Assembly: GCF_008124715.1 (NCBI RefSeq)
Contig: NZ_VNHO01000012.1
Location: 1 to 64,000, forward strand
DNA from: Thermosediminibacter litoriperuensis
GTDB taxonomy: Bacteria; Bacillota; Thermosediminibacteria; Thermosediminibacterales; Thermosediminibacteraceae
DNA length: 64,000 nt
Direction of reading: 5' to 3'
Positions 1 through 64,000 of this stretch are shown piece by piece (position 1 is the first letter of the stretch; every line of letters begins with the position of its first letter). Position numbers and translations under genes: made by a program. The notes under the pieces are model-generated. The model saw only the letters and a list, made by a program, of their open reading frames with translations, was not told where the DNA came from and did no database searches.

Positions 1-1
1 C

Positions 2-310
2 GTGGAAAAAGCGGAAGATATAAGACACACCCAATGGGGTAAAGAACTATACAAAATGCGCGGCCAGACCATCGAGCGGGTATTTGCCGATGCGAAGGAA
101 AAGCATGGCATGCGCTATACAAATCTACGAGGCTTGAGGAAAGTCGGACATTACCTCACGCTTCTTTTCGCATGCATGAATTTAAAAAAGCTGGCTTTAT
201 GGAAGAAAAGACGGGGAACGTTTCCGCCAACAGTCCCCGCTTTACATTCGTTTTTCTTAAAAATTTTCTTCGCCTTCAACAAAAAGCCGCTTTTAGGATG
301 CATAACCTAA
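2..310 (+). pseudogene. IS1182-type transposase, C-terminal fragment (cut by window start)
   Basis: The 102 visible residues match the C-terminal end of IS1182/IS5-like DDE transposases: the stretch RGQTIERVFADAKEKHGMRY, then LRGLRKV and FACMNLKKLA. The catalytic core would lie upstream of the window, so I cannot tell whether the full gene is intact. The GTG at position 2 is only the first in-frame start, not a likely real one. The stop lies inside the first hairpin at 283-320, an arrangement common at the 3' end of this IS family. It transcribes towards steA but is insulated from it by two terminators. Confidence 0.75.
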
Positions 311-320
311 AAGCGGCTTT
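283..320 (+). terminator. Hairpin at the IS 3' end
   Basis: A 15-bp perfect inverted repeat, AAAGCCGCTTTTAGG at 283-297 and its complement at 306-320, with an 8-nt loop. It contains the transposase stop codon. It probably terminates transposase transcription and may protect it from read-through from outside. The bases just after it (GTCTACAAGCTG) probably mark the end of the element. Confidence 0.7.
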
Positions 321-332
321 GTCTACAAGCTG

Positions 333-360
333 AACACCCCTAATTAAGGGGTGTTTTATT
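333..360 (+). terminator. Rho-independent terminator
   Basis: AACACCCC at 333-340 pairs with GGGGTGTT at 348-355, followed by a T-rich tail (TTTTATTTTTG). This is the second stop signal between the IS end and steA. Confidence 0.7.
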
Positions 361-428
361 TTTGTTTCCTGGAAATAATAAGATCAGATAAAAATACCTT
401 TTATTCCGCATCAATTGAGAGGGACACG

Positions 429-1562
429 ATGGGTACTTGTGTGGCAGGAAGAGCCGTTGTTGACAGAAAAACGAAAAGACTTTTACAGCGTATAAAATTC
501 GGTGATATAGCCGTCATTTTTCATAGGGATATAGATGAACTGGCCGCCATTAACCTGGTAAAATCGAAAGCCAGGGGCGTAATAAATTTTCAGCCGTCAA
601 TCAGCGGCCGGTTTTTCAACAAGGGACCTGTAGTGCTGCTGAATGCCGGAATACCGGTTGTAGATGTTCCAGAGGAAGGGTTATTTGACGCGATACGCGA
701 CGGAGATATGGTACAAATAAAAGAAGACGGCGAAATAATGGTAAACGGCCGCTTTCTTTGTAGAGGCGTGATTTTAAGTCAAGAATTGATAAACTCCAAA
801 CTTGAGGAAGCAAAAGCAAATTTTGAAGGGGAGTTGGAAAAATTTGCAATAAATACCCTTGAGTATATTAGACGGGAAAGGGCACTTTTGTCGTCGGATT
901 ACTCGGTGCCTCGACTTAAGACCGACATGCACAGAAAGCATGTTATGGTTGTGGTAAGGGGGAAAGATTACAGGGAAGATATTCTGACTTTGAAATCGTA
1001 TATAGAAGAAATCAAACCTGTTCTTATCGGCGTAGATGGCGGGGCCGACGCTCTGTTGGAATTCGGATTGAAACCGAATGTTATAATAGGCGACATGGAC
1101 AGTATAAGCGATAAAGGACTCATGTGCGGTGCCGAGATAGTGGTACACGCTTATCCCGACGGCAGGGCACCTGGGCTCGACAGGGTAAAACAGCTGGGCC
1201 TTAATTATCATATAATGCCCGTGACGGGTACCAGCGAGGATGCGGCGTTACTTTTGGCCTATCACAGCGGAGCTGATTTAATAGTAGCGGTAGGCACTCA
1301 CACTAATATCATTGATTTTCTGGAAAAAGGTCGTCAAGGGATGGCCAGCACTTTTCTAGTTCGCCTGAAGGTCGGGCATATATTAATCGATGCTAAAGGA
1401 GTAAATAAGCTTTACAGAGGAGGTATTAAGATAAATTATATAGCGGCTTTATTTGCAGCCGCCTTTTTTCCGATTTTTATATTAGGCACAACGTCTCCTG
1501 CTGTTAGGCACTTACTAAGGCTTATATTCCTTAAAGTCAGGTTGATGTTTGGTTTTTTATAG
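429..1562 (+). CDS. steA: SteA-like protein with thiamin-pyrophosphokinase-like fold (putative cytokinetic ring protein)
   Basis: 377 aa from the ATG at 429, chosen because GAGAGGGA lies just upstream; the longer open frame runs back into a terminator and lacks a ribosome site. Residues about 200-226 carry VDGGADALLEFGLKPN and GDMDSISD, the nucleotide-binding signature shared with thiamin pyrophosphokinases. One membrane segment lies near the C terminus (about 335-354). Known family: SteA of actinobacteria works with SteB in cell separation, and Firmicutes homologues carry the same name. The next gene is SteB-like and starts 12 nt after this stop, which supports a functional pair. The division role here is inferred from family and neighbour. 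Confidence 0.8.
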   Translation: MGTCVAGRAVVDRKTKRLLQRIKFGDIAVIFHRDIDELAAINLVKSKARGVINFQPSISGRFFNKGPVVLLNAGIPVVDVPEEGLFDAIRDGDMVQIKEDGEIMVNGRFLCRGVILSQELINSKLEEAKANFEGELEKFAINTLEYIRRERALLSSDYSVPRLKTDMHRKHVMVVVRGKDYREDILTLKSYIEEIKPVLIGVDGGADALLEFGLKPNVIIGDMDSISDKGLMCGAEIVVHAYPDGRAPGLDRVKQLGLNYHIMPVTGTSEDAALLLAYHSGADLIVAVGTHTNIIDFLEKGRQGMASTFLVRLKVGHILIDAKGVNKLYRGGIKINYIAALFAAAFFPIFILGTTSPAVRHLLRLIFLKVRLMFGFL

Positions 1563-1573
1563 AGGTGATTTTC

Positions 1574-2287
1574 TTGTACAACATAAAACACATGACAATT
1601 CTTCTGGTTGCGGTATTCTTTGCCCTGGGAATAGGAATTGCCATAGGTTTTACGGCCAACAGCGACAAACTACTGGTAAAGCAGCAGAAAATAATTATAG
1701 ATCAGTTGGAGGAAAACTATACCCACCTTAAGGAAAGCAGTAGGATGAAAGAAAGGCAGCTGGCGTTGCTTATCGAAAGCCAAAAAAGAGATTATGAATT
1801 TCTTGCTCAAAATTTTGATATGTTACTTGCGGGGCGGCTCCAAGGCAAAAAGGCGTCAGTAATAGAATTCGGAAACTCGGATAAATCAGGTGAAATCATA
1901 GACTGCCTGAAAAAGGCCGGGGCCCAAGTCCAATTCATTACAATAGTAAACGAAGAGGTTAAAGGTTCGGACCTCGATGTCTTTGCCGAAGCTTTCGCAA
2001 CGGGAAATATCGAAAAGTTCCAATATCTAAAAGAAGCGGGTTTAATCGAGTTTATCGGGGTTTACGACCGTTCGGTGGATTTCATTGTCCTAATAAGGAA
2101 CGGTGAAAAAAATAATCCACTCTCTACTGTCAAAAAATTGGTCAGGTTAAAACCGGTAGTTATAGTTCAATCTTCAAATTTACCAAAGCTGGACGTAAAG
2201 GATAGTGATAGGTTATTTTATATCGATAATATCGATACAGTGATGGGTAAGTACAGAATGATAATTTCTTTAACGAACAACTTCTGA
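1574..2287 (+). CDS. SteB/MctB-like membrane protein (copper transporter family, DUF3186)
   Basis: 237 aa from TTG 1574; AGAGGTGAT at 1561-1569 fixes this start, and the GTG at 1565 would lie inside the ribosome site. One N-terminal membrane helix (about residues 7-27) is followed by a charged coiled-coil stretch (about 30-65) and a mixed alpha/beta domain. The family is often annotated as copper transporter because of mycobacterial MctB, but a partner of SteA in cell-envelope separation fits this context better. It sits between steA and a MraY-type transferase, all on one strand with short gaps. Confidence 0.7.
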   Translation: MYNIKHMTILLVAVFFALGIGIAIGFTANSDKLLVKQQKIIIDQLEENYTHLKESSRMKERQLALLIESQKRDYEFLAQNFDMLLAGRLQGKKASVIEFGNSDKSGEIIDCLKKAGAQVQFITIVNEEVKGSDLDVFAEAFATGNIEKFQYLKEAGLIEFIGVYDRSVDFIVLIRNGEKNNPLSTVKKLVRLKPVVIVQSSNLPKLDVKDSDRLFYIDNIDTVMGKYRMIISLTNNF

Positions 2288-2298
2288 GGTGTCCGACT

Positions 2299-3201
2299 TT
2301 GCCGGCAATACTTTTATCTGTACTGATAACCTTTTTGTTTCTTGAAAATTTCCGTACATGGGAAAAGACCGTAAAAAAAATTAACTACAGGAATAAACAA
2401 GTTATAACCGCAGGAGGAGTCGTCTTTGTTATCGTAGCAATTTTGACGAATATATACAATGCTGTGATCATTAAGTATCACCCTATTTCAGAATCTCTCA
2501 TACTGGCTGCAGCGGGTATGGGTTTTTCGGGTTTATTGGATGATGTCTACGGAAGCAATGCAGCCAAAGGCTTGAAGGGGCATTTTTCCGAATTGTTTCG
2601 GGGCAGGATTACCACTGGATCCATAAAAGCCGTAATGGGACTTGCGGTAGCCTATTTAATATCCTTGAAAAAGGGCGGTTCCCTGCTTGAAGTGGTGGTA
2701 AACGCCCTCATAATAGCTCTTACAGCCAATTTGTTGAATCTGATGGACTTGAGGCCCGGAAGAGCTTGCAGATTTTTTTTGTTTTCAACGGCGATATTGT
2801 TTTTTTACTTTTTATTCGTTGAAAATACAAGTTTGATCGCATGGTTCCTCCCACTCGTTGCATCAGCAATGGTGTTTTTAATTTACGATTCCAAGGAAAT
2901 AGTAATGATGGGAGATACAGGCGCCAACGTCCTGGGTATGAGCTTGGGTGTAGAGATTGCCTGGGGTACCTCATTTAACGTAAGGGTTAGTGTTCTTGTC
3001 CTCTTAATTGGAATTCATCTGCTGGCGGAACATTATTCCATTACTCGGATAATAGAGAGAATAAGTATGATCAGAAAAAATTTTGTGATGTATGAAGGGG
3101 AAATATATGATAAGATTAAGAGAGGGAGTAGTTCTCGACGTCCTGGAAGAGAGGCCGGGAATACAGGAACTTCTCGTAGAAGTAGACGGCGAAAAGGATA
3201 A
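2299..3201 (+). CDS. MraY/WecA-type glycosyl-1-phosphate transferase-like membrane protein
   Basis: 300 aa, TTG start after TGAGGT. It is polytopic and carries the family landmarks: DDVYG at 81-85 (Mg-binding aspartates), NLLNLMDLRPGRA around 144-156 and MGDTGANVLG at 204-213. This places it in the polyprenyl-phosphate sugar-phosphate transferase superfamily, but MraY's usual NLTDGLDGL stretch is replaced, so the substrate is unknown and it is not the cell's MraY. The last 30 or so residues (rich in R, S and G) are read out of phase through the start of the next gene and look like read-through past a lost stop. With SteA/SteB it suggests an envelope or septum task. Confidence 0.7.
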   Translation: MPAILLSVLITFLFLENFRTWEKTVKKINYRNKQVITAGGVVFVIVAILTNIYNAVIIKYHPISESLILAAAGMGFSGLLDDVYGSNAAKGLKGHFSELFRGRITTGSIKAVMGLAVAYLISLKKGGSLLEVVVNALIIALTANLLNLMDLRPGRACRFFLFSTAILFFYFLFVENTSLIAWFLPLVASAMVFLIYDSKEIVMMGDTGANVLGMSLGVEIAWGTSFNVRVSVLVLLIGIHLLAEHYSITRIIERISMIRKNFVMYEGEIYDKIKRGSSSRRPGREAGNTGTSRRSRRRKG

Positions 3202-4258
3202 AGCGATAAACTACCCGGATCTTACAGGTTATTGCCGAAAAGGGGATAAGGTCCTTCTCAACACTACCGCCCTTTTTTTAAAACTAGGAACCGGTGGCTT
3301 CCATTTTGTAATATACAATCATTCCGTTCACCGGCTTGAGGCCAGTGGGCCTGGCCACATAATAAAGCTCAGGTATACCCCTTTTCAGATAAAATGCCTG
3401 AGTGCAGAAGAAGCGGCCAGCCCTGTCGGGAATATACTTTTGGAGACCGAGTCGCTGGCAGGAATGCCGGTGGTGATAGGTTCACTGCACAGCATGCTGG
3501 CTCCTGCTTGTGCGGCCATTAAAGCAAAATCCCCTGACCTCAAGATAGCATACGTCATGACCGACGGTGGAGCGCTCCCCATCTTTTTCAGCCGTAATGT
3601 ATACGAACTGAAGGAAAAAAAGCTTCTTGATTTGACTGTTACGTCGGGCCACGCTTTTGGCGGTGACCTGGAAGCGGTCAACATATACTCAGGCTTGCTG
3701 GCGGCCAAGGCTTCGGGTTGCGATATTGCGGTTGTGACAATGGGACCCGGAATAGTGGGAACCGGCACCAAATACGGCCATACGGGACTGGAACAAGGAG
3801 AAATAATAAATGCGGTCAACATTCTTAAAGGTACCGCCGTCGTTATACCGAGGATAAGTTTTTGCGACCAGAGAAAGCGCCATCAAGGAGTGAGCCACCA
3901 TACTATAACATCGCTGCTCGAAATTGCCCTGACCAGAGCCTTCGTGGTGATTCCCAAGATGCATGACGAGAAGCTTGGTATAGTTCTGGCCCAACTTAAA
4001 AATTGCGGTATTGCCAAAAAACACAGCATAATAGTGGAAGAAGGTATGGAGGGGATAGAAGTGCTGAGGTCCTCGGGAATAGAACCCAGGACCATGGGTA
4101 GGGGATTTGAAGAGGATCCGGAATTTTTTCTGGCAGCCAGCGCTGCCGGCAGATTTGCGGCGAAAATTATTCTGAACAGGAGAGGTGGAGGCTGGAGGCA
4201 ATGGATTTTTTCGAGGTTACGATCAACTCTAAAAACATTTATTCCGGTAAAATTTTAA
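3107..4258 (+). CDS. DUF3866 family protein
   Basis: 383 aa from ATG 3107 (GAAGGGGA upstream); the protein starts MIRLREGVVLDVLEERPG, which fits the usual family N terminus. It has glycine-rich motifs such as VVTMGPGIVGTGTKYGHTG near the middle. The family is conserved in spore-forming Firmicutes next to nudF; no biochemical role is known to me. It overlaps the upstream gene by 95 nt and the downstream nudF by 58 nt; the tail after about residue 364 (QWIFSRLRSTLKTFIPVKF) is encoded within nudF and is probably not conserved. Confidence 0.75.
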   Translation: MIRLREGVVLDVLEERPGIQELLVEVDGEKDKAINYPDLTGYCRKGDKVLLNTTALFLKLGTGGFHFVIYNHSVHRLEASGPGHIIKLRYTPFQIKCLSAEEAASPVGNILLETESLAGMPVVIGSLHSMLAPACAAIKAKSPDLKIAYVMTDGGALPIFFSRNVYELKEKKLLDLTVTSGHAFGGDLEAVNIYSGLLAAKASGCDIAVVTMGPGIVGTGTKYGHTGLEQGEIINAVNILKGTAVVIPRISFCDQRKRHQGVSHHTITSLLEIALTRAFVVIPKMHDEKLGIVLAQLKNCGIAKKHSIIVEEGMEGIEVLRSSGIEPRTMGRGFEEDPEFFLAASAAGRFAAKIILNRRGGGWRQWIFSRLRSTLKTFIPVKF

Positions 4259-4743
4259 AATTGCGGCTGGACGAGGTTAAACTTCCCAACGGAAAAACAT
4301 CCACCAGAGAAATCGTTGAACACCCGGGAGCGGTGGCCATTGTGGCCATAGACGACGACGGAAGTGTTCTCATGGTGAGGCAGTACCGCAAACCAGTAGA
4401 AGAGGAACTCCTTGAAATACCGGCCGGTAAACTAGAGGATAATGAAGATGTGAGAGCCTGCGCCCAAAGGGAACTCATAGAAGAAACCGGTTACAGGGCG
4501 GAAAATCTTGTACATATCATTGACTTCTACACATCGCCGGGATTTTCCAATGAAAAAATGTCTTTATTTATAGGGCGGAATTTGAAGAAGGCGGCAGGAA
4601 AGGCCGATGAAGACGAGTATATTAAGATGGAAAAAATCCCCTTCGAACAAGCAGTAAAAATGGCGTACAGCGGCGAACTGAAAGACGCAAAGACTATCGT
4701 AGGTCTTTTCCTGGCATACTCCTATTTAAGAGGAGAATTTTAA
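4201..4743 (+). CDS. nudF: ADP-ribose pyrophosphatase, Nudix hydrolase
   Basis: 180 aa. It hydrolyses ADP-ribose and related nucleoside diphosphate sugars to AMP and sugar phosphate in the cytoplasm. The Nudix box spans residues 76-98: G76, E82, then R90-E91-L-I-E94-E95-T-G97. The preceding VRQYRKPVEEELLEIPAG is the typical NudF substrate-side motif. The ribosome site GGAGGCTGGAGG lies in the end of the DUF3866 gene, and the stop overlaps the next start as TAATG, so it is translationally coupled to the endonuclease Q gene. Confidence 0.9.
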   Translation: MDFFEVTINSKNIYSGKILKLRLDEVKLPNGKTSTREIVEHPGAVAIVAIDDDGSVLMVRQYRKPVEEELLEIPAGKLEDNEDVRACAQRELIEETGYRAENLVHIIDFYTSPGFSNEKMSLFIGRNLKKAAGKADEDEYIKMEKIPFEQAVKMAYSGELKDAKTIVGLFLAYSYLRGEF

Positions 4744-5912
4744 TGGAATATTTCGCAGACTTACACGTTCACATTGGACGAGCCGCCGGCAAGCCAGTAA
4801 AGGTAACTGCTTCCCGGCAACTGACCCTGGATGGCATTATTAGGACATGCCTGGAAATAAAAGGCATTGATATCGTGGGATTGGTGGATTGCGCGTCACC
4901 CTACGTTCTTAGAGAAATAAAACATAAGATCAATTCGGGAGAATTGATAGAGCTGGCGAAAGGCGGACTATCGTATCAGGGTAAGTTGACGCTGATCCTC
5001 GGCTCCGAAATAGAAACCCAGGAAAGTAAAGGGGTTGCCCACAGCGTCGCCTATTTTCCGAACATCGAACAGATGGAAGAATTCTCCATAATAATGAGCA
5101 GATTTATTAACAATATAGGGCTAAGTTCACAGAAGGCTCGACTCAGAGCCAGGCAACTGCTTTCCATAGTCAACGATTTGGGCGGCAAGCTTATTCCCGC
5201 CCATGTCTTTACCCCATTTAAAAGCCTTTACGGCAGCTGTTACGATAGAATGTCCAGGGCTTTTGAAGAAGGGTTCAATGAGGTTATAGCCGTGGAACTG
5301 GGGCTGAGCGCCGATACGCAGCTGGCCGATAGAATAAAGGAGCTCGCCGGCAAACAGTTCGTCAGCAATTCTGACGCCCATTCCTTGGATAAAATAGGCA
5401 GAGAATATAATGAAGTTCGGCTCGATGCACCGGATTTCGAAAATTTATTTGATGCCCTGGAAGGCAAATCAGATCAAAGGAAGATACTGGCTAACTACGG
5501 TCTTGACCCGAGATTGGGAAAGTATCACAGGACCTGTTGTCTTTCCTGCAATTACATAGCTGAGGAACCGCCGCCGGTTAGTAAATGTCCCAGGTGTACG
5601 AGCGACAAGGTTGTCATGGGAGCTCTTGATAGGATAACGTTTATCGCCGATTATGATGAAGCCGTTCATCCCCCCGGAAGGCCTCCTTATTATCATCAGG
5701 TACCGCTGGAATTCATACCCGGGATAGGTAAAAAGACGCTGGAAAGGCTGTTAAAAGCTTTCGGCAACGAGATGAACATCGTCCACCATGCGGACCCTGA
5801 GGAACTCCATAAAGTGGTGGGGGCAATTGTGACGGAAAAGATAATTGCCGCTCGAGGGAAATTAAAGCTCAAAGTCGGCGGCGGGGGCGTGTACGGAAAG
5901 ATAATGTTTTGA
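4743..5912 (+). CDS. Endonuclease Q family protein (PHP domain, zinc ribbon, helix-hairpin-helix)
   Basis: 389 aa. N-terminal PHP domain opens with DLHVHIGRA and continues through SNSDAHS near residue 218. A zinc-ribbon follows at about 260-285 (CCLSC then CPRC), then a helix-hairpin-helix, IPGIGKKTLERLL, near 328-340. EndoQ enzymes cut DNA 5' of deaminated bases (uracil, hypoxanthine, xanthine) and abasic sites; they are known from Thermococcales and some Bacillus. The order PHP, zinc, HhH fits that family (TIGR00375), though some homologues are annotated as helicase-like or phosphoesterase. It directly follows the Nudix gene, suggesting a nucleotide-sanitation and repair pair. Confidence 0.8.
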   Translation: MEYFADLHVHIGRAAGKPVKVTASRQLTLDGIIRTCLEIKGIDIVGLVDCASPYVLREIKHKINSGELIELAKGGLSYQGKLTLILGSEIETQESKGVAHSVAYFPNIEQMEEFSIIMSRFINNIGLSSQKARLRARQLLSIVNDLGGKLIPAHVFTPFKSLYGSCYDRMSRAFEEGFNEVIAVELGLSADTQLADRIKELAGKQFVSNSDAHSLDKIGREYNEVRLDAPDFENLFDALEGKSDQRKILANYGLDPRLGKYHRTCCLSCNYIAEEPPPVSKCPRCTSDKVVMGALDRITFIADYDEAVHPPGRPPYYHQVPLEFIPGIGKKTLERLLKAFGNEMNIVHHADPEELHKVVGAIVTEKIIAARGKLKLKVGGGGVYGKIMF

Positions 5913-5922
5913 GTTATATTGA

Positions 5923-5966
5923 ATCTCCTCCCAGCATAATATTTTATAAGTGGACGGGGAGGAGAT
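5923..5966 (+). promoter_or_regulatory. Hairpin that masks the spoIIM ribosome-binding site
   Basis: ATCTCCTCCC at 5923-5932 is perfectly complementary to GGGAGGAGAT at 5957-5966, leaving a 24-nt loop. The 3' arm is the spoIIM Shine-Dalgarno site, five bases before the TTG start, so the folded mRNA would hide it completely. There is no T-run after it, so it is not a terminator. The same layout occurs before dacF. Confidence 0.65.
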
Positions 5967-5971
5967 ATCCT

Positions 5972-6598
5972 TTGAATTATTTAATAATAAAGCTTGCCGA
6001 TTACATGAAAAGAAATTTGGGGTATTATTTTATTCTCTCTTTTATTCTGGTGGCAGGAGTCATAGCAGGAAGCGTGTCGGTCAAATTGCTGTCAGACCCT
6101 CAAAAGCAGGAGCTTTTAAACTACATTGAACTGTTTTTTACCAACGTGCAAAATGTAAACATAGATTCATCTACGGTATTTTATGCATCGGTTCTCAATA
6201 ACCTCAAAACAGCGTTGGTGATTTGCCTTGCAGGCCTTCTAGTCATTAGTTTCCCTGTAATACTGATAGTGATCTTTTTCAGAGGATATATCTTGGGCTT
6301 CACTGTGGGATTCCTGGTCGTGGAATTCGGTATAAAGGGGAGCATTTTCGCCCTTCTCTCCATCCTTCCTCAGAACATAATTATAATACCGGCCATTATT
6401 TCGATAGGGGTTACAGGAATGTATTTCGCGGTAACTGTAATTAAAAACCGGCGAAGAATGCATCAGGATGGATATTTCAGCATGCTTTTAAGTTACATGC
6501 TGTCAAACCTGTTTTTCTGCTTTTTTTTAATACTGGCAGGTTTAATAGAGGGTTATATTTCGCCCCTATTCATTAAACTTATAACATCTTACATATAA
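5972..6598 (+). CDS. spoIIM: Stage II sporulation protein M
   Basis: 208 aa from TTG 5972; the strong GGGGAGGAG at 5956-5964 sets this start, and it gives a length close to known SpoIIM (about 214 aa). It has five or so membrane helices, including a first one right after the N terminus and a conserved LPQNIIIIPA-type loop. SpoIIM with SpoIID and SpoIIP forms the septal peptidoglycan-degrading complex needed for engulfment of the forespore; it anchors the complex in the mother-cell membrane. It is the last gene of the run that begins at steA. The start is likely gated by the hairpin at 5923-5966. Confidence 0.85.
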   Translation: MNYLIIKLADYMKRNLGYYFILSFILVAGVIAGSVSVKLLSDPQKQELLNYIELFFTNVQNVNIDSSTVFYASVLNNLKTALVICLAGLLVISFPVILIVIFFRGYILGFTVGFLVVEFGIKGSIFALLSILPQNIIIIPAIISIGVTGMYFAVTVIKNRRRMHQDGYFSMLLSYMLSNLFFCFFLILAGLIEGYISPLFIKLITSYI

Positions 6599-6656
6599 AA
6601 AAACAAAAATAAAGGAAAAAAATTTTTGATGTGGAATTTTTATGTTGGTGATTGGT

Positions 6657-7544
6657 ATGGAGGACTTATTAAAACAATTTTTAGAATTTTTAAGTATCGA
6701 AAAAGGCCTTGCCCGCAATACAATTGAATCCTATAAAAGAGATTTAAAAAGTTACCTGTTTTTTTTAAGATCCCAGAATATTACGGATATCAAATTCACA
6801 TCGAAAACCACTATAATATCGTATCTCTTGCTCATGCAGAAAAGCGGCAAAGCCAGTAGCAGCATTTCGCGGGCTTGCGCTGCGATTAAATCTTTTTATC
6901 ATTTTCTGGTACGCGAACGTTACATTAAAGAAGACCCCACCATTAATCTTGATACTCCTAAACTAGAAAAAAAACTGCCTAGGGTTTTAACCGTAGAGGA
7001 GGTGGAGAGACTCTTAGAACAGCCCGATACCAGTGATCCACTTGGTTTTCGGGACAAAACAATGTTGGAGTTATTATATGCGACCGGAATAAGGGTATCG
7101 GAATTGATTTCTCTGACGGTGGATGATGTAAATCTTGATATGGGGTTTTTGCGCTGCCTGGGGAAAGGCTCCAAAGAGAGAATCGTACCTATCGGTTCTT
7201 TCGCTGTGAATTACCTGCGGCGGTACATAAACGGAACCAGAGACCGGATACTAAAAGGAAAGAGCAGCAATATCCTTTTTGTGAATCACATGGGAGAAGC
7301 TTTAACCAGACAGGGGTTTTGGAAAATAATAAAAAAATACGCGCGTAAGGCGGGGATAAATAAAGAGATAACTCCCCACACGCTGCGTCACTCTTTTGCG
7401 ACGCATCTCATTGAAAACGGCGCCGATTTAAGAGCGGTACAGGAAATGCTGGGACATGCTGATATATCTACAACCCAGGTGTACACGCATATAACGAGGA
7501 CAAGGATAAAAGAGGTTTACGACAAAACCCACCCGAGGGCTTAA
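6657..7544 (+). CDS. xerD: Site-specific tyrosine recombinase XerD
   Basis: 295 aa from ATG 6657, which gives the standard N terminus MEDLLKQFLEFLSIEKGL; a weak GGTGATTGG precedes it. The N-terminal SAM-like DNA-binding domain covers about 1-90. The catalytic set is complete: R146 (ATGIRVSE), K170 (GKGSKER), H241 and R244 (HTLRH), H267 (GHAD) and nucleophile Y276. XerD with XerC or a second monomer resolves chromosome dimers at dif. The position just ahead of dacF and spoIIA is a conserved Firmicutes arrangement, which favours XerD over XerC or a phage integrase. Confidence 0.9.
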   Translation: MEDLLKQFLEFLSIEKGLARNTIESYKRDLKSYLFFLRSQNITDIKFTSKTTIISYLLLMQKSGKASSSISRACAAIKSFYHFLVRERYIKEDPTINLDTPKLEKKLPRVLTVEEVERLLEQPDTSDPLGFRDKTMLELLYATGIRVSELISLTVDDVNLDMGFLRCLGKGSKERIVPIGSFAVNYLRRYINGTRDRILKGKSSNILFVNHMGEALTRQGFWKIIKKYARKAGINKEITPHTLRHSFATHLIENGADLRAVQEMLGHADISTTQVYTHITRTRIKEVYDKTHPRA

Positions 7545-7555
7545 CTGATGAATAA

Positions 7556-7597
7556 CATTCCTCCCTAAAGGAAAATCTATGACTGAAGGGAGGAATG
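7556..7597 (+). promoter_or_regulatory. Hairpin that masks the dacF ribosome-binding site
   Basis: CATTCCTCCCT at 7556-7566 pairs perfectly over 11 bp with AGGGAGGAATG at 7587-7597, loop of 20 nt. The 3' arm contains the dacF Shine-Dalgarno GGGAGG (7588-7593). No T-run follows. It mirrors the hairpin before spoIIM. Confidence 0.65.
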
Positions 7598-7602
7598 ACT
7601 TT

Positions 7603-8775
7603 GTGATGTCACAAGCATTTAAAAATAGATGGCGGCAAATCGCCCTGTTCAGCCTGATTTTTTTTATAGGCGTCAATTTTACGGTATATGCCCAGCCTTT
7701 TCCTGAAATAAAATCCCCTTCGGCGATACTGATAGATGCGGGCACGGGTACGGTGCTTTATGAAAAAAATCCCCATGAAAAATTGGAGCCGGCCAGCATA
7801 ACCAAAATAATGACTCTGCTTGTGGCCTTTGAAGCGATCGAACAGGGGAAGGTAAAACTAGACGATAAAGTAAAGATAAGCGAGAGAGCGTGGAAGACCG
7901 GCGGAAGTCAAGTGTTTTTAGGACCAGGAGAGGAACAGACGCTGGAAACTCTGATGAAGTGTATTACAATAGCGTCGGCCAACGACGCATCGGTGGCTGT
8001 GGCTGAATATATAGGCGGCAGTGTCGACGGTTTTGTAAAGATGATGAACGAAAAAGCCAAAGCCCTGGGGATGAACAATACCAATTTTACAAATCCGCAC
8101 GGGTTGTCCGATCCCAACCATTATACTACAGCTTACGATATCGCCCTGATGTCCAAAGAGCTTGTGAAATACCCCAAATTCTTTGAATGGTCTACCGTAT
8201 GGATCGATTATCTGGAGCACACCGATAAAGAGCGCGAAGCCACAATGCTGGCCAATACCAATAAACTATTGGGAAAATACGAGGGATTGGACGGCTTAAA
8301 AACGGGGTTTCACGCAAAAGCAGGATACTGCTTCGCCGGTACCGCAAAGCGCGGTGACCTGCGCTTGATATCCGTAGTATTGAAATCCTCCAATTCCACT
8401 GAACGCTTTGAAGATACAAAAAAACTGCTTGATTACGGTTTCGGGAGGTACAACTCGGTACAGGTCGCGAAAAAAAATTCAGTATTAGCCAAGCTTCCTG
8501 TGGAGAAGGGTGTAAAAAAAGAAGTTGACGTTATAGCCTCCGACGACCTTAACATTTTAGTTGAAAAAGGAAAAGAAGGAACGATAAAGACGAAGTTGGA
8601 ATTACCCGATAGAATATACGCCCCCGTTGTAATAGGACAGAAAGTAGGTAAATTGATAGCAGAACAGGACGGAAAAATCGTAGGAGAGGTGGAACTTACA
8701 ATTTCCGAGGAAGTTGATAAAGCTGGATTATTTTATATCTTCAGAAAGCTGTTAGGAGGGTGGTTATACTTTTGA
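7603..8775 (+). CDS. dacF: D-alanyl-D-alanine carboxypeptidase, DacF/PBP5 family
   Basis: 390 aa from GTG 7603, nine bases after GGGAGG; ATG 7606 is equally in frame. A signal sequence (about residues 10-32) leads to export. The penicillin-binding motifs are all present: S65-I-T-K68, S125-A-N127 and K233-T-G. A C-terminal beta domain and a final amphipathic helix (GLFYIFRKLLGGW) anchor it to the membrane face. It trims the terminal D-Ala from peptidoglycan stem peptides. In Bacillus, dacF lies before spoIIA and acts in spore cortex cross-linking; the same neighbourhood here supports DacF. A terminator separates it from spoIIAA. Confidence 0.85.
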   Translation: MMSQAFKNRWRQIALFSLIFFIGVNFTVYAQPFPEIKSPSAILIDAGTGTVLYEKNPHEKLEPASITKIMTLLVAFEAIEQGKVKLDDKVKISERAWKTGGSQVFLGPGEEQTLETLMKCITIASANDASVAVAEYIGGSVDGFVKMMNEKAKALGMNNTNFTNPHGLSDPNHYTTAYDIALMSKELVKYPKFFEWSTVWIDYLEHTDKEREATMLANTNKLLGKYEGLDGLKTGFHAKAGYCFAGTAKRGDLRLISVVLKSSNSTERFEDTKKLLDYGFGRYNSVQVAKKNSVLAKLPVEKGVKKEVDVIASDDLNILVEKGKEGTIKTKLELPDRIYAPVVIGQKVGKLIAEQDGKIVGEVELTISEEVDKAGLFYIFRKLLGGWLYF

Positions 8776-8777
8776 AA

Positions 8778-8803
8778 AACGCACGCTGTGCGTTTTTTTT
8801 ATT
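8778..8803 (+). terminator. Rho-independent terminator after dacF
   Basis: AACGCAC and GTGCGTT form a 7-bp stem with loop GCT, followed by a run of T residues. It ends dacF transcription, so spoIIA relies on its own promoter. Confidence 0.85.
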
Positions 8804-8806
8804 TTA

Positions 8807-8835
8807 GCAGGAATTTCCTTTTATTTGTAGAAAGT
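8807..8835 (+). promoter_or_regulatory. Candidate SigH promoter for spoIIA
   Basis: GCAGGAATT at 8807-8815 fits the SigH -35 consensus (RnAGGAwWW). After an 11-nt spacer, GTAGAAAGT at 8827-8835 partly fits the -10 consensus RnnGAATww. It lies between the dacF terminator and spoIIAA, where spoIIA operons of other spore-formers are driven by SigH. The -10 match is imperfect. Confidence 0.45.
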
Positions 8836-8889
8836 TATATTTGTCTCGAGACTAATATTATGCGAGCTGGGACGGGGGTATGGAACTAA

Positions 8890-9225
8890 ATGGGGGTTGT
8901 TTTTAAAGCTTGCAATGATATTCTGATAGTCAATTTAAAAGGGGAATTGGATCACCACATGGCGCATCTTGTAAAGGAAAAATTAGAAGAGTACCTTGCA
9001 AGGCAAGCTTTTAAGAAGATATTGTTCAATTTCAAAAATGTAAATTTTATGGATAGCTCAGGGGTAGGTATGCTGATAGGACGGTACAAATCCCTTCAAA
9101 AAATAGGCGGGAAGGTAGGGGCGGTTAATATCGGTCAGCAGGTGAGAAGAATTTTTGAAATATCGGGTCTTTTTAATATTATACCCTGCTATAAAGATGA
9201 AAAAGAAGCCATTGAGAAAATGTAG
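8890..9225 (+). CDS. spoIIAA: Anti-sigma F factor antagonist
   Basis: 111 aa STAS-domain protein. [11 protein letters not shown] at about 54-64 contains the serine phosphorylated by SpoIIAB (S57 most likely, equivalent to S58 of B. subtilis). Unphosphorylated protein binds SpoIIAB and frees SigF in the forespore; SpoIIE, not in this window, would dephosphorylate it. First gene of the spoIIAA-spoIIAB-sigF operon, 11 nt before spoIIAB. Confidence 0.95.
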
Positions 9226-9236
9226 GGAGTGATTTT

Positions 9237-9677
9237 ATGGAAATATTAAACGAAATGACCATTGATTTTTTAAGCAAATCACAAAATGAAGCTTTCGCCA
9301 GGGTAGTGGTGGCTGCTTTCGCCTCCCAGTTAAATCCTACGCTGGATGAGCTGGCGGATATAAAGACGGCAGTATCGGAGGCGGTAACCAACTGCATAAT
9401 TCACGGTTATGAAAATACCGTTGGTAAAGTAAGAATAAAAGCTATTCTTTACGAGAACGAAATTGAAATATGGGTGCAGGATTGGGGAAAGGGCATTGAG
9501 GATATAGAAAAGGCGAGACAGCCTTTATGGACGTCCAAACCAGAACTGGATAGGTCAGGCATGGGATTTACTATAATGGAGAATTTTATGGATAGGCTCG
9601 AAGTTGAATCCGCGCCGGGCAAAGGGACTATCGTTAAGATGTACAAGACGATAAAAAATAAAACTTGTCTGGGGTAA
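9237..9677 (+). CDS. spoIIAB: Anti-sigma F factor, serine kinase
   Basis: 146 aa GHKL-type ATPase. N box [10 protein letters not shown] at 48-57, G1 box DWGKGI at 82-87 and G2 box GMGFTIM at 108-114 are all intact. It binds SigF in the predivisional cell and phosphorylates SpoIIAA. The ribosome site TAGGGAGTGA overlaps the spoIIAA stop. The stop lies 5 nt before the sigF ATG, so the anti-sigma and its sigma are probably made in balance. Confidence 0.95.
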
Positions 9678-9682
9678 CGCTT

Positions 9683-10405
9683 ATGGATTCCAACAAATCG
9701 ATGGAATTGTTAAAAAAAGCCAAAGAGGGAGATCAGGAAGCCAAAAGTGAATTGGTTTCTTTGAATCTGGGCCTGGTCTGGAGCGTAGTAAAGAGATTCA
9801 CTAATAGAGGTTACGAGATTGAAGATCTATTTCAAATTGGAAGCATCGGGCTGCTAAAAGCAATAGAAAAATTTGATTTTTCGTATAACGTTAAATTTTC
9901 AACGTATGCCGTCCCAATGATAATCGGTGAGATAAGAAGGTACATAAGGGATGACAGGCCAATAAAAATGGCTCGATCTTTAAGAGATTTATCCATCAAA
10001 ATACAGTATACAAAAGAAAAACTTGCCAAAGAATTAAACAGGGAACCGACTATAGCAGAACTGGCTGAAGAACTGGGTGCTGACCCCGAAGAGTTGGTCA
10101 TTGGGCTTGAAGCTGTCCAGCCCATAATTTCGTTAAATGAGGTGGCATTTCAGGAAGACGGTTCTCCTATCTACTATATGGACCAGATAAACGGCGATGA
10201 ACATCAGCAAAACCAATGGCTTGACACCATCGCGCTCAAAGAGGCTTTGTCAAAACTGGATAAACTCGAGAGGCAGATCATAATACTGAGGTACTTTAAA
10301 GACAAAACTCAAACGGAAGTGGCAAAGATTCTAGGGATAACTCAAGTTCAGGTTTCGAGATTAGAAAAAAAGATACTCGCCAAAATAAGGAATATGCTTA
10401 CTTAG
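9683..10405 (+). CDS. sigF: RNA polymerase sigma-F factor (early forespore)
   Basis: 240 aa from ATG 9683, with TCTGGGGTAA as ribosome site; the TTG at 9665 lies before that site. Region 2 contains YEIEDLFQIGSIGLLKAIEKFD and FSTYAVPMIIGEIRR, region 3 lies in the middle, and region 4 holds the HTH (TQTEVAKILGITQVQVSRLEKK) at the C terminus. It directs early forespore transcription. The order after spoIIAA and spoIIAB identifies it as SigF rather than SigG or SigB. Confidence 0.93.
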   Translation: MDSNKSMELLKKAKEGDQEAKSELVSLNLGLVWSVVKRFTNRGYEIEDLFQIGSIGLLKAIEKFDFSYNVKFSTYAVPMIIGEIRRYIRDDRPIKMARSLRDLSIKIQYTKEKLAKELNREPTIAELAEELGADPEELVIGLEAVQPIISLNEVAFQEDGSPIYYMDQINGDEHQQNQWLDTIALKEALSKLDKLERQIIILRYFKDKTQTEVAKILGITQVQVSRLEKKILAKIRNMLT

Positions 10406-10409
10406 CAAA

Positions 10410-10440
10410 AAGCCTTTTTGACAAGGGGCTTATTTTTTTT
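10410..10440 (+). terminator. Probable terminator after sigF
   Basis: AAGCC at 10410-10414 pairs with GGCTT at 10427-10431, with possible extra pairs in the loop, followed by A and eight T residues. The stem is short, so termination may be partial. Confidence 0.5.
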
Positions 10441-10441
10441 A

Positions 10442-10473
10442 TGAATAAAGATTCCAAAGTAAAACAAATACTA
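10442..10473 (+). promoter_or_regulatory. Candidate forespore-sigma promoter before the spoVA locus
   Basis: TGAATA at 10442-10447 and AATACTA at 10467-10473, spaced by 19 nt, resemble SigG/SigF elements (TGMATR and CATACTA-like). It is the only promoter-like signal I see ahead of the dodecin and spoVA genes, which are SigG-dependent in Bacillus. The spacing is at the long end. Confidence 0.3.
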
Positions 10474-10491
10474 GTTTTGAGGTGACCTAAA

Positions 10492-10680
10492 TTGAAAAAG
10501 AACTTGATTTTTATAGCATTGGTTTTGTTGTTAATACTTGCTGTAAGTATGATATATACAAGAAGTATAAAAGACAGAATACCCAAGAGCGCTAAGCTCG
10601 TAATCGGCCACCTGGAGAATAAAGATTTGGCAACAGGAGAAAATAAAATCGAAATTAAAATCAGGAGGTGCGAGCTATGA
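10492..10680 (+). CDS. Small single-pass membrane protein, unknown
   Basis: 62 aa, TTG start seven bases after GAGGTGAC. One hydrophobic helix at about residues 4-22 is followed by a charged, Lys-rich tail. I do not recognise a family. The stop overlaps the dodecin start as ATGA, so the two are translationally coupled, and both lie within the sporulation block between sigF and spoVAC. A germination or spore-membrane role is possible but only from context. Confidence 0.6.
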   Translation: MKKNLIFIALVLLLILAVSMIYTRSIKDRIPKSAKLVIGHLENKDLATGENKIEIKIRRCEL

Positions 10681-10889
10681 CAGTAAAAGTTATTGAAGTG
10701 GTAGGAGAGTCTAGAAATAGCTGGCAGGAGGCTGTAGAAAACGCCGTTCGCGACGCCAGTAAGACAATAAAAAATATTACGGGTGTGGAAGTGCGGAATC
10801 ACACCGCTAATGTCGAGGGTGGGAAGATAGTGGAATACAAAGCTGATGTGGCTATTGCTTTCAAAGTAGACGGCACTACAGAAGTATAA
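10677..10889 (+). CDS. Dodecin family flavin-binding protein
   Basis: 70 aa from ATG 10677, set by AGGAGGTG at 10663-10670. It follows the dodecin pattern: VIEVVGESRNSWQEAVENAV, then KNITGVEVRN and a closing strand pair EYKADVAIAFKVDG. Dodecins assemble into hollow dodecamers that bind flavins, or in some bacteria CoA, and act as storage or protective buffers. The usual flavin-stacking tryptophan is present near residue 16. It lies 53 nt ahead of spoVAC, an uncommon location. Confidence 0.85.
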   Translation: MTVKVIEVVGESRNSWQEAVENAVRDASKTIKNITGVEVRNHTANVEGGKIVEYKADVAIAFKVDGTTEV

Positions 10890-10942
10890 TTTACGGGCAT
10901 TTCCGGCGCTTCGCTTTTAAGCCTCAAAAAAGGAGAAATCCC

Positions 10943-11395
10943 ATGTCAAAATTTTCACAGGAGCAAAAGGAATACCAGGAGTTTGTTAAAAGAATCAGGC
11001 CCAAACCTCCCTATCTGCAAAATATGGTAATGGCATTCCTCGTCGGAGGATTGATATGCGCCATCGGCCAGGGTATATTAAACTTTTACGTTTTCCTGGG
11101 CCTTGAAAGAACTAAAGAAGCCGCCGGGGCCACATCAGCCACCCTGGTTTTTTTAGGTGCTTTTTTGACCGGGTTAGGTGTATACGACGAAATAGGCAAA
11201 AGAGCCGGGGCAGGATCGATCGTACCCATAACCGGGTTTGCCAACTCCATCGTTGCCCCGGCCATGGAATTCAAAAGCGAGGGATATGTTTTCGGAGTAG
11301 CCGCAAAAATGTTTGTAGTAGCAGGACCCGTATTGGTATATGGAATAACATCCTCGGTAATCATCGGATTTATCTACTATCTCTTAAAGCTTTAG
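10943..11395 (+). CDS. spoVAC: Stage V sporulation protein AC
   Basis: 150 aa membrane protein with about four helices and typical SpoVAC features: QNMVMAFLVGGLICAIGQG near 27-45 and GAGSIVPITGFANSI near 89-103. SpoVAC is a mechanosensitive channel component for uptake of dipicolinic acid into the forespore and its release in germination. The ribosome site is AAAGGAG, and spoVAD follows after 9 nt. Neither spoVAA nor spoVAB lies upstream. Confidence 0.93.
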   Translation: MSKFSQEQKEYQEFVKRIRPKPPYLQNMVMAFLVGGLICAIGQGILNFYVFLGLERTKEAAGATSATLVFLGAFLTGLGVYDEIGKRAGAGSIVPITGFANSIVAPAMEFKSEGYVFGVAAKMFVVAGPVLVYGITSSVIIGFIYYLLKL

Positions 11396-11404
11396 GGGGA
11401 TAAA

Positions 11405-12415
11405 ATGGCTCTAAAAAAACTGGGCAATCAAACCGTTAAATTTCAAAATCCGCCGTCGATTATTGCAACAGCTTCTATCGTTGGGCCTGTAGAGGGTCAG
11501 GGGCCTTTAAAAGATTATTTTGACCTCATACTGAGCGACTTCAATTTTCAGGAAAAAACCTGGGAAAAAGCCGAGAAGAGAATGCTCAAAGAAGCGGCTG
11601 AAATGGCCATTAAAAAAAGCGGAGTCCCCGGTAACCAAATCGAGTATTTTGTTGCGGGGGACCTCCTGAACCAGATAATATCCGCAAGTTTTGCCGCGAG
11701 AGAGCTGGGAATTCCTTTTCTCGGTATTTACGGAGCCTGTTCTACTATGGCGGAAGGGCTTGGACTGGGGGCAATGTTGGTGGACGGCGGATATGCAGAC
11801 TATCTGGTAGTAGGTACGTCGAGCCACTTCTGCTCTGCGGAAAGACAGTACCGGTTCCCGCTTGAACTGGGAAATCAGAGGCCTCCTACCGCCCAGCGTA
11901 CGGTAACTGGGGCCGGGGCTGCCGTAATTTCATCTAAAAACCAGAACCCCCGGATTACTTACATGACGACGGGTAAGGTAATCGATATGGGCGAGGTCAA
12001 TCCAAACGATATGGGTACCGCAATGGCGCCGGCGGCAGTTGACACCATAGTCAAACACCTGGAAGATTCAAATCGATCTCCAGAAGATTATGATCTAATA
12101 ATAACAGGGGATCTGGCCAGCGTGGGCAAGGATATAGTGGAAAGGCTGCTAAAAGAAAAGGGAATAGATATTTCTGACAGGTATACCGACTGCGGGCTTT
12201 TAATCTACAGTCCCCAGCAGGACGTACACGCCGGCGGTAGCGGGTGTGCGTGCGCGGCTGTTGTTACTCTCGGATACCTTTTCAAAGAAATGCAAAAGGG
12301 CAGGTATAACAGGATCCTCGTTGTTGCCACGGGGGCGCTATTGAGTACTACAAGCGTGCAGCAGGGCGAGACCATACCGTGTATTGCTCACGCGGTGGCT
12401 TTAGAAAATTTATAG
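11405..12415 (+). CDS. spoVAD: Stage V sporulation protein AD
   Basis: 336 aa soluble protein with a thiolase-like fold; SpoVAD of Bacillus is 338 aa and binds dipicolinic acid. Recognisable stretches are IYGACSTMAEGLGLGAM near residues 110-126 and DVHAGGSGCACAAVVTLG near 277-294. It is the soluble receptor part of the SpoVA channel at the inner spore membrane. It sits between spoVAC and spoVAE in the canonical order. Confidence 0.95.
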   Translation: MALKKLGNQTVKFQNPPSIIATASIVGPVEGQGPLKDYFDLILSDFNFQEKTWEKAEKRMLKEAAEMAIKKSGVPGNQIEYFVAGDLLNQIISASFAARELGIPFLGIYGACSTMAEGLGLGAMLVDGGYADYLVVGTSSHFCSAERQYRFPLELGNQRPPTAQRTVTGAGAAVISSKNQNPRITYMTTGKVIDMGEVNPNDMGTAMAPAAVDTIVKHLEDSNRSPEDYDLIITGDLASVGKDIVERLLKEKGIDISDRYTDCGLLIYSPQQDVHAGGSGCACAAVVTLGYLFKEMQKGRYNRILVVATGALLSTTSVQQGETIPCIAHAVALENL

Positions 12416-12434
12416 GCTTTCGTGAGGGGAATTC

Positions 12435-12791
12435 ATGATGGATTATATAATGGCTTTTATAATCGGCGGTATAATATGCGCAGTGGGACAGATATTGATG
12501 GATTTTACACCCCTGACTCCGGCCCATGTACTGGTCTTATTCGTGACGCTGGGAGCGGTACTCAGCGGCCTTGGTTTATATCAGCCCCTGGTAGATATAG
12601 CAGGAGCCGGAGCAACCGTACCGTTGCCCGGTTTTGGACATACACTGGTGAAGGGCGTAATAGATGAAGTAAATAAGTATGGCCTTTTAGGAGTATTAAC
12701 CGGGGGCTTAAGATCTGCTGCCGCAGGAATAACGGCAGCGGTAGTTTTTGGCTACTTAATGGCTCTGATCTTCAATCCGAAACCCAAGTAA
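12435..12791 (+). CDS. spoVAE: Stage V sporulation protein AE (AEb type)
   Basis: 118 aa membrane protein, paralogous in layout to SpoVAC: MAFIIGGIICAVGQILMD at the start and IAGAGATVPLPGFGHTLVKG in the middle, with about four helices. It completes the minimal SpoVAC-AD-AEb set that is needed for DPA channel function. A second in-frame ATG follows immediately at 12438. The AEa gene often found next is absent. Confidence 0.92.
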   Translation: MMDYIMAFIIGGIICAVGQILMDFTPLTPAHVLVLFVTLGAVLSGLGLYQPLVDIAGAGATVPLPGFGHTLVKGVIDEVNKYGLLGVLTGGLRSAAAGITAAVVFGYLMALIFNPKPK

Positions 12792-12804
12792 AACGAGGTA
12801 GAAA

Positions 12805-13182
12805 ATGTTTCTTGACATTGTGGGAATGTTGCTGACCATTCTAATAGTCAGTCCTATATACATGGGCCGTGTATTCCTAATTTGTCTTTTTGCCAATTTT
12901 CTCGACATAATAACAGCAATGGTTTTTAACACCCAGATAACGGAGGTTATCGCAGGGGGTATCTTCAGTTCAATTAATTATTACGGTGGTAATATTTTCG
13001 TGCCGTACCTTTCCCCATTAGTTTTGATATTAATCGGAGTAGGCCTTCAGGGTAGAGACGGAATAATTCTTTGGGATTTGATAAATCCGGCAGCTACATT
13101 TAAGAGGCCCTGGCCTTTTCTCTTTTTTAAGGTAGGCATTGCCCGAATTTTGATACTCTATCTTTTCGGGAGAGGAATTTAA
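12805..13182 (+). CDS. Unknown membrane protein between spoVAE and spoVAF
   Basis: 125 aa, ATG start after ACGAGGTAGAAA. It has about three hydrophobic helices (near 5-25, 70-85 and 108-122) separated by a stretch with FNTQITEVIAGGIFSSINYYGGNIFVPYL. I recognise neither SpoVAEa nor SpoVAA/AB in it. Its stop TAA abuts the spoVAF TTG, so the two are translated together, which implies a role in the spore inner membrane or germination. No function is claimed. Confidence 0.7.
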   Translation: MFLDIVGMLLTILIVSPIYMGRVFLICLFANFLDIITAMVFNTQITEVIAGGIFSSINYYGGNIFVPYLSPLVLILIGVGLQGRDGIILWDLINPAATFKRPWPFLFFKVGIARILILYLFGRGI

Positions 13183-14634
13183 TTGGACGTATGCAAAAAT
13201 CTTGAAAAAAATTTGCAATACCTGCAGGAAAAACTGGGCATCGGACAAAGTTTTGACGTTATTTCCAGGCCCTTGATTATAGCGGGGAAAAACGCCAGCC
13301 TCATATTCATAGACGGTCTGGTCAAGGACGAAGTGATGCTGCGGATTCTGGAACCCATTTTGAAAATAAAAAAGGAGGATCTGAGGCGTGATGTTATAAG
13401 AACCCTTATACAGTCGAAAATAGGTTATATCGAAGTAGAATCGGTTTCCACCCTTGAAGAGGTTATTGATAACGTGCTGGCAGGCCCGGTAGCCCTGCTG
13501 ATAGACGGAGAAACCGAGGCGATCATAATAGATGCAAGGCAATACCCTTCAAGAAACCCTGAAGAGCCGGACCTTGAGAGAGTTACGCGGGGCCCGAGAG
13601 ACGGCCTGGTGGAGACCGTGGTGTTCAACACCGCACTGATACGGCGACGGCTGAGAGATCCCAATCTCAGAAATGAGATAATAAAGGTAGGTGCGCGCAC
13701 AAAAACCGATGTCGTCGTTTCTTATTTGAAGGACAGATGCGATCAACGGCTTGTGGATAAAATTAAATCCAAGATCAAAGAGATAAAGACCGATGATCTT
13801 GTTATGGCTGAAAAAAGCCTGGAAGAATTTATCGTGGGTTCAAAATGGAACCCATTCCCCAGGGCGCGTTTTACAGAAAGACCCGATGTTGTTGCGGCTC
13901 ATCTATTAGAAGGATATGTTGCTGTAATCGTAGATACCTCTCCGAGCGTTATGATATTACCTGCCTATTTTTTCAATTTCGTACAGCATGCGGAGGATTA
14001 TTACCAGAACCCGGTAATAGGCAGTTATATCCGCTGGGTGCGGTTTATGGGGCTTTTAATATCGTTGATTTTAACACCTCTGTGGCTTGTTCTCGCCCTA
14101 AATAAAGATGCTCTGCCTTCGTGGTTACAATTCATAGGGCTAAAAGAACCTACACCTATACCCCTGTTCCTTCAGTTTTTAATTCTGGAATTGGGTGTCG
14201 ACCTGATCAGGATAGCTTTAATTCACACACCAAACGCCCTGGCTACTTCCCTGGGCTTACTGGGTGCGGTTATGCTTGGCCAGTTTGCGGTTGAAATAGG
14301 TCTTTTTTCCGGTGAGACGATCCTGTACACCGCAATTGCCGCCATAGGCACTTTTGCCATTCCAAGCATAGAGTTTGCCCAGTCGATAAGATTATTCAGG
14401 TTGATAATCCTCATACTGACAGGCTTGTTTTCCTGGTACGGATTTTTAACAGGCATATTTTTTATGATTTTGGTGTTGATTGTGTACCGTGCTTTCGATG
14501 GGACTCCTTATATGTGGCCTTTGTTTCCATTGAATATGGAAGCGTTAAGAAGCATTTTACTGAGAAAACCGATACCCGAAGTCAGAAGCGAACATATAAT
14601 AAAATATGTAAAAAATGGTAATAATATAAAATGA
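13183..14634 (+). CDS. spoVAF: Stage V sporulation protein AF (GerA-family germinant receptor A-like)
   Basis: 483 aa, TTG start after GGGAGAGGA. The soluble N-terminal half carries GerA-type motifs (LLIDGETEAIIIDARQYPSR near residues 105-124, then ERVTRGPRDGLVE near 130-142), followed by about five membrane helices from residue 285 on. SpoVAF resembles the A subunits of germinant receptors and, in Bacillus, associates with the SpoVA channel and modulates germination. The length and gene position fit SpoVAF rather than a GerAA subunit, which would be followed by B and C subunits. Confidence 0.88.
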   Translation: MDVCKNLEKNLQYLQEKLGIGQSFDVISRPLIIAGKNASLIFIDGLVKDEVMLRILEPILKIKKEDLRRDVIRTLIQSKIGYIEVESVSTLEEVIDNVLAGPVALLIDGETEAIIIDARQYPSRNPEEPDLERVTRGPRDGLVETVVFNTALIRRRLRDPNLRNEIIKVGARTKTDVVVSYLKDRCDQRLVDKIKSKIKEIKTDDLVMAEKSLEEFIVGSKWNPFPRARFTERPDVVAAHLLEGYVAVIVDTSPSVMILPAYFFNFVQHAEDYYQNPVIGSYIRWVRFMGLLISLILTPLWLVLALNKDALPSWLQFIGLKEPTPIPLFLQFLILELGVDLIRIALIHTPNALATSLGLLGAVMLGQFAVEIGLFSGETILYTAIAAIGTFAIPSIEFAQSIRLFRLIILILTGLFSWYGFLTGIFFMILVLIVYRAFDGTPYMWPLFPLNMEALRSILLRKPIPEVRSEHIIKYVKNGNNIK

Positions 14635-14660
14635 AATTATGTTATGAAGAAGGGGTTCGG

Positions 14661-15671
14661 ATGCGAATAGGTATTCCGCGAGCTCTGCTTTATTACAATT
14701 ACTATCCTTTCTGGAAAATATTTTTCGAATCCCTCGGTCATGAAGTCGTTTTATCCAGTCCGACCAACAAAAAGATATTGAAGGATGGGCTGGAGTCCAC
14801 CGTTGACGACGCATGTTTACCCGTAAAGGTTTTTCACGGGCATGTAATTGATTTAATTAATACGGTGGATGCAGTTTTTATTCCCCGAATTATCAGTGTA
14901 GAATCGGGGGAATTCATTTGTCCCAAATTCCTGGGGTTACCTGATATGATAAGAAACAGCGTAGCAGGCCTCCCCCGGATAATCGATTGCGAACTTTCCC
15001 TGTACCGGAATAAGACGGGATTTATGGAACACGCAATCAGGGTGGGGCGCCTTCTGGGCAATTCCACGCAGGAAGCCTTAAGAGCTTACTTGCTGGCTTC
15101 GAGCAAATATAATTCTTATAAAAAATTCAGAGTAAAAAACGGAAGACTTCCGATAGACGAGGGGGATAAGAGTTTTTTTGAAGTCACTGCCCCGGATTAT
15201 TCAAAATATAAAGACGGTTCTTTTAAATTCAACGTACTGGTGTTGGGTCATCCGTATAACATCTACGACCGCTATGTGAGCATGAATTTAATAAAGAAAT
15301 TACAGGATTTTGGCGCAAAGATAATCACGCCTGAGATAATCCCGGAGAGAAATATTTCGGCCGGGGCAAAAAAACTGAATAAAAAATTATTCTGGACTCT
15401 AGGCAAAAATATCCTGGGCAGCGCTTACTACTATATGGACAACTGTAAGCTAGACGGTATAGTTCACGTCGCGTCCTTCGGGTGCGGCCCAGATTCGCTG
15501 GTAGGAGAACTTTTAGAGCGCAAGGTTTCCCGTGATTACAGCCTTCCATTTTTATATCTGAACCTGGATGAACACGCCGGTGAAGAGGGTTTTAATACGA
15601 GGCTCGAGGCATTCGTGGATATCTTAGAGAGGAGAAGATGCGGTGAAAGTAACGTTTCCTCACATGGGTAA
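14661..15671 (+). CDS. 2-hydroxyacyl-CoA dehydratase-like (DUF2229) protein, first of two
   Basis: 336 aa from ATG 14661; the RIGIPRALLYYNYYPFW start is typical of DUF2229. Conserved cysteines appear in DDACLPVKVFHGH (about residue 53), GEFICPKFLG (about 88) and ASFGCGPDS (about 275), consistent with a [4Fe-4S] site. Related proteins form the double-cubane, ATP-driven electron-transfer family partnered with an activase. It overlaps the next DUF2229 gene by 29 nt and stands in an operon-like set of three ending with the activase. Substrate unknown; true dehydratase activity is not shown by the sequence. Confidence 0.75.
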   Translation: MRIGIPRALLYYNYYPFWKIFFESLGHEVVLSSPTNKKILKDGLESTVDDACLPVKVFHGHVIDLINTVDAVFIPRIISVESGEFICPKFLGLPDMIRNSVAGLPRIIDCELSLYRNKTGFMEHAIRVGRLLGNSTQEALRAYLLASSKYNSYKKFRVKNGRLPIDEGDKSFFEVTAPDYSKYKDGSFKFNVLVLGHPYNIYDRYVSMNLIKKLQDFGAKIITPEIIPERNISAGAKKLNKKLFWTLGKNILGSAYYYMDNCKLDGIVHVASFGCGPDSLVGELLERKVSRDYSLPFLYLNLDEHAGEEGFNTRLEAFVDILERRRCGESNVSSHG

Positions 15672-16752
15672 TCTTTATATACCCGTCAAGACCTTTTTTG
15701 AAAACCTTGGGGTCGAGGTGATAGTCCCGCCCCCCTGCAGCAAGAAAACTCTGGAACTCGGAGTGAAATATTCTCCTGAATTTGCCTGTTTGCCCTTGAA
15801 AATAAACATAGGCAATTTTATAGAAGCTCTGGAAATGGGAGCCGATACGATAGTGATGGCCGGAGGTATTGGCCCCTGCCGGTTTGGTTATTATTCCGAA
15901 GTGCAGAGGGAGATTTTAAGGGATCTAGGCTACAAGTTCAACATGATAGTACTGGATCCGCCTCAGGGACATTTTATGGACCTGGTAAAAAAACTCCTTG
16001 CGATAACCAATAAGAAAAGTTTCAGGCAAATTTCTTTAGCGGGAAGGCTGGCATGGGCTAAAGCATTGTTGCTCGACGAACTGGATAAGATGGCCAGCGC
16101 CATCAGACCTGTGGAGTTAAACAGGGGCGAGACCGACGCCATCTACAAAAATGCCCTAGAGCAAATCTCAAAAGCGGAAAGCGAGCAAGAATTGTTGGGT
16201 GTAAGACGAGAAATTCTAGAAAGAATGGCTGAAATTAAAAAAGACCCAGACAAATTACCCGTTAAAATAGGTCTGGTGGGAGAGATATACACGGTCCTGG
16301 AACCGTTCGTAAACCTTTTCGTGGAAAGGCAGCTGGGCGAACTTGGAGCCGCAGTGGAAAGGAGTATATATATAACCGAATGGGTCAGAGAAAACCTTTT
16401 GCCTTCTTTTTTGAAACCAAAAGAACACGGGCAGGTTCTAAAACTGGCTGAACCTTATATACGCTGCTTTGTGGGAGGTCACGGCCAGGAGTCGATTGCA
16501 CAGATCGTTAAATACTCCAGGGAAGGCTTCGACGGGGTTATACATCTTCTTCCATTTACTTGCATGCCTGAAATAGTTGCAAAAAGTACTATACCCTCGG
16601 TTGCCAGGATTCATTCGATTCCCGTTATGACGCTGGTGCTGGACGAGCATTCCGCCGAGGCAGGAGTAAGAACCCGCCTTGAAGCCTTTGTAGATTTGAT
16701 TCGCCAGAAAAAGGAGGAAAAGAGCTGTGACAGGGTGTTATCTGGGAATTGA
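15643..16752 (+). CDS. 2-hydroxyacyl-CoA dehydratase-like (DUF2229) protein, second of two
   Basis: 369 aa, GTG start. It starts KVTFPHMGNLYIPVKTFFENLG and repeats the cysteine pattern: SPEFACLPLKINIGN (about 47), GIGPCRFGYYSE (about 87) and LPFTCMPEI (about 306). It also shares the ending DEH-A-E-G-TRLEAFVD with the previous protein, so the two are distant paralogues and may form a heterodimer. It overlaps the activase gene by 26 nt, strongly suggesting coupled synthesis. Confidence 0.75.
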   Translation: MKVTFPHMGNLYIPVKTFFENLGVEVIVPPPCSKKTLELGVKYSPEFACLPLKINIGNFIEALEMGADTIVMAGGIGPCRFGYYSEVQREILRDLGYKFNMIVLDPPQGHFMDLVKKLLAITNKKSFRQISLAGRLAWAKALLLDELDKMASAIRPVELNRGETDAIYKNALEQISKAESEQELLGVRREILERMAEIKKDPDKLPVKIGLVGEIYTVLEPFVNLFVERQLGELGAAVERSIYITEWVRENLLPSFLKPKEHGQVLKLAEPYIRCFVGGHGQESIAQIVKYSREGFDGVIHLLPFTCMPEIVAKSTIPSVARIHSIPVMTLVLDEHSAEAGVRTRLEAFVDLIRQKKEEKSCDRVLSGN

Positions 16753-17698
16753 CGTAGGCTCTGTCAGTACTAATTTCGCTCTGATAGATGAAAATGGTAA
16801 TCTGTTAAAAAAGCTTTACCTGAGGACTGCGGGAAGGCCTATTGAAGCTATTACTAACGGTCTGAAAATGATTCAAGAGAGCTTTGAAGACGACATAAAG
16901 ATAATGGGAGTCGGTACTACGGGAAGCGGTCGGAAACTGGCCGCCGTTATCGTAGGGGCGGACGTCATAAAAAACGAAATTACAGCCCACGCTGTGGCAT
17001 GTATAACTGAATACCCCGATACCCGGACTATTCTGGAGATAGGAGGACAGGATTCAAAGATAATAATATTAAGGGATGGAGTTGTAGTTGATTTTGCGAT
17101 GAATACGGTATGTGCTGCCGGCACCGGTTCTTTTTTGGACAGACAGGCTCAGAGGCTGGGTATACCAATAGAGCGGTTCGGAGATATTGCCTTGATGTCG
17201 CAAAATCCCACCAGAATTGCAGGGCGCTGCGCTGTATTTGCGGAATCAGACATGATCCACAAACAGCAGATGGGATATAAAGTCGAGGATATTTTGAAAG
17301 GACTGTGTCAGGCCCTGGTAAGGAACTACCTGGCTAACGTTGCTAAGGGCAAGGAAATAAAATCGCCGGTTGTTTTTCAAGGTGGAGTTGCGGCAAACAC
17401 GGGAATAAAAAGGGCCTTTGAAGAAGAACTGGGTATGGAAATCATAATACCCAGATATTTCGATGTAATGGGAGCGTTGGGCGCTGCTATTCTTGCGAAG
17501 AAGTTCATGGCTCAAAATAAACGCGCTAAGACTAAGTTTGCAGGCTTTGAAGCAGCTTTTAGAGAGCATACGGCAGGAAGCTTCGAATGTCAGGGGTGCC
17601 CGAATTTATGCGAAGTAGTACAGATTTACGTCGACGGCAAGCTCGTCGCCCGCTGGGGTGATCGGTGCGGCCGCTGGTCTGCCGACATGGCGGTATGA
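16727..17698 (+). CDS. CoA-substrate-specific enzyme activase (BadF/BadG/BcrA/HgdC-type ATPase)
   Basis: 323 aa, GTG start. ASKHA ATPase fold: phosphate-binding loop GIDVGSVSTNFALID at 7-21 and GTTGSGR at 63-69. Cysteines C129 (NTVCAAGTG) and C168 (GRCAVF) are 39 residues apart, as in the cluster-bridging cysteines of HgdC, so a dimer holding one [4Fe-4S] cluster is expected. It also has an extra C-terminal Cys-rich tail (ECQGCPNLCEV and GDRCG) that classic HgdC lacks. It would use ATP hydrolysis to push an electron to the two DUF2229 partners. Last gene before the rpsB promoter. Confidence 0.85.
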   Translation: MTGCYLGIDVGSVSTNFALIDENGNLLKKLYLRTAGRPIEAITNGLKMIQESFEDDIKIMGVGTTGSGRKLAAVIVGADVIKNEITAHAVACITEYPDTRTILEIGGQDSKIIILRDGVVVDFAMNTVCAAGTGSFLDRQAQRLGIPIERFGDIALMSQNPTRIAGRCAVFAESDMIHKQQMGYKVEDILKGLCQALVRNYLANVAKGKEIKSPVVFQGGVAANTGIKRAFEEELGMEIIIPRYFDVMGALGAAILAKKFMAQNKRAKTKFAGFEAAFREHTAGSFECQGCPNLCEVVQIYVDGKLVARWGDRCGRWSADMAV

Positions 17699-17710
17699 TT
17701 CAAATTCATA

Positions 17711-17739
17711 TTGCATAAGCCGTTTTTTTGTGATATACT
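17711..17739 (+). promoter_or_regulatory. SigA-type promoter of rpsB-tsf
   Basis: TTGCAT at 17711-17716 and TATACT at 17734-17739 with a 17-nt spacer. It lies right after the activase stop and about 100 nt ahead of rpsB. Confidence 0.75.
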
Positions 17740-17757
17740 ATCATCCGGTAATTCACA

Positions 17758-17814
17758 CGCTGGGGATATTTCAGGGAGGGTGCCGGAAGGTCTCTCTGAA
17801 AGATGAGACCAGCG
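17758..17814 (+). promoter_or_regulatory. Structured 5' leader of rpsB
   Basis: An outer helix pairs CGCTGG (17758-17763) with CCAGCG (17809-17814). Inside, TTTCAGGGAG (17769-17778) pairs with CTCTCTGAAA (17792-17801), 10 bp with one G-T pair. The nested helices stand just before the ribosome site AAGGAGG. This looks like an autoregulatory r-protein leader, though I do not recognise a described family for it in Firmicutes. Confidence 0.5.
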
Positions 17815-17841
17815 GAGGAAAAAAACCAAGGAGGTAAAAAA

Positions 17842-18543
17842 ATGTCGGTCATTTCCATGAAACAGTTACTTGAAGCTGGCGTTCACTTCGGCCACCAGAC
17901 CAGAAGATGGAACCCAAAGATGAAGGAGTATATCTTTACCGAGAGGAACGGTATCTACATCATCGACCTGCAGAAAACCGTAAAGAAAATGGAAGAAGCC
18001 TACGAATTTGTGAAAAACCTGGCGGCCGAAGGCGGCAAGATACTGTTTGTAGGCACCAAAAAACAGGCTCAGGAATCTATCCAGGAAGAAGCAAAAAGGT
18101 GCGAGATGTTTTACGTCAACCAGCGCTGGCTCGGTGGAATGCTCACCAATTTTAAGACAATAAGAAAGAGGATTGAGCGCCTGAAGGAACTGGAGAGAAT
18201 GGAGGAAGAAGGCGTTTTCAACATCCTTCCCAAAAAAGAGGTATTGAACCTCAGGAGAGAAAAAGAGCGCTTGGAGAAGTACTTAGGCGGTATTAAGAAC
18301 ATGACTTCACTTCCCGACGCTCTCTTTGTGGTAGATCCGAGAAAGGAAAAGATAGCCGTATCCGAGGCCAGAAAATTAAAGATACCGATAATAGCCATTG
18401 TCGACACCAACTGCGACCCTGATGAGGTGGATTACGTAATACCAGGCAACGACGATGCCATCAGGGCTGTTAAGCTATTAACGGAAAAAATAGCCGATGC
18501 TGTGCTGGAAGGCAGGCAGGGAGTCCAGATGGCTGCCGAGTAA
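17842..18543 (+). CDS. rpsB: 30S ribosomal protein S2
   Basis: 233 aa from ATG 17842, seven bases after AAGGAGG; the longer frame would begin inside the leader. The protein starts [20 protein letters not shown] and contains [12 protein letters not shown] and [11 protein letters not shown], hallmarks of bacterial S2. It binds the head of the 30S subunit near S1's usual site. Its own promoter and leader lie upstream; tsf follows as in most bacteria. Confidence 0.97.
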
Positions 18544-18620
18544 TTTTTCATGCTTATAAGGTAAGGGTGATTTGTCTTTTCCCATCCTTACCTTTAATAA
18601 TCTTTCAGGAGGTTTTGGGG

Positions 18621-19235
18621 ATGGTAAGTTCAGAACAGGTAAAAGAATTGAGAGAGCGCACAGGTGCGGGAATAATGGATTGTAAAAAGGCACTGGCCGA
18701 GGCCGGAGGCGATATGGAAAAAGCGATCGTCATCCTCAGAGAAAAAGGTCTCGCCAAAGCTGCAAAAAAAGTTGGGCGTACCGCTGCGGAGGGAATTATT
18801 GATGCATACATACATGGCGGCGGTAGGATAGGCGTACTGGTGGAAGTTAACTGCGAGACTGACTTTGTCGCGAGAAACGAAGAATTCAGAAACCTGGTGA
18901 AAGACATTGCCATGCAGATTGCTGCAGCCAACCCCAGGTACATCTCCCGCAGCGACGTTCCTCAGGAGGTTATAGAAAGAGAGCGGGAAATTCTAAAAGC
19001 ACAGGCGCTGAATGAGGGCAAACCCGCCCACATTGTGGACAAAATCGTAGACGGAAGGATAGAAAAATTTTTTGAAGAAAACTGCCTAATGGAGCAGCCT
19101 TTCATAAAAGATCCTGATAAAAAAGTATCCGAGTTAATTATGGAAAAAATTGCTTTGTTGGGAGAGAACATAACGATAACCCGCTTTGCCCGTTTTGAAA
19201 GAGGAGAAGCGGCGCCCAAAACGGAGCAGGAGTAG
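18621..19235 (+). CDS. tsf: Elongation factor Ts
   Basis: 204 aa from ATG 18621, preceded by AGGAGG. The N-terminal UBA-like domain has [19 protein letters not shown]; the EF-Tu-contact motif [13 protein letters not shown] lies at about 78-90. It is the short clostridial form compared with the 283 aa of E. coli. It recycles EF-Tu-GDP to EF-Tu-GTP. Followed by a strong terminator that closes the rpsB-tsf unit. Confidence 0.97.
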
Positions 19236-19240
19236 TTTTT

Positions 19241-19275
19241 AAAAAAGAGACACTAAAAGTGTCTCTTTTTTAAAA
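19241..19275 (+). terminator. Strong terminator after tsf
   Basis: AAAAAAGAGACACT at 19241-19254 pairs with AGTGTCTCTTTTTT from 19258, a 14-bp stem with a T-rich 3' arm; its A-rich 5' arm would also let it work on the other strand. Confidence 0.9.
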
Positions 19276-19343
19276 AAACAGCAGAATAAGAGAGGAATTT
19301 ATAACCAGAATATAGAATTAAACTTTTAAAAAGAGAGGGTTAA

Positions 19344-20060
<717 letters not shown>

Positions 20061-20064
20061 TCTT

Positions 20065-20622
20065 GTGGATAAGAAAATTTATAAAGAGACCGAGGAGAGG
20101 ATGAAAAAAGTACTAGGCAATCTGAAATCGGAGCTGGCGGCAATAAGGGCCGGCAGGGCATCTACGGCGCTGCTCGACAAAGTCTTTATAGACTATTACG
20201 GTGTGCCTACGCCCGTAAATCAGGTGGCCACCGTCAGCGTACCGGAACCCAGGATGATTCTAATTCAGCCCTGGGATGTCAAAATGTTAGGTGCCATCGA
20301 AAAGGCGATTTTAAAGTCTGATCTTGGCCTGACGCCTACCAGCGACGGCAAGGTAATAAGATTGGTTTTACCCGAGCTGACTTCGGAAAGGCGCAAGGAA
20401 CTGGTGAAAATGGCCAAGAAGAAAGCCGAGGATGCCAAGGTTCTCGTTCGAAACATACGCAGGGATGCCAACGACCTGGTGAAAAAAATGGAAAAGAACG
20501 GTGAAATTTCTGAGGACGACAGCAAGAGATCTCAGGAAGAAATACAGAAACTCACCGATAATTACGTTGAAGAGATAGAAAAGGCTTTTGCAAATAAAGA
20601 AAAAGAAATCATGGAGGTATAG
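20065..20622 (+). CDS. frr: Ribosome recycling factor
   Basis: 185 aa, GTG start 4 nt after pyrH. It matches RRF throughout: [14 protein letters not shown] near 18-31, [16 protein letters not shown] near 50-65 and a long charged coiled coil to the C terminus. With EF-G it splits post-termination ribosomes. The ribosome site of the next small gene lies in its last codons. Confidence 0.97.
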
Positions 20623-20624
20623 CA

Positions 20625-20828
20625 ATTACGAAAAACAATTTGGACTTAACCGGTTTTACACTGGAAGATGCCTTGGCCTTTTTAAGAGCTGAAGGTGTCA
20701 GGATCAGCGAGATCAAATACACCTTTCCTATTAAACAAAAAGATGATTATAATAGGGCAATAGTTGTGCGAGTCGATAAAAGCCCCAACGGCGACGGCGT
20801 CATTTTATTAGCGGCCTATTTTCGGTAA
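20625..20828 (+). CDS. Small unknown protein between frr and uppS, apparent ATT start
   Basis: 67 aa if read from ATT 20625. GGAGGT at 20613-20618 is six bases from this ATT, ideal spacing, whereas the first normal start, TTG 20640, is 21 bases away and has no site of its own. Read from the ATT the protein begins (M)TKNNLDLTGFTLEDALAFLR. It has a helix then strands (ISEIKYTFP and RAIVVRVDKSP), with no membrane segment. I do not know a function. If ATT is really used, translation is probably weak and sensitive to IF3, as for infC in E. coli. Confidence 0.65.
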   Translation: MTKNNLDLTGFTLEDALAFLRAEGVRISEIKYTFPIKQKDDYNRAIVVRVDKSPNGDGVILLAAYFR

Positions 20829-20834
20829 ATTATG

Positions 20835-20860
20835 TCCCCCTCCTCTGCGAGGGGGCTTTT
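20835..20860 (+). terminator. GC-rich hairpin before uppS
   Basis: CCCCCTC at 20836-20842 pairs with GAGGGGG at 20849-20855, followed by CTTTTC. The T-run is short, so it may be an attenuator more than a full stop. CCTCCT at 20839-20844 could alternatively pair with the uppS ribosome site AGGAGG at 20871-20876. Confidence 0.45.
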
Positions 20861-20881
20861 CGGCAAAATTAGGAGGATAAG

Positions 20882-21622
20882 ATGGTGAGTATCAAAGATC
20901 TTGATTTGGTAGACAGAAAAAAACTGCCGGACCATATAGCCATAATAATGGACGGTAACGGCCGGTGGGCCCAAAAACGTGGGCTTCCCCGAATTGCAGG
21001 TCATTGGGCCGGTGCGGAAAACCTTCGCAATATTGTAGAATTTTGTTCCGAACTAAACATAAAAGTCCTGACCGTTTATGCTTTTTCTACGGAAAACTGG
21101 AGAAGACCTCAGGACGAGGTAAAATCCATCCTCAACCTTCTCGTATATTACCTGAAAAAAGAAGTGGACAATTTAAACAGGAATAATATAAAATTAATGA
21201 TGACAGGCGAATGGCAAGAACTGCCACCCAGGGTCAGGGCGGAAATAGAGAAGTCTATCGAATTGACTTCGAATAATACTGGATTGATACTAAACGTGGC
21301 GCTAAATTACGGTTCCCGGCGCGAAATAGTACGGGCATGTAAAGACATATGCCAGATGGTTGCAAGCGGACAGTTGAACCCCGGGGACATTGATGAAAAA
21401 CTATTCGAAAAGCATCTGTTTACCGCAGGCCTTCCGGATCCGGACCTTTTGATCAGGCCCAGCGGAGAGCTGAGACTTAGCAATTTTCTTTTGTGGCAGA
21501 TAGCCTACTCTGAGTTGTGGTTCTGCGATACCTACTGGCCTGACTTTAAGAGGGAAGACCTGATAAATGCTATACTTGACTACCAGCGCAGGGAACGGAG
21601 ATTTGGGGGTTTAACGAAATAA
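20882..21622 (+). CDS. uppS: Undecaprenyl diphosphate synthase (cis-prenyltransferase)
   Basis: 246 aa, ATG after AGGAGGAT. Catalytic D24 lies in IIMDGNGRWAQKRG; further signatures are FSTENWRRP near 73-81 and DLLIRPSGELRLSNFLLWQ near 189-207. It makes C55 undecaprenyl diphosphate, the lipid carrier for peptidoglycan and wall polymers, from FPP and IPP. It is followed after 1 nt by cdsA. Confidence 0.96.
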   Translation: MVSIKDLDLVDRKKLPDHIAIIMDGNGRWAQKRGLPRIAGHWAGAENLRNIVEFCSELNIKVLTVYAFSTENWRRPQDEVKSILNLLVYYLKKEVDNLNRNNIKLMMTGEWQELPPRVRAEIEKSIELTSNNTGLILNVALNYGSRREIVRACKDICQMVASGQLNPGDIDEKLFEKHLFTAGLPDPDLLIRPSGELRLSNFLLWQIAYSELWFCDTYWPDFKREDLINAILDYQRRERRFGGLTK

Positions 21623-21623
21623 A

Positions 21624-22442
21624 ATGGATGAAGGTTTTATAACCAGAGTCTTAAGTGCCATAGTTGGGATTATTCTTCTTTGGTTCATAATAAACAGGGG
21701 AGAAGCAATCTTTTTGTCTTTTGTAGTGCTGATGAGTGCGGTTGCCAACTGGGAACTTCACAGGGCCTTTAAAAAGTCCGGTATAGATACCAAAATAGTC
21801 TACAGTACACTGACCGGTACATTACTGCTAACAACCGTCTATTTTCTGCCCAACGTAAAAATATTATTTTTACCCCTCTTCATTATAATAGTACTAAGCT
21901 TTTTCTCAAATATTGTAAATTATGAACGAAATAAAATGGAAGATATTGTATTCTCGATATTTTCTTTTATTTATACTTCCATCCCTCTTACTCATATAAT
22001 CCTGATTAGAAATCTTCAGCACGGGGTGGCTTTTGTATGGTGGGTATTTGTAACGACATGGAGCTGTGATACGTTGGCGTACATCACTGGAATGTTCGCC
22101 GGCCGCCACAAACTTGCACCCAACATAAGCCCTAATAAAAGTATCGAAGGCAGTATTGGCGGTATATTTGGAAGCATTGTGGCCAGCTTTTTGTTCGCCA
22201 GATTCACATTGCCGCAGATACCATTGTTTGACACAGTAACGGTGGGGTTGCTGGTGGGAATCCTCTCGCAGATCGGAGATTTATCTGCCTCTCTCATTAA
22301 AAGGTTCTGCAGGATAAAGGATTTTTCAAATTTGATCCCAGGCCACGGTGGAGTTCTGGATAGATTCGATAGCGCTCTTTTTTCTTTCCCCGTTGCATAT
22401 TATTATATTGTAATCGCTATTCAAAAGGGTGGTTTTCATTGA
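21624..22442 (+). CDS. cdsA: Phosphatidate cytidylyltransferase
   Basis: 272 aa, about eight membrane helices. The C-terminal CdsA signature is present: SLIKRFCRIKDFSNLIPGHG followed by GVLDRFDS, about residues 222-249. It makes CDP-diacylglycerol from phosphatidic acid and CTP, the precursor for phosphatidylglycerol and other phospholipids. It overlaps the next gene by 4 nt. Confidence 0.94.
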   Translation: MDEGFITRVLSAIVGIILLWFIINRGEAIFLSFVVLMSAVANWELHRAFKKSGIDTKIVYSTLTGTLLLTTVYFLPNVKILFLPLFIIIVLSFFSNIVNYERNKMEDIVFSIFSFIYTSIPLTHIILIRNLQHGVAFVWWVFVTTWSCDTLAYITGMFAGRHKLAPNISPNKSIEGSIGGIFGSIVASFLFARFTLPQIPLFDTVTVGLLVGILSQIGDLSASLIKRFCRIKDFSNLIPGHGGVLDRFDSALFSFPVAYYYIVIAIQKGGFH

Positions 22443-23497
22443 TTTTGAAGGCGGATTATAAACCTCTTGTTTACTTGGGGCTTACCATAGTGGTGGTATC
22501 TATCGTAATCGCTATTGTCCTTAGATATCTCCTGCCTTTTGCAGTAGGTATGGTAATAGCTTTAATGATAGACCCGATCGTAAACCGCATTGAATCAAAG
22601 TTGAGGATCGGCAGGGGCATTGTGGTTATGTTGGTGCTCACCGCAATCTTCTCAGCTCTCGGGTATCTTACGATCCTGGCTATTTCAAGGCTAACTTTTG
22701 AACTAGGAAAGTTGATAAACATTCTCCCGAACTACACCGATTACTTGAGCGCTATTTTGAGTGACATTGGTTCTTTTATGTTTTCAATTTCCGATATTAT
22801 TCCGCAAGCAGTCCTTGATTATCTTTTAAAAAATTGGGGCCAGATTATCACCTATTTGACGGGATTTTTATCGAACTTTTATACTTTTCTCGTAGAAAAA
22901 CTGGTTTTAATACCTAGTCTGCTGGTATTTCTCATTTTCACCTTTTTATCCAGTTACTTTTTTGCAAAAGATAAAAAAAGAATAATAAAATCCATGAGAA
23001 AAATATTGCCGCAAAATTGGCATAAAAAGCTGGAGAACATGCAACTGGAGCTTTTTATGTCCGTCGTAGGTCTTATAAAGGCCCAGATAATTTTGGTTAT
23101 GATCTCGACAATTATTACAATAGCAGGGTTTTACATTCTAAAGGTGGACTACGCATTGACCCTAGGTATAATCTGCGGAATCCTTGATATACTTCCCATC
23201 TTCGGACCAAGCATAATTTTTATTCCATGGGCTGTTTTTTCTGCAATTGTTGGGAATATAAAATTTGCCATAGCATTGATCGTCCTATACCTGGTAGTAG
23301 TCGGAAGCCGTCAGGTCCTGCAGGCAAAAGTCATTGGAACCCATCTGGGGCTGAACCCCATTGTGGCTCTCATATCAATCTATGTGGGAATAAAAGTGTT
23401 CGGTTTTCTTGGATTATTCATAGGGCCGATGGTGGCGGTTATTGTCAGGGCAGTAATTCAGTCTGGTTTTATCCCGCCCCTGGTGAACAGAACTTAA
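22439..23497 (+). CDS. AI-2E/YtvI-family permease-like membrane protein
   Basis: 352 aa, TTG start overlapping the cdsA stop. About eight helices; KADYKPLVYLGL at the start, and the C-terminal part holds GIICGILDILPIFGPSI and GLFIGPMVAVIVRAV, typical of the AI-2E (PerM/YtvI) family. Members include the sporulation-associated YtvI and the Na+/H+ antiporter-like TqsA group; the substrate here is unknown. In most Firmicutes the space between cdsA and rseP holds dxr; this permease stands there instead. Confidence 0.8.
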   Translation: MILKADYKPLVYLGLTIVVVSIVIAIVLRYLLPFAVGMVIALMIDPIVNRIESKLRIGRGIVVMLVLTAIFSALGYLTILAISRLTFELGKLINILPNYTDYLSAILSDIGSFMFSISDIIPQAVLDYLLKNWGQIITYLTGFLSNFYTFLVEKLVLIPSLLVFLIFTFLSSYFFAKDKKRIIKSMRKILPQNWHKKLENMQLELFMSVVGLIKAQIILVMISTIITIAGFYILKVDYALTLGIICGILDILPIFGPSIIFIPWAVFSAIVGNIKFAIALIVLYLVVVGSRQVLQAKVIGTHLGLNPIVALISIYVGIKVFGFLGLFIGPMVAVIVRAVIQSGFIPPLVNRT

Positions 23498-23518
23498 ATG
23501 CCTGGAAGGTGAAAAAAA

Positions 23519-24520
23519 TTGTACACTTTAATAGTCTCCATTATAGTTTTCGGCGCCCTAATATTTTTTCATGAATTGGGCCATTTCGTAACAGCAAAAT
23601 TGTGTGGTATAAAGGTAAATGAGTTCAGTTTGGGTTTCGGACCAGGCGTATTCTCGGTAAAGAAAGGCGAAACCCTGTATTCCGTCCGCGTGTTGCCTCT
23701 GGGCGGCTATGTGAGAATGGAAGGTGAGAACGAGAAAACGCAAGACCCTAGAGCTTTCAGCAATAAATCGGTCCCAGCGAGAATGGCGGTGATAATTGCC
23801 GGCCCCATGATGAACCTGGTGCTGGCTGTAATTCTGATAGCAGTAATAGGATTTTTTGCCGGCGTAGCCACTACAAAGGTTACAGTGATACCTGGTTCGC
23901 CTGCTGACATTTCCGGAATTGAAGACGGGGACGTCATATTAGCCGTCGATGACCGCAAAGTCGGCTCGTGGGATGAAACAGTCAGCCTAATAAGCCAGAG
24001 GCCTAATCAGACGCTGAAAGTGGAAGTTTTAAGAGACGGCAGGAAAATGGCTTTTAACGTCAAGTCATTGGTGGACCCTGATACGAAAAGGGGTATAATT
24101 GGTATTAAATCAGTGATCATCCGATATTCTCCTCTGCAGAGCCTAATGTCGGGTATTCAGAAAACGCTGTGGATATCGAGCATGATTTTCACCTCAATCC
24201 CTCAATTAGTGGGGGGAAAGGGGGTAGCTGATCTGGTCGGCCCCTTGGGTATCGTACACCTGGTAGGCGAAGCTGCAAGGGTTGGCATCTTTAACGTTCT
24301 ATATCTCACCGCATTTATAAGCATAAACCTGGGGCTTATAAACCTTTTACCAATACCAGCTCTGGACGGGAGCCGCCTGATTTTCCTTGTAGTGGAATTC
24401 CTCAGGGGAAAACCAGTGGATCCGGAAAAAGAAGGGCTGATTCACTTTATTGGTTTTGCGTTGCTCATGATATTGATGGGTTTTGTGCTCTACAGGGATT
24501 TTGTGAGATTATACATGTAA
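23519..24520 (+). CDS. rseP: Site-2 intramembrane zinc metalloprotease RseP/RasP
   Basis: 333 aa, TTG start after GGAAGGTGA. Zinc ligands H18-E19-L-G-H22 sit in the first helix; a single PDZ domain lies at about 115-195; the third zinc ligand motif NLLPIPALDG lies near 274-283. It cuts membrane-bound anti-sigma factors and signal-peptide remnants within the membrane. It is typically followed by ispG, as here. Confidence 0.94.
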   Translation: MYTLIVSIIVFGALIFFHELGHFVTAKLCGIKVNEFSLGFGPGVFSVKKGETLYSVRVLPLGGYVRMEGENEKTQDPRAFSNKSVPARMAVIIAGPMMNLVLAVILIAVIGFFAGVATTKVTVIPGSPADISGIEDGDVILAVDDRKVGSWDETVSLISQRPNQTLKVEVLRDGRKMAFNVKSLVDPDTKRGIIGIKSVIIRYSPLQSLMSGIQKTLWISSMIFTSIPQLVGGKGVADLVGPLGIVHLVGEAARVGIFNVLYLTAFISINLGLINLLPIPALDGSRLIFLVVEFLRGKPVDPEKEGLIHFIGFALLMILMGFVLYRDFVRLYM

Positions 24521-24542
24521 AGGCATATGAGGGGAGTACAAA

Positions 24543-25625
24543 GTGAGAGAGAAGTATTTAATAAAAAGGCGGAGGACAAAAAAGGTATATGTGGGCGGGA
24601 TCGGCATAGGGGGAGATTTTCCAGTCACCGTCCAGTCGATGACGAATACAAAAACCCATGACGTCAGGTCCACTGTCAATCAGATTCTGTCTCTTGAGGA
24701 AGCAGGATGTGACCTAGTGCGCGTTGCCGTACCTGACACGGCGGCGGCCGAAGCTATAGCCGAAATAAAGAAAAATATCCACATTCCGCTGGTGGCCGAC
24801 ATCCATTTCGATTACCGGCTGGCGCTGGAGGCAGTAAAAAACGGAGCCGATAAAGTGAGAATAAATCCCGGTAACATAGGAGGGCTGGACAGGATAAGAA
24901 AGGTGGTTGAAGCCGCCCGCGAAAGACGCATTCCTATAAGGATAGGGGTGAACTCCGGTTCACTGGAAAGGGACATACTGGATAAATACGGGGCCCCTTG
25001 CGCCGAAGCCTTGGTAGAAAGCGCTTTGAGGAATGTAAGCATCCTTGAAGGGCTTGATTTTGGCGATATCGTAATTTCGATAAAGTCTTCCGATGTGCTA
25101 ACCACCGTAAGAGCTTATGAGCTACTGGCGCAGAAGGTGGATTATCCTTTTCACCTCGGGGTAACCGAAGCGGGAACTAAATTTTCGGGCACGGTGAAAT
25201 CCTCGGTCGGGTTAGGGATACTGCTTTACGAAGGAATAGGAGATACTATTAGAGTATCGCTGACCGGCGATCCTGTCGATGAAGTCAGGGCGGGCAAAGA
25301 AATACTCAAAAGTTTGAACTTGATCGAAAGCGGAGTCAATCTCATTTCGTGTCCGACTTGCGGCAGGTGCGAAATAGATCTGATAGGTATGGCAAGGGAA
25401 GTTGAGGATAAACTGAAAGATATAAAAAGACCTATCAAAGTGGCCGTTATGGGTTGTATAGTGAACGGTCCGGGGGAAGCCAGGGAAGCCGATATCGGTA
25501 TTGCCGGCGGTACCGGTAGGGTAGCTGTCTTTAAAAAAGGGCGCATACTAAAAACAGTACCTGCAAGCGAAGCGGTTGAGGTCCTGATATCGGAGATACA
25601 CAAAATGCTGGAGGAAGATAAATAA
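24543..25625 (+). CDS. ispG: 4-hydroxy-3-methylbut-2-enyl diphosphate synthase
   Basis: 360 aa, GTG start after GGGGAG. TIM-barrel start [15 protein letters not shown] near 27-41, cluster ligands C270, C273 and C305 ([11 protein letters not shown] and [10 protein letters not shown]), with E312 as the remaining ligand. It reduces MEcPP to HMBPP in the MEP isoprenoid pathway, feeding uppS. Its presence means the MEP route is used, so a dxr gene must lie elsewhere. Confidence 0.96.
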
Positions 25626-25860
25626 AATACGCCGGTATTTTGGACTTAAACGGACAATACTTTTCTACTCACAATATTTTGAGAGCTGATTATAATAAAA
25701 AAGAATGATTGGGAGCATTATATTTTTTTCATGCATGATTTCAGAAGAATCCAAAGACGTCATTTTTACTTATTTTCATGATTTTGCATGGTATTGTTTA
25801 TATTTCCATAGATTCATCATTGTTTAATAACATTTTGAGATTTGAAAGGATAATACTACA
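25626..25860 (+). other. A/T-rich intergenic stretch after ispG
   Basis: It holds a weak hairpin right after ispG (AAAATAC at 25624-25630 with GTATTTT at 25635-25641) and a possible promoter, CTCACA at 25668-25673 and TATAAT at 25691-25696, 17-nt spacer, that could serve the two unknown genes. Otherwise I see nothing coding in it. Confidence 0.35.
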
Positions 25861-26331
25861 ATGAATAGAAGAATTCCTGTTTTTATAAAATTACTATTTT
25901 TGCTGCTATTTATCAATGCTTTTTTACTAATATTTACAGTCTATTCAACAAAATCAACTCCTGAGAAATATTTAAGAAAGATATTAAATGATATAGAAAC
26001 CGGTAGTGTTTTAGAATACAAAGAAAAGGATAAGTTATTAGAAATAAAGAGAGTTTTTGATATGGCAAAGAAAGCCGGATTGGGGAATATTAAATATAAT
26101 ATTTCATATTTAGATAATAAGTATAGTGTATATGTGTATTTCTTGGAAGATTACAGCAGTAATGGTTTTAAAAAGCCAATTCAAGCTTCGGGTGAAGAAG
26201 ATAATATAAAACTTAGTAGATTAATTCTTAATTTTAAATTAAAAAAGAAATACCTACTCCTTTACGAATTTGAAGATGTTTCGATTGTAGGTTCCGATTT
26301 GAATGGATTGGGGAATGTATATGGAAGGTAA
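25861..26331 (+). CDS. Unknown membrane-anchored protein in A/T-rich islet
   Basis: 156 aa, ATG after GAAAGGATAATACTACA. An N-terminal membrane helix (about 7-28) could be a signal anchor; the rest is a charged, probably extracytoplasmic domain with many Lys, Tyr and Asn. No family recognised. It is much richer in A/T, and in AAA, ATA and TTA codons, than its neighbours. Overlaps or abuts the next gene, so the two form a pair. Confidence 0.6.
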   Translation: MNRRIPVFIKLLFLLLFINAFLLIFTVYSTKSTPEKYLRKILNDIETGSVLEYKEKDKLLEIKRVFDMAKKAGLGNIKYNISYLDNKYSVYVYFLEDYSSNGFKKPIQASGEEDNIKLSRLILNFKLKKKYLLLYEFEDVSIVGSDLNGLGNVYGR

Positions 26332-26653
26332 AAATATTTTATTATGTGAACATTGCGGAGGGCTAATTGAAAGCAAGGATGATTTAGTGGTAGCGTTTTA
26401 TTTTTTTACTTTATCAGCATACCACAATGAATGCTATAGTAAGGCAGTAAAAAATAACCTTTTCTTAAGCAATGTTCCTATAAACGGAAATGTTTCCGAT
26501 ATCGGAATTATAATTGGATCTTTATTGAGTGTACTAATGCATTTCATTAGCCCTGTATTTTATGAAACAAAAATATTATTTTCATTGGTGACAATAATAT
26601 GCCTACTGATAAGGATTTATACGTGGTTCATATATGAAAGCGTTTTTGATTGA
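26315..26653 (+). CDS. Unknown protein with zinc-site-like cysteines and two membrane helices
   Basis: About 112 aa; in-frame ATGs occur at 26303, 26315 and 26321, and 26315 or 26321 fit the upstream TTGGGGA best. The N-terminal part has CEHCGG and, about 30 residues on, HNECYSKA, a C-x2-C and H-x3-C set that could bind zinc. Two hydrophobic helices follow (near 63-80 and 86-102). No family recognised. Same A/T-rich composition as the gene before it and probably co-expressed. Confidence 0.55.
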   Translation: MYMEGKNILLCEHCGGLIESKDDLVVAFYFFTLSAYHNECYSKAVKNNLFLSNVPINGNVSDIGIIIGSLLSVLMHFISPVFYETKILFSLVTIICLLIRIYTWFIYESVFD

Positions 26654-26738
26654 ACTGTAATGCGTCATAATAGCTTTGTTCAATAGCTTTTATTTCTGTA
26701 CAGGTTATCCCTATTTACTAACTTATAGTAAGGTCCCT

Positions 26739-26767
26739 TTGACAATAAAAGACATATCTGATAAAAT
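26739..26767 (+). promoter_or_regulatory. SigA-type promoter of the proS operon
   Basis: TTGACA at 26739-26744 and TAAAAT at 26762-26767, 17-nt spacer. Located just upstream of the T-box leader. Confidence 0.8.
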
Positions 26768-26789
26768 AACTTAAAATAAAATAATACTA

Positions 26790-27015
26790 ATAACAGGCGT
26801 TGATGGAGGCCAGTAAGAAGTCCACCCGATGAAAAGAGAGCGGTCCCACCGGCTGAAAGGCCCGCCATCGGAAGCTTCTGAACCCACCTCCGGAGTCTGC
26901 CGGAAACGGCCGGTCAAATGTACCGTTATCTAAATGAGTACTTTTTATGCTTTGCTTTTTTAAGCAGGGTGGTACCGCGAAAAACCTTCGCCCCTTCGGT
27001 GCGAAGGTTTTTTTA
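26790..27015 (+). ncRNA. T-box riboswitch, proline-specific, with terminator
   Basis: The 3' T-box motif AGGGTGGTACCGCG lies at 26966-26979 and is followed by a terminator stem, AAAACCTTCGC to 26991 with GCGAAGGTTTT from 27001, and a T-run. Upstream, the stem I region begins near GGCGTTGATGGAGG and contains an AGTAAGA loop-E-like piece at about 26811. The specifier loop reads GAACCCAC, giving specifier CCC (26883-26885), a proline codon. Uncharged tRNA-Pro would stabilise the antiterminator and switch on the genes from 27044. The region from 26654 to the start of proS is otherwise non-coding. Confidence 0.9.
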
Positions 27016-27043
27016 ATAAATTTTTTCGGAAGGAGAAGTGATT

Positions 27044-28480
27044 ATGGAAGATAAATACGTCAAGGAGATTACGGCGAAGTCGGAGGATTTTTCTCAATGG
27101 TATGTGGACGTTATCCTAAAGGGCGAACTGGCTGACTATTCTCCGGTCAGGGGCTGTATGGTGATAAGACCATACGGCTACGCTCTCTGGGAAAATATGC
27201 AAAAACTTTTAGACCGTCGTTTTAAAGAAACAGGTCACAAAAACGCTTACTTCCCTCTTTTTATACCGGAATCACTGCTCAAAAAAGAAGCCGAACACGT
27301 GGAGGGCTTTGCCCCGGAAGTGGCCTGGGTGACCCACGGAGGCCAGGAGGAACTGGCAGAGCGCCTAGCCGTTCGCCCAACCTCCGAGACTATCATATGC
27401 AGCATGTACTCGAAATGGATAAAATCCTGGAGGGACTTGCCTGTTCTTATCAACCAGTGGTGCAGTGTGGTTAGGTGGGAGAAGAGCACGAAACCTTTTG
27501 TGAGAACCGCCGAATTTTTGTGGCAGGAAGGGCATACCGCTCACAGGACCGAGGAGGACGCCGAGGAAGAAACACTGCGTATGCTCGAAGTTTATCGCGA
27601 CTTTGTCGAAAATGAACTAGCACTACCAGTCATAAAAGGCAGAAAATCGGAGAACGAAAAGTTTGCAGGCGCCTTAAGGACGTACACCATAGAGGCTATG
27701 ATGAGCGACGGTAAGGCCTTACAGGCCGGAACGTCTCATAATCTGGGACAGCATTTTTCAAAAGTGTTTGACATTACTTTTCTGGACCAGGACGGCAAAC
27801 TGAAGTACGTCTGGCAGACTTCATGGGGGGTGACGACTCGCCTGATAGGTGCGATTATAATGACCCACGGGGACGACAGAGGCCTTAAGCTCCCGCCGAG
27901 GGTTGCACCAATCCAGGTGGTGATAGTACCCATTTTCGGCCAACAAAAAGAAGAGATTCTCGAAAAATCCAGGTCGCTCTACCAAACCCTCAAGGATTAC
28001 TTTAGAGTCGAACTGGATGACCGCGACGAATATACGCCCGGCTGGAAGTTCAACGAATGGGAAATGAAAGGTGTCCCGGTAAGACTCGAAATAGGGCCCA
28101 AAGATTTAGCTCAAAATCAGGTACTGCTGGTGAGAAGGGATACCGGGGCAAAAATTTCCGTAAAGGAAGCGGATTTAATACCTTATCTGACCGGCCTACT
28201 CGATGATATCCAGGCGAACATGTTCAAAGAAGCCAGGAAATTCATGGAGGATAATACGAGAGAAGCTTTCAATTTTGAAGAACTGAAAAACATTATAGAG
28301 AACAAAAAAGGGTTTGTGAAAGCCATGTGGTGCGGCAGCGGGGAATGTGAAAAACGAGTAAAGGAAGAGACCGGTGCAACCCTCAGGTGTATCCCCTTCG
28401 ACCAGGAACAAATTTCCGATAAATGTGTGGTCTGCGGAAAAGAGGCTAAAAAAATGGTTTACTTTGCAAAATCCTATTGA
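27044..28480 (+). CDS. proS: Prolyl-tRNA synthetase, archaeal/eukaryote-like short form
   Basis: 478 aa from ATG 27044 after AGGAGAAG; an in-frame GTG at 27038 lies within the site. Class II catalytic core: motif 1 region IRPYGYALWENMQ, motif 2 VVRWEKSTKPFVRTAEFLW and motif 3 with TSWGVTTRLIGAII. The anticodon-binding domain follows, then a zinc-type C-terminal domain (CGSGEC, CVVCG). There is no YbaK-like INS insertion between motifs 2 and 3, so it cannot edit Ala-tRNA-Pro by itself. It is the cell's probable Pro-tRNA maker and is controlled by the T-box. The gene after it supplies an editing domain. Confidence 0.95.
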   Translation: MEDKYVKEITAKSEDFSQWYVDVILKGELADYSPVRGCMVIRPYGYALWENMQKLLDRRFKETGHKNAYFPLFIPESLLKKEAEHVEGFAPEVAWVTHGGQEELAERLAVRPTSETIICSMYSKWIKSWRDLPVLINQWCSVVRWEKSTKPFVRTAEFLWQEGHTAHRTEEDAEEETLRMLEVYRDFVENELALPVIKGRKSENEKFAGALRTYTIEAMMSDGKALQAGTSHNLGQHFSKVFDITFLDQDGKLKYVWQTSWGVTTRLIGAIIMTHGDDRGLKLPPRVAPIQVVIVPIFGQQKEEILEKSRSLYQTLKDYFRVELDDRDEYTPGWKFNEWEMKGVPVRLEIGPKDLAQNQVLLVRRDTGAKISVKEADLIPYLTGLLDDIQANMFKEARKFMEDNTREAFNFEELKNIIENKKGFVKAMWCGSGECEKRVKEETGATLRCIPFDQEQISDKCVVCGKEAKKMVYFAKSY

Positions 28481-28496
28481 TGGAAGGTAATGCGAA

Positions 28497-29966
28497 ATGA
28501 GGATGACCGAAATTTTTCCAACCACATTGTTTAACCTCCCGGCCGGGATAACCGGTCGGGCGGCAAGTTACCTTTACCAGAGCGGTATCTTGCGAACGGG
28601 GGAAACTTTGACTTTTTTTACGCTGGGTGTTGAGGTACTGCGGAATATAGTGGAGTCGATAGAAGGGTATTTGAAGTCATCGGGCTTCAGGGAGGTAGTA
28701 CAAAAACGCCCTTCCTGCATGGATTTACAAAAAGAGGTAACTTCACCAAAACAGCTACCTCTATTTTTTTATAGTTTCTCTTCCGGCGGGCTCCAACTAG
28801 ACATGTACCAGATCGGTGAAAGCCCGGATACTATCAACCACACGATTAACCATATACTGGAAAAATACTGCCTGGATGTGGTGGATGTGGGCAGGGCTGA
28901 GAATAAAATATCAAAAGTGGTAATGTCGCAAGGGGCTCCTCTTGAATTCTTTAACTGCCCTGCCTGCAGGTACTCGACCACCGGTGATTTCCCTTTAAAT
29001 TATCCTCATAAAGCTGCTCGCCCCGGAGAAGAAAAATCCGTCGAAAAAGTTTACACTCCAGATAAAAGGACGATAAAAGATCTGTGCGACTTTCTCGGTG
29101 TAAAGCCCGAAGATACCATCAAGACGATGATATATAGAGCGCTCATAGACGGCGGAGAGGTCTTTTTTGCCGCTCTGGTTCCGGGTTCGAGAAGTGTTAA
29201 TGAGAAAAAATTGAAAGTGGCACTCGGCGCGCATGAACTTGACCTGGCCAACGTCGAAACCGTTGAGCGGTTAACGGGAGCTCCACACGGCTTTGCAGGG
29301 CCCTGCGGCTTAGTTGGAGTTAAGATAATTGCCGATACAGAAATTGCCGGCATGAATAACGTAGTAACGGGAGCTAATGAAAAAGATTATCATCTCATTA
29401 ACGTAAATCCCGGGCGAGATTTTCGAATCGACATACTGGCGGATATAAAAGAGACGGCGGAAGGGGATCCCTGTCCCGCTTGCGGAAAACCGCTGAATGC
29501 CGGGTCGGGTATAGAAGTGGCTGAATGGAAACAAGTAGTCTGCGAAGGTAAAAAAATAGAGGCTGCTGCCTTTTTCCTTGAAAATTTAATACTCGCCATT
29601 GCAGAAAAGCACTGCGACGATAATGGCTTAATCTGGCCCGAGTTTATAGCGCCGTATAAAGTCGTCGTAATCCCCGTCAACACTAAAGATGCGAGGCAGC
29701 TGGACCGCTCGATAAAGGTCTATGAGGAGCTCAATAAAATAATCCCGGCGATTATCGACGACAGGCCTCAAAGTCCGGGGGTGAAATTTAAAGACGCGGA
29801 ACTGCTGGGATTTCCCATCAGGATAACTATAGGACCCAGATCCCTGGAAAAAGGTGTGGCAGAAATAAAACTCCGGCGAACCGGAGAAATGGTCGAAGTT
29901 GAATTCGACAGAATAACAGAGAAGGTATGCGAGATGTTGAACTTTCAACCTGGAAGCCGGTGTTGA
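28497..29966 (+). CDS. Degenerate bacterial-type ProRS paralogue retaining the INS editing domain
   Basis: 489 aa, ATG after GGAAGGT, 17 nt after proS. Its order matches bacterial ProRS: N-terminal catalytic part (MRMTEIFPTTLFNLPA), CPAC at 154-157, INS/YbaK-like editing domain about 190-318, a second CPAC at 335-338, and an anticodon-binding domain from about 385 (APYKVVVIPVN, SPGVKFKDAELLG). Motif 2 arginine and motif 3 (normally GIGVSR) are missing, so it should not charge tRNA. The editing set K209, G261, D280 and H299 is complete, with the same spacing as E. coli K279, G331, D350 and H369 (recalled). A trans-editing factor that hydrolyses Ala-tRNA-Pro, guided by its own anticodon-binding domain, is the best inference. 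Confidence 0.8.
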   Translation: MRMTEIFPTTLFNLPAGITGRAASYLYQSGILRTGETLTFFTLGVEVLRNIVESIEGYLKSSGFREVVQKRPSCMDLQKEVTSPKQLPLFFYSFSSGGLQLDMYQIGESPDTINHTINHILEKYCLDVVDVGRAENKISKVVMSQGAPLEFFNCPACRYSTTGDFPLNYPHKAARPGEEKSVEKVYTPDKRTIKDLCDFLGVKPEDTIKTMIYRALIDGGEVFFAALVPGSRSVNEKKLKVALGAHELDLANVETVERLTGAPHGFAGPCGLVGVKIIADTEIAGMNNVVTGANEKDYHLINVNPGRDFRIDILADIKETAEGDPCPACGKPLNAGSGIEVAEWKQVVCEGKKIEAAAFFLENLILAIAEKHCDDNGLIWPEFIAPYKVVVIPVNTKDARQLDRSIKVYEELNKIIPAIIDDRPQSPGVKFKDAELLGFPIRITIGPRSLEKGVAEIKLRRTGEMVEVEFDRITEKVCEMLNFQPGSRC

Positions 29967-30025
29967 ATTTTTATAACAACTGTGGTACATTTTTCTTGCT
30001 AAACTGTTTAGAAAGGGAGATCTTA

Positions 30026-30670
30026 ATGCCGGTAGCGGTTGTGATCCCGGCCTACAATGAGGAAAAGACCGTGGGAAATATACTCCGACTTTTAAAATCA
30101 ATTGAGTTCATCGATGAAATCATCCTGGTGAGCGACGGTTCCACTGATAATACTGCTTCCATAGGCAAAAGCTGCGGCGTTAGAGTTATAGAACTTACGC
30201 AAAACAGCGGAAAAGTCAGTGCCGTCATGCATGGTGTAAAAAGTACCGACGCAGACGTAATACTTCTTTTGGACGCCGATTTGATCGGCCTGAAAAGAGA
30301 ACACGTTTCCGATCTTTTAAGGCCTGTTTTGGAAGAAGACGCCGACATGACCGTGGGAATTTTTAAAAACGGTAGAGGAGCTACAGACCTCGCGCAAAAA
30401 ATAGCCCCTTTCTTATCGGGTCAACGGGCCGTCCAACGGCGGGTTTTCGATAAATTGGATGGGTACGGCATTAAAGATTACGGCCTCGAGATGGCCCTTA
30501 CCATTCTGGCGAAAAGAGAAAATTTAAAGGTACAACCGGTGATACTGAAGGATCTGACCCATGTTATGAAGGAGGAAAAGCGGGGTTTGATAATGGGTGG
30601 GTTGGCCCGCATGAAGATGTACTGGGATATATTATTCTGCATACTGAAATTGAAGCTAGAGGTGTTTTAA
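30026..30670 (+). CDS. Glycosyltransferase family 2
   Basis: 214 aa from ATG 30026, set by GAAAGGGAGAT; the longer frame overlaps the previous gene. GT-A fold: VVIPAYNEEKTVGNIL at the start, SDGSTDNT near 37-44, and LLLDADLIG near 77-85 (DxD). No membrane helix, though the C-terminal stretch is hydrophobic enough to associate with a membrane. Probable sugar transfer to a lipid or wall component; the acceptor is unknown. It is coupled to the MgtC gene, whose GTG starts right after its stop. Confidence 0.85.
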   Translation: MPVAVVIPAYNEEKTVGNILRLLKSIEFIDEIILVSDGSTDNTASIGKSCGVRVIELTQNSGKVSAVMHGVKSTDADVILLLDADLIGLKREHVSDLLRPVLEEDADMTVGIFKNGRGATDLAQKIAPFLSGQRAVQRRVFDKLDGYGIKDYGLEMALTILAKRENLKVQPVILKDLTHVMKEEKRGLIMGGLARMKMYWDILFCILKLKLEVF

Positions 30671-31333
30671 GTGGGGCTAACTCAAGCGGAAATAATTTTG
30701 AGACTTTTTCTCTCAATACTGCTGGGAGGTATAATCGGTATAGAAAGGGAGAGTGTCAATAGGCCCGCCGGATTCAGGACCCATGTTCTAGTTTGTACTG
30801 GTTCTACTCTGACGATGCTGGTTTCCATATACATGTTTGAAAAGTACCGCGCGCTCACAACCTTGGATCCAGCTCGCATTGCCGCCCAGGTGGTAAGCGG
30901 TATCGGATTTTTAGGGGCAGGAACCATCATAAGAGTAGGCCCAACGGTGAGGGGATTGACCACCGCAGCCAGCCTCTGGACCGTGGGCTCAATCGGCCTC
31001 GCTGTGGGCAGCGGATTTTATTTGGCCGCAATCGCCGCCACCTTCTTCACCTTCGTGACCCTCATATCCCTTTCGCGAATTGAAAACTTTATAGTTGGAA
31101 AAAAGCTGCTGCAATCCCTGTCTCTAGTCGTCGACGACAAGCCAGGCCAGATAGGAAGAATAGGCACAATCCTGGGAGAGATGGGGGTTAGCATAAAAAA
31201 AATAAGGATTGAAAGTACGGAAGGTAGCAGAGTGGTTATCGTGCTTTTACTGCGGCTGCCGTCAAACGTAAAGCTGGATGAAGTGATCACACGACTTTCT
31301 CAAACAGAGGGAATTTATAGTATTGAAGTGTAA
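30671..31333 (+). CDS. MgtC/SapB family membrane protein with C-terminal ACT-like domain
   Basis: 220 aa, GTG start immediately after the GT2 stop. About five helices with the MgtC signatures GGIIGIERESVNRPAGFRTH near 19-38 and VSGIGFLGAGTIIR near 75-88. The C-terminal 75 residues (DDKPGQIGRIGTILGEMGVS) look like an ACT domain. MgtC proteins influence Mg2+ homeostasis and F-type ATPase activity in pathogens; its role in a free-living spore-former is unknown. Confidence 0.88.
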   Translation: MGLTQAEIILRLFLSILLGGIIGIERESVNRPAGFRTHVLVCTGSTLTMLVSIYMFEKYRALTTLDPARIAAQVVSGIGFLGAGTIIRVGPTVRGLTTAASLWTVGSIGLAVGSGFYLAAIAATFFTFVTLISLSRIENFIVGKKLLQSLSLVVDDKPGQIGRIGTILGEMGVSIKKIRIESTEGSRVVIVLLLRLPSNVKLDEVITRLSQTEGIYSIEV

Positions 31334-31347
31334 ACTGGGGGATATTT

Positions 31348-34300
31348 ATGACCAGGTTGGGTATACTGCTTGATCTATCAAAATTTAGCGATAAAGAAAA
31401 GCAGTTGCTGGAAAAAACGGCTGTGAAAAAAGTAGCCGTAAGTACCCACGAGAGAACAATAAAAATAGAGCTTTCGTCGGAGGAAGATCTATCTCAAGAT
31501 TTGGTTTCTAAAGTTCGGGAGGAATTAAAGGAAAAACTTAAAGGCTGTTGCGCGATAAACTTGTGTTTTTCAGGGAAAAGTCTGTGCGCATCGGAGGATG
31601 CCACTGAAGTTATCCAGGAAAAATGGGCTGAGTGTTTGAAAAATCTCTTTAGAAAGGTGGCTTCCGCAAGAATATGGATGCTTAACTGCACATATGAGTA
31701 CGATAAAGGTACTCTATTTATTTATATTGAGAAAAACGGAATCGAGTACCTTCAGAAAAAAAAGTGCAGCCGCATAATTGAGGAATTTTTTCAAAAACTA
31801 GGCATTAACCTGAAAGTTTCATTTGAAGAAAAAGAACAGGTAGAGTATTACGATATATCCGAAGAAGACCGGCAGCTGGTTGAAGCTTTACTTAGCAGCG
31901 ATGAGGTTAAAACAGAAGCCCCCTTGGAGGACTATACTTCCGCGGACCTGATTTTTGGGAGGGATGTGGAGGGCGAGCCGGTTTCATTAAAGGAAATCGC
32001 CGGCGAGGCTAAAGAAATAATCGTGAACGGGCGGGTTTTTGAAGTAGCCTGTCGCGAAATTAAAAACGATACCAAACTGGTTACTTTCGGACTGACCGAT
32101 GGTTCGGGTTCCCTAGCAGTAAAAATCTTTGCATCAAACGATAAAAAATGCGCAGTGGAAAGAATTCAAGAAGGAATCTGGGTAAAAATCAGAGGCCGGG
32201 TGGAAAAGAACAGCTACTCCGAAGAATTGGAATTAATACCTCATGACATTAAGATAATACCAAAACCTATGAGGTCGGACAACAGCAGTGAGAAAAGGGT
32301 GGAGTTACACCTTCACACAAGATACAGCGCCATGGATGCGGTTTGTTCCCCAAAAGAAGTAATAGAATTGTGCAAACACTGGGGTCATAAAGCCGTGGCC
32401 TTTACCGACCATGGGGTAGTCCAGTCTTTTCCCGAGGTTTATGAAGCCGCAAAAGCCGCCGGGCTCAAACCGATATACGGTGTGGAGGCCTATGTATTCG
32501 ACGATGAATATCCAGTAATGACCGAACCTCCCGAAGGAAACATCGATGATTTTGTATACGTCGTCACCGATATTGAAACCACCGGTTTGTCTTTAGATAC
32601 GGATGCAATAATTGAAATAGGTGCAGTTAAGGTTTACAGAGGACAAATCGTAGATAGGTTTCATTCTTTCGTCAACCCCGGCAGACCTGTTTCTCCTTAT
32701 ATAACCAACTTAACGGGGATTAACAACGCCATGGTCAGTCAAGCACCACCCATTAAAGACGTAATGTCTGATTTCCTGCGTTTTATCGGCAATGATATTT
32801 TCGTCGCCCACAACGCGGAATTCGATTCGGGTTTTATTAGAAGAGATTGCGCAAGATTTGGTATAGAATTTAACAATAAAGTAATGGATACATTAAATCT
32901 TTCAGCTCTTATTTTTCCCGAACTTAAGAACCACCGCCTAGACACCATAGCCAAAAAATTTAACATAAATATGGGAAGACATCACAGGGCTGACGACGAC
33001 GCCAACACGGCCGCATTGATACTTATCGAGTTGCTGAAGAAACTGAAAGAACAAGGAATAGATGACCTTTCTATGATAAATCGCGTTAATAAAAAGGCCG
33101 CCCAGTATCTCAATTCGTATCACGCTATTATACTCGTTAAAAACAACCAGGGATTGAGGAATCTTTATAAATTGGTGTCGATTTCTCATCTGGAATATTT
33201 TTACAGGAATCCACGCATTCCTAAAAGCCTCCTGAAAAAATACAGAGATGGGCTTATTGTGGGGTCGGGGTGCGAGGCGGGAGAACTATTTCAGAGTTTG
33301 ATCCATCACCGCTCCTGTGAGGATATAAAGCGGATAGTATCTTTTTACGATTTTCTGGAAATTCAACCCTTGCAGAATAACAACTTCTTGATAGAAAAAG
33401 GCATACTTTCAAACGAGAAGAAACTACAGGAGATAAATAAAAAGATTTACCAGCTGGGCAAAATGTACAATAAACCCGTCGTTATTACCGGTGATGTGCA
33501 CTTTTTGAATCCAGAGGATGAGACTTACAGGAAAATTCTGCTGACGGTCCAGGGATATAAGGATAATGATATCAGTTCGGGGCTTTACCTGAAGACCACC
33601 GAAGAGATGCTGAATGAATGCCAATACCTTGGCGAGGAAGCTGCCAGAGAAGTGGTCATCGAAAATCCAAACAGCATCGCCGACGAAATAGAAGACGGAA
33701 TAAAACCGGTCCCCGATGAACTTTACCCTCCCAAAATCGAAGGAGCCGATGAAGAGATCGTAAACATGACCTATAGCAGGGCCAAAGAAATTTACGGTGA
33801 AGAACTTCCGGAAATCGTAAAAAAGAGAATAGAGCGGGAGCTGAATTCGATAGTAAGTAACGGGTATTCGGTTATATACCTTATAGCTCACAAACTTGTC
33901 AAAAAATCGCTGGACGACGGTTATCTTGTTGGCTCCAGGGGTTCTGTAGGCTCATCCCTGGTGGCGACCATGTGCGGCATTACGGAAGTCAACCCCCTGC
34001 CGCCGCACTACCTGTGCCCAAAGTGCAAAAACTCTATTTTCCCTGATAATGTCGAAGGAATTGTGGGCCCTGACCTTTCCGATAAAAATTGCCCGACCTG
34101 CGGATGCCTCATGAAAAAGGACGGGTATAACATCCCATTTGAAGTATTCATGGGCTTCGAGGGAGACAAGGTGCCGGATATCGACCTTAATTTTTCAGGA
34201 GAATACCAGCCAATCGCCCACAAGTATACTGAAGAACTGTTCGGTAAGAACAACGTATTCCGTGCCGGCACCATTTCCACCATCGCGGAAAAGACTGCTT

Positions 34301-35595
34301 ACGGCTTTGTGAGAGCTTACCTTGAAGAAAAAAAGGTAACGGCGTCCGAGTATGAGATAAAGCGCCTGGCTGCAGGTATCACTGGTGTAAAGCGTACCAC
34401 CGGCCAGCACCCGGGCGGATTGATGGTCCTTCCGAAAGACAAGGAGATATTTGAATTTACACCTATTCAGTACCCTGCCGACGACAAAGAATCCGGAGTC
34501 ATCACCACCCATTTCGACTACCATTCAATAAGCGAGCGATTATTGAAACTTGACCTCCTGGGCCACGACGATCCTACGGTTATAAAAATGCTTGAAGAGG
34601 AGACAGGTATTGACGCAAAGAAAATTCCGCTGGATGACAGAGCTACAATGGCGATATTTTCCTCCCTGGAACCTCTGGGATTGAAACTTGAAGATGTGGG
34701 AACTACTGTAGGAACGCTGGGAGTCCCCGAATTCGGAACCAGGTTCGTGAGGCAGATGCTAGAGGAGACGCGACCCACGACTTTTTCGGAACTGATCCGG
34801 ATAAGCGGTCTTTCCCATGGCACCGATGTATGGCTTAACAACGCCCAGGACTTAATAAAAAATAAGGTGGCTACTCTAAAAGAAGTGATTGCAACCCGCG
34901 ACGATATAATGATACACCTGATAGAAAAAGGCATTGACCATAAAGTGGCTTTTAACATAATGGAAAGGGTTAGAAAGGGCAAGGGGTTAAAACCGGAAGA
35001 GGAGCAGATTTTAACAGAAAACGGGATTGAACAATGGTTTATAGATTCCTGTAAAAAGATAAAGTACATGTTTCCCAAAGCTCATGCGGTAGCCTACGTT
35101 ATAATGGCTTTCAGGATAGCTTACTTCAAAGTTCACTACCCCGAAGCCTTTTACGCCACCTATTTTACTGTTAGAGCCGATGACTTCGACGCGGAACTTA
35201 TACTTCAGGGCCCCAAAAAAATAAAAGAAGTAATTGAAGAAATAAATAAAAAGGAAAAGAGCGCAACGCCGAAAGAAAAGAACCTCCTCACGATTCTGGA
35301 AGTGGCCAACGAGATGTATATGAGGGGAATCCAGTTCATACCGATCGATCTGTATAAATCACATTACAGCAAATTCATAATCACGAAAGACGGTATACTC
35401 CCCCCTCTTACCGCTTTACCGGGCCTGGGACTTTCGGCGGCTCAGAGTATATACAATGAGAGGCAAAAGGGCGAATTTGCCTCCGTCGAGGACCTTAGGA
35501 TGCGCACCAGAGTGACGAGAAATGTGGTGGAAATCCTCCGCCAGAACGGGGTACTGAACGGGCTCCAGGAAACAAATCAGATAAGTCTTTTTTAA
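31348..35595 (+). CDS. polC: DNA polymerase III, PolC-type alpha subunit
   Basis: 1415 aa, the usual PolC size. Order of domains: N-terminal region to about 215, OB-fold 220-310, PHP domain start HLHTRYSAMDA near 320, DEDD 3'-5' exonuclease inserted into it with DIETTGLSLDTDA at about 407, a zinc-binding CPKC and CPTC pair near 891 and 915, then the polymerase core with PDIDLNFSGE near 942, where the catalytic aspartates lie. It replicates the chromosome in low-GC Gram-positives with proofreading built in. No intein or frameshift seen. Position ahead of rimP-nusA is the classic Firmicutes order. Confidence 0.97.
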   Translation: MTRLGILLDLSKFSDKEKQLLEKTAVKKVAVSTHERTIKIELSSEEDLSQDLVSKVREELKEKLKGCCAINLCFSGKSLCASEDATEVIQEKWAECLKNLFRKVASARIWMLNCTYEYDKGTLFIYIEKNGIEYLQKKKCSRIIEEFFQKLGINLKVSFEEKEQVEYYDISEEDRQLVEALLSSDEVKTEAPLEDYTSADLIFGRDVEGEPVSLKEIAGEAKEIIVNGRVFEVACREIKNDTKLVTFGLTDGSGSLAVKIFASNDKKCAVERIQEGIWVKIRGRVEKNSYSEELELIPHDIKIIPKPMRSDNSSEKRVELHLHTRYSAMDAVCSPKEVIELCKHWGHKAVAFTDHGVVQSFPEVYEAAKAAGLKPIYGVEAYVFDDEYPVMTEPPEGNIDDFVYVVTDIETTGLSLDTDAIIEIGAVKVYRGQIVDRFHSFVNPGRPVSPYITNLTGINNAMVSQAPPIKDVMSDFLRFIGNDIFVAHNAEFDSGFIRRDCARFGIEFNNKVMDTLNLSALIFPELKNHRLDTIAKKFNINMGRHHRADDDANTAALILIELLKKLKEQGIDDLSMINRVNKKAAQYLNSYHAIILVKNNQGLRNLYKLVSISHLEYFYRNPRIPKSLLKKYRDGLIVGSGCEAGELFQSLIHHRSCEDIKRIVSFYDFLEIQPLQNNNFLIEKGILSNEKKLQEINKKIYQLGKMYNKPVVITGDVHFLNPEDETYRKILLTVQGYKDNDISSGLYLKTTEEMLNECQYLGEEAAREVVIENPNSIADEIEDGIKPVPDELYPPKIEGADEEIVNMTYSRAKEIYGEELPEIVKKRIERELNSIVSNGYSVIYLIAHKLVKKSLDDGYLVGSRGSVGSSLVATMCGITEVNPLPPHYLCPKCKNSIFPDNVEGIVGPDLSDKNCPTCGCLMKKDGYNIPFEVFMGFEGDKVPDIDLNFSGEYQPIAHKYTEELFGKNNVFRAGTISTIAEKTAYGFVRAYLEEKKVTASEYEIKRLAAGITGVKRTTGQHPGGLMVLPKDKEIFEFTPIQYPADDKESGVITTHFDYHSISERLLKLDLLGHDDPTVIKMLEEETGIDAKKIPLDDRATMAIFSSLEPLGLKLEDVGTTVGTLGVPEFGTRFVRQMLEETRPTTFSELIRISGLSHGTDVWLNNAQDLIKNKVATLKEVIATRDDIMIHLIEKGIDHKVAFNIMERVRKGKGLKPEEEQILTENGIEQWFIDSCKKIKYMFPKAHAVAYVIMAFRIAYFKVHYPEAFYATYFTVRADDFDAELILQGPKKIKEVIEEINKKEKSATPKEKNLLTILEVANEMYMRGIQFIPIDLYKSHYSKFIITKDGILPPLTALPGLGLSAAQSIYNERQKGEFASVEDLRMRTRVTRNVVEILRQNGVLNGLQETNQISLF

Positions 35596-35598
35596 ATA

Positions 35599-35627
35599 TT
35601 GTAATAAAAATCAACATATGTTATAAT
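35599..35627 (+). promoter_or_regulatory. SigA-type promoter of the rimP-nusA-infB operon
   Basis: TTGTAA at 35599-35604 and TATAAT at 35622-35627, 17-nt spacer, directly after polC. Confidence 0.8.
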
Positions 35628-35657
35628 AATCAAGGAAATATTAGAATTGTAGCGTCG

Positions 35658-35681
35658 AGAGTGGGTTAAATCCCACTCTTT
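35658..35681 (+). terminator. Leader hairpin before rimP, possible attenuator
   Basis: AGAGTGGG at 35658-35665 pairs with CCCACTCT at 35672-35679, loop TTAAAT, followed by TTTCAT. It lies between the promoter and rimP, so it could pause or terminate in the leader, and would be a natural place for NusA feedback. The T-run is short. Confidence 0.5.
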
Positions 35682-35716
35682 CATATTAATAAATCATTTC
35701 AAAAGGGTGGATGTAA

Positions 35717-36205
35717 ATGCAAAAAAGTCAAATTTTGAAAAAGGTATGGGATATCGGAGAACGAGTGATAAACGACAAGGGCTTTGAACTGGTGGACGTG
35801 GAGTTCGTGCAGGAGGCAGGTTCCTGGTATCTTCGCTATTACATTGACAAACCGGGGGGAATAACTCTTGACGATTGTCAGGAAGTGAGCGAGGAAATAA
35901 GCCGGCGTCTGGACATAGAAGATCCGATCCCCCATAGCTACATACTGGAGGTGTCGTCGCCCGGCGTTGAAAGGCCGTTAAAGAAAGAAAAAGACTTTTT
36001 AAAGTACATTGGTTCCGAGGTGGAAATTAAGACCTTCGAACCCTTATCGGGGAAAAAGGCCTTTACGGGCACGCTTATGGATTATAAAGATGGGACAGTG
36101 GTATTGAAGGTTGATTCTTCAATAATAAATATACCCTTTGAAAAAATATCCTCTGCCAAACTCAAATTTAAATTTAATTTTGATGGACAGGAGAGGAAAA
36201 AATGA
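35717..36205 (+). CDS. rimP: Ribosome maturation factor RimP
   Basis: 162 aa, ATG after AAAGGGTGGATG. It matches RimP/YlxS: FELVDVEFVQEAGSWYLRYYIDKPGG near 25-50 and SSPGVERPLKKEKDF near 80-94, with an SH3-like C-terminal domain. It helps assemble the 30S subunit by aiding S12 and S19 loading. Overlaps nusA start as ATGA. Confidence 0.95.
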   Translation: MQKSQILKKVWDIGERVINDKGFELVDVEFVQEAGSWYLRYYIDKPGGITLDDCQEVSEEISRRLDIEDPIPHSYILEVSSPGVERPLKKEKDFLKYIGSEVEIKTFEPLSGKKAFTGTLMDYKDGTVVLKVDSSIINIPFEKISSAKLKFKFNFDGQERKK

Positions 36206-37257
36206 ACATAGAATTTATTGAGGCTCTAGACCAAATCGAAAAAGAAAAGGGTATTTCCAAGGAGATACTTCTGGAGGCCATTGAAGCCGCCCTAGTTTCG
36301 GCTTATAAAAAAAATTACGGCACGTCGCAAAACGTAAAAATAAATATAGACCGCGAAACGGGGGAAGTAAAGGTTTTTTCTCAAAAAACAGTTAAAGAAG
36401 ACGTGAAAGACCCTCTTCTAGAAATCAGCCTTTTCGATGCTAAAAAAATTAATCCTCTGGTCAAAATAGGTGATATAATCTCTGTAGAGGTTACTCCTCA
36501 AAAATTCGGGCGTATTGCGGCTCAAACGGCAAAACAGGTGGTAATGCAACGCATTAAAGAGGCGGAGCGAAACATAATTTACGAGGAGTTCGCCGGACGA
36601 GAGACCGATCTGGTTACTGGTACCGTCCAGCGCTTTGACAAGAAAAATGTAATTATCGACTTGGGAAAAACCGAAGTGATTTTGCCTCCTAACGAACAGA
36701 TTCCAAATGAAACGTATACTCCCGGAGAAAGGATCAAAGTATACATTCTGGAAGTTAAAAAAACCACCAAAGGACCGGTTATCATAGTATCCAGATCTCA
36801 TCCGGGGCTGGTAAAAAGGCTTTTTGAACTCGAAGTCCCCGAAATTTACGAAGGTATTGTCGAAATTAAGAGTATCGCCAGAGAAGCAGGCTCTAGAACA
36901 AAGGTAGCGGTTTATTCAAAGGACGAAAATGTAGATCCGGTGGGAGCCTGTGTTGGACCGAAAGGTACCAGGGTTCAAGCTGTTGTAGAGGAATTAAAGG
37001 GAGAAAAAATCGATATCATAAAATGGAGCAAAAATGTAGCCGAATATATCTCCAACGCGCTCAGCCCGGCCAAAGTTCTTAGCGTAGATGTTGAAGAAGA
37101 CAGCAAAATCGCCCGCGTGCTGGTGTCCGACCAACAACTTTCTCTGGCTATAGGTAAAGAGGGACAGAATGCACGGCTGGCGGCAAAACTGACCGGCTGG
37201 AAAATAGATATAAAGAGTTCAAAAAACGATCCAAGAGGGGATGAAAATGAGTCCTAA
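36202..37257 (+). CDS. nusA: Transcription termination/antitermination protein NusA
   Basis: 351 aa. N-terminal RNAP-binding domain, S1 domain at about 134-200 ([20 protein letters not shown]), and two KH domains ([15 protein letters not shown] near 250-264, [18 protein letters not shown] near 316-333). No C-terminal AR repeats, as usual in Firmicutes. It modulates pausing and intrinsic termination. Translational coupling on both sides ties it to rimP and ylxR. Confidence 0.96.
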
Positions 37258-37522
37258 AAAAATACCTCAAAGGATGTGCCTCGGGTGCAGGCAGATGAAA
37301 CCCAAGAAAGAACTTATTCGTATTGTAAGAACACCGGACGGCTCGATAGAGCTGGATTTAACGGGAAAACGTTCCGGCAGAGGAGCCTATTTCTGCAAAG
37401 ACCCCAAGTGTCTGGAAAAAGCTCTAAAGGAAGATCGCCTCTCAAAAGCATTGGATCACGAAGTATCCAGTGATACGATAGGAAAATTGAAGGAGGATTT
37501 AATTAAGAGTGAGGCCCTGTGA
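37247..37522 (+). CDS. ylxR: YlxR-family RNA-binding protein (RnpM-like)
   Basis: 91 aa from ATG 37247; ATG 37241 is nearer the GAGGGG site and less likely. It starts with the family motif [20 protein letters not shown] and has [16 protein letters not shown] near 48-63. YlxR has been described as an RNase P modulator and nucleoid-associated regulator in Firmicutes. It overlaps nusA by 11 nt and the L7Ae gene by 14 nt. Confidence 0.92.
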
Positions 37523-37889
37523 TATTCCACCTTTACTCGGCATTGCTCAAAAAGCCGGCAAGATAGTGTCCGGTCAGGAAACGGTGGAAAGGGCAATATT
37601 TTCCGGAAAAGTTCGTCTGGTTATAATATCAGAAGATGCTTCAATCAATACCAGGGACCGGTTCAGTAGTTTATGCAGGTCCCGCGGTGTAAATTATATA
37701 GTTTTCGGTCACTCTGAAATTCTGGGCAGATCCATTGGCAGGGACGGCAGAAAGGTTATCGGCGTCATCGATCGGTGTTTTTCAGAAGAGATATTAAAGC
37801 GGTTCAACGCGATAAAATCAACGGAGGTGGGGTATATTGTCGAAAATAAGAGTGTACGAACTGGCGAAAAAGTTGGGAATATCCAGTAA
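37509..37889 (+). CDS. L7Ae-family RNA-binding protein (YlxQ-like)
   Basis: 126 aa from GTG 37509, 12 nt after AGGAGG. The L7Ae/L30e core is clear: [21 protein letters not shown] near 10-30 and [11 protein letters not shown] near 35-45. Such proteins bind kink-turns; YlxQ has a K-turn-binding role of unknown target. Its last 17 or so residues are encoded over the start of infB, out of phase, and probably are not functional. Part of the nusA-infB operon. Confidence 0.88.
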
Positions 37890-39828
37890 AAAATTAATTT
37901 CCATACTCGAAGACCTGGATGTGGACATAAAGAACCACATGAGCAGCTTGGAAGACGACATGGCTCAGCTGATAATGGATCTGATCTCCGAAGAAAAAGG
38001 CGGCAAGAAACCTAAAACCGAGGCGCAAAAAAGTGCCGAGCTTCCTAGAAAGTCAGAGGAGGAAATTAACAAGCCCAGGGTCCAGAAAGTAATACTACCC
38101 CCCAAAATAAGCATCAAGGATCTGGGCACCCGTATAAGTATTGAGCCCGTTAAACTAATAAGAAAATTAATGGATTTTGGTCTCATGGTTAATATAAATG
38201 CCGAAATAGACTTCGAATCGGCAAAAAAGCTGGTAAAGGAGTTCGGCTATGAAGCTGAAGAAGAAAACCAGCTGCAACTTTCAAACCAGCAGGAAGTAGA
38301 ACAGGACAGACCTGAAGATTTAAAGCCCAGACCTCCGGTGGTAACCGTCATGGGGCATGTAGACCACGGTAAGACAACGCTCCTGGATGCCATAAGAGAA
38401 ACCAAGGTGGCGGCGTCGGAAGCCGGCGGCATTACACAGCATATCGGGGCATCTCAGATAGAAAAAGATGGAAAGACCATAGTATTTCTGGATACCCCCG
38501 GGCACGAGGCTTTTACCGCTCTCAGGGCGCGCGGAGCGAAGGTCACTGATATAGTCGTTCTGGTGGTTGCCGCCGACGACGGAGTAATGCCCCAGACGAT
38601 AGAGGCTATTAATCATGCAAAGGCAGCCGGTGTTCCCATTATAGTAGCGGTAAATAAAATAGATAAACCAAACGCCAATCCGGACAGAGTGAAACAGCAG
38701 CTGGCGGAATACGGTCTCATCCCGGAGGAATGGGGCGGCGACACTATATTTGTCAATGTTTCCGCCAAAAACCGCACCGGTATAGATCATTTACTGGAAA
38801 TGATCCTCCTGGTTGCTGAAATGGCTGAACTCAAGGCCAATTATAACAGAAAGGCCGTTGGAGTAATAATTGAGGCCAAGTTGGACAAAGGGCGGGGTCC
38901 TGTTGCAACAGTATTAGTACAGAAAGGTACATTGAGAGTTGGAGACGCGATAGTAGCCGGTTCGTCTTATGGAAAAGTTAGGGCAATGCTCGATTCCCGT
39001 GGTAAGATGGTAAAATCGGCGGGTCCCTCTATTCCCGTGGAAGTAATGGGGTTCTCTGAAGTACCCAACGCGGGCGACATTCTCAGAGTAGTATCCAACG
39101 AAAAAGAAGCAAGAGAGATTGCGGAAAAATCCAAGGAAATTCATAGAGAAAAAGAAATTATAGCGACCCCTAAGGTTTCGCTAGACAGGCTTTTTGACAA
39201 GATAAAACAGGGTGAAGTCAAGGATTTAAACATCATATTAAAGGCCGATGTCCAGGGATCTCTTGAAGCGCTGAAGCAGGCCCTGGAAAAGTGCTCCACA
39301 GATCAAGTACAGGTGAAAATAATCCACGGTGGCGTTGGTGCTATAAACGAGAGCGACATACTGCTGGCTTCTGCTTCTAACGCCATAGTCATAGGTTTCA
39401 ATGTAAGACCAGATTCCAACGCAAAAAAGCTGGCCGAGCAGGAAGACATAGATATCAGGACTTACAGGGTTATATACGATGTGGTAGATGACATTCAGGC
39501 GGCTATGAAAGGGTTGCTGGAACCGGAATACAGAGAAGTGGTACTCGGGAGGGCTGAAGTAAGGGCCTTGTTTAAGGTGCCAAATGTGGGTATAGTTGCC
39601 GGGTGTTATGTAACCGAAGGTAAAATAACGCGAAACGCCACCATCAGGGTCATCAGGCAGGGCGTAGTGGTCTATGAAGGCAGGATCCTTTCGCTGAAAA
39701 GGTTTAAGGACGATGTGCGTGAGGTAATGAGTGGATTTGAATGCGGTATAGCGATAGAAAAATTTAACGACCTGAAAGAGGGAGATGTACTGGAGGCTTT
39801 TATAAATAAGCGCGTCGAACAACAATAG
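37837..39828 (+). CDS. infB: Translation initiation factor IF-2
   Basis: 663 aa, TTG start after ACGGAGGTGGGG; it begins [20 protein letters not shown] short N-terminal region is followed by the GTPase domain with [12 protein letters not shown] near 173-184, DTPGHEAF and NKIDKPN. C-terminal domains C1 and C2 bind fMet-tRNA. It is shorter than IF-2 of E. coli because the N domain is reduced, as in many thermophiles. It promotes 50S joining. Confidence 0.96.
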
Positions 39829-39846
39829 AACTGGGGAGGCAGTAAG

Positions 39847-40206
39847 GTGGAATTTTCCAGGACCGACAGGGTGTCAGGTGAGATAAAAAAGGCAGTTAGT
39901 GAGATAATAAACAACGAACTTAAGGACCCCAGGATTCAGGGCTTAATATCCGTGACAAAAGTCGAAGTTTCAAAAGACCTCAGGCACGCAAAAATCTTTC
40001 TCAGTATATACGGCGAGGAATCCGTGAAACAAAACGCTTTGGAAGGAATAAAGAACGCCGAAGGTTTTATAAGAAGAGAACTGGCGAACCGCGTAAGACT
40101 GAAATTTATACCGGAGCTGAATTTTAAGTTGGATGAATCCATCGAATACGGCATCCACATTTCAAAACTGTTAAAAGACATCAATTATAGCGGAAATGAG
40201 GATTAA
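39847..40206 (+). CDS. rbfA: Ribosome-binding factor A
   Basis: 119 aa, GTG after GGGGAGGC. KH-like fold with RTDRVSGEIKKAVSEIINNE at 5-24, VSKDLRHAKIFLSIYG near 41-56 and LNFKLDESIEYGIHIS near 93-108. It aids late 16S processing and 30S maturation in the cold and in general. Placed between infB and nrnA as is usual. Confidence 0.95.
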   Translation: MEFSRTDRVSGEIKKAVSEIINNELKDPRIQGLISVTKVEVSKDLRHAKIFLSIYGEESVKQNALEGIKNAEGFIRRELANRVRLKFIPELNFKLDESIEYGIHISKLLKDINYSGNED

Positions 40207-40210
40207 CCGT

Positions 40211-41182
40211 ATGGACTTTTCGATATTCAAAAGCCTGTTAACCGAATACAACTCTTTTATAGTTACCTCCCATGTAATGCCGGACGGAGATGCTATCGGT
40301 TCGGTTTTGGCCCTTACTATGGCGCTGGAAAAAGCCGGTAAGAGGGCGTTGCCGGTTATAAACGATGCAGTTCCGAAAAAATACAGATTCTTGCCGCGGT
40401 CTCAGAATGTGCGACCCTTTATCCCGGAGGTGGATAAGGCTGAAGTAATGGTCTGCCTGGACTCAGGCGATTCGGAAAGGCTTGAATTTAAAAGAGACCT
40501 CCGGGACATATGTCCGCTTGTTGTCAATATCGACCACCACAGGAGCAATTCCATGTACGGCGACCTGAATTTAGTAGATGACAGCTATTCTTCCGTAGGC
40601 GAGATGGTATACTTTCTATTGAAGAGCCTTGATATAAACATCGATTACGATATCGCTATTTGTCTTTACACATCTATTATTACCGATACAGGTTCCGTCA
40701 AATATTCCAATACAACCCCATCGTGCCTTAGGGTACTGGCCGAACTGGTGGAACTTGGTGTAAGACCCGATATTGTAAATAGAGAAGTTTTTGAAAAGAA
40801 GAGTTTGGAATCGGTGATGTTGTTAAAAGAAGTCTTAGGGACTTTAAAAGTATCCGCAGGCGGTAAACTAGCGTACATGACAGTCACAAAGGATATGATG
40901 ATAAAAACGGGGGCAAGGGAAGAAGATACCGACGGTTTTATCAATTACGCCAGGGAAATAGAGGGTGTCGAAGTCGCGATAATTTTTAAAGAACAGGATA
41001 ATTTGAAGGTAAAAGTGGGATTTAGGGCTAACCAATGGGTAGACGTCAGTAAAATAGCTGAAGAGTTCGGCGGCGGAGGCCATGTCAAGGCCGCCGGTTG
41101 TACCGTAAAAGGCCCGCTGGACAAAGCGCAGGAACTTATCCTTGCGTCAGTTAATAAATACTTAAAAGAGGGGTTACAGTGA
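40211..41182 (+). CDS. nrnA: Bifunctional oligoribonuclease and PAP phosphatase NrnA
   Basis: 323 aa from ATG 40211, with GAGG 8 nt upstream; the ATG at 40196 is earlier than this site. DHH phosphoesterase family: HVMPDGDAIGS at 21-31, D85-S (CLDSGDSERL), D108-H-H110 and the C-terminal GGGHVKAAGCTV DHHA1 motif. It degrades nanoRNAs and 3'-phosphoadenosine 5'-phosphate. It overlaps rbfA in phase-shifted fashion upstream and ends with TGA inside the truB GTG. Confidence 0.94.
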   Translation: MDFSIFKSLLTEYNSFIVTSHVMPDGDAIGSVLALTMALEKAGKRALPVINDAVPKKYRFLPRSQNVRPFIPEVDKAEVMVCLDSGDSERLEFKRDLRDICPLVVNIDHHRSNSMYGDLNLVDDSYSSVGEMVYFLLKSLDINIDYDIAICLYTSIITDTGSVKYSNTTPSCLRVLAELVELGVRPDIVNREVFEKKSLESVMLLKEVLGTLKVSAGGKLAYMTVTKDMMIKTGAREEDTDGFINYAREIEGVEVAIIFKEQDNLKVKVGFRANQWVDVSKIAEEFGGGGHVKAAGCTVKGPLDKAQELILASVNKYLKEGLQ

Positions 41183-42072
41183 ACGGGGTAATTAATTGTT
41201 TAAAACCGCCGGGCATGACTTCTCACGATGTCGTAGATTTCTTAAGAAAACAACTCGGTATTAAAAAAATCGGTCACGGTGGGACGCTGGACCCCGGCGC
41301 AGCCGGGGTTTTACCGCTTTTCGTGGGAAAAGCCACAAAAGCAGTGGAATTGTTTGAAGAAACTACAAAAGAATACGTAGCCGAAATGACGCTGGGGACG
41401 ACAACAGATACAGGAGATAATCTGGGTCATGTCCTAGAGACCAAAGAAGTTAATGTCGATGTGTCCTCAATACTCGAAGTATTAAGAAGGTTTATCGGAA
41501 AGATAGAGCAGATACCTCCCATGTATTCAGCTGTACACTACAAGGGCCGCAAACTTTACGAACTTGCCCGCAGGGGCATAACCGTTGAGCGACAACCCAG
41601 AATAGTAGAGATTTACTCTCTGGAGCTTATAAAATACGAAAAGCCGAGAGTGCTTTTTAGGGTCAGCTGTTCCCGTGGAACATACATAAGAACGTTGTGC
41701 GAGGATATTGGACGGGCTTTGGGCTGCGGTGCTCATCTTTCGTGTCTTATAAGAACCCGGCTCGGGCCGTTTCACATATCTAGCTCAATTACTCTGGAGG
41801 ATATAAAGATGTATGTATCCCAGGGTGAGGCCTGGAAAATCTTCATGCTCGTCGATGAAGCTCTTGCCCCCCTTATGCCCTCCACCAGAATTCGGTTGAG
41901 AGATCAAAAATCCTTTTTCAGAGGGGCTTTGTTCCCCGTAGAAGAGATTTCAATGGAACCAAACGGTAAATATGTTAGAATTTACGATCAAGAAAATAAG
42001 TTTTTAGGGGTTGGAGAAATACTGAAACAGGAAGATAATGTCTACCTTAAAGTGGTAAAATCTTTTCAATGA
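41179..42072 (+). CDS. truB: tRNA pseudouridine(55) synthase
   Basis: 297 aa, GTG start overlapping the nrnA stop as GTGA. Catalytic D38 in GHGGTLDPGAAGVLPL; further motifs PPMYSAVHYKGRKLYELAR near 114-132 and SRGTYIRTLCEDIG near 165-178. A C-terminal PUA-like part binds tRNA. It makes the T-loop pseudouridine. Confidence 0.95.
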   Translation: MNGVINCLKPPGMTSHDVVDFLRKQLGIKKIGHGGTLDPGAAGVLPLFVGKATKAVELFEETTKEYVAEMTLGTTTDTGDNLGHVLETKEVNVDVSSILEVLRRFIGKIEQIPPMYSAVHYKGRKLYELARRGITVERQPRIVEIYSLELIKYEKPRVLFRVSCSRGTYIRTLCEDIGRALGCGAHLSCLIRTRLGPFHISSSITLEDIKMYVSQGEAWKIFMLVDEALAPLMPSTRIRLRDQKSFFRGALFPVEEISMEPNGKYVRIYDQENKFLGVGEILKQEDNVYLKVVKSFQ

Positions 42073-42085
42073 GGTTGAGGAACTA

Positions 42086-43054
42086 ATGAAAGTTTATAGA
42101 GAACTTGATACATTATTAGCGGAGACCCCAACCGCATGTGGGCTGGGAAATTTTGACGGAGTCCACCTAGGGCACCAGAAACTAATAGACGAGCTGGTAA
42201 CGATGGCTAATAAAAAGGGGCTCGAGTCGTTTATTGTGACTTTCGAACCCCATCCCTCAAAAATTCTATGCCCTGAGAAATCATCTCCGCTCATAACCTT
42301 ATTGCGACAGAAACAGAAAGTTATAGAGGCTTACGGAGTAAAAAACCTCGTGGTAGTACCGTTTACCAGGAAGTTTTCTCAAATGTCCTACGAGGAATTC
42401 GTAAACTGTGTCTTGATCGATAAATTGAAAGCAAAGCTGGTCGTCGTCGGTTATGACTTTCGCTTCGGCAGCGGTGGCCGGGGAACTGTGGAAAAGTTAA
42501 TAATGATGGGAAGGGAGAAAGGATTTGACACCTTGATAATCCCCCCGGTGACCCATGAGGAAAAGGTAGTCAGCAGTACTCTAATAAGGTCCATGATCGA
42601 ACGGGGCGATATGAGAGAAGCAAGAGCTTTACTCGGACGCCCCTTCAGTATAGAAGGCAAGGTGGTAGCGGGTGAAGCCATAGGCAGAAAGCTGGGCTTT
42701 CCAACCGCCAACATCTCATTTTCGCCAGAAATCGTCATGCCAGCATACGGCGTTTACGCAGTTCTGGTTTCGAGAGCAGGGAAAATTTATAAGGGTATAG
42801 CCAATGTGGGGGAAAAACCTACATTTAAAAGCAAAATTTCAAACAGCCAACCTACTCTAGAGGTTCATATTTTTGATTTTAATGAACAGATCTATGGCGA
42901 AGAGGTGGAGGTATACTTTATCGAGAGGATAAGGGATGAAAGGCTTTTTTCGGATGCAAAAAGCCTTGCACAACAGGTGAAGCAGGACTTTTTAAAGGCG
43001 AGGTCCATCCTGGATAAAATGCAAGAACCAAAACAACCAATACCTTACATGTAG
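42086..43054 (+). CDS. ribF: Bifunctional riboflavin kinase / FAD synthetase
   Basis: 322 aa. N-terminal nucleotidyltransferase with GNFDGVHLGHQKLI near 21-34 and FRFGSGGRGT near 128-137; C-terminal riboflavin kinase with GRKLGFPTANI near 198-208 and GIANVGEKPTF near 239-249. It turns riboflavin into FMN and FAD, which may feed the dodecin upstream. Last gene of the nusA operon by spacing; rpsO has its own promoter. Confidence 0.95.
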   Translation: MKVYRELDTLLAETPTACGLGNFDGVHLGHQKLIDELVTMANKKGLESFIVTFEPHPSKILCPEKSSPLITLLRQKQKVIEAYGVKNLVVVPFTRKFSQMSYEEFVNCVLIDKLKAKLVVVGYDFRFGSGGRGTVEKLIMMGREKGFDTLIIPPVTHEEKVVSSTLIRSMIERGDMREARALLGRPFSIEGKVVAGEAIGRKLGFPTANISFSPEIVMPAYGVYAVLVSRAGKIYKGIANVGEKPTFKSKISNSQPTLEVHIFDFNEQIYGEEVEVYFIERIRDERLFSDAKSLAQQVKQDFLKARSILDKMQEPKQPIPYM

Positions 43055-43057
43055 CGC

Positions 43058-43086
43058 TTGTAATCAGCTTTTTTGTGTGCTATAAT
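43058..43086 (+). promoter_or_regulatory. SigA-type promoter of rpsO
   Basis: TTGTAA at 43058-43063 and TATAAT at 43081-43086, 17-nt spacer, just after ribF. Confidence 0.8.
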
Positions 43087-43090
43087 AATT

Positions 43091-43176
43091 GCTGCAAAAC
43101 AGCGATGAACCCTTTCTCGGTTAATCGATGCCTCCGTCGATTGACTGGGTAACAGGGGATTTAAGAACAAAAAGGA
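43091..43176 (+). promoter_or_regulatory. S15 leader-like structured 5' region of rpsO
   Basis: The leader contains GCTG-CAAAA-CAGC (43091-43103), AATCGA with TCGATT around a CCTCC-bearing loop (about 43123-43142), and then AAAGGAGGTG (43171-43180). The CCTCC could pair with the ribosome site. This pattern suits the Firmicutes S15 autoregulatory leader, in which S15 binding keeps the site closed. Not every helix of the known class was traced. Confidence 0.5.
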
Positions 43177-43186
43177 GGTGAAACAA

Positions 43187-43456
43187 GTGGCACTGGACAA
43201 GGAAATTAAACAGAACATAATCGACAAATTTAAGACTCACGAAAGTGATACGGGATCTCCAGAAGTCCAGATAGCTATCCTGACCGAGAGGATCAACCAA
43301 CTGACCCAACACCTTAAAATACACAAAAAAGACCATCACTCTCGGCGCGGACTGCTGAAAATGGTCGGAAAAAGAAGGGCTCTTTTAAATTATCTGAAGC
43401 GCAAGGATATGGAGCGTTACAAAAATATCATTGAAAAACTTGAACTCAGGAAATAA
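43187..43456 (+). CDS. rpsO: 30S ribosomal protein S15
   Basis: 89 aa from GTG 43187, six bases after AAAGGAGGTG. It has the S15 pattern: [20 protein letters not shown] near 15-34, [21 protein letters not shown] near 50-70. Primary 16S rRNA-binding protein. Followed by its own terminator before pnp. Confidence 0.97.
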
Positions 43457-43457
43457 T

Positions 43458-43487
43458 AAAGGCGGGGATTCCCCGCTTTAATTTTTT
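43458..43487 (+). terminator. Terminator after rpsO
   Basis: GCGGGG and CCCCGC with loop ATT, flanked by A- and T-runs, then ATTTTTT. Confidence 0.85.
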
Positions 43488-43567
43488 AAAGCCAAAGAAG
43501 GAAATAATAACAATGATGTAGAATAAAAATTATGTTTTTCTATAAAAGGAAAGGAGGAACAATTTAC

Positions 43568-45676
43568 TTGGAGGTATTCAAGACAGAGATAGCAGGTAGG
43601 CCATTTATTATAGAAACTGGAAAACTGGCCCAGCAAGCCAACGGGTCGGTACTCGCAAGATACGGAGATACGGTGGTACTGGTTACGGCCACCGCTTCCA
43701 AAGAGCCCAGAGAAGGTGTGGATTTTTTACCGTTAACCGTCGATTACGAGGAAAGACTCTACGCCGTCGGTAAGATTCCCGGTGGTTTTATAAAGCGGGA
43801 AGGAAAGCCCAGCGAAAAGGCCATTCTGTCAGCGAGGGTTATCGACAGGCCGCTCCGTCCCCTCTTTCCGAAAGGTTTTAGAAACGATATTCAGATTATA
43901 GCTACAATCCTGTCGGTAGACCAGGACAACACTCCCGATGTGGTAGCGATAAACGGAGCTTCCATAGCACTTTGCATATCAGACATTCCCTTTGAAGGAC
44001 CGGTTGGAGCCGTTTCAGTGGGTCTGGTTGACGGAAACTTTATAATAAATCCCACCGTCGAACAATACGAAAAAAGCCGCCTCAGGCTGGTGGTTGCCGG
44101 AACTAAAGACGCCATTTTGATGGTCGAAGCCGGAGCTGACGAAGTAACCGAGGAAGAGATGATAAATGCAATACTCTTCGGTCACGAAGAGATTAAAAAA
44201 ATCGTGAAATTTCAGGAAGAGATTATAGCAAAAGTGGGCAAGCCCAAGATGGAAGTTCCTGTTCAGGAAATAGACCCGGAACTGGAAAAAGCTGTACGGG
44301 AGTATGCCAGAGAAGAAATCCTGAAAGCCATAAGAATATATGACAAACAGGAAAGAGAAGTGTACCTGCAAAAGATTAACGAAGATGCCCTGCTTCACTT
44401 CCAGGATATCTATCCAGAAAAAGAAAAAGAGATAGCGGATGTGCTATACAATATTTTGAAAGAAGAAGTAAGGAACATGATAACTTACGAAGGAATAAGA
44501 CCGGACGGTAGGAAAAGTACGGATATAAGGCCCATTTCTTGCGAGGTAGGAATTTTGCCTAGGACTCATGGATCGGGATTGTTCACCCGCGGCCAGACGC
44601 AGGTCCTAACGGTGGCGACGCTCGGAGCACTGGGCGATGTCCAGATACTTGATGGACTGGAACTCGAAGAAAGCAAGAGGTTCATGCACCATTACAATTT
44701 CCCACCATACAGCACCGGTGAGACAAGGATGCTCAGAGGGCCGGGGAGAAGGGAAATCGGCCACGGTGCCCTGGCCGAGAGGGCTCTTGAACCCATGATA
44801 CCCTCAGAAGAGACCTTCCCCTATACAATAAGGCTCGTTTCCGAAGTACTCAGTTCCAACGGCTCCACGTCCATGGCCAGTGTCTGCGGCTCAACCCTGG
44901 CCTTAATGGATGCGGGTGTTCCGATAAAGGCACCGGTGGCAGGTATTGCCATGGGGCTTATAAAACAGGATGACAAGGTAACCATACTGTCCGACATCCA
45001 AGGTATCGAAGATTTCCTGGGCGACATGGATTTCAAAGTTGCGGGAACATCCAGGGGAATTACAGCCATACAGATGGACATCAAAATCAAAGGTATCGAT
45101 GCAGAAATTCTAAAGAATGCTCTTGAACAGGCAAGAGAGGGGCGACTTTTCATCCTTGAAAAGATGCTGGCTACCATTTCGAGCCCCAGACCCGAGCTTT
45201 CACCTTACGCACCCAGGATATTCACGACGGTGATCGACCCTGACAAGATCAGGGAGGTTATAGGGCCGGGTGGCAAGATGATCAACAAGATTATAGCCGA
45301 GACCGGTGTAAAAATAGACATTGAAGACGACGGCAGAATTTATATAGCCGCGCCCAACGAAGTTGCCGGTGAAAAAGCGCTGGATATGATTAAAAATATA
45401 ACCCAGGATGTGGAAGTAGGCAAAATCTACCTGGGCAAGGTCTTGAGAATAACCAATTTCGGTGCATTTGTAGAGATACTACCCGGCAAAGAGGGCCTGG
45501 TCCACATATCAAAGCTGGCAAAGGGGCGCGTAAAGAAGGTCGAAGATGTGGTTAAAATCGGCGACGAGATTCTGGTAAAGGTCACGGACATCGATAAACA
45601 GGGCAGGATAAACCTCTCCCATAAAGATGTTTTCCCAGAACAGCGCCCGAAAAATAAAAACAAAGCAGAAGCATAA
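43568..45676 (+). CDS. pnp: Polyribonucleotide nucleotidyltransferase (PNPase)
   Basis: 702 aa from TTG 43568, which lies 9-10 bases after GGAGG and gives the standard [13 protein letters not shown] start; the ORF from ATG 43532 runs through the ribosome site. Two RNase PH cores ([13 protein letters not shown] and [19 protein letters not shown]), then KH ([13 protein letters not shown] near 562-574) and S1 ([15 protein letters not shown]). It degrades RNA 3'-5' by phosphorolysis. Terminated immediately after the stop. Confidence 0.96.
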
Positions 45677-45704
45677 ACCGAGACTCATCGGTTTATGTTT
45701 TTTT
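45672..45704 (+). terminator. Terminator after pnp
   Basis: CATAAACCGA at 45672-45681 pairs with TCGGTTTATG at 45688-45697, followed by T residues. The pnp stop codon is inside the stem. Confidence 0.85.
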
Positions 45705-45774
45705 ATGTCATAAATCGCTATCAGATAAATAAGATTCTATTGAATGAATGATTTAAAAAAAAGGGGGGGCACCT

Positions 45775-46497
45775 ATGGGATTTTACGTTTATAAGGTTCC
45801 TAGAAACTCCATAAGATTCACAGTTTTACTTTTGCTGATAGCGGTCTGGATGTTCGTTAAGACGGGCCTCGTGAACGAAAATCTGGCGACTTTCAGCGAA
45901 GGGAAGCCGATTTATCAAGCCGAAACCAGCAAAAAAATAATGGCTTTTACCTGCAACGTAGCGTGGGGTAACGAATTTATTCCTAAAATGCTGGAAATAT
46001 TCGAAGAAAAGGGGGTAAAGATTACTTTCTTCATCGAAGGCCGATGGGCGGAGAAAAATCCGGATCTTCTGAAACTGATACATTCCAAGGGTCATGAAAT
46101 AGGGAACCATGGTTACAGCCACGCCCATCATTCAAAGCTATCTTTTGAGGAAAATGTAAATGAGATAAAGAGGGCCGAGGAGGTCATAGAAAAAATTACA
46201 GGAGAAAAAACTACGCTTTTCGCGCCGCCCTATGGGGAGTTCGCGCAGCAGACAATTAAGGCTGCGGAGGCGCTGAACTATCGATTGATAATGTGGAGTA
46301 TTGACACTCTTGACTGGAAAAAACCGGGCGTAAAATATATCGTCGACAAAGTGATTAAGAACGCCGGCAGTGGCAAAATCGTCCTTATGCATCCAACGGA
46401 AGAGACGGTAACAGCATTACCGACCATTATACAGGATCTTCAGCAGAAAGGCTATAAAATAACAACAGTCGGTGATCTACTTTCAGATAATCATTAA
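45775..46497 (+). CDS. ylxY: YlxY-type sporulation protein, polysaccharide deacetylase fold without its metal aspartates
   Basis: 240 aa, ATG after GGGGGGCACC. One N-terminal membrane helix (about 14-31). NodB fold: HEIGNHGYSHAHHS near 103-116 keeps the H-x3-H, but the strand normally TFDDG reads AFTCNVAWGNEF (about 60-71), so the catalytic aspartate pair is absent. This, and the position directly after pnp, match spore YlxY. It probably acts as a non-catalytic or altered wall-binding protein in sporulation. The M16 peptidase often next to it is not here. Confidence 0.85.
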   Translation: MGFYVYKVPRNSIRFTVLLLLIAVWMFVKTGLVNENLATFSEGKPIYQAETSKKIMAFTCNVAWGNEFIPKMLEIFEEKGVKITFFIEGRWAEKNPDLLKLIHSKGHEIGNHGYSHAHHSKLSFEENVNEIKRAEEVIEKITGEKTTLFAPPYGEFAQQTIKAAEALNYRLIMWSIDTLDWKKPGVKYIVDKVIKNAGSGKIVLMHPTEETVTALPTIIQDLQQKGYKITTVGDLLSDNH

Positions 46498-46507
46498 AGC
46501 GAAAAAG

Positions 46508-46536
46508 TTGAAATCCCAGTTTAATTCATGTATACT
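46508..46536 (+). promoter_or_regulatory. SigA-type promoter before dut
   Basis: TTGAAA at 46508-46513 and TATACT at 46531-46536, 17-nt spacer, 60 nt ahead of the dut start. Confidence 0.75.
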
Positions 46537-46596
46537 TTTAATTAATAAAAATTGACCCAATTTAAGCTGCCCCTTAAAACCGAGAGGAGAATCGCA

Positions 46597-47046
46597 TTGG
46601 AGAGTGTAAAAGTCAAAGTAAAGCGAGTTGAAGGCGCTGAAGACCTGCCTTTGCCCAGATATATGACACCTCTGGCGTCAGGTATGGACTTATCCGCGAA
46701 TATCCAGCATGATTTAACCATAGAGCCGGGAAAATACGAAGTGATACCTACCGGCATCCAAATGGAAATCCCCCCGGGCTTTGAGGCTCAGATTCGCCCG
46801 AGAAGCGGGCTTGCGGCCAAATACGGGATAACTCTTTTAAACAGCCCGGGGACCATAGATGCCGATTACCGCGGGGAAATAAAGGTGGTTTTGATTAATC
46901 ACGGCACCAAAAATTTTACTATAAAGCGAGGTGATAGAATAGCCCAGCTGGTTATAGCACCTGTTTTCAGAGCCGAACTGGTAGAAATCGATGTTTTGGA
47001 GGACACTACAAGAGGTAACGGAGGTTTCGGGCATACGGGCGTATAA
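46597..47046 (+). CDS. dut: dUTP diphosphatase
   Basis: 149 aa from TTG 46597, six bases after GAGAGGAGA. All five trimeric dUTPase motifs are present: ASGMDLSA near 28-35, [11 protein letters not shown] near 67-77, [14 protein letters not shown] near 82-95, GDRIAQLVI near 110-118 and GNGGFGHTG near 139-147. It removes dUTP, keeping uracil out of DNA. Compare the Endonuclease Q gene at 4743. Confidence 0.94.
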
Positions 47047-47069
47047 ATTAAAAATATGCATTTTCCATC

Positions 47070-47104
47070 AATACCTCCCATAATATTATTTATGGGGAGG
47101 TATT
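47070..47104 (+). promoter_or_regulatory. Hairpin that masks the ymxH-like ribosome-binding site
   Basis: AATACCTCCC at 47070-47079 pairs with GGGAGGTATT at 47095-47104 (10 bp), and after a bulged G at 47094 a further 4 bp close the loop. The 3' arm is the ribosome site GGGGAGG of the gene starting at 47108. No T-run follows. Confidence 0.6.
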
Positions 47105-47107
47105 TAA

Positions 47108-47368
47108 ATGAGACTTGGTGAATTGAGCGGCAAGGAGATCATTAATCTCAGTAAAGGCGTAAAACTGGGAATTCTGGGTTACTGTGACCTTCTTGTAGAT
47201 GAAGCTACGGGTAAAATTGAGTACTTGCTGATACCAGGCAGGAGAAGCAGATTTTTGGCGTTCGGAGAAAAAAGTTACATCAGAGTATCGTGGGAGTCCA
47301 TTAAAAAAATTGGACCGGATACAGTGATATTAAATATTGAAGAACACAATCTCGAGAGGGGAATATAA
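47108..47368 (+). CDS. YlmC/YmxH-family PRC-barrel sporulation protein
   Basis: 86 aa, ATG a few bases after GGGGAGG. PRC-barrel-like beta protein: LGELSGKEIINLSKGVKLG and VDEATGKIEYLLIPG are the family pattern, known from the sporulation proteins YlmC and YmxH. Function unknown, possibly in RNA binding. Its ribosome site is in a strong hairpin. The RNase J gene starts 46 nt after it. Confidence 0.85.
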   Translation: MRLGELSGKEIINLSKGVKLGILGYCDLLVDEATGKIEYLLIPGRRSRFLAFGEKSYIRVSWESIKKIGPDTVILNIEEHNLERGI

Positions 47369-47414
47369 TAATTACCGGAATAAAATTCGGAATAATGGTG
47401 GAGGTGTTTTTTTA

Positions 47415-49082
47415 TTGTCCAAAAATGAGCAGAAGCTTTTAATCATACCTTTGGGTGGAATAGGCGAAATAGGCAAAAATATGACAGTTGTACAGTACGA
47501 AAAGGAAATACTGGTCATTGATGCAGGTCTCATGTTTCCGGAAGAAGAGATGCTTGGTATCGACATGGTGATACCGGATATCACGTACTTGGTGGAAAAC
47601 AAGGATTTAATTAAAGGAATTATTATAACGCATGGTCACGAAGACCACATAGGCGCCCTTCCATACGTGCTGCAGCAAATAAATGTCCCTTTGTACGGCA
47701 CCAGGCTCACAATGGGCCTTGTTGAGGGCAAATTGAAAGAGACCAAATTCAAAAAGAATATCGCCACTAATGTGATAAAACCGCCGGCATCGGTTAAAAT
47801 AGGTACTTTCACCGTAGATTTTTTCAGGGTAAACCACAGCATTCCGGATTCCATAGGAGTTGCCATCCATACGCCATTAGGTACCGTCTGCCATACGGGA
47901 GATTTTAAGTTTGACCAGACTCCGGTGGACGGTAGAATCGCCGACTTACACAAGCTCGCCGAGCTCGGCACAAGGGGTGTACTCGTACTGCTATCCGACA
48001 GCACCAATGCTGAACGCCAAGGGTACACCATGTCCGAAAAGGTTGTGGGAAATACTATAGAGGAAATATTCAGCAGGGCAAAGGGCAGAATAATAGTTGC
48101 CACCTTCGCCTCAAACATTCACAGGATACAGCAGGTATTTGATGCCGCTTTTAAATTCGGTAGAAAGGTGGCTGTTGTAGGCCGCAGCATGGTCAATGTG
48201 GTCAACATTGCCCTGAATTTGGGATACCTTTCCATTCCAAAAGATCTGCTGATGGAGTTGGACGACATAAATAAGCTTTCGAAGGAAAAGGTCGTAATAA
48301 TAACAACCGGCAGCCAGGGTGAACCCATGTCCGCCCTGACCCGAATGGCTATGTGCGAACACAAAAAGGTGGAGATAATTCCTGGAGATACTGTGCTCAT
48401 AGCAGCGACTCCGATACCGGGTAACGAAAAATTTGTGGCGAGGACCATAGATCATCTGTTCAAACAGGGGGCCGAAGTGATATACGAGGCTATTTCAGGC
48501 GTCCACGTTTCGGGCCATGCCAGCCAGGAAGAACTGAAGCTAATGCTCAACCTGGTAAAACCGAAGTACTTTATTCCTGTCCACGGCGAATACAGGCATC
48601 TCATCCACCATGCCAACCTAGCAAAAGAGGTGGGCATACCCCAAGAAAACATCTTTATAGCCGAGAACGGAAGGGTCGTGGAGTTTACAAAGGATGCAGC
48701 CCGTATGGCTGGTAAAGTTACGGCCGGCAAGGTCCTGGTCGACGGCCTTGGGGTCGGCGATGTGGGCAATATAGTCTTGAGGGACAGGAAACAACTTGCT
48801 CAGGATGGGATTTTGATCGTGGTAGTAACCATAGACAAGGAAACAGCCGAAGTCGTCGCCGGGCCGGACATTATCTCAAGAGGTTTCGTGTATGTGAGGG
48901 AGTCGGAGGAACTTATGGAACAGTCCAGAGAGATTGTCAGACAAGCCTTGAGAAAATGCCAGGAAGAAGAAATCACCGAATGGTCAACAATAAAGTCTCA
49001 AGTCAGAGATACCTTAGGGAAATTCCTGTTCGAACAGACCCGCAGAAGACCAATGATTTTACCTATCATAATGGAAGTATGA
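47415..49082 (+). CDS. Ribonuclease J
   Basis: 555 aa from TTG 47415 after GGAGGTG. Beta-lactamase/beta-CASP nuclease: THGHEDHIG near 71-79 gives HxHxDH, a further metal His at CHTGDFKFD near 160, and the C-terminal beta-CASP motifs (SGHASQEEL, PVHGEYRH). RNase J1/J2 have 5'-3' exonuclease and endonuclease activity and process rRNA and mRNA. With only one copy in view I cannot say if it is J1- or J2-like. Two hairpins follow. Confidence 0.93.
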   Translation: MSKNEQKLLIIPLGGIGEIGKNMTVVQYEKEILVIDAGLMFPEEEMLGIDMVIPDITYLVENKDLIKGIIITHGHEDHIGALPYVLQQINVPLYGTRLTMGLVEGKLKETKFKKNIATNVIKPPASVKIGTFTVDFFRVNHSIPDSIGVAIHTPLGTVCHTGDFKFDQTPVDGRIADLHKLAELGTRGVLVLLSDSTNAERQGYTMSEKVVGNTIEEIFSRAKGRIIVATFASNIHRIQQVFDAAFKFGRKVAVVGRSMVNVVNIALNLGYLSIPKDLLMELDDINKLSKEKVVIITTGSQGEPMSALTRMAMCEHKKVEIIPGDTVLIAATPIPGNEKFVARTIDHLFKQGAEVIYEAISGVHVSGHASQEELKLMLNLVKPKYFIPVHGEYRHLIHHANLAKEVGIPQENIFIAENGRVVEFTKDAARMAGKVTAGKVLVDGLGVGDVGNIVLRDRKQLAQDGILIVVVTIDKETAEVVAGPDIISRGFVYVRESEELMEQSREIVRQALRKCQEEEITEWSTIKSQVRDTLGKFLFEQTRRRPMILPIIMEV

Positions 49083-49149
49083 GTAATACAAATGACGCTG
49101 AAAGAAGCGGAAAAACCCTGGAATGTAAAGTCCTATAAATTTTGTAGTG

Positions 49150-49179
49150 AAAGGTATGGCCAAAATTTGGTCATACCTT
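49150..49179 (+). repeat. Hairpin after RNase J gene
   Basis: AAGGTATGGCCAA and its near-complement TTGGTCATACCTT form a 13-14 bp stem with one G-T pair, without a proper T-run after it. Could be a weak terminator or mRNA 3'-end stabiliser. Confidence 0.55.
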
Positions 49180-49210
49180 AATTGTATATTTTAGATAAAA
49201 ATATACAATT
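49180..49210 (+). repeat. A/T-only perfect hairpin before tepA
   Basis: AATTGTATATTTT at 49180-49192 pairs with AAAATATACAATT at 49198-49210, 13 bp with loop AGATA. It starts one base after the previous hairpin. TTGTAT and TACAAT within it could also be read as a promoter with a 16-nt spacer, so an operator is possible. Confidence 0.5.
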
Positions 49211-49254
49211 ATTATTATTGAACAACCTATTATACCCTGGAAGGATGAGATTAA

Positions 49255-49968
49255 ATGATGATTTTTTCGAATATGTCCGAAGAGCCAATCGACAAAAATA
49301 TCCCGGCTCCACCGATAGGAATGCTTCAACAATTAGGCCAACTGGAATTACCCAAAGCCGAGAGCAACATTCACTGCATAACTATCGTCGGCCAAATTGA
49401 AGGTCACATTATTTTGCCTCCCCAGAATAAGACCACCAAGTACGAACACATAATTCCGCAACTGGTGGCAATAGAGCAAAATCCTAAAATTGAAGGCCTC
49501 CTGATAATACTGAATACGATAGGGGGTGATGTTGAAGCCGGACTGGCTCTTGCGGAAATTATTGCCAGCATGACAAAACCTACGGTTTCACTGGTATTGG
49601 GAGGCGGTCACTCCATAGGAGTTCCAATAGCGGTCGCCAGTAATTACTCTTTTATCGCTGAAACGGCAACAATGACTATACACCCGATAAGGCTTACAGG
49701 ACTCGTCGTAAGCGTGCCTCAAACCTTCGAATACCTCGATAAAATGCAGGACAGGGTTATAAAGTTCGTCGTGGAGCACTCGAAAATCGAGGAAGAAACC
49801 TTCAGGAGGCTGATGTTTAACACCGGCCAGCTGGCAAGGGATATAGGTACCGTGCTTGTCGGAGCCGACGCGGTCAGATACGGTCTCATAGACGAAGTGG
49901 GAGGTCTGGGGGCTGCGGTTAAGAAACTAGAGGAACTTATCAGGGCAAGAAAGAAAAATGTCCAGTGA
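49255..49968 (+). CDS. tepA: ClpP-family serine protease, TepA/YmfB type
   Basis: 237 aa, ATG 49255. ClpP fold with catalytic S120 ([11 protein letters not shown]) and H143 ([10 protein letters not shown]); the aspartate should lie some 50 residues later in the C-terminal helix region (TVLVGADAV). TepA is the translocation-enhancing protease next to ylzJ and spoIIIE in Bacillus, the same order as here. It lacks the hydrophobic Clp-ATPase-docking tail. Cytoplasmic; probable substrate unknown. Confidence 0.88.
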
Positions 49969-49985
49969 ATGGGTGGTATAAAACA

Positions 49986-50201
49986 ATGATACTGTATACA
50001 GCACTTCCGCTGGAACTGGTTCTCGAAGGAATGGACAGAAAATACGAATTCAAAGAAATAGAGATTGACAACGTCAAACTCCTGGTGGAGCCGCTGGATG
50101 TAGACAAAGGAAGAATAATAAGTATATTTAGCACCGATCCTTTGGTGTACCTTAATCCTAAGTTATACCCTGGAAACATAATAAAGTTTGTTCCCCGTTA
50201 A
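49986..50201 (+). CDS. ylzJ: YlzJ-like protein
   Basis: 71 aa from ATG 49986, set by GGGTGGT. It starts MILYTALPLELVLEG and ends YPGNIIKFVP, the YlzJ pattern. Function unknown; found between tepA and spoIIIE in spore-formers. Terminator follows. Confidence 0.8.
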   Translation: MILYTALPLELVLEGMDRKYEFKEIEIDNVKLLVEPLDVDKGRIISIFSTDPLVYLNPKLYPGNIIKFVPR

Positions 50202-50204
50202 ATT

Positions 50205-50228
50205 AAAAGGCTTAAAAGCCTTTTTTTA
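50205..50228 (+). terminator. Terminator after ylzJ-like gene
   Basis: AAAGGCT and AGCCTTT around TAA, followed by a run of T. Confidence 0.85.
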
Positions 50229-50283
50229 TTTAATAAAGGATTTTTGAAAAAAGTGGAGAATAAAATCATAGAGGTGTTTTGTC

Positions 50284-52455
50284 GTGAAAAATCCTCGGAA
50301 AAGCGTACACAGCGTACATAATGATATTCGATGGGAAATCTACGGCATTTTAATAATTTGCTCAGGCATACTGGGAATAATTTCATTATATACTGACACA
50401 GTGGGCACCCTCGGTCTATTGTTGAAAAAAAACTTTAAAGGGATGGCCGGCGCAGGGGCGCCGATGATACCCTCCCTCGTATTCGCATGGGGGCTATACT
50501 GCATATTACGTAAAAAGAGCCCCAACCTTACTCCCAGAATCTATGGAATATTTATGGTGATGGCTACTACATTAGTGGTTCTGCATATAAACCTCCACAT
50601 TAAATTATCACATCTAAGCTTCCTTGACAGATTAAGAAAAAGCGCGGATTTGGGAGAAAAAGGAATTGGCGGCGGCTTTTTTGGAGAACTGGGGACATCG
50701 ATACTTTACGGTTTATTCGGACCCATAGGAACCTATGTGCTGATAGGCGCTCTCCTTTGCATAGGCGTGATTCTTGCCACGAGTATCTCCATCTCCGGAA
50801 TGATAAAGAGTATAGTGGACGTAAAAAGAGAAAGATCTGCGACGATAAAGCCTCAGATCGTAAACAATGCCGCTGCAACGGTGGTGGAAAAGGCAGATAC
50901 AGAGGATGAAAAGGAACTTAAAGTAGAGGAGGAACCTTTAATTTCAGCTGCCTCCGATATCTCAGGAGCGGATGGGGATTCCAAAAAGGCAAAGACAGCA
51001 GAAAAGGCCGATATCGCCATCTGCGTCGACCAGCAGTTTAAAGATTCCGAGTACAGCTTACCTCCGGTGAGCCTTCTCCAAAAAAGCCCGTCTAAGCAGG
51101 GCAGCTTTAGCGAAAAAGAACTGCTGAACAACGCACAGATCCTCGAAAAAACTCTGGAGAGTTTCGGTATACAGGCAAGGGTGGTTCAGGTAAGCTGCGG
51201 ACCTGCTATTACAAGATTTGAAGTACAGCCATCACCTGGGGTAAAGGTGAGCAGGATAGTAAGCCTGTCTGATGACATCGCCCTAAGCCTCGCCGTTCCT
51301 GACGTCCGCATCGAGGCCCCCATACCAGGTAAAGCTGCCATAGGTATAGAAGTACCTAACAGAGAAATCTCCAAGGTTTATTTCAGGGATGTCATAGAAT
51401 CCCCGGAATTTAAAAACTCCCCTTCAAAGCTGACCATAGCTCTAGGAAAGGATATAGCCGGTAAACCCATAGTTGCTGACATGGCCGATATGCCTCACCT
51501 CTTAATAGCCGGCGCTACGGGGTCGGGTAAGAGCGTATGCATAAACGCCATTATAACAAGTATTTTATATAAAGCTTCTCCCCATGAGGTAAAATTCATG
51601 ATGATAGACCCTAAGGTAGTCGAACTGACGACCTATAACGGCATACCTCACCTGTTGACACCCGTCGTGACAGACCCAAAAAAAGCAGCTGCTGCCCTTA
51701 ACTGGATGGTATCGGAGATGGAAAGGCGGTATCAGCTTTTTGCCCAGGCCGGCGTGAGAGAAATAAACAGGTATAACGAGATCAGCCAAGAAAAACTCCC
51801 CAAAATTCTCGTCATAATCGATGAGCTGGCGGACCTCATGATGGTATCTCCGAGAGACGTGGAAGATAGCATATGCCGGTTGGCACAGATGGCCCGGGCT
51901 GCAGGAATTCACCTGATCGTGGCTACTCAAAGGCCTTCGGTGGACGTCATAACGGGTTTGATAAAGGCGAATATACCTTCCAGGATCTCCTTTGCGGTGT
52001 CGTCACAGGTGGACTCTAGGACTATACTCGACATGGCTGGAGCGGAAAAGCTCCTGGGAAAGGGTGATATGCTGTTTTTCCCCGTGGGTGCGGTCAAGCC
52101 CCTACGAATACAGGGAGCATTTTTGAGCGAAAAAGAAGTGGAAACTGTGGTAGAATTTATAAGAAGTCAGATGGAACCTTGCTACGAAAAAAATCTATCG
52201 GATTTTAAAGAGACCCAATCAGTTAAAAGCGATGACAACGTTGATGAACTGTTCAAAGAGGCGCTTTCAATCGTTTTAGAATCCGGCCAGGCTTCCGTAT
52301 CTATGCTCCAGAGGAAGCTGCGAATCGGCTATGCGCGTGCGGCTCGACTTATAGATCAGATGGAAGAAAAGGGATTCATAGGAGGATTTGAAGGTACAAA
52401 ACCTCGACAGATTTTAATAACAAGGGAACAATTTGAGAAGTATTTTAATGAATAA
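50284..52455 (+). CDS. spoIIIE: DNA translocase FtsK/SpoIIIE
   Basis: 723 aa, GTG after GAGGTG. Four membrane helices lie in the first 180 residues, then an acidic linker, then the RecA-like motor with Walker A GATGSGKS near 408-416 and Walker [12 protein letters not shown] near 515-525. The C-terminal gamma winged helix ([22 protein letters not shown]) reads polarity sequences. It pumps DNA across the septum into the forespore. The order tepA-ylzJ-spoIIIE is that of Bacillus and clostridia, so SpoIIIE is the better name than FtsK. Confidence 0.93.
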
Positions 52456-52543
52456 AAGTAAGCTATTAGTCGAAAAATATCTAAAAAATGTTAATTTTGC
52501 TATTACCTGGGAAATAATAAATTAACGAAGAAGGGGGGAAAGT

Positions 52544-53398
52544 ATGGATCTTGAGGATGTAAAAGATTTTAAAGAACTCGGAGAATATTTAAAACGCATG
52601 CGCCTTTCAAAAAATATATCTCTGGAACAAATTCAGAAGGACACAAAGATTCGGATCAAGTACCTATCCGCAATAGAGAGCGGTAGTTTTGAATTAATCC
52701 CGGGAGGAGAAGTTTATATAAAGGGTTTTTTGAAAAATTATGCGGAAGCCGTGGGTTTGGATTCAAAAGCCATCCTGGAGCGGTACAAAGAAATAGTGGT
52801 TCCCACTCCTACTGAGGACGAATTTTCCGGGCAAATTCTAGAAGATGAAAGCCCCCGGCAACATTTATTTGAAGAGAAAAAGCCGGAATTTATTTTTAGA
52901 CCCCGACTAAAAAATTTTAGCTTCATTTTGGCTGCGATTTTAATTCTGGCAGTCCTTATAGGAGTCGTGTCGTCATTTATAATCTCCACTCAAACACCTG
53001 TTGAACCTGCATCTCCCACACCTACAAACAGCGATACGACAGTGGAAACCGAACCGGTTCAGGCTCCTCCTGAAGAAAATAAAGAGAATACCAGCGTTAT
53101 ACACTTGGTCGAAGACGATGGCAGGAAGATTGTCTACACTGTGGAAGCGGATATTATAAACGTTAGATTTGAAGTGGAAAGGGATAGATGCTGGATACGG
53201 GTAAAAAAGGACGGTATCCTAGAATTCGAAGGTCATCTGGGCTCCGGGGAATCCAAGGTATGGGAAGCAAAGGACAGCCTAACCATCCGGGTGGGAAATC
53301 CACCGGTTGTCAGAGTAAACCTTAACGGTAAAGAAGTCAATCTAACGGCTAAAAACCCTACTAAAGCTAAAGATCTGGTAATAATGAGGAAACAATAA
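52544..53398 (+). CDS. RodZ-like HTH membrane protein
   Basis: 284 aa, ATG after AGGGGGG. N-terminal HTH (LGEYLKRMRLSKNISLEQIQ, ending near residue 75), one membrane helix at about 125-147, a proline- and threonine-rich linker, and a C-terminal DUF4115-type beta domain. RodZ links MreB to the wall machinery. The order spoIIIE, rodZ, rimO fits known Firmicutes. A terminator overlaps its stop. Confidence 0.88.
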   Translation: MDLEDVKDFKELGEYLKRMRLSKNISLEQIQKDTKIRIKYLSAIESGSFELIPGGEVYIKGFLKNYAEAVGLDSKAILERYKEIVVPTPTEDEFSGQILEDESPRQHLFEEKKPEFIFRPRLKNFSFILAAILILAVLIGVVSSFIISTQTPVEPASPTPTNSDTTVETEPVQAPPEENKENTSVIHLVEDDGRKIVYTVEADIINVRFEVERDRCWIRVKKDGILEFEGHLGSGESKVWEAKDSLTIRVGNPPVVRVNLNGKEVNLTAKNPTKAKDLVIMRKQ

Positions 53399-53413
53399 TT
53401 TCCTCATTTTTTT
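53384..53413 (+). terminator. Terminator after the rodZ-like gene
   Basis: ATGAGGAAA at 53384-53392 pairs with TTTCCTCAT at 53399-53407, then T-rich. The stem includes the last codons. Confidence 0.85.
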
Positions 53414-53548
53414 ATGCTTTACTTATCTTTTCAATCTGTTGTATACTATTATAGGTTTATATTATATTGAGAAAATTTCTGTTTATGGTCGGGCTGGTAT
53501 TCTGCCATAAAAATCTCCAGTGAAATATGTGAAACAGGGAGGAAAAAG

Positions 53549-54871
53549 GTGAAAGCCAGAATAGGTCTCGTATCACTCGGATGCGATAAAAACCTTGTGG
53601 ATTCTGAGTACCTGCTGGGAGCACTGTTGGAAAACGGCTATGTCATTACGGGCGACGCTAGTGAGGCAGATATTATCATAATAAATACCTGTTGTTTTAT
53701 AAACTCGGCAAAACAAGAGTCCATAGAAACCATCCTTGAAATGGCCCAGTATAAAACAAATGGTAAATGTAAAATGTTGATAGCCACCGGCTGTCTGGCC
53801 CAGCGGTACGGAGATGACATTTTAAAAGAAATACCCGAATTGGATGCCGTTATCGGAACAGGCGATTTTCATAGACTGCCGGGATTAATTGAAAAGTTAA
53901 ATGATTCAAGGTTAAAAATTACCGAAAACAGGAGCTTTATAAATTACGATATTAAAAAGCGGGTAAGAACCTCTAAATATTTTTCCTATGTCAAGATAGC
54001 CGAGGGCTGCAGCAACGGCTGTTCTTATTGTGCCATACCGCAGATAAGGGGGCCCTATAAGAGCAGACCCATAGAATCCATAAAAGAAGAAGTAGAGCTT
54101 CTCGTATCACAGGGAGTTAAAGAAATAAACATTATAGCCCAGGACACCACGAGTTACGGTATGGATATATTAGGCAGACCTTCGCTTCCGGACCTGCTGA
54201 AGGCCCTCGTGGACATCGAAGGCGAATTTTGGATTAGAATATTATACGCTTATCCTACACATATAGACGACGAGCTTCTGGAACTTATCTCATCGAGCAC
54301 CAAAATAGCAAAATATCTTGATATTCCTTTACAGCATATAAACGACAGGATTTTAAGACTTATGAATAGACCCTTAAATTCCGAACAGATAAAGAAGTTG
54401 ATCGAAAAGATAAGGCACTTTGTGCCCGATATAACCCTAAGGACCACTTTTATAGTGGGGTTTCCCACCGAGTCGGACCTAGATTTTCAAGAGCTCATCG
54501 ATTTTGTAAAAACGTACCGTTTTGACCGTTTGGGAGCTTTCAAGTATTCCCGTGAAGAAGGCACGTACGCGGCTACGCTTAAACCCCAGGTGCCCGAAAA
54601 AGTTAAACAAAAGAGGTACAACCAGCTCATGGCGGTTCAACAAGTCATTTCAAAGATGAACAATGAAAAAATGCTGGGGTCCACAATAACTGTGCTCGCC
54701 GAAAGTTACGACCCGGAAAGAAAGGTGTTCATTGGCCGTTCACAAAAAGACGCCCCGGGTGTCGACGGTACCGTAATGTTCCGAGGCGAGGCATGCCGGC
54801 TAGGCCGGTTTTACAGGGTAAAAATTACTGAAGCTTTCGAGTACGACCTTACGGGAGAAGTTGTACCATAA
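53549..54871 (+). CDS. rimO: Ribosomal protein S12 methylthiotransferase RimO
   Basis: 440 aa, GTG after GGGAGGAAAA. Three N-terminal cluster cysteines near 12 (SLGCDKN), 48-49 (INTCCFINSA) and 82 (TGCLAQRYG); radical SAM motif CSNGCSYC near 152-159; C-terminal TRAM domain. It methylthiolates S12 Asp. The SLGC-N start and length point to RimO rather than MiaB. A possible weak promoter (TTACTT at 53419 and TATACT at 53442) precedes it. Confidence 0.95.
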   Translation: MKARIGLVSLGCDKNLVDSEYLLGALLENGYVITGDASEADIIIINTCCFINSAKQESIETILEMAQYKTNGKCKMLIATGCLAQRYGDDILKEIPELDAVIGTGDFHRLPGLIEKLNDSRLKITENRSFINYDIKKRVRTSKYFSYVKIAEGCSNGCSYCAIPQIRGPYKSRPIESIKEEVELLVSQGVKEINIIAQDTTSYGMDILGRPSLPDLLKALVDIEGEFWIRILYAYPTHIDDELLELISSSTKIAKYLDIPLQHINDRILRLMNRPLNSEQIKKLIEKIRHFVPDITLRTTFIVGFPTESDLDFQELIDFVKTYRFDRLGAFKYSREEGTYAATLKPQVPEKVKQKRYNQLMAVQQVISKMNNEKMLGSTITVLAESYDPERKVFIGRSQKDAPGVDGTVMFRGEACRLGRFYRVKITEAFEYDLTGEVVP

Positions 54872-54905
54872 GAAGGCATTTCCATAAAATGCCTTCTTTG
54901 TTTTT
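54870..54905 (+). terminator. Terminator after rimO
   Basis: AAGAAGGCATTT at 54870-54881 pairs with AAATGCCTTCTT at 54887-54898, followed by GTTTTT. Confidence 0.85.
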
Positions 54906-54934
54906 ATGACATAGCGGGAGTGGTATGTTATAAT
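54906..54934 (+). promoter_or_regulatory. SigA-type promoter for the FtsH-like pair
   Basis: ATGACA at 54906-54911 and TATAAT at 54929-54934, 17-nt spacer, right after the rimO terminator. Confidence 0.7.
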
Positions 54935-54979
54935 AATCTTATGTAAACATATATTCGAATTATAACCGGGGTGAAATCG

Positions 54980-55492
54980 TTGTATATCGATAAAAATAAG
55001 TTGAGGTACACTATTGCGGCGTTTTTACTTTCGCTGTTAATATTGATGGGTGGACAACTGTTATTTTCTAAATTTGTAGCTTACAGGCCTCTATTGAAGA
55101 CTTTTTCCCAGAAAGAATACGTAGATCAAGTAAATATTAAAAAAGAGACCGGCAGGGTTATTATCGAAATTTACTTGAAAGATGTGGACAACCTGCAGGA
55201 AACTTATGGGGATATTTACAACACCGCGTTCGGCTTGCTTAAGGGGCGGCCTTTCGCTATAAAAATTTTAAACAAGCCCGACGAATATCTAGAAAATATA
55301 TATAATCAGGAAGTGCAGTTTATCGTCTACGAGGGAATTAAAACCGGTGAATTTTTCCAAATGAGATCACATCTCGATCAACTGGAAGCCAAATATAAAA
55401 TTGACATCGCGGTTTTTCTTGATGATGAAAATCTCTACCTTAAAATAAAAAACGATCGGAGCGTTTTCTATAAAATTATAAAAAGGAGTTAG
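54980..55492 (+). CDS. Unknown single-pass membrane protein next to an FtsH-like protease
   Basis: 170 aa from TTG 54980, five bases after GGGGTGA. One membrane helix at about 10-30, then a soluble domain of some 135 residues rich in Asp, Glu, Lys and Tyr, presumably outside the membrane. No family recognised. It shares a promoter with the following FtsH-like gene (18-nt gap), which lacks the extracytoplasmic domain normally present in FtsH, so it may supply or replace that part. Confidence 0.65.
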   Translation: MYIDKNKLRYTIAAFLLSLLILMGGQLLFSKFVAYRPLLKTFSQKEYVDQVNIKKETGRVIIEIYLKDVDNLQETYGDIYNTAFGLLKGRPFAIKILNKPDEYLENIYNQEVQFIVYEGIKTGEFFQMRSHLDQLEAKYKIDIAVFLDDENLYLKIKNDRSVFYKIIKRS

Positions 55493-55510
55493 AATTGGGA
55501 GGGGAGAAAC

Positions 55511-56998
55511 TTGTTTGTGGAAGTTGCGATAGGAATAGCTCTGGCGGTAACGGTCTTCCTGCTCATAAACGGTATAAACGTGCTGCCCCTGGCAGTTATA
55601 GGCCTACTTGCCTATGTGCTTCAAAATTATATTGATAAGTCCAGTATTATAAAAAATCCCTCCAGAGTAGCCACAGGCGGTAAATCAGTGACTTTTGAAG
55701 ATATAGGAGGACAGGAAACCGCCAAAAACGAATTACTGGAAGCCCTGGACTTTATAAAAAACTATGATGAAGTCAGGCAAATGGGTATAAGGCCTCTTAA
55801 GGGTATTCTTCTCACCGGTGCTCCCGGTACAGGAAAAACATTATTGGCAAAGGCAGCTTCCAGTTATATCGATTCAGCCTTTATTTCAGCTTCTGGGAGC
55901 GAGTTTATAGAGATGTACGCGGGGGTCGGCGCCCAAAGGGTAAGGCAGTTATTCAAAACCGCAAGAGACCTAGCGAAAAAAAACTCTAAAAAACACTGCG
56001 TGATTTTCATCGACGAGATCGAAGTAATCGCCGGTGTCAGGGGTATAAACACCAGCCACATGGAGTACGACCAGACCCTGAATCAGCTTCTGGTGGAGAT
56101 GGACGGCTTATCGGCTAAGGACGACGATGTAAACATTCTGGTGATCGGCGCCACTAACAGACCCGATATCCTGGACCCAGCTATTTTGAGACCCGGGAGA
56201 TTCGACAGGATAGTTAAGGTGGACCTTCCTGATAAAGAAGGCAGATACCAGATTTTAAAGCTGCATACCAAAGATAAACCCCTGGCCGATGACGTGAATC
56301 TGGAACAGATAGCCAGAGAAACTTTCGGCTTTTCTGGTGCTCACCTGGAAAGCCTATGCAATGAAGCAGCAATCCTGGCTATGCGATCGGGGCAGAGGGT
56401 TATAAGTCAATGCCATTTTATGGAAGCCATCGACAAAGTCATAATGGGTGAAAAAATGAACAGGAAGCCCACAAAAAACGAGATGAGACGTATCGCCGTT
56501 CACGAATGCGGCCATGCCCTTATCAGCGAGTATTTTAAACCCAATTCCGTATCTACAATAACGGTTACATCCAGGGGAGAAGCCCTGGGTTACATGCGTC
56601 AGAAGCAGGAAGACGATATGTATCTTTATACAAAAAATCACCTAGAGGCACAGATTGCTATTGCCCTGGCTGGAGCCGCCGCAGAAGAAATAATGCTCGG
56701 CGACGGCAGCACTGGAGCCTCCGGGGATATAGATCACGCCGTCGAACTGGCAAAGGAAATTATATTCTCTGGAATGTCCGATATAGGTGTCGTTGATAGA
56801 GATTCTATCCCGTTGAAAGAACTTCATAAAGAAATTTCTAAAATAATCAGCACCCAGAAAGAGAAAGTAAAGGAAATTATAGAAAAACATAAAGGCGAAC
56901 TGAACACCATCATCGACTACCTTATGGAAAACGAAAAGATCGACGGAGAAACCTTCAGAAGTTTTTTAAAGGATCTAAAAAATTTTAAGGCGGCGTAA
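55511..56998 (+). CDS. FtsH-like AAA+ zinc metalloprotease, short form
   Basis: 495 aa, TTG start after GGGAGGGGAG. N-terminal hydrophobic hairpin within residues 1-40, but no periplasmic-type domain between the helices. AAA module: Walker A GAPGTGKT near 103-110, Walker B VIFIDEIEVIAG, SRH ATNRPDILDPAILRPGRFDR. Protease: H331-E-C-G-H335 in place of the common HEAGH, third ligand in GDIDHAVELA. FtsH is usually over 600 aa, so this is a distinct short form. It sits where pgsA is often found, between rimO and cinA. Confidence 0.85.
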   Translation: MFVEVAIGIALAVTVFLLINGINVLPLAVIGLLAYVLQNYIDKSSIIKNPSRVATGGKSVTFEDIGGQETAKNELLEALDFIKNYDEVRQMGIRPLKGILLTGAPGTGKTLLAKAASSYIDSAFISASGSEFIEMYAGVGAQRVRQLFKTARDLAKKNSKKHCVIFIDEIEVIAGVRGINTSHMEYDQTLNQLLVEMDGLSAKDDDVNILVIGATNRPDILDPAILRPGRFDRIVKVDLPDKEGRYQILKLHTKDKPLADDVNLEQIARETFGFSGAHLESLCNEAAILAMRSGQRVISQCHFMEAIDKVIMGEKMNRKPTKNEMRRIAVHECGHALISEYFKPNSVSTITVTSRGEALGYMRQKQEDDMYLYTKNHLEAQIAIALAGAAAEEIMLGDGSTGASGDIDHAVELAKEIIFSGMSDIGVVDRDSIPLKELHKEISKIISTQKEKVKEIIEKHKGELNTIIDYLMENEKIDGETFRSFLKDLKNFKAA

Positions 56999-57050
56999 TT
57001 TTAAAAAAGGGTTATGGAGAAGAATGGAGAATCTTTTATAAGGTGATTTT

Positions 57051-58292
57051 ATGAAAGCAGAAGTAATTTCCGTAGGCACCGAATTGTTATTGGGCCAGAT
57101 AACCAATACCAACGCCCGGATAATTTCCCGGCAGCTGCAGGAAATCGGCGTTGACGTATACTATCATACCAGTGTGGGAGATAACAGCGAGCGGCTGCTG
57201 GAAGTATTTCACACAGCCTGGAACCGCTCCGAGGCCATTATATTGACTGGCGGCCTCGGCCCAACTCAGGATGACCTCACTAAAGAGACGATAGCCTCAT
57301 ACCTGAATCTCCGGCTGGTGTTGGATGAACCAAGCCTTGCGAGAATCAGAGAATATTTCGAAAAAAGAGACAGGGAAATGCCCGAAAACAATTTGAAACA
57401 GGCTCTGGTGCCGGAAGGGGCGATTGCAATTCCGAACGATAAGGGCACTGCTCCGGGTGTACTGCTGGAACGAGATGGGAGGATAGTCGTAATGCTCCCG
57501 GGTCCTCCCTTTGAGATGGAGCCCATGCTTAAGGCGTATGTAATCCCGTTCCTATCAAAAAAGTCTTCCGGCGTGATTTTTTCAAGGGTATTGAAATTTT
57601 ACGGCATCGGCGAATCAATGCTGGAAGAAAGAATTAAGGATTTGATTGAAGGCCAGACAAACCCCACAATAGCTCCTCTGGCTAAAATGGGAGAGGTAAC
57701 TCTAAGGATAACAGCAAAGGCTGGCAGCATAAAAGAAGCCATGGACATGATCGCTCCCGTAGAACTTAAAATAACCGAAAGAGTCGGCGAATATTTATAC
57801 GCCTATGATGATGAAAAAGTGGAGGAAATAGTTGCAGGATTGTTGTTAAAACTGAATAAAACTATAGCTATTGCCGAATCCTGTACGGGCGGCCTTGTTT
57901 CCCACAAACTAACTGAGGTACCCGGGATCTCCAAGAGCCTTGACAGGGCCATAGTTTCATATAGCAACAGGGCCAAAGAAGAGCTTCTCTTCGTAAAGAG
58001 GGGAACTCTGGAAAAATACGGCGCTGTAAGCGAACAGACCGCCCTCGAAATGGCGGACGGTGTAAGAAGGTCCTCCCAAACCGATCTAGGCCTTTCGATA
58101 ACCGGAATTGCGGGGCCGGAGGGCGGCACAGCGGCAAAGCCAATAGGGCTGGTTTACATCGCTTACTCCGACGCTTCAGGGTGCGCTGTAGAAAGACACC
58201 TATTTTCGGGTAACAGGTCCGAAATAAAGGAAAAGGCCGCCAATGCTGCCCTCCACCTCTTAAGAAAAAGTCTTTTAAAGTCGGGTGATTGA
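57051..58292 (+). CDS. cinA: CinA: competence/damage-inducible protein, nicotinamide mononucleotide deamidase domain
   Basis: 413 aa, ATG after AAGGTGAT. N-terminal MoCF-like domain (SVGTELLLGQITNTNA near 6-21, GGLGPTQDDLT near 65-75) and C-terminal PncC/CinA domain (AESCTGGLVSHKLTE near 274-288). In many bacteria it precedes recA; here two genes lie between. PncC deamidates NMN, and the N-terminal part has ADP-ribose pyrophosphatase activity in studied forms. Confidence 0.93.
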   Translation: MKAEVISVGTELLLGQITNTNARIISRQLQEIGVDVYYHTSVGDNSERLLEVFHTAWNRSEAIILTGGLGPTQDDLTKETIASYLNLRLVLDEPSLARIREYFEKRDREMPENNLKQALVPEGAIAIPNDKGTAPGVLLERDGRIVVMLPGPPFEMEPMLKAYVIPFLSKKSSGVIFSRVLKFYGIGESMLEERIKDLIEGQTNPTIAPLAKMGEVTLRITAKAGSIKEAMDMIAPVELKITERVGEYLYAYDDEKVEEIVAGLLLKLNKTIAIAESCTGGLVSHKLTEVPGISKSLDRAIVSYSNRAKEELLFVKRGTLEKYGAVSEQTALEMADGVRRSSQTDLGLSITGIAGPEGGTAAKPIGLVYIAYSDASGCAVERHLFSGNRSEIKEKAANAALHLLRKSLLKSGD

Positions 58293-59690
58293 GTGAGATT
58301 CAGGAACGTGCTTACCCTGGTTGCAGTTTCAATAGCAGGGGCCTTGATTTTCGTGCACTTATTTTCAGCAGTAAGTGCAAGCCTCGGAGGAGTAGACTTG
58401 CTATTGAAACTGGAATTATATACCAGAGGTTTAACCTCTGTAGTCATCCCTCCGCTGGGAGTTGTCAATGCCCGAACTCATTCGGTACCCGTCAGGATAA
58501 GCATAGTTGTAAGAGAGATAAACCTGGACTACGTCAGATTTTTCTTAGACAATGCGGTTCAAAATAGAGCGGAATTGATGGAATTATTTAAAAGCGATTT
58601 AATAAAGGATTTTCGCCAATTAGCCTTGAAAGTAATTCTTATTGGCATGCTGGGCGGGGTGGTTTCAGGCGCAGTAATGAGATACGACCGAAGACGCATA
58701 GCGGTTTGCGCGCTCATAGGTCTTATGACTTCTGTATCGCTTATGGGTGCAGTTTTCACCACGTATAATACCAGTGCATTTAAAAATCCGGAGTATTCCG
58801 GCAATCTAAAAGCTGCCCCGTGGATAATCAGCCTGGCACACAACGGGCTTTCGAAACTAAATGAGTTGAACCACTATATGAGCATAATGTCCGACAATAT
58901 TTCGACAGTGTTTTCCCGGATGGACGCTCTGAACCTGATGGATGACGAGGATGTTGTGAAGGTTTTACATGTCAGCGATATTCACAACAACCCCGCCGCT
59001 TATAATTTTTTGGAGCGGATAACGAAAAATTTCGACGTCGACCTTATAATTGACACCGGTGATATCACCGATTTCGGCACACCTTTTGAAGAACTTATTA
59101 CCGAAAACCTGTCCAAAATGCCGGTAGAGTACCTTTTTATAGCCGGTAATCACGATTCACCCGGAATAATTGATTCGCTGCGCAAAATGCCCGGGGTCAC
59201 TGTATTGGACGGAGAAATAGCAGAAGTAAAGGGGATAGAGGTGGTTGGTTGGGCCGATCCTTCTTCAAAGGGGAACGAGATAAATACGGCCGGTGATCGG
59301 GAGATACTCGAACTTAATTTAAGTATACGCCAGTGGCTTGCAAGAACTTCGGTTTCACCCGACATTATCGCCGTTCATAACCCCAAAGCCACCAATTCCC
59401 TCGCGGGTGCAGTGCCGATAATTTTAAACGGACACACCCATAGATCTTCTATCATAGAAGAAAAAGGGACCTTCATAATCAATGCCGGTTCCACAGGAGC
59501 CGCAGGTATAAGAGGGCTTCAATCGGAATCCGATATCCCGTACTCGGCCGCCCTGCTTTACCTGAAAAAGCCCGCAGGTACCGGTAATGCAAGGTTAATC
59601 GCCGTCGATGTAATCAAAGTCTCCAATTTGAAAAAGGGTTTTCAGGTTGAGAGGATGTTTTTCATAGGGGAGGAGCAAAAATTTGAATAA
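58293..59690 (+). CDS. Membrane-anchored calcineurin-like metallophosphoesterase
   Basis: 465 aa, GTG start right after the cinA stop. One helix at the N terminus and two more at about 112-155; the phosphoesterase domain starts near 224 with VSDIHNNP, then DTGDITD, AGNHDSPG, VHNPK and NGHTHR, all metal-ligand motifs present. The 70-residue stretch between the first and second helix is presumably outside. The domain faces the cytoplasm by simple topology. Substrate unknown; possible cyclic nucleotide, lipid or UDP-sugar phosphodiester. It overlaps thpR by 8 nt. Confidence 0.8.
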   Translation: MRFRNVLTLVAVSIAGALIFVHLFSAVSASLGGVDLLLKLELYTRGLTSVVIPPLGVVNARTHSVPVRISIVVREINLDYVRFFLDNAVQNRAELMELFKSDLIKDFRQLALKVILIGMLGGVVSGAVMRYDRRRIAVCALIGLMTSVSLMGAVFTTYNTSAFKNPEYSGNLKAAPWIISLAHNGLSKLNELNHYMSIMSDNISTVFSRMDALNLMDDEDVVKVLHVSDIHNNPAAYNFLERITKNFDVDLIIDTGDITDFGTPFEELITENLSKMPVEYLFIAGNHDSPGIIDSLRKMPGVTVLDGEIAEVKGIEVVGWADPSSKGNEINTAGDREILELNLSIRQWLARTSVSPDIIAVHNPKATNSLAGAVPIILNGHTHRSSIIEEKGTFIINAGSTGAAGIRGLQSESDIPYSAALLYLKKPAGTGNARLIAVDVIKVSNLKKGFQVERMFFIGEEQKFE

Positions 59691-60237
59691 CATCAGGTGT
59701 TTTATATCCATCGAACTCGATCCCGCCACTCGAAAATCCGTTTCCCAATTCGTTGATAAGCTCAGATTTTTAAAGGGCATAAAATGGGTTAGCGAGGAGA
59801 ATTACCACATAACCCTCGCATTTATGGGAGAACTTCCGGTCGATAAGGTGCCTCTTGTCTGCGATGCATTAAACAGCATATCCGCCAAGCACCGCCCATT
59901 TATTCTCAACCTGCACGGGTCCGGTTTTTTCCCTAATACAAAAAATCCAAAAGTTTTCTGGATAGGAATTGAAAAGAGTAATGAACTTTACAGATTAAAA
60001 GAGGACATCGATAAGACCCTACGGGCTTCAAATATAGATTTTGACCCCAAACCCTTTTCTCCACACCTTACGATCGGAAGAATTAAGTCCAGCTTCGACA
60101 CAAGTCTCATACCCCGGGAAGCGGATTTTTCTGCATCTTTTACAGTAAAAGAAGTGTATTTCATGAAAAGTCAGCTGTTTAAAGAGGGCCCCGTATATAC
60201 CGAAATTTTAAGGGCCGAGCTGAAAGGTCTTATTTGA
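59683..60237 (+). CDS. thpR: RNA 2',3'-cyclic phosphodiesterase (2'-5' RNA ligase-like)
   Basis: 184 aa, TTG after GGGGAGGAG. 2H phosphoesterase: first HxTx motif H42-I-T-L in [10 protein letters not shown] and second H128-L-T-I in PHLTIGRIK. ThpR opens 2',3'-cyclic ends of RNA. Its stop overlaps the -35 of the recA promoter. Confidence 0.92.
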
Positions 60238-60262
60238 CACCCTAAACCCGTTGTTGTATAAT
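60234..60262 (+). promoter_or_regulatory. Consensus SigA promoter of recA
   Basis: TTGACA at 60234-60239 and TATAAT at 60257-60262, both exact consensus, with a 17-nt spacer. Confidence 0.9.
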
Positions 60263-60269
60263 CAAGAAA

Positions 60270-60281
60270 GAACATATGTTT
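60270..60281 (+). promoter_or_regulatory. LexA/DinR box of recA
   Basis: GAACATATGTTT contains the perfect palindrome AACATATGTT and fits the Gram-positive SOS box core GAAC-N4-GTTC apart from the last base. It lies 8 nt after the -10, on or next to the transcription start, an effective place for LexA to block initiation. Confidence 0.8.
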
Positions 60282-60295
60282 GGAGGGATTTCCCT

Positions 60296-61327
60296 ATGAT
60301 GGAAAAGCAAAAGGCTCTGGAGATGGCTTTAGCCCAGATCGAAAGGCAATTTGGGAAAGGGTCTATAATGAGACTGGGAGAAGCTCAATCCAAATTCAGC
60401 GTTGAGGTAATACCTACTGGAGCGCTTCCCCTGGATATAGCTCTGGGGGTGGGCGGAGTGCCGCGAGGAAGAATTATAGAGATATTCGGCCCCGAATCCT
60501 CTGGTAAAACTACGGTGGCTTTACATATCGTAGCAGAAGCCCAAAGGGCCGGCGGCACGGCGGCATTTATCGACGCGGAACACGCTCTGGATCCGGCCTA
60601 TGCCCGCAAACTGGGAGTCGATACGGATAACCTTCTCATTTCCCAGCCGGATACCGGGGAGCAGGCCCTGGAAATAGCGGAAGCTCTGGTGAGGAGCGGA
60701 GCGGTGGACGTAATAGTCATAGATTCGGTTGCTGCGCTGGTACCCAAAGCAGAACTGGAAGGGGAGATGGGAGAGGCCCATGTAGGTCTCCAGGCCAGGT
60801 TGATGTCCCAGGCTTTGAGGAAACTAGCCGGTTCCATAAGCAAGTCCAAAACCGTTGCAATATTTATCAACCAGCTCAGGGAAAAAGTGGGAGTGATGTT
60901 TGGCAATCCCGAGACCACGCCTGGAGGGAGGGCGCTGAAATTTTACGCCTCGGTGCGCATGGAGGTCCGGAAGGTCAACGTAATTAAGGATGGTGATGCA
61001 GTGATAGGCAGCCGCGCTTCGGTAAAAGTGGTTAAAAATAAGGTGGCACCGCCGTTTAAAAGTGCCGAGTTTGACATTATGTACGGCGAAGGCATATCTA
61101 GAGAAGGCTGCGTCCTGGACTTCGCCACGGAAGCGGGCATCATACAAAAAAGCGGTGCATGGTATTCTTATGAAAAAGAACGTATAGGTCAGGGTCGTGA
61201 AAACGCCAAACAGTATTTAAGGGAGCACCCCGAAGTCCTGAAAGCCATCGAATTGAAGGTAAAAGAAAAATACAATCTTGTCAAGCCCGAAATGAAGAAA
61301 ACAGAAGGTAGCGAAGAAGGGGCTTAA
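60296..61327 (+). CDS. recA: Recombinase RecA
   Basis: 343 aa from ATG 60296 after GGAGGGAT; a second ATG follows at 60299. It starts [20 protein letters not shown], with Walker [10 protein letters not shown] near 66-74, Walker [13 protein letters not shown] near 140-151, and loop L2 [21 protein letters not shown] near 194-214. C-terminal acidic tail. Central to homologous repair and SOS. recX does not follow; instead an SbcD-like nuclease starts 1 nt after the stop. Confidence 0.97.
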
Positions 61328-61328
61328 G

Positions 61329-62336
61329 ATGCGTTTTTTGTTTCTCACTGATACCCATATAAGGGGAACCGTCCCACAAAACCGCAAGGATAATTTTTTC
61401 GAGACCCTTTACGAAAAAATGCGAGAAGTAATAGATATCGCCCGTGAAGAAGCCGTGGATGTGGTTCTTCACGGTGGAGATATATTCGACAGACCGGATG
61501 TATCTCCTTCTCTCGTCAGAGAATTTGTGGTTTTAATAAGAGATTTAAAGGTTCCCGTTTACGCCGTTGCCGGCAACCATGACATCTATGGTCAAAATCC
61601 GGCTACCATAAACCGCACCATGCTCGGAGTTCTGGATTCCATAGGGATCGTGAAACTAATAAATCCGGGTGAAAAAATATTCTTTGCCGACAAAGGGGTC
61701 AAAATTCAGCTAACCGGCCAGCATTATTATTACGGCGTAGATAAAGAAGGTAAAGAGGACGGTTACTGCATAAAAAAAGATCCCGGTGTTAATTTCGCCG
61801 TACACTTGGTTCACGGAATGCTCCTTGACAAGCCGTTTTTCACCGGAGTTTCTTACACCCTGATCGAAGACGTTCTAAAAACCGAGGCCGATATAACCCT
61901 TAGCGGCCATTATCACGCAGGATTTGGTATTATAAATATCCAAGACAAGTACTTTGTCAATCCGGGGAGTCTTTTGCGAATAGACAGCAGCCTGTCAGAA
62001 CTCACGAGAATACCGGGGGTAGTCTTATTCGACATAACAAAAGAGGGAATCAAAATACAAAAAAGAGCTCTAAAATGTGCTCGTCCAGGGCAGGAGGTCT
62101 TTGACAGGCAGAAACTAGAGGCGGACTCTTTCAGAGAGCAAAAACTGGCCGAATTTATACAGGGCGTAAACGCCGCTGGAGAATACAATTTTACAAACAT
62201 ATTTAACATAATCGACCAACTCGCAAAAAAACAGAACCTGAGTACTGAGGTGGTTGAAGAGGCGCTGAGAAGGATAGGACAAGTGCAGGAAACGCTTTCA
62301 AAAAAAGACGGTGAAGACCTGCTCGAGGTGAGCTAA
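61329..62336 (+). CDS. SbcD/Mre11-like DNA repair exonuclease
   Basis: 335 aa, ATG 1 nt after recA. Phosphoesterase motifs in order: TDTHI (8-12), GGDIFDRPD near 49-57, AGNHDIYG near 80-87, VHGM and SGHYHAGFG near 193-201. Mre11/SbcD with a Rad50/SbcC partner trims DNA ends. The gene abuts an SbcC-like gene that encodes only the N-terminal half. Directly behind recA, so probably SOS-co-transcribed. Confidence 0.85.
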   Translation: MRFLFLTDTHIRGTVPQNRKDNFFETLYEKMREVIDIAREEAVDVVLHGGDIFDRPDVSPSLVREFVVLIRDLKVPVYAVAGNHDIYGQNPATINRTMLGVLDSIGIVKLINPGEKIFFADKGVKIQLTGQHYYYGVDKEGKEDGYCIKKDPGVNFAVHLVHGMLLDKPFFTGVSYTLIEDVLKTEADITLSGHYHAGFGIINIQDKYFVNPGSLLRIDSSLSELTRIPGVVLFDITKEGIKIQKRALKCARPGQEVFDRQKLEADSFREQKLAEFIQGVNAAGEYNFTNIFNIIDQLAKKQNLSTEVVEEALRRIGQVQETLSKKDGEDLLEVS

Positions 62337-63788
62337 TTGGGCTACATAAAAAAAATCAAGCTTATAAACTTTCAATCCCATAAAGATACTGAAATAACCT
62401 TCGACGAAGGTTTAACGGTGATACTAGGGCCTACCGATCAGGGTAAAAGCGCCATAATCAGGGCATTGAAATGGGTTTTATACAATGAGCCACGCGGTAC
62501 CGATTTCATCTCGGTAGGCAGCAATTTCTGCCGCGTGTCAGTGGAGATGGACGACGGTACGGTGATAATAAGAGAAAGAGGGAACAACCGGAACCGGTAC
62601 ATACTGATAAAAGACGGGAAGGAACAAATATTTGAAGGTTTCGGGAATACCGTGCCCCTTGAGATCGTTAGAGCACATGGAATACCAAAAATATACTTGG
62701 ATAAAGATTCCAATTGCGCGGTCAACCTGTCGGAGCAACTGGAAGGACCTTTTTTAATATCGGAAAACGCCGGTATCAGGGCAAAGGTCCTGGGGAGACT
62801 CATAGGCATTCACATTATCGACGCGGCTCAAAGGTCGACCATCAGGGATCTCGCTGATGCCGAGCAGCGCAACAAGGCGCTTGCAATAGAACTGGAAGAA
62901 ATAAAAACCAAATTGAAAGAATACGAGGACCTACCCCTCGTCGAGAAAAAAATAAACTCGCTCCAAAAAATCCTTGGAACTTTAAAGGAAAAAAAACATT
63001 TGTATAAAAAATTGACCGGCATAAGGGAACTGCTCATGTCCAGTGATAATGAAATAAAGGCCATCAAAGAAACTTTAAAGAAATTGGAATCCGTTTCGGA
63101 CGCCGAAGGCGCCCTGGAGAAAATCGAGTATGCCATAAAAGTAAAAATTCACCTTGTCGATTGCAGAACGAGATTGCAAAGCGTTGAAAGAGAAATGAAA
63201 AAAGAAAAAAAGAACATAGAAAAAACCGCCAACTTAGAAGAGGCGGTCCTTTGCTACCAGCGAGCCTCCGCTTTATTCGGCGACCTCGTAAAATTGAAAC
63301 TTTGGAGGGAAAAACTGGTAGAAGTGGATGCCGAAATATCAGCGAATAAAAAAGTCTTTACAGAAACCAAAGACGTACCTCAAGCCGTTACGCTGATTTC
63401 CGCGCTGGAAGTACTTAACACGAAACTCGCGGAATTGAATAGAATCAAAGACAGGGAAAACAGAGTAAAGTCCCAGATCAACCTAATCAACCGCGAGCTA
63501 CAAAGATATAAATACATAGGGGAGGTTGATTCTTCCCTCAACGAAATAACGCACCTGCATTCGAGACTGTCTTCTCTCAAATCGCTTAAGCAATCTTTAA
63601 AAGACGTAGAGTCCCTTATATCCAGGGGCCAAACTTATTTAGATCAGAATTATAAAGAGTTAGTTTTTTTTGCATCAAGTTATGCGGTCCTTTTGAGGAG
63701 ACTCTCGAAATGCCCTACATGCATGAATCCCATCGACGATTCCAGAGCTGAAAAAATAGCAGCGGAAATATTGAAGAGTGGGGGATGA
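62337..63788 (+). CDS. Half-length Rad50/SbcC-like ATPase with CxxC hook
   Basis: 483 aa, TTG abutting the previous stop. Walker A GPTDQGKS at 31-38 in a typical SMC-like N lobe (LINFQSHKDTEI), then a coiled coil from about 180 to 440, then SKCPTCMNPI with C459 and C462 as a zinc-hook-like pair, then the end. A second coiled coil, ABC signature and Walker B are missing. The protein therefore resembles the N-terminal half of SbcC, like some phage and clostridial forms. The frame is clean, with no frameshift at the end. The partial gene behind it may supply more coiled coil. Confidence 0.75.
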   Translation: MGYIKKIKLINFQSHKDTEITFDEGLTVILGPTDQGKSAIIRALKWVLYNEPRGTDFISVGSNFCRVSVEMDDGTVIIRERGNNRNRYILIKDGKEQIFEGFGNTVPLEIVRAHGIPKIYLDKDSNCAVNLSEQLEGPFLISENAGIRAKVLGRLIGIHIIDAAQRSTIRDLADAEQRNKALAIELEEIKTKLKEYEDLPLVEKKINSLQKILGTLKEKKHLYKKLTGIRELLMSSDNEIKAIKETLKKLESVSDAEGALEKIEYAIKVKIHLVDCRTRLQSVEREMKKEKKNIEKTANLEEAVLCYQRASALFGDLVKLKLWREKLVEVDAEISANKKVFTETKDVPQAVTLISALEVLNTKLAELNRIKDRENRVKSQINLINRELQRYKYIGEVDSSLNEITHLHSRLSSLKSLKQSLKDVESLISRGQTYLDQNYKELVFFASSYAVLLRRLSKCPTCMNPIDDSRAEKIAAEILKSGG

Positions 63789-63791
63789 TTT

Positions 63792-64000
63792 ATGGACGCT
63801 GAGAAAGAGATACAGGAACTGAAGATGAAGATAGATAAGGCTAAGGCGATGAGGTATAAGGCTGAAGCCCGGCTTGAAGAACTCCAGAAACAAAGACAGC
63901 AACTTCTCGACGAGCTCGATAAACTAAACGTAAAGCCGGAAAACCTGGATACGGAAATAGAAAATCTTACCAGAGAAATAAATTCGCTCATCGAGAAAGC
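63792..64000 (+). CDS. Coiled-coil protein, partial (window end)
   Basis: ATG 63792, open to the window end (69 codons seen, no stop). The visible part is a charged heptad-rich coiled coil (EKEIQELKMKIDKAKAMRYK, later EELQKQRQQLLDELDKLN). It starts 3 nt after the half-SbcC stop after GGGGATGA. It could be the other arm of a split Rad50-like machine or a small accessory. The downstream sequence decides. Confidence 0.6.
   Translation, partial: MDAEKEIQELKMKIDKAKAMRYKAEARLEELQKQRQQLLDELDKLNVKPENLDTEIENLTREINSLIEK

Follow-up and report, generated by a model that had tools for sequence, protein, structure and literature searches.

The DNA analysed here, referred to as the window, is a 64,000-nucleotide stretch of Thermosediminibacter litoriperuensis that includes three sporulation-related genes: spoIIM, dacF and a ymxH-like gene (Table 1). 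Each begins 59-61 nt behind the stop codon of a co-directional neighbour, and each has its Shine-Dalgarno (SD) sequence enclosed as the 3' arm of a hairpin. The spoIIM stem is a perfect 10 bp around a loop of 24 nt, that of dacF measures 11 bp around 20 nt, and that of ymxH 10 bp around 15 nt. A preliminary description of this DNA had claimed a perfect 10-bp hairpin, with arms 24 nt apart, hiding the spoIIM ribosome site, together with an 11-bp version at dacF and a 10-bp stem at the ymxH-like gene; a sequence check located all three, the spoIIM arms being exact complements that cover the SD. A scan for terminators returned no terminator-like site upstream of spoIIM, and none on the plus strand ahead of ymxH. 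One such site (8774-8798) does stand in front of spoIIAA, which has no such stem of its own, and separates dacF from spoIIAA-spoIIAB-sigF; because of it, co-transcription of dacF with the spoIIAA operon may not be the default in this organism. A second SpoIIM-family protein is encoded elsewhere in the same genome (G000; L001, contig C11, 67964-68485, minus strand).

Table 1. Hairpin arms, predicted promoter elements and neighbouring genes at the three leaders (window positions).
Feature	Sequence	Position	Strand	Remarks
Upstream neighbour of spoIIM, EndoQ-like		4743-5912	+	TIGR00375 family; co-directional; proposed read-through source
Predicted spoIIM sigma-E-like -35	TTATATT	5914-5920	+	Consensus match; 14-nt distance from the -10 preserved in relatives
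spoIIM lock, 5' arm (anti-SD)	ATCTCCTCCC	5923-5932	+	Changes in the order matched on the other arm
Predicted spoIIM sigma-E-like -10	CATAATAT	5935-5942	+	GCATA invariant in 18 aligned leaders
spoIIM lock, 3' arm = SD	GGGAGGAGAT	5957-5966	+	
spoIIM (stage II sporulation protein M)		5972-6598	+	TTG start at 5972; TIGR02831 above cut-off; Pfam SpoIIM
xerD, upstream of dacF		6657-7544	+	Proposed read-through source; own leader is an unlocked control
Predicted dacF sigma-F-like -35	GAATA	7550-7554	+	Conserved; one mismatch to consensus together with -10
dacF lock, 5' arm	CATTCCTCCCT	7556-7566	+	
Predicted dacF sigma-F-like -10	GGAAAATCTA	7570-7579	+	Conserved; 15-nt spacer contains the 5' arm
dacF lock, 3' arm = SD	AGGGAGGAATG	7587-7597	+	
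dacF-like D-alanyl-D-alanine carboxypeptidase		7606-8775	+	Pfam Peptidase_S11; upstream of spoIIAA-spoIIAB-sigF
dut (dUTP diphosphatase), upstream of ymxH		46597-47046	+	Proposed read-through source
Predicted ymxH sigma-E-like -35	GCATTTT	47058-47064	+	Consensus match; conserved
ymxH lock, 5' arm	AATACCTCCC	47070-47079	+	
Predicted ymxH sigma-E-like -10	CATAATAT	47079-47086	+	Consensus match; conserved; N14 to -35
ymxH lock, 3' arm = SD	GGGAGGTATT	47095-47104	+	
ymxH-like YlmC/YmxH family sporulation protein		47108-47368	+	TIGR02888 (spore_YlmC_YmxH) above cut-off

The same short leaders also hold candidate sporulation promoters. Scanning a single genome for sigma-factor promoter motifs proved too noisy on its own, and conservation was used instead; the sigma-factor consensus strings used for matching were taken as general background. 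At spoIIM, the spacer between the predicted -35 and -10 elements is the 5' arm of the hairpin, and transcription would be expected to start at about 5948-5950, within the loop. Differing from the B. subtilis sigma-E consensus at 3 positions, this promoter would not stand out by its consensus match alone; it is noteworthy because it is conserved.

Stems of this strength are more frequent in the window than chance would give. Under a null that pairs SDs with leaders belonging to other genes, they arise at a rate of 0.25%, against 3 of the 62 leaders in the window (about 0.15 expected; binomial P ~5e-4), which upholds the earlier claim that three sporulation-related hairpins in one window exceed chance. 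The genome-wide survey, which covered 1.93 of 2.34 Mb (1955 genes called, 1936 usable leaders), found stems with a score of at least 23 in 10 of 1936 leaders, against 1.0 expected (P ~1e-7). These ten include spoIIM, dacF, ymxH, sigG and a PRK06851-like ATPase gene, and at least two of them look spurious (an open reading frame at C10:23415 and a terminator-like stem with a 6-nt loop at C5:30532). A stem at pyrH (19262-19270 / 19328-19336) was also rejected, as it shares an arm of a terminator-like inverted repeat behind tsf. Raw duplex energy gave a slight excess across the genome, dominated by GC-rich leaders.

A further ranking took the 787 genes that follow a co-directional neighbour at a distance of 20-260 nt and asked how far 5' truncation frees the SD. 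Among the 24 SDs most freed, seven belong to genes that match NCBIfam sporulation models (yabP, sigG, cwlD, SpoIID/LytB, ymxH, lonB and sigK, with cwlD below its curated cut-off and SpoIID passing at domain level only), as against 0/24 random controls, 6 of which were judged from sequence without a family scan (P =.009); dacF is additionally found in the top 24. Stems are absent from the neighbouring housekeeping genes xerD, rnj and endoQ, as they are from spoIIAA. The top 24 are not all locks, because the sigK stem is present in this genome only and is not kept in relatives, and we claim no lock there. The stem of an M23 peptidase gene was likewise set aside, being confined to three genomes.

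Outside the window, the device is also carried by sigG, yabP and the PRK06851-like ATPase gene, none of which the preliminary description had named; this brings the predicted lock to at least six genes in a single organism. The sigG stem, which measures 7-13 bp in the order, has the arrangement proposed for B. subtilis sigG, and its predicted promoter (GAATA-N15-GGCAAAAATT) is of sigma-F type with one mismatch, as in dacF. The ATPase gene (L003, contig C1, 4845-5957, minus strand), which has the best-supported covarying lock, lies behind a surE-like gene and a short reading frame that we take to be YpmA-like. Its promoter motif (CACC...ATANNNTA) resembles a sigma-K promoter, and the gene is likely to be an uncharacterised sporulation gene. 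The strongest predicted lock in the genome belongs to a 208-aa gene of no known family (L052, contig C19, 2040-2666, minus strand), with a 17-bp perfect inverted repeat at the SD (TATCATAATTCCCCCTG / CAGGGGGAATTATGATA) and a 50-nt loop. An SLH-domain protein gene (C30:16653-17981, minus strand) and an HGSNAT-like acyltransferase gene (C15:44476-45156, minus strand) each carry a 9-bp stem at the SD whose loop contains a sigma-A-like TATACT, which suggests that the lock is not restricted to sporulation promoters. A perfect match to a sigma-G-like promoter (GCATA-N17-CATAATA) was seen at an 86-aa gene (C26:9520, minus strand).

The pairing is conserved across the order, which we surveyed in 22 genomes from 11 genera and two families, and the arms coevolve. 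Compensatory changes are seen at spoIIM (CTCCTCCC/GGGAGGAG becoming CCTTCCG/CGGAAGG) and at sigG (TTCCCCCTGT/ACAGGGGGAA becoming CTCCTCCT/AGGAGGAG). The clearest column-based evidence comes from the ATPase gene, whose leaders align in one register: 7 of 10 pairs are altered on both sides, and the covariation score is.484 against.302 when shuffled (0/500 shuffles). Column-based covariation is weaker for spoIIM and sigG because the register of the stem slides, and an alignment-free swap test was therefore added, in which the fit of each arm to its own partner is compared with its fit to the arm of another genome. This test, from which shared ancestry is not fully removed, gave P values of.0014 for spoIIM,.018 for dacF and.0002 for each of ymxH, sigG, the ATPase gene and yabP. 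None of the control leaders xerD (P.81), spoIIAA (.20) and rnj (.12) has a conserved stem or coevolution; endoQ, also a control, reached a nominal P of.011. Beyond the order the picture is mixed. In the spoIIM leaders of 23 members of the phylum the pairing coevolves (P =.0002), with clear locks in some, such as L341 (CTCCTCCCC/GGGGAGGAG ahead of GCATAAATATT), and none in others, while the sigG lock was not found in the leaders of 25 genomes outside the class (swap-test P.43), where the promoter type is shared.

What is kept along with the pairing is its position relative to the promoter. In 85/85 orthologous leaders that have both a stem and a promoter motif (spoIIM 16, dacF 14, ymxH 16, sigG 19, yabP 20), the midpoint of the 5' arm falls in the spacer between -35 and -10; by comparison, 39% of all stems in the genome fall within the same range of positions. 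In the aligned leaders of sigG, dacF and ymxH, few columns other than the SD are as well conserved as the promoter elements. Judged on folding energy only, the hairpin of spoIIM is modest (z = -2.0, with 9 of 200 shuffled sequences folding equally well); what makes the case for it strong is conservation and geometry.

Folding was assessed as the computed energy required to open the SD, which replaced the mean unpaired probability, a measure that gave no useful information on ymxH, spoIIM or the ATPase gene. For the long RNA, opening costs 8.5-14.3 kcal/mol at the window genes, against a genome mean of 3.8, and control leaders require 2.8-4.5 kcal/mol. Medians for the long RNA are 8.0 (spoIIM), 10.4 (dacF), 9.8 (ymxH), 11.4 (sigG), 15.0 (ATPase) and 13.9 kcal/mol (yabP); when the RNA is taken from the predicted start, they are 4.0, 1.7, 0.9, 2.6, 2.8 and 4.0 kcal/mol in the same order. 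Access to the SD in the predicted short mRNA is good for dacF (1.7 kcal/mol), ymxH (1.5) and sigG (3.3), and poor for spoIIM in this genome. For the spoIIM leader here, the values are 10.7 for the long and 8.2 kcal/mol for the short RNA (order medians 8.0 and 4.0), such that its unlocking looks only partial in silico because of a local fold in the predicted short RNA.

We consider it likely that the hairpins at spoIIM, dacF and ymxH are best explained as locks against read-through. Transcripts arriving from the gene in front, which runs in the same direction (EndoQ-like, xerD or dut), would carry both arms; such RNA would fold, the SD would be hidden and the sporulation protein would not be made. 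A sporulation sigma factor (of sigma-E type at spoIIM and ymxH, of sigma-F type at dacF) would instead initiate within the loop, and the resulting mRNA, predicted to lack the 5' arm because that arm sits between -35 and -10, would leave the ribosome site free. We infer the identity of the sigma factors, the start sites, the read-through and the effect on translation from the sequences themselves. Translational gating during sporulation, as the preliminary description had it, thus stands in one respect, in that the SDs of sporulation genes are masked, and is not supported in another, since the 5' arm precedes the predicted -10; the mechanism is probably the inverse, with the device more likely blocking translation of read-through mRNA, chiefly when the cell is not sporulating or when the transcript is in the wrong compartment. 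In two orthologues of ymxH (L164, L170) and one of yabP (L292), promoter motif and stem are both absent, a joint loss that fits a read-through lock because a gene dependent on read-through cannot afford one. Within one genus (L138-L140) dacF has kept the promoter and lost the arm, which the lock model permits but which shows the lock to be dispensable for dacF there.

It could be supposed that the sporulation mRNA is itself gated by a hairpin that yields to some factor, to a signal or, as in an RNA thermometer, to temperature. We regard this as improbable. The SD is indeed masked in any RNA that contains both arms, the short spoIIM RNA of this genome retains some local structure, and in B. subtilis the sigG mRNA is dampened 2-4-fold by a second, small 5-bp hairpin (PMC5942855). 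Gating is nonetheless disfavoured because each of the 85 leaders has its 5' arm ahead of the predicted -10, and hence outside the predicted sporulation mRNA. The loops have no conserved element besides the promoter sequence, and Rfam gave 0 matches above the gathering score in the 64,000-nt window. An RNA thermometer in particular is unlikely because the lock is still costly at 65 C: the three in the window require 5.8-8.6 kcal/mol against 1.1-1.5 for controls, and in this genome the lock costs 5.8-11.8 kcal/mol, which makes melting unlikely.

Less probable again is translational coupling, whereby a ribosome ending the upstream gene would unfold the 5' arm and open the SD, leading to co-production of the two proteins. 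At spoIIM and dacF the arm starts 11-12 nt past the upstream stop, within the range of a terminating ribosome, but coupling is disfavoured because this distance rises to 24 nt in ymxH and to about 20 nt in sigG and the ATPase gene, out of ribosome reach. Moreover, coupling would co-express functionally unrelated genes, would have no need for a promoter in the same 60 nt, and leaves the placement of the arm in the spacer unexplained. Least probable of all is that the stem is a by-product of purine-rich SDs facing pyrimidine-rich spacers, or mainly a terminator or attenuator: CT-rich spacers are able to pair with any SD and T-rich stretches follow some stems (the ATPase gene, yabP), but the arms fit their own partners better than those of other genomes, sigG outside the class has the same promoter type and no coevolving pairing, the terminator scan passed over spoIIM, dacF and ymxH, whose stems have no T tract, and loops of 15-30 nt are untypical of terminators.

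A read-through lock is not without precedent. According to the account in PMC5942855, a hairpin at B. subtilis sigG (spoIIIG) was proposed to block translation of spoIIGA-sigE read-through (Masuda 1988; Sun 1991); transcripts of the sigG promoter itself are unable to form it. The stem there is described as 20 bp or more, whereas most of the stems described here have 7-14 bp, with the 5' arm placed precisely between -35 and -10, and the device is found also at spoIIM, dacF, ymxH, yabP and the PRK06851-like gene. The 5-bp hairpin at the B. subtilis sigG ribosome site likewise occludes the SD of a sporulation gene with leader sequence, but it lies within the sporulation mRNA, whereas the arm described here is upstream of the predicted start. 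A further parallel in design is phage T4, in which the SDs of gene e, soc, 49 and I-TevI are held in a helix in early long transcripts (with 100-fold less lysozyme), while transcripts from the late promoter, which lies within the region encoding the 5' strand, lack that strand and are translated (PMC3014915, PMC2988022). As at T4 gene e, the SD of the long transcript would be hidden here and the predicted short transcript would lack the 5' strand; T4, however, uses a phage timing switch with no cellular developmental sigma-factor cascade, and its sequences and promoters differ. The type of mechanism is therefore known from T4 lysozyme and has been proposed for B. subtilis sigG, and what is new is that a single sporulation programme uses it repeatedly. 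A full-text search of open-licence papers found no account of such sporulation locks beyond sigG.

Sporulation genes often lie behind vegetative genes, and read-through would lead to mistimed synthesis of engulfment, cortex or sigma-factor proteins, or to their synthesis in the wrong cell. Promoter-spacer bases that double as an RNA lock would explain how read-through is controlled without terminators, and would turn the single case of B. subtilis sigG into a recurring design. An anti-SD inside a spacer may also serve as a sequence signature for locating sporulation promoters. Only tentatively do we extend this to a sporulation-wide insulation code, in which early sporulation promoters behind housekeeping genes would be selected for an anti-SD in the spacer. 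If true, transcription initiation by the sporulation sigma factor and permission to translate would be written in the same bases, and compartment-specific expression would be kept clean without terminators.
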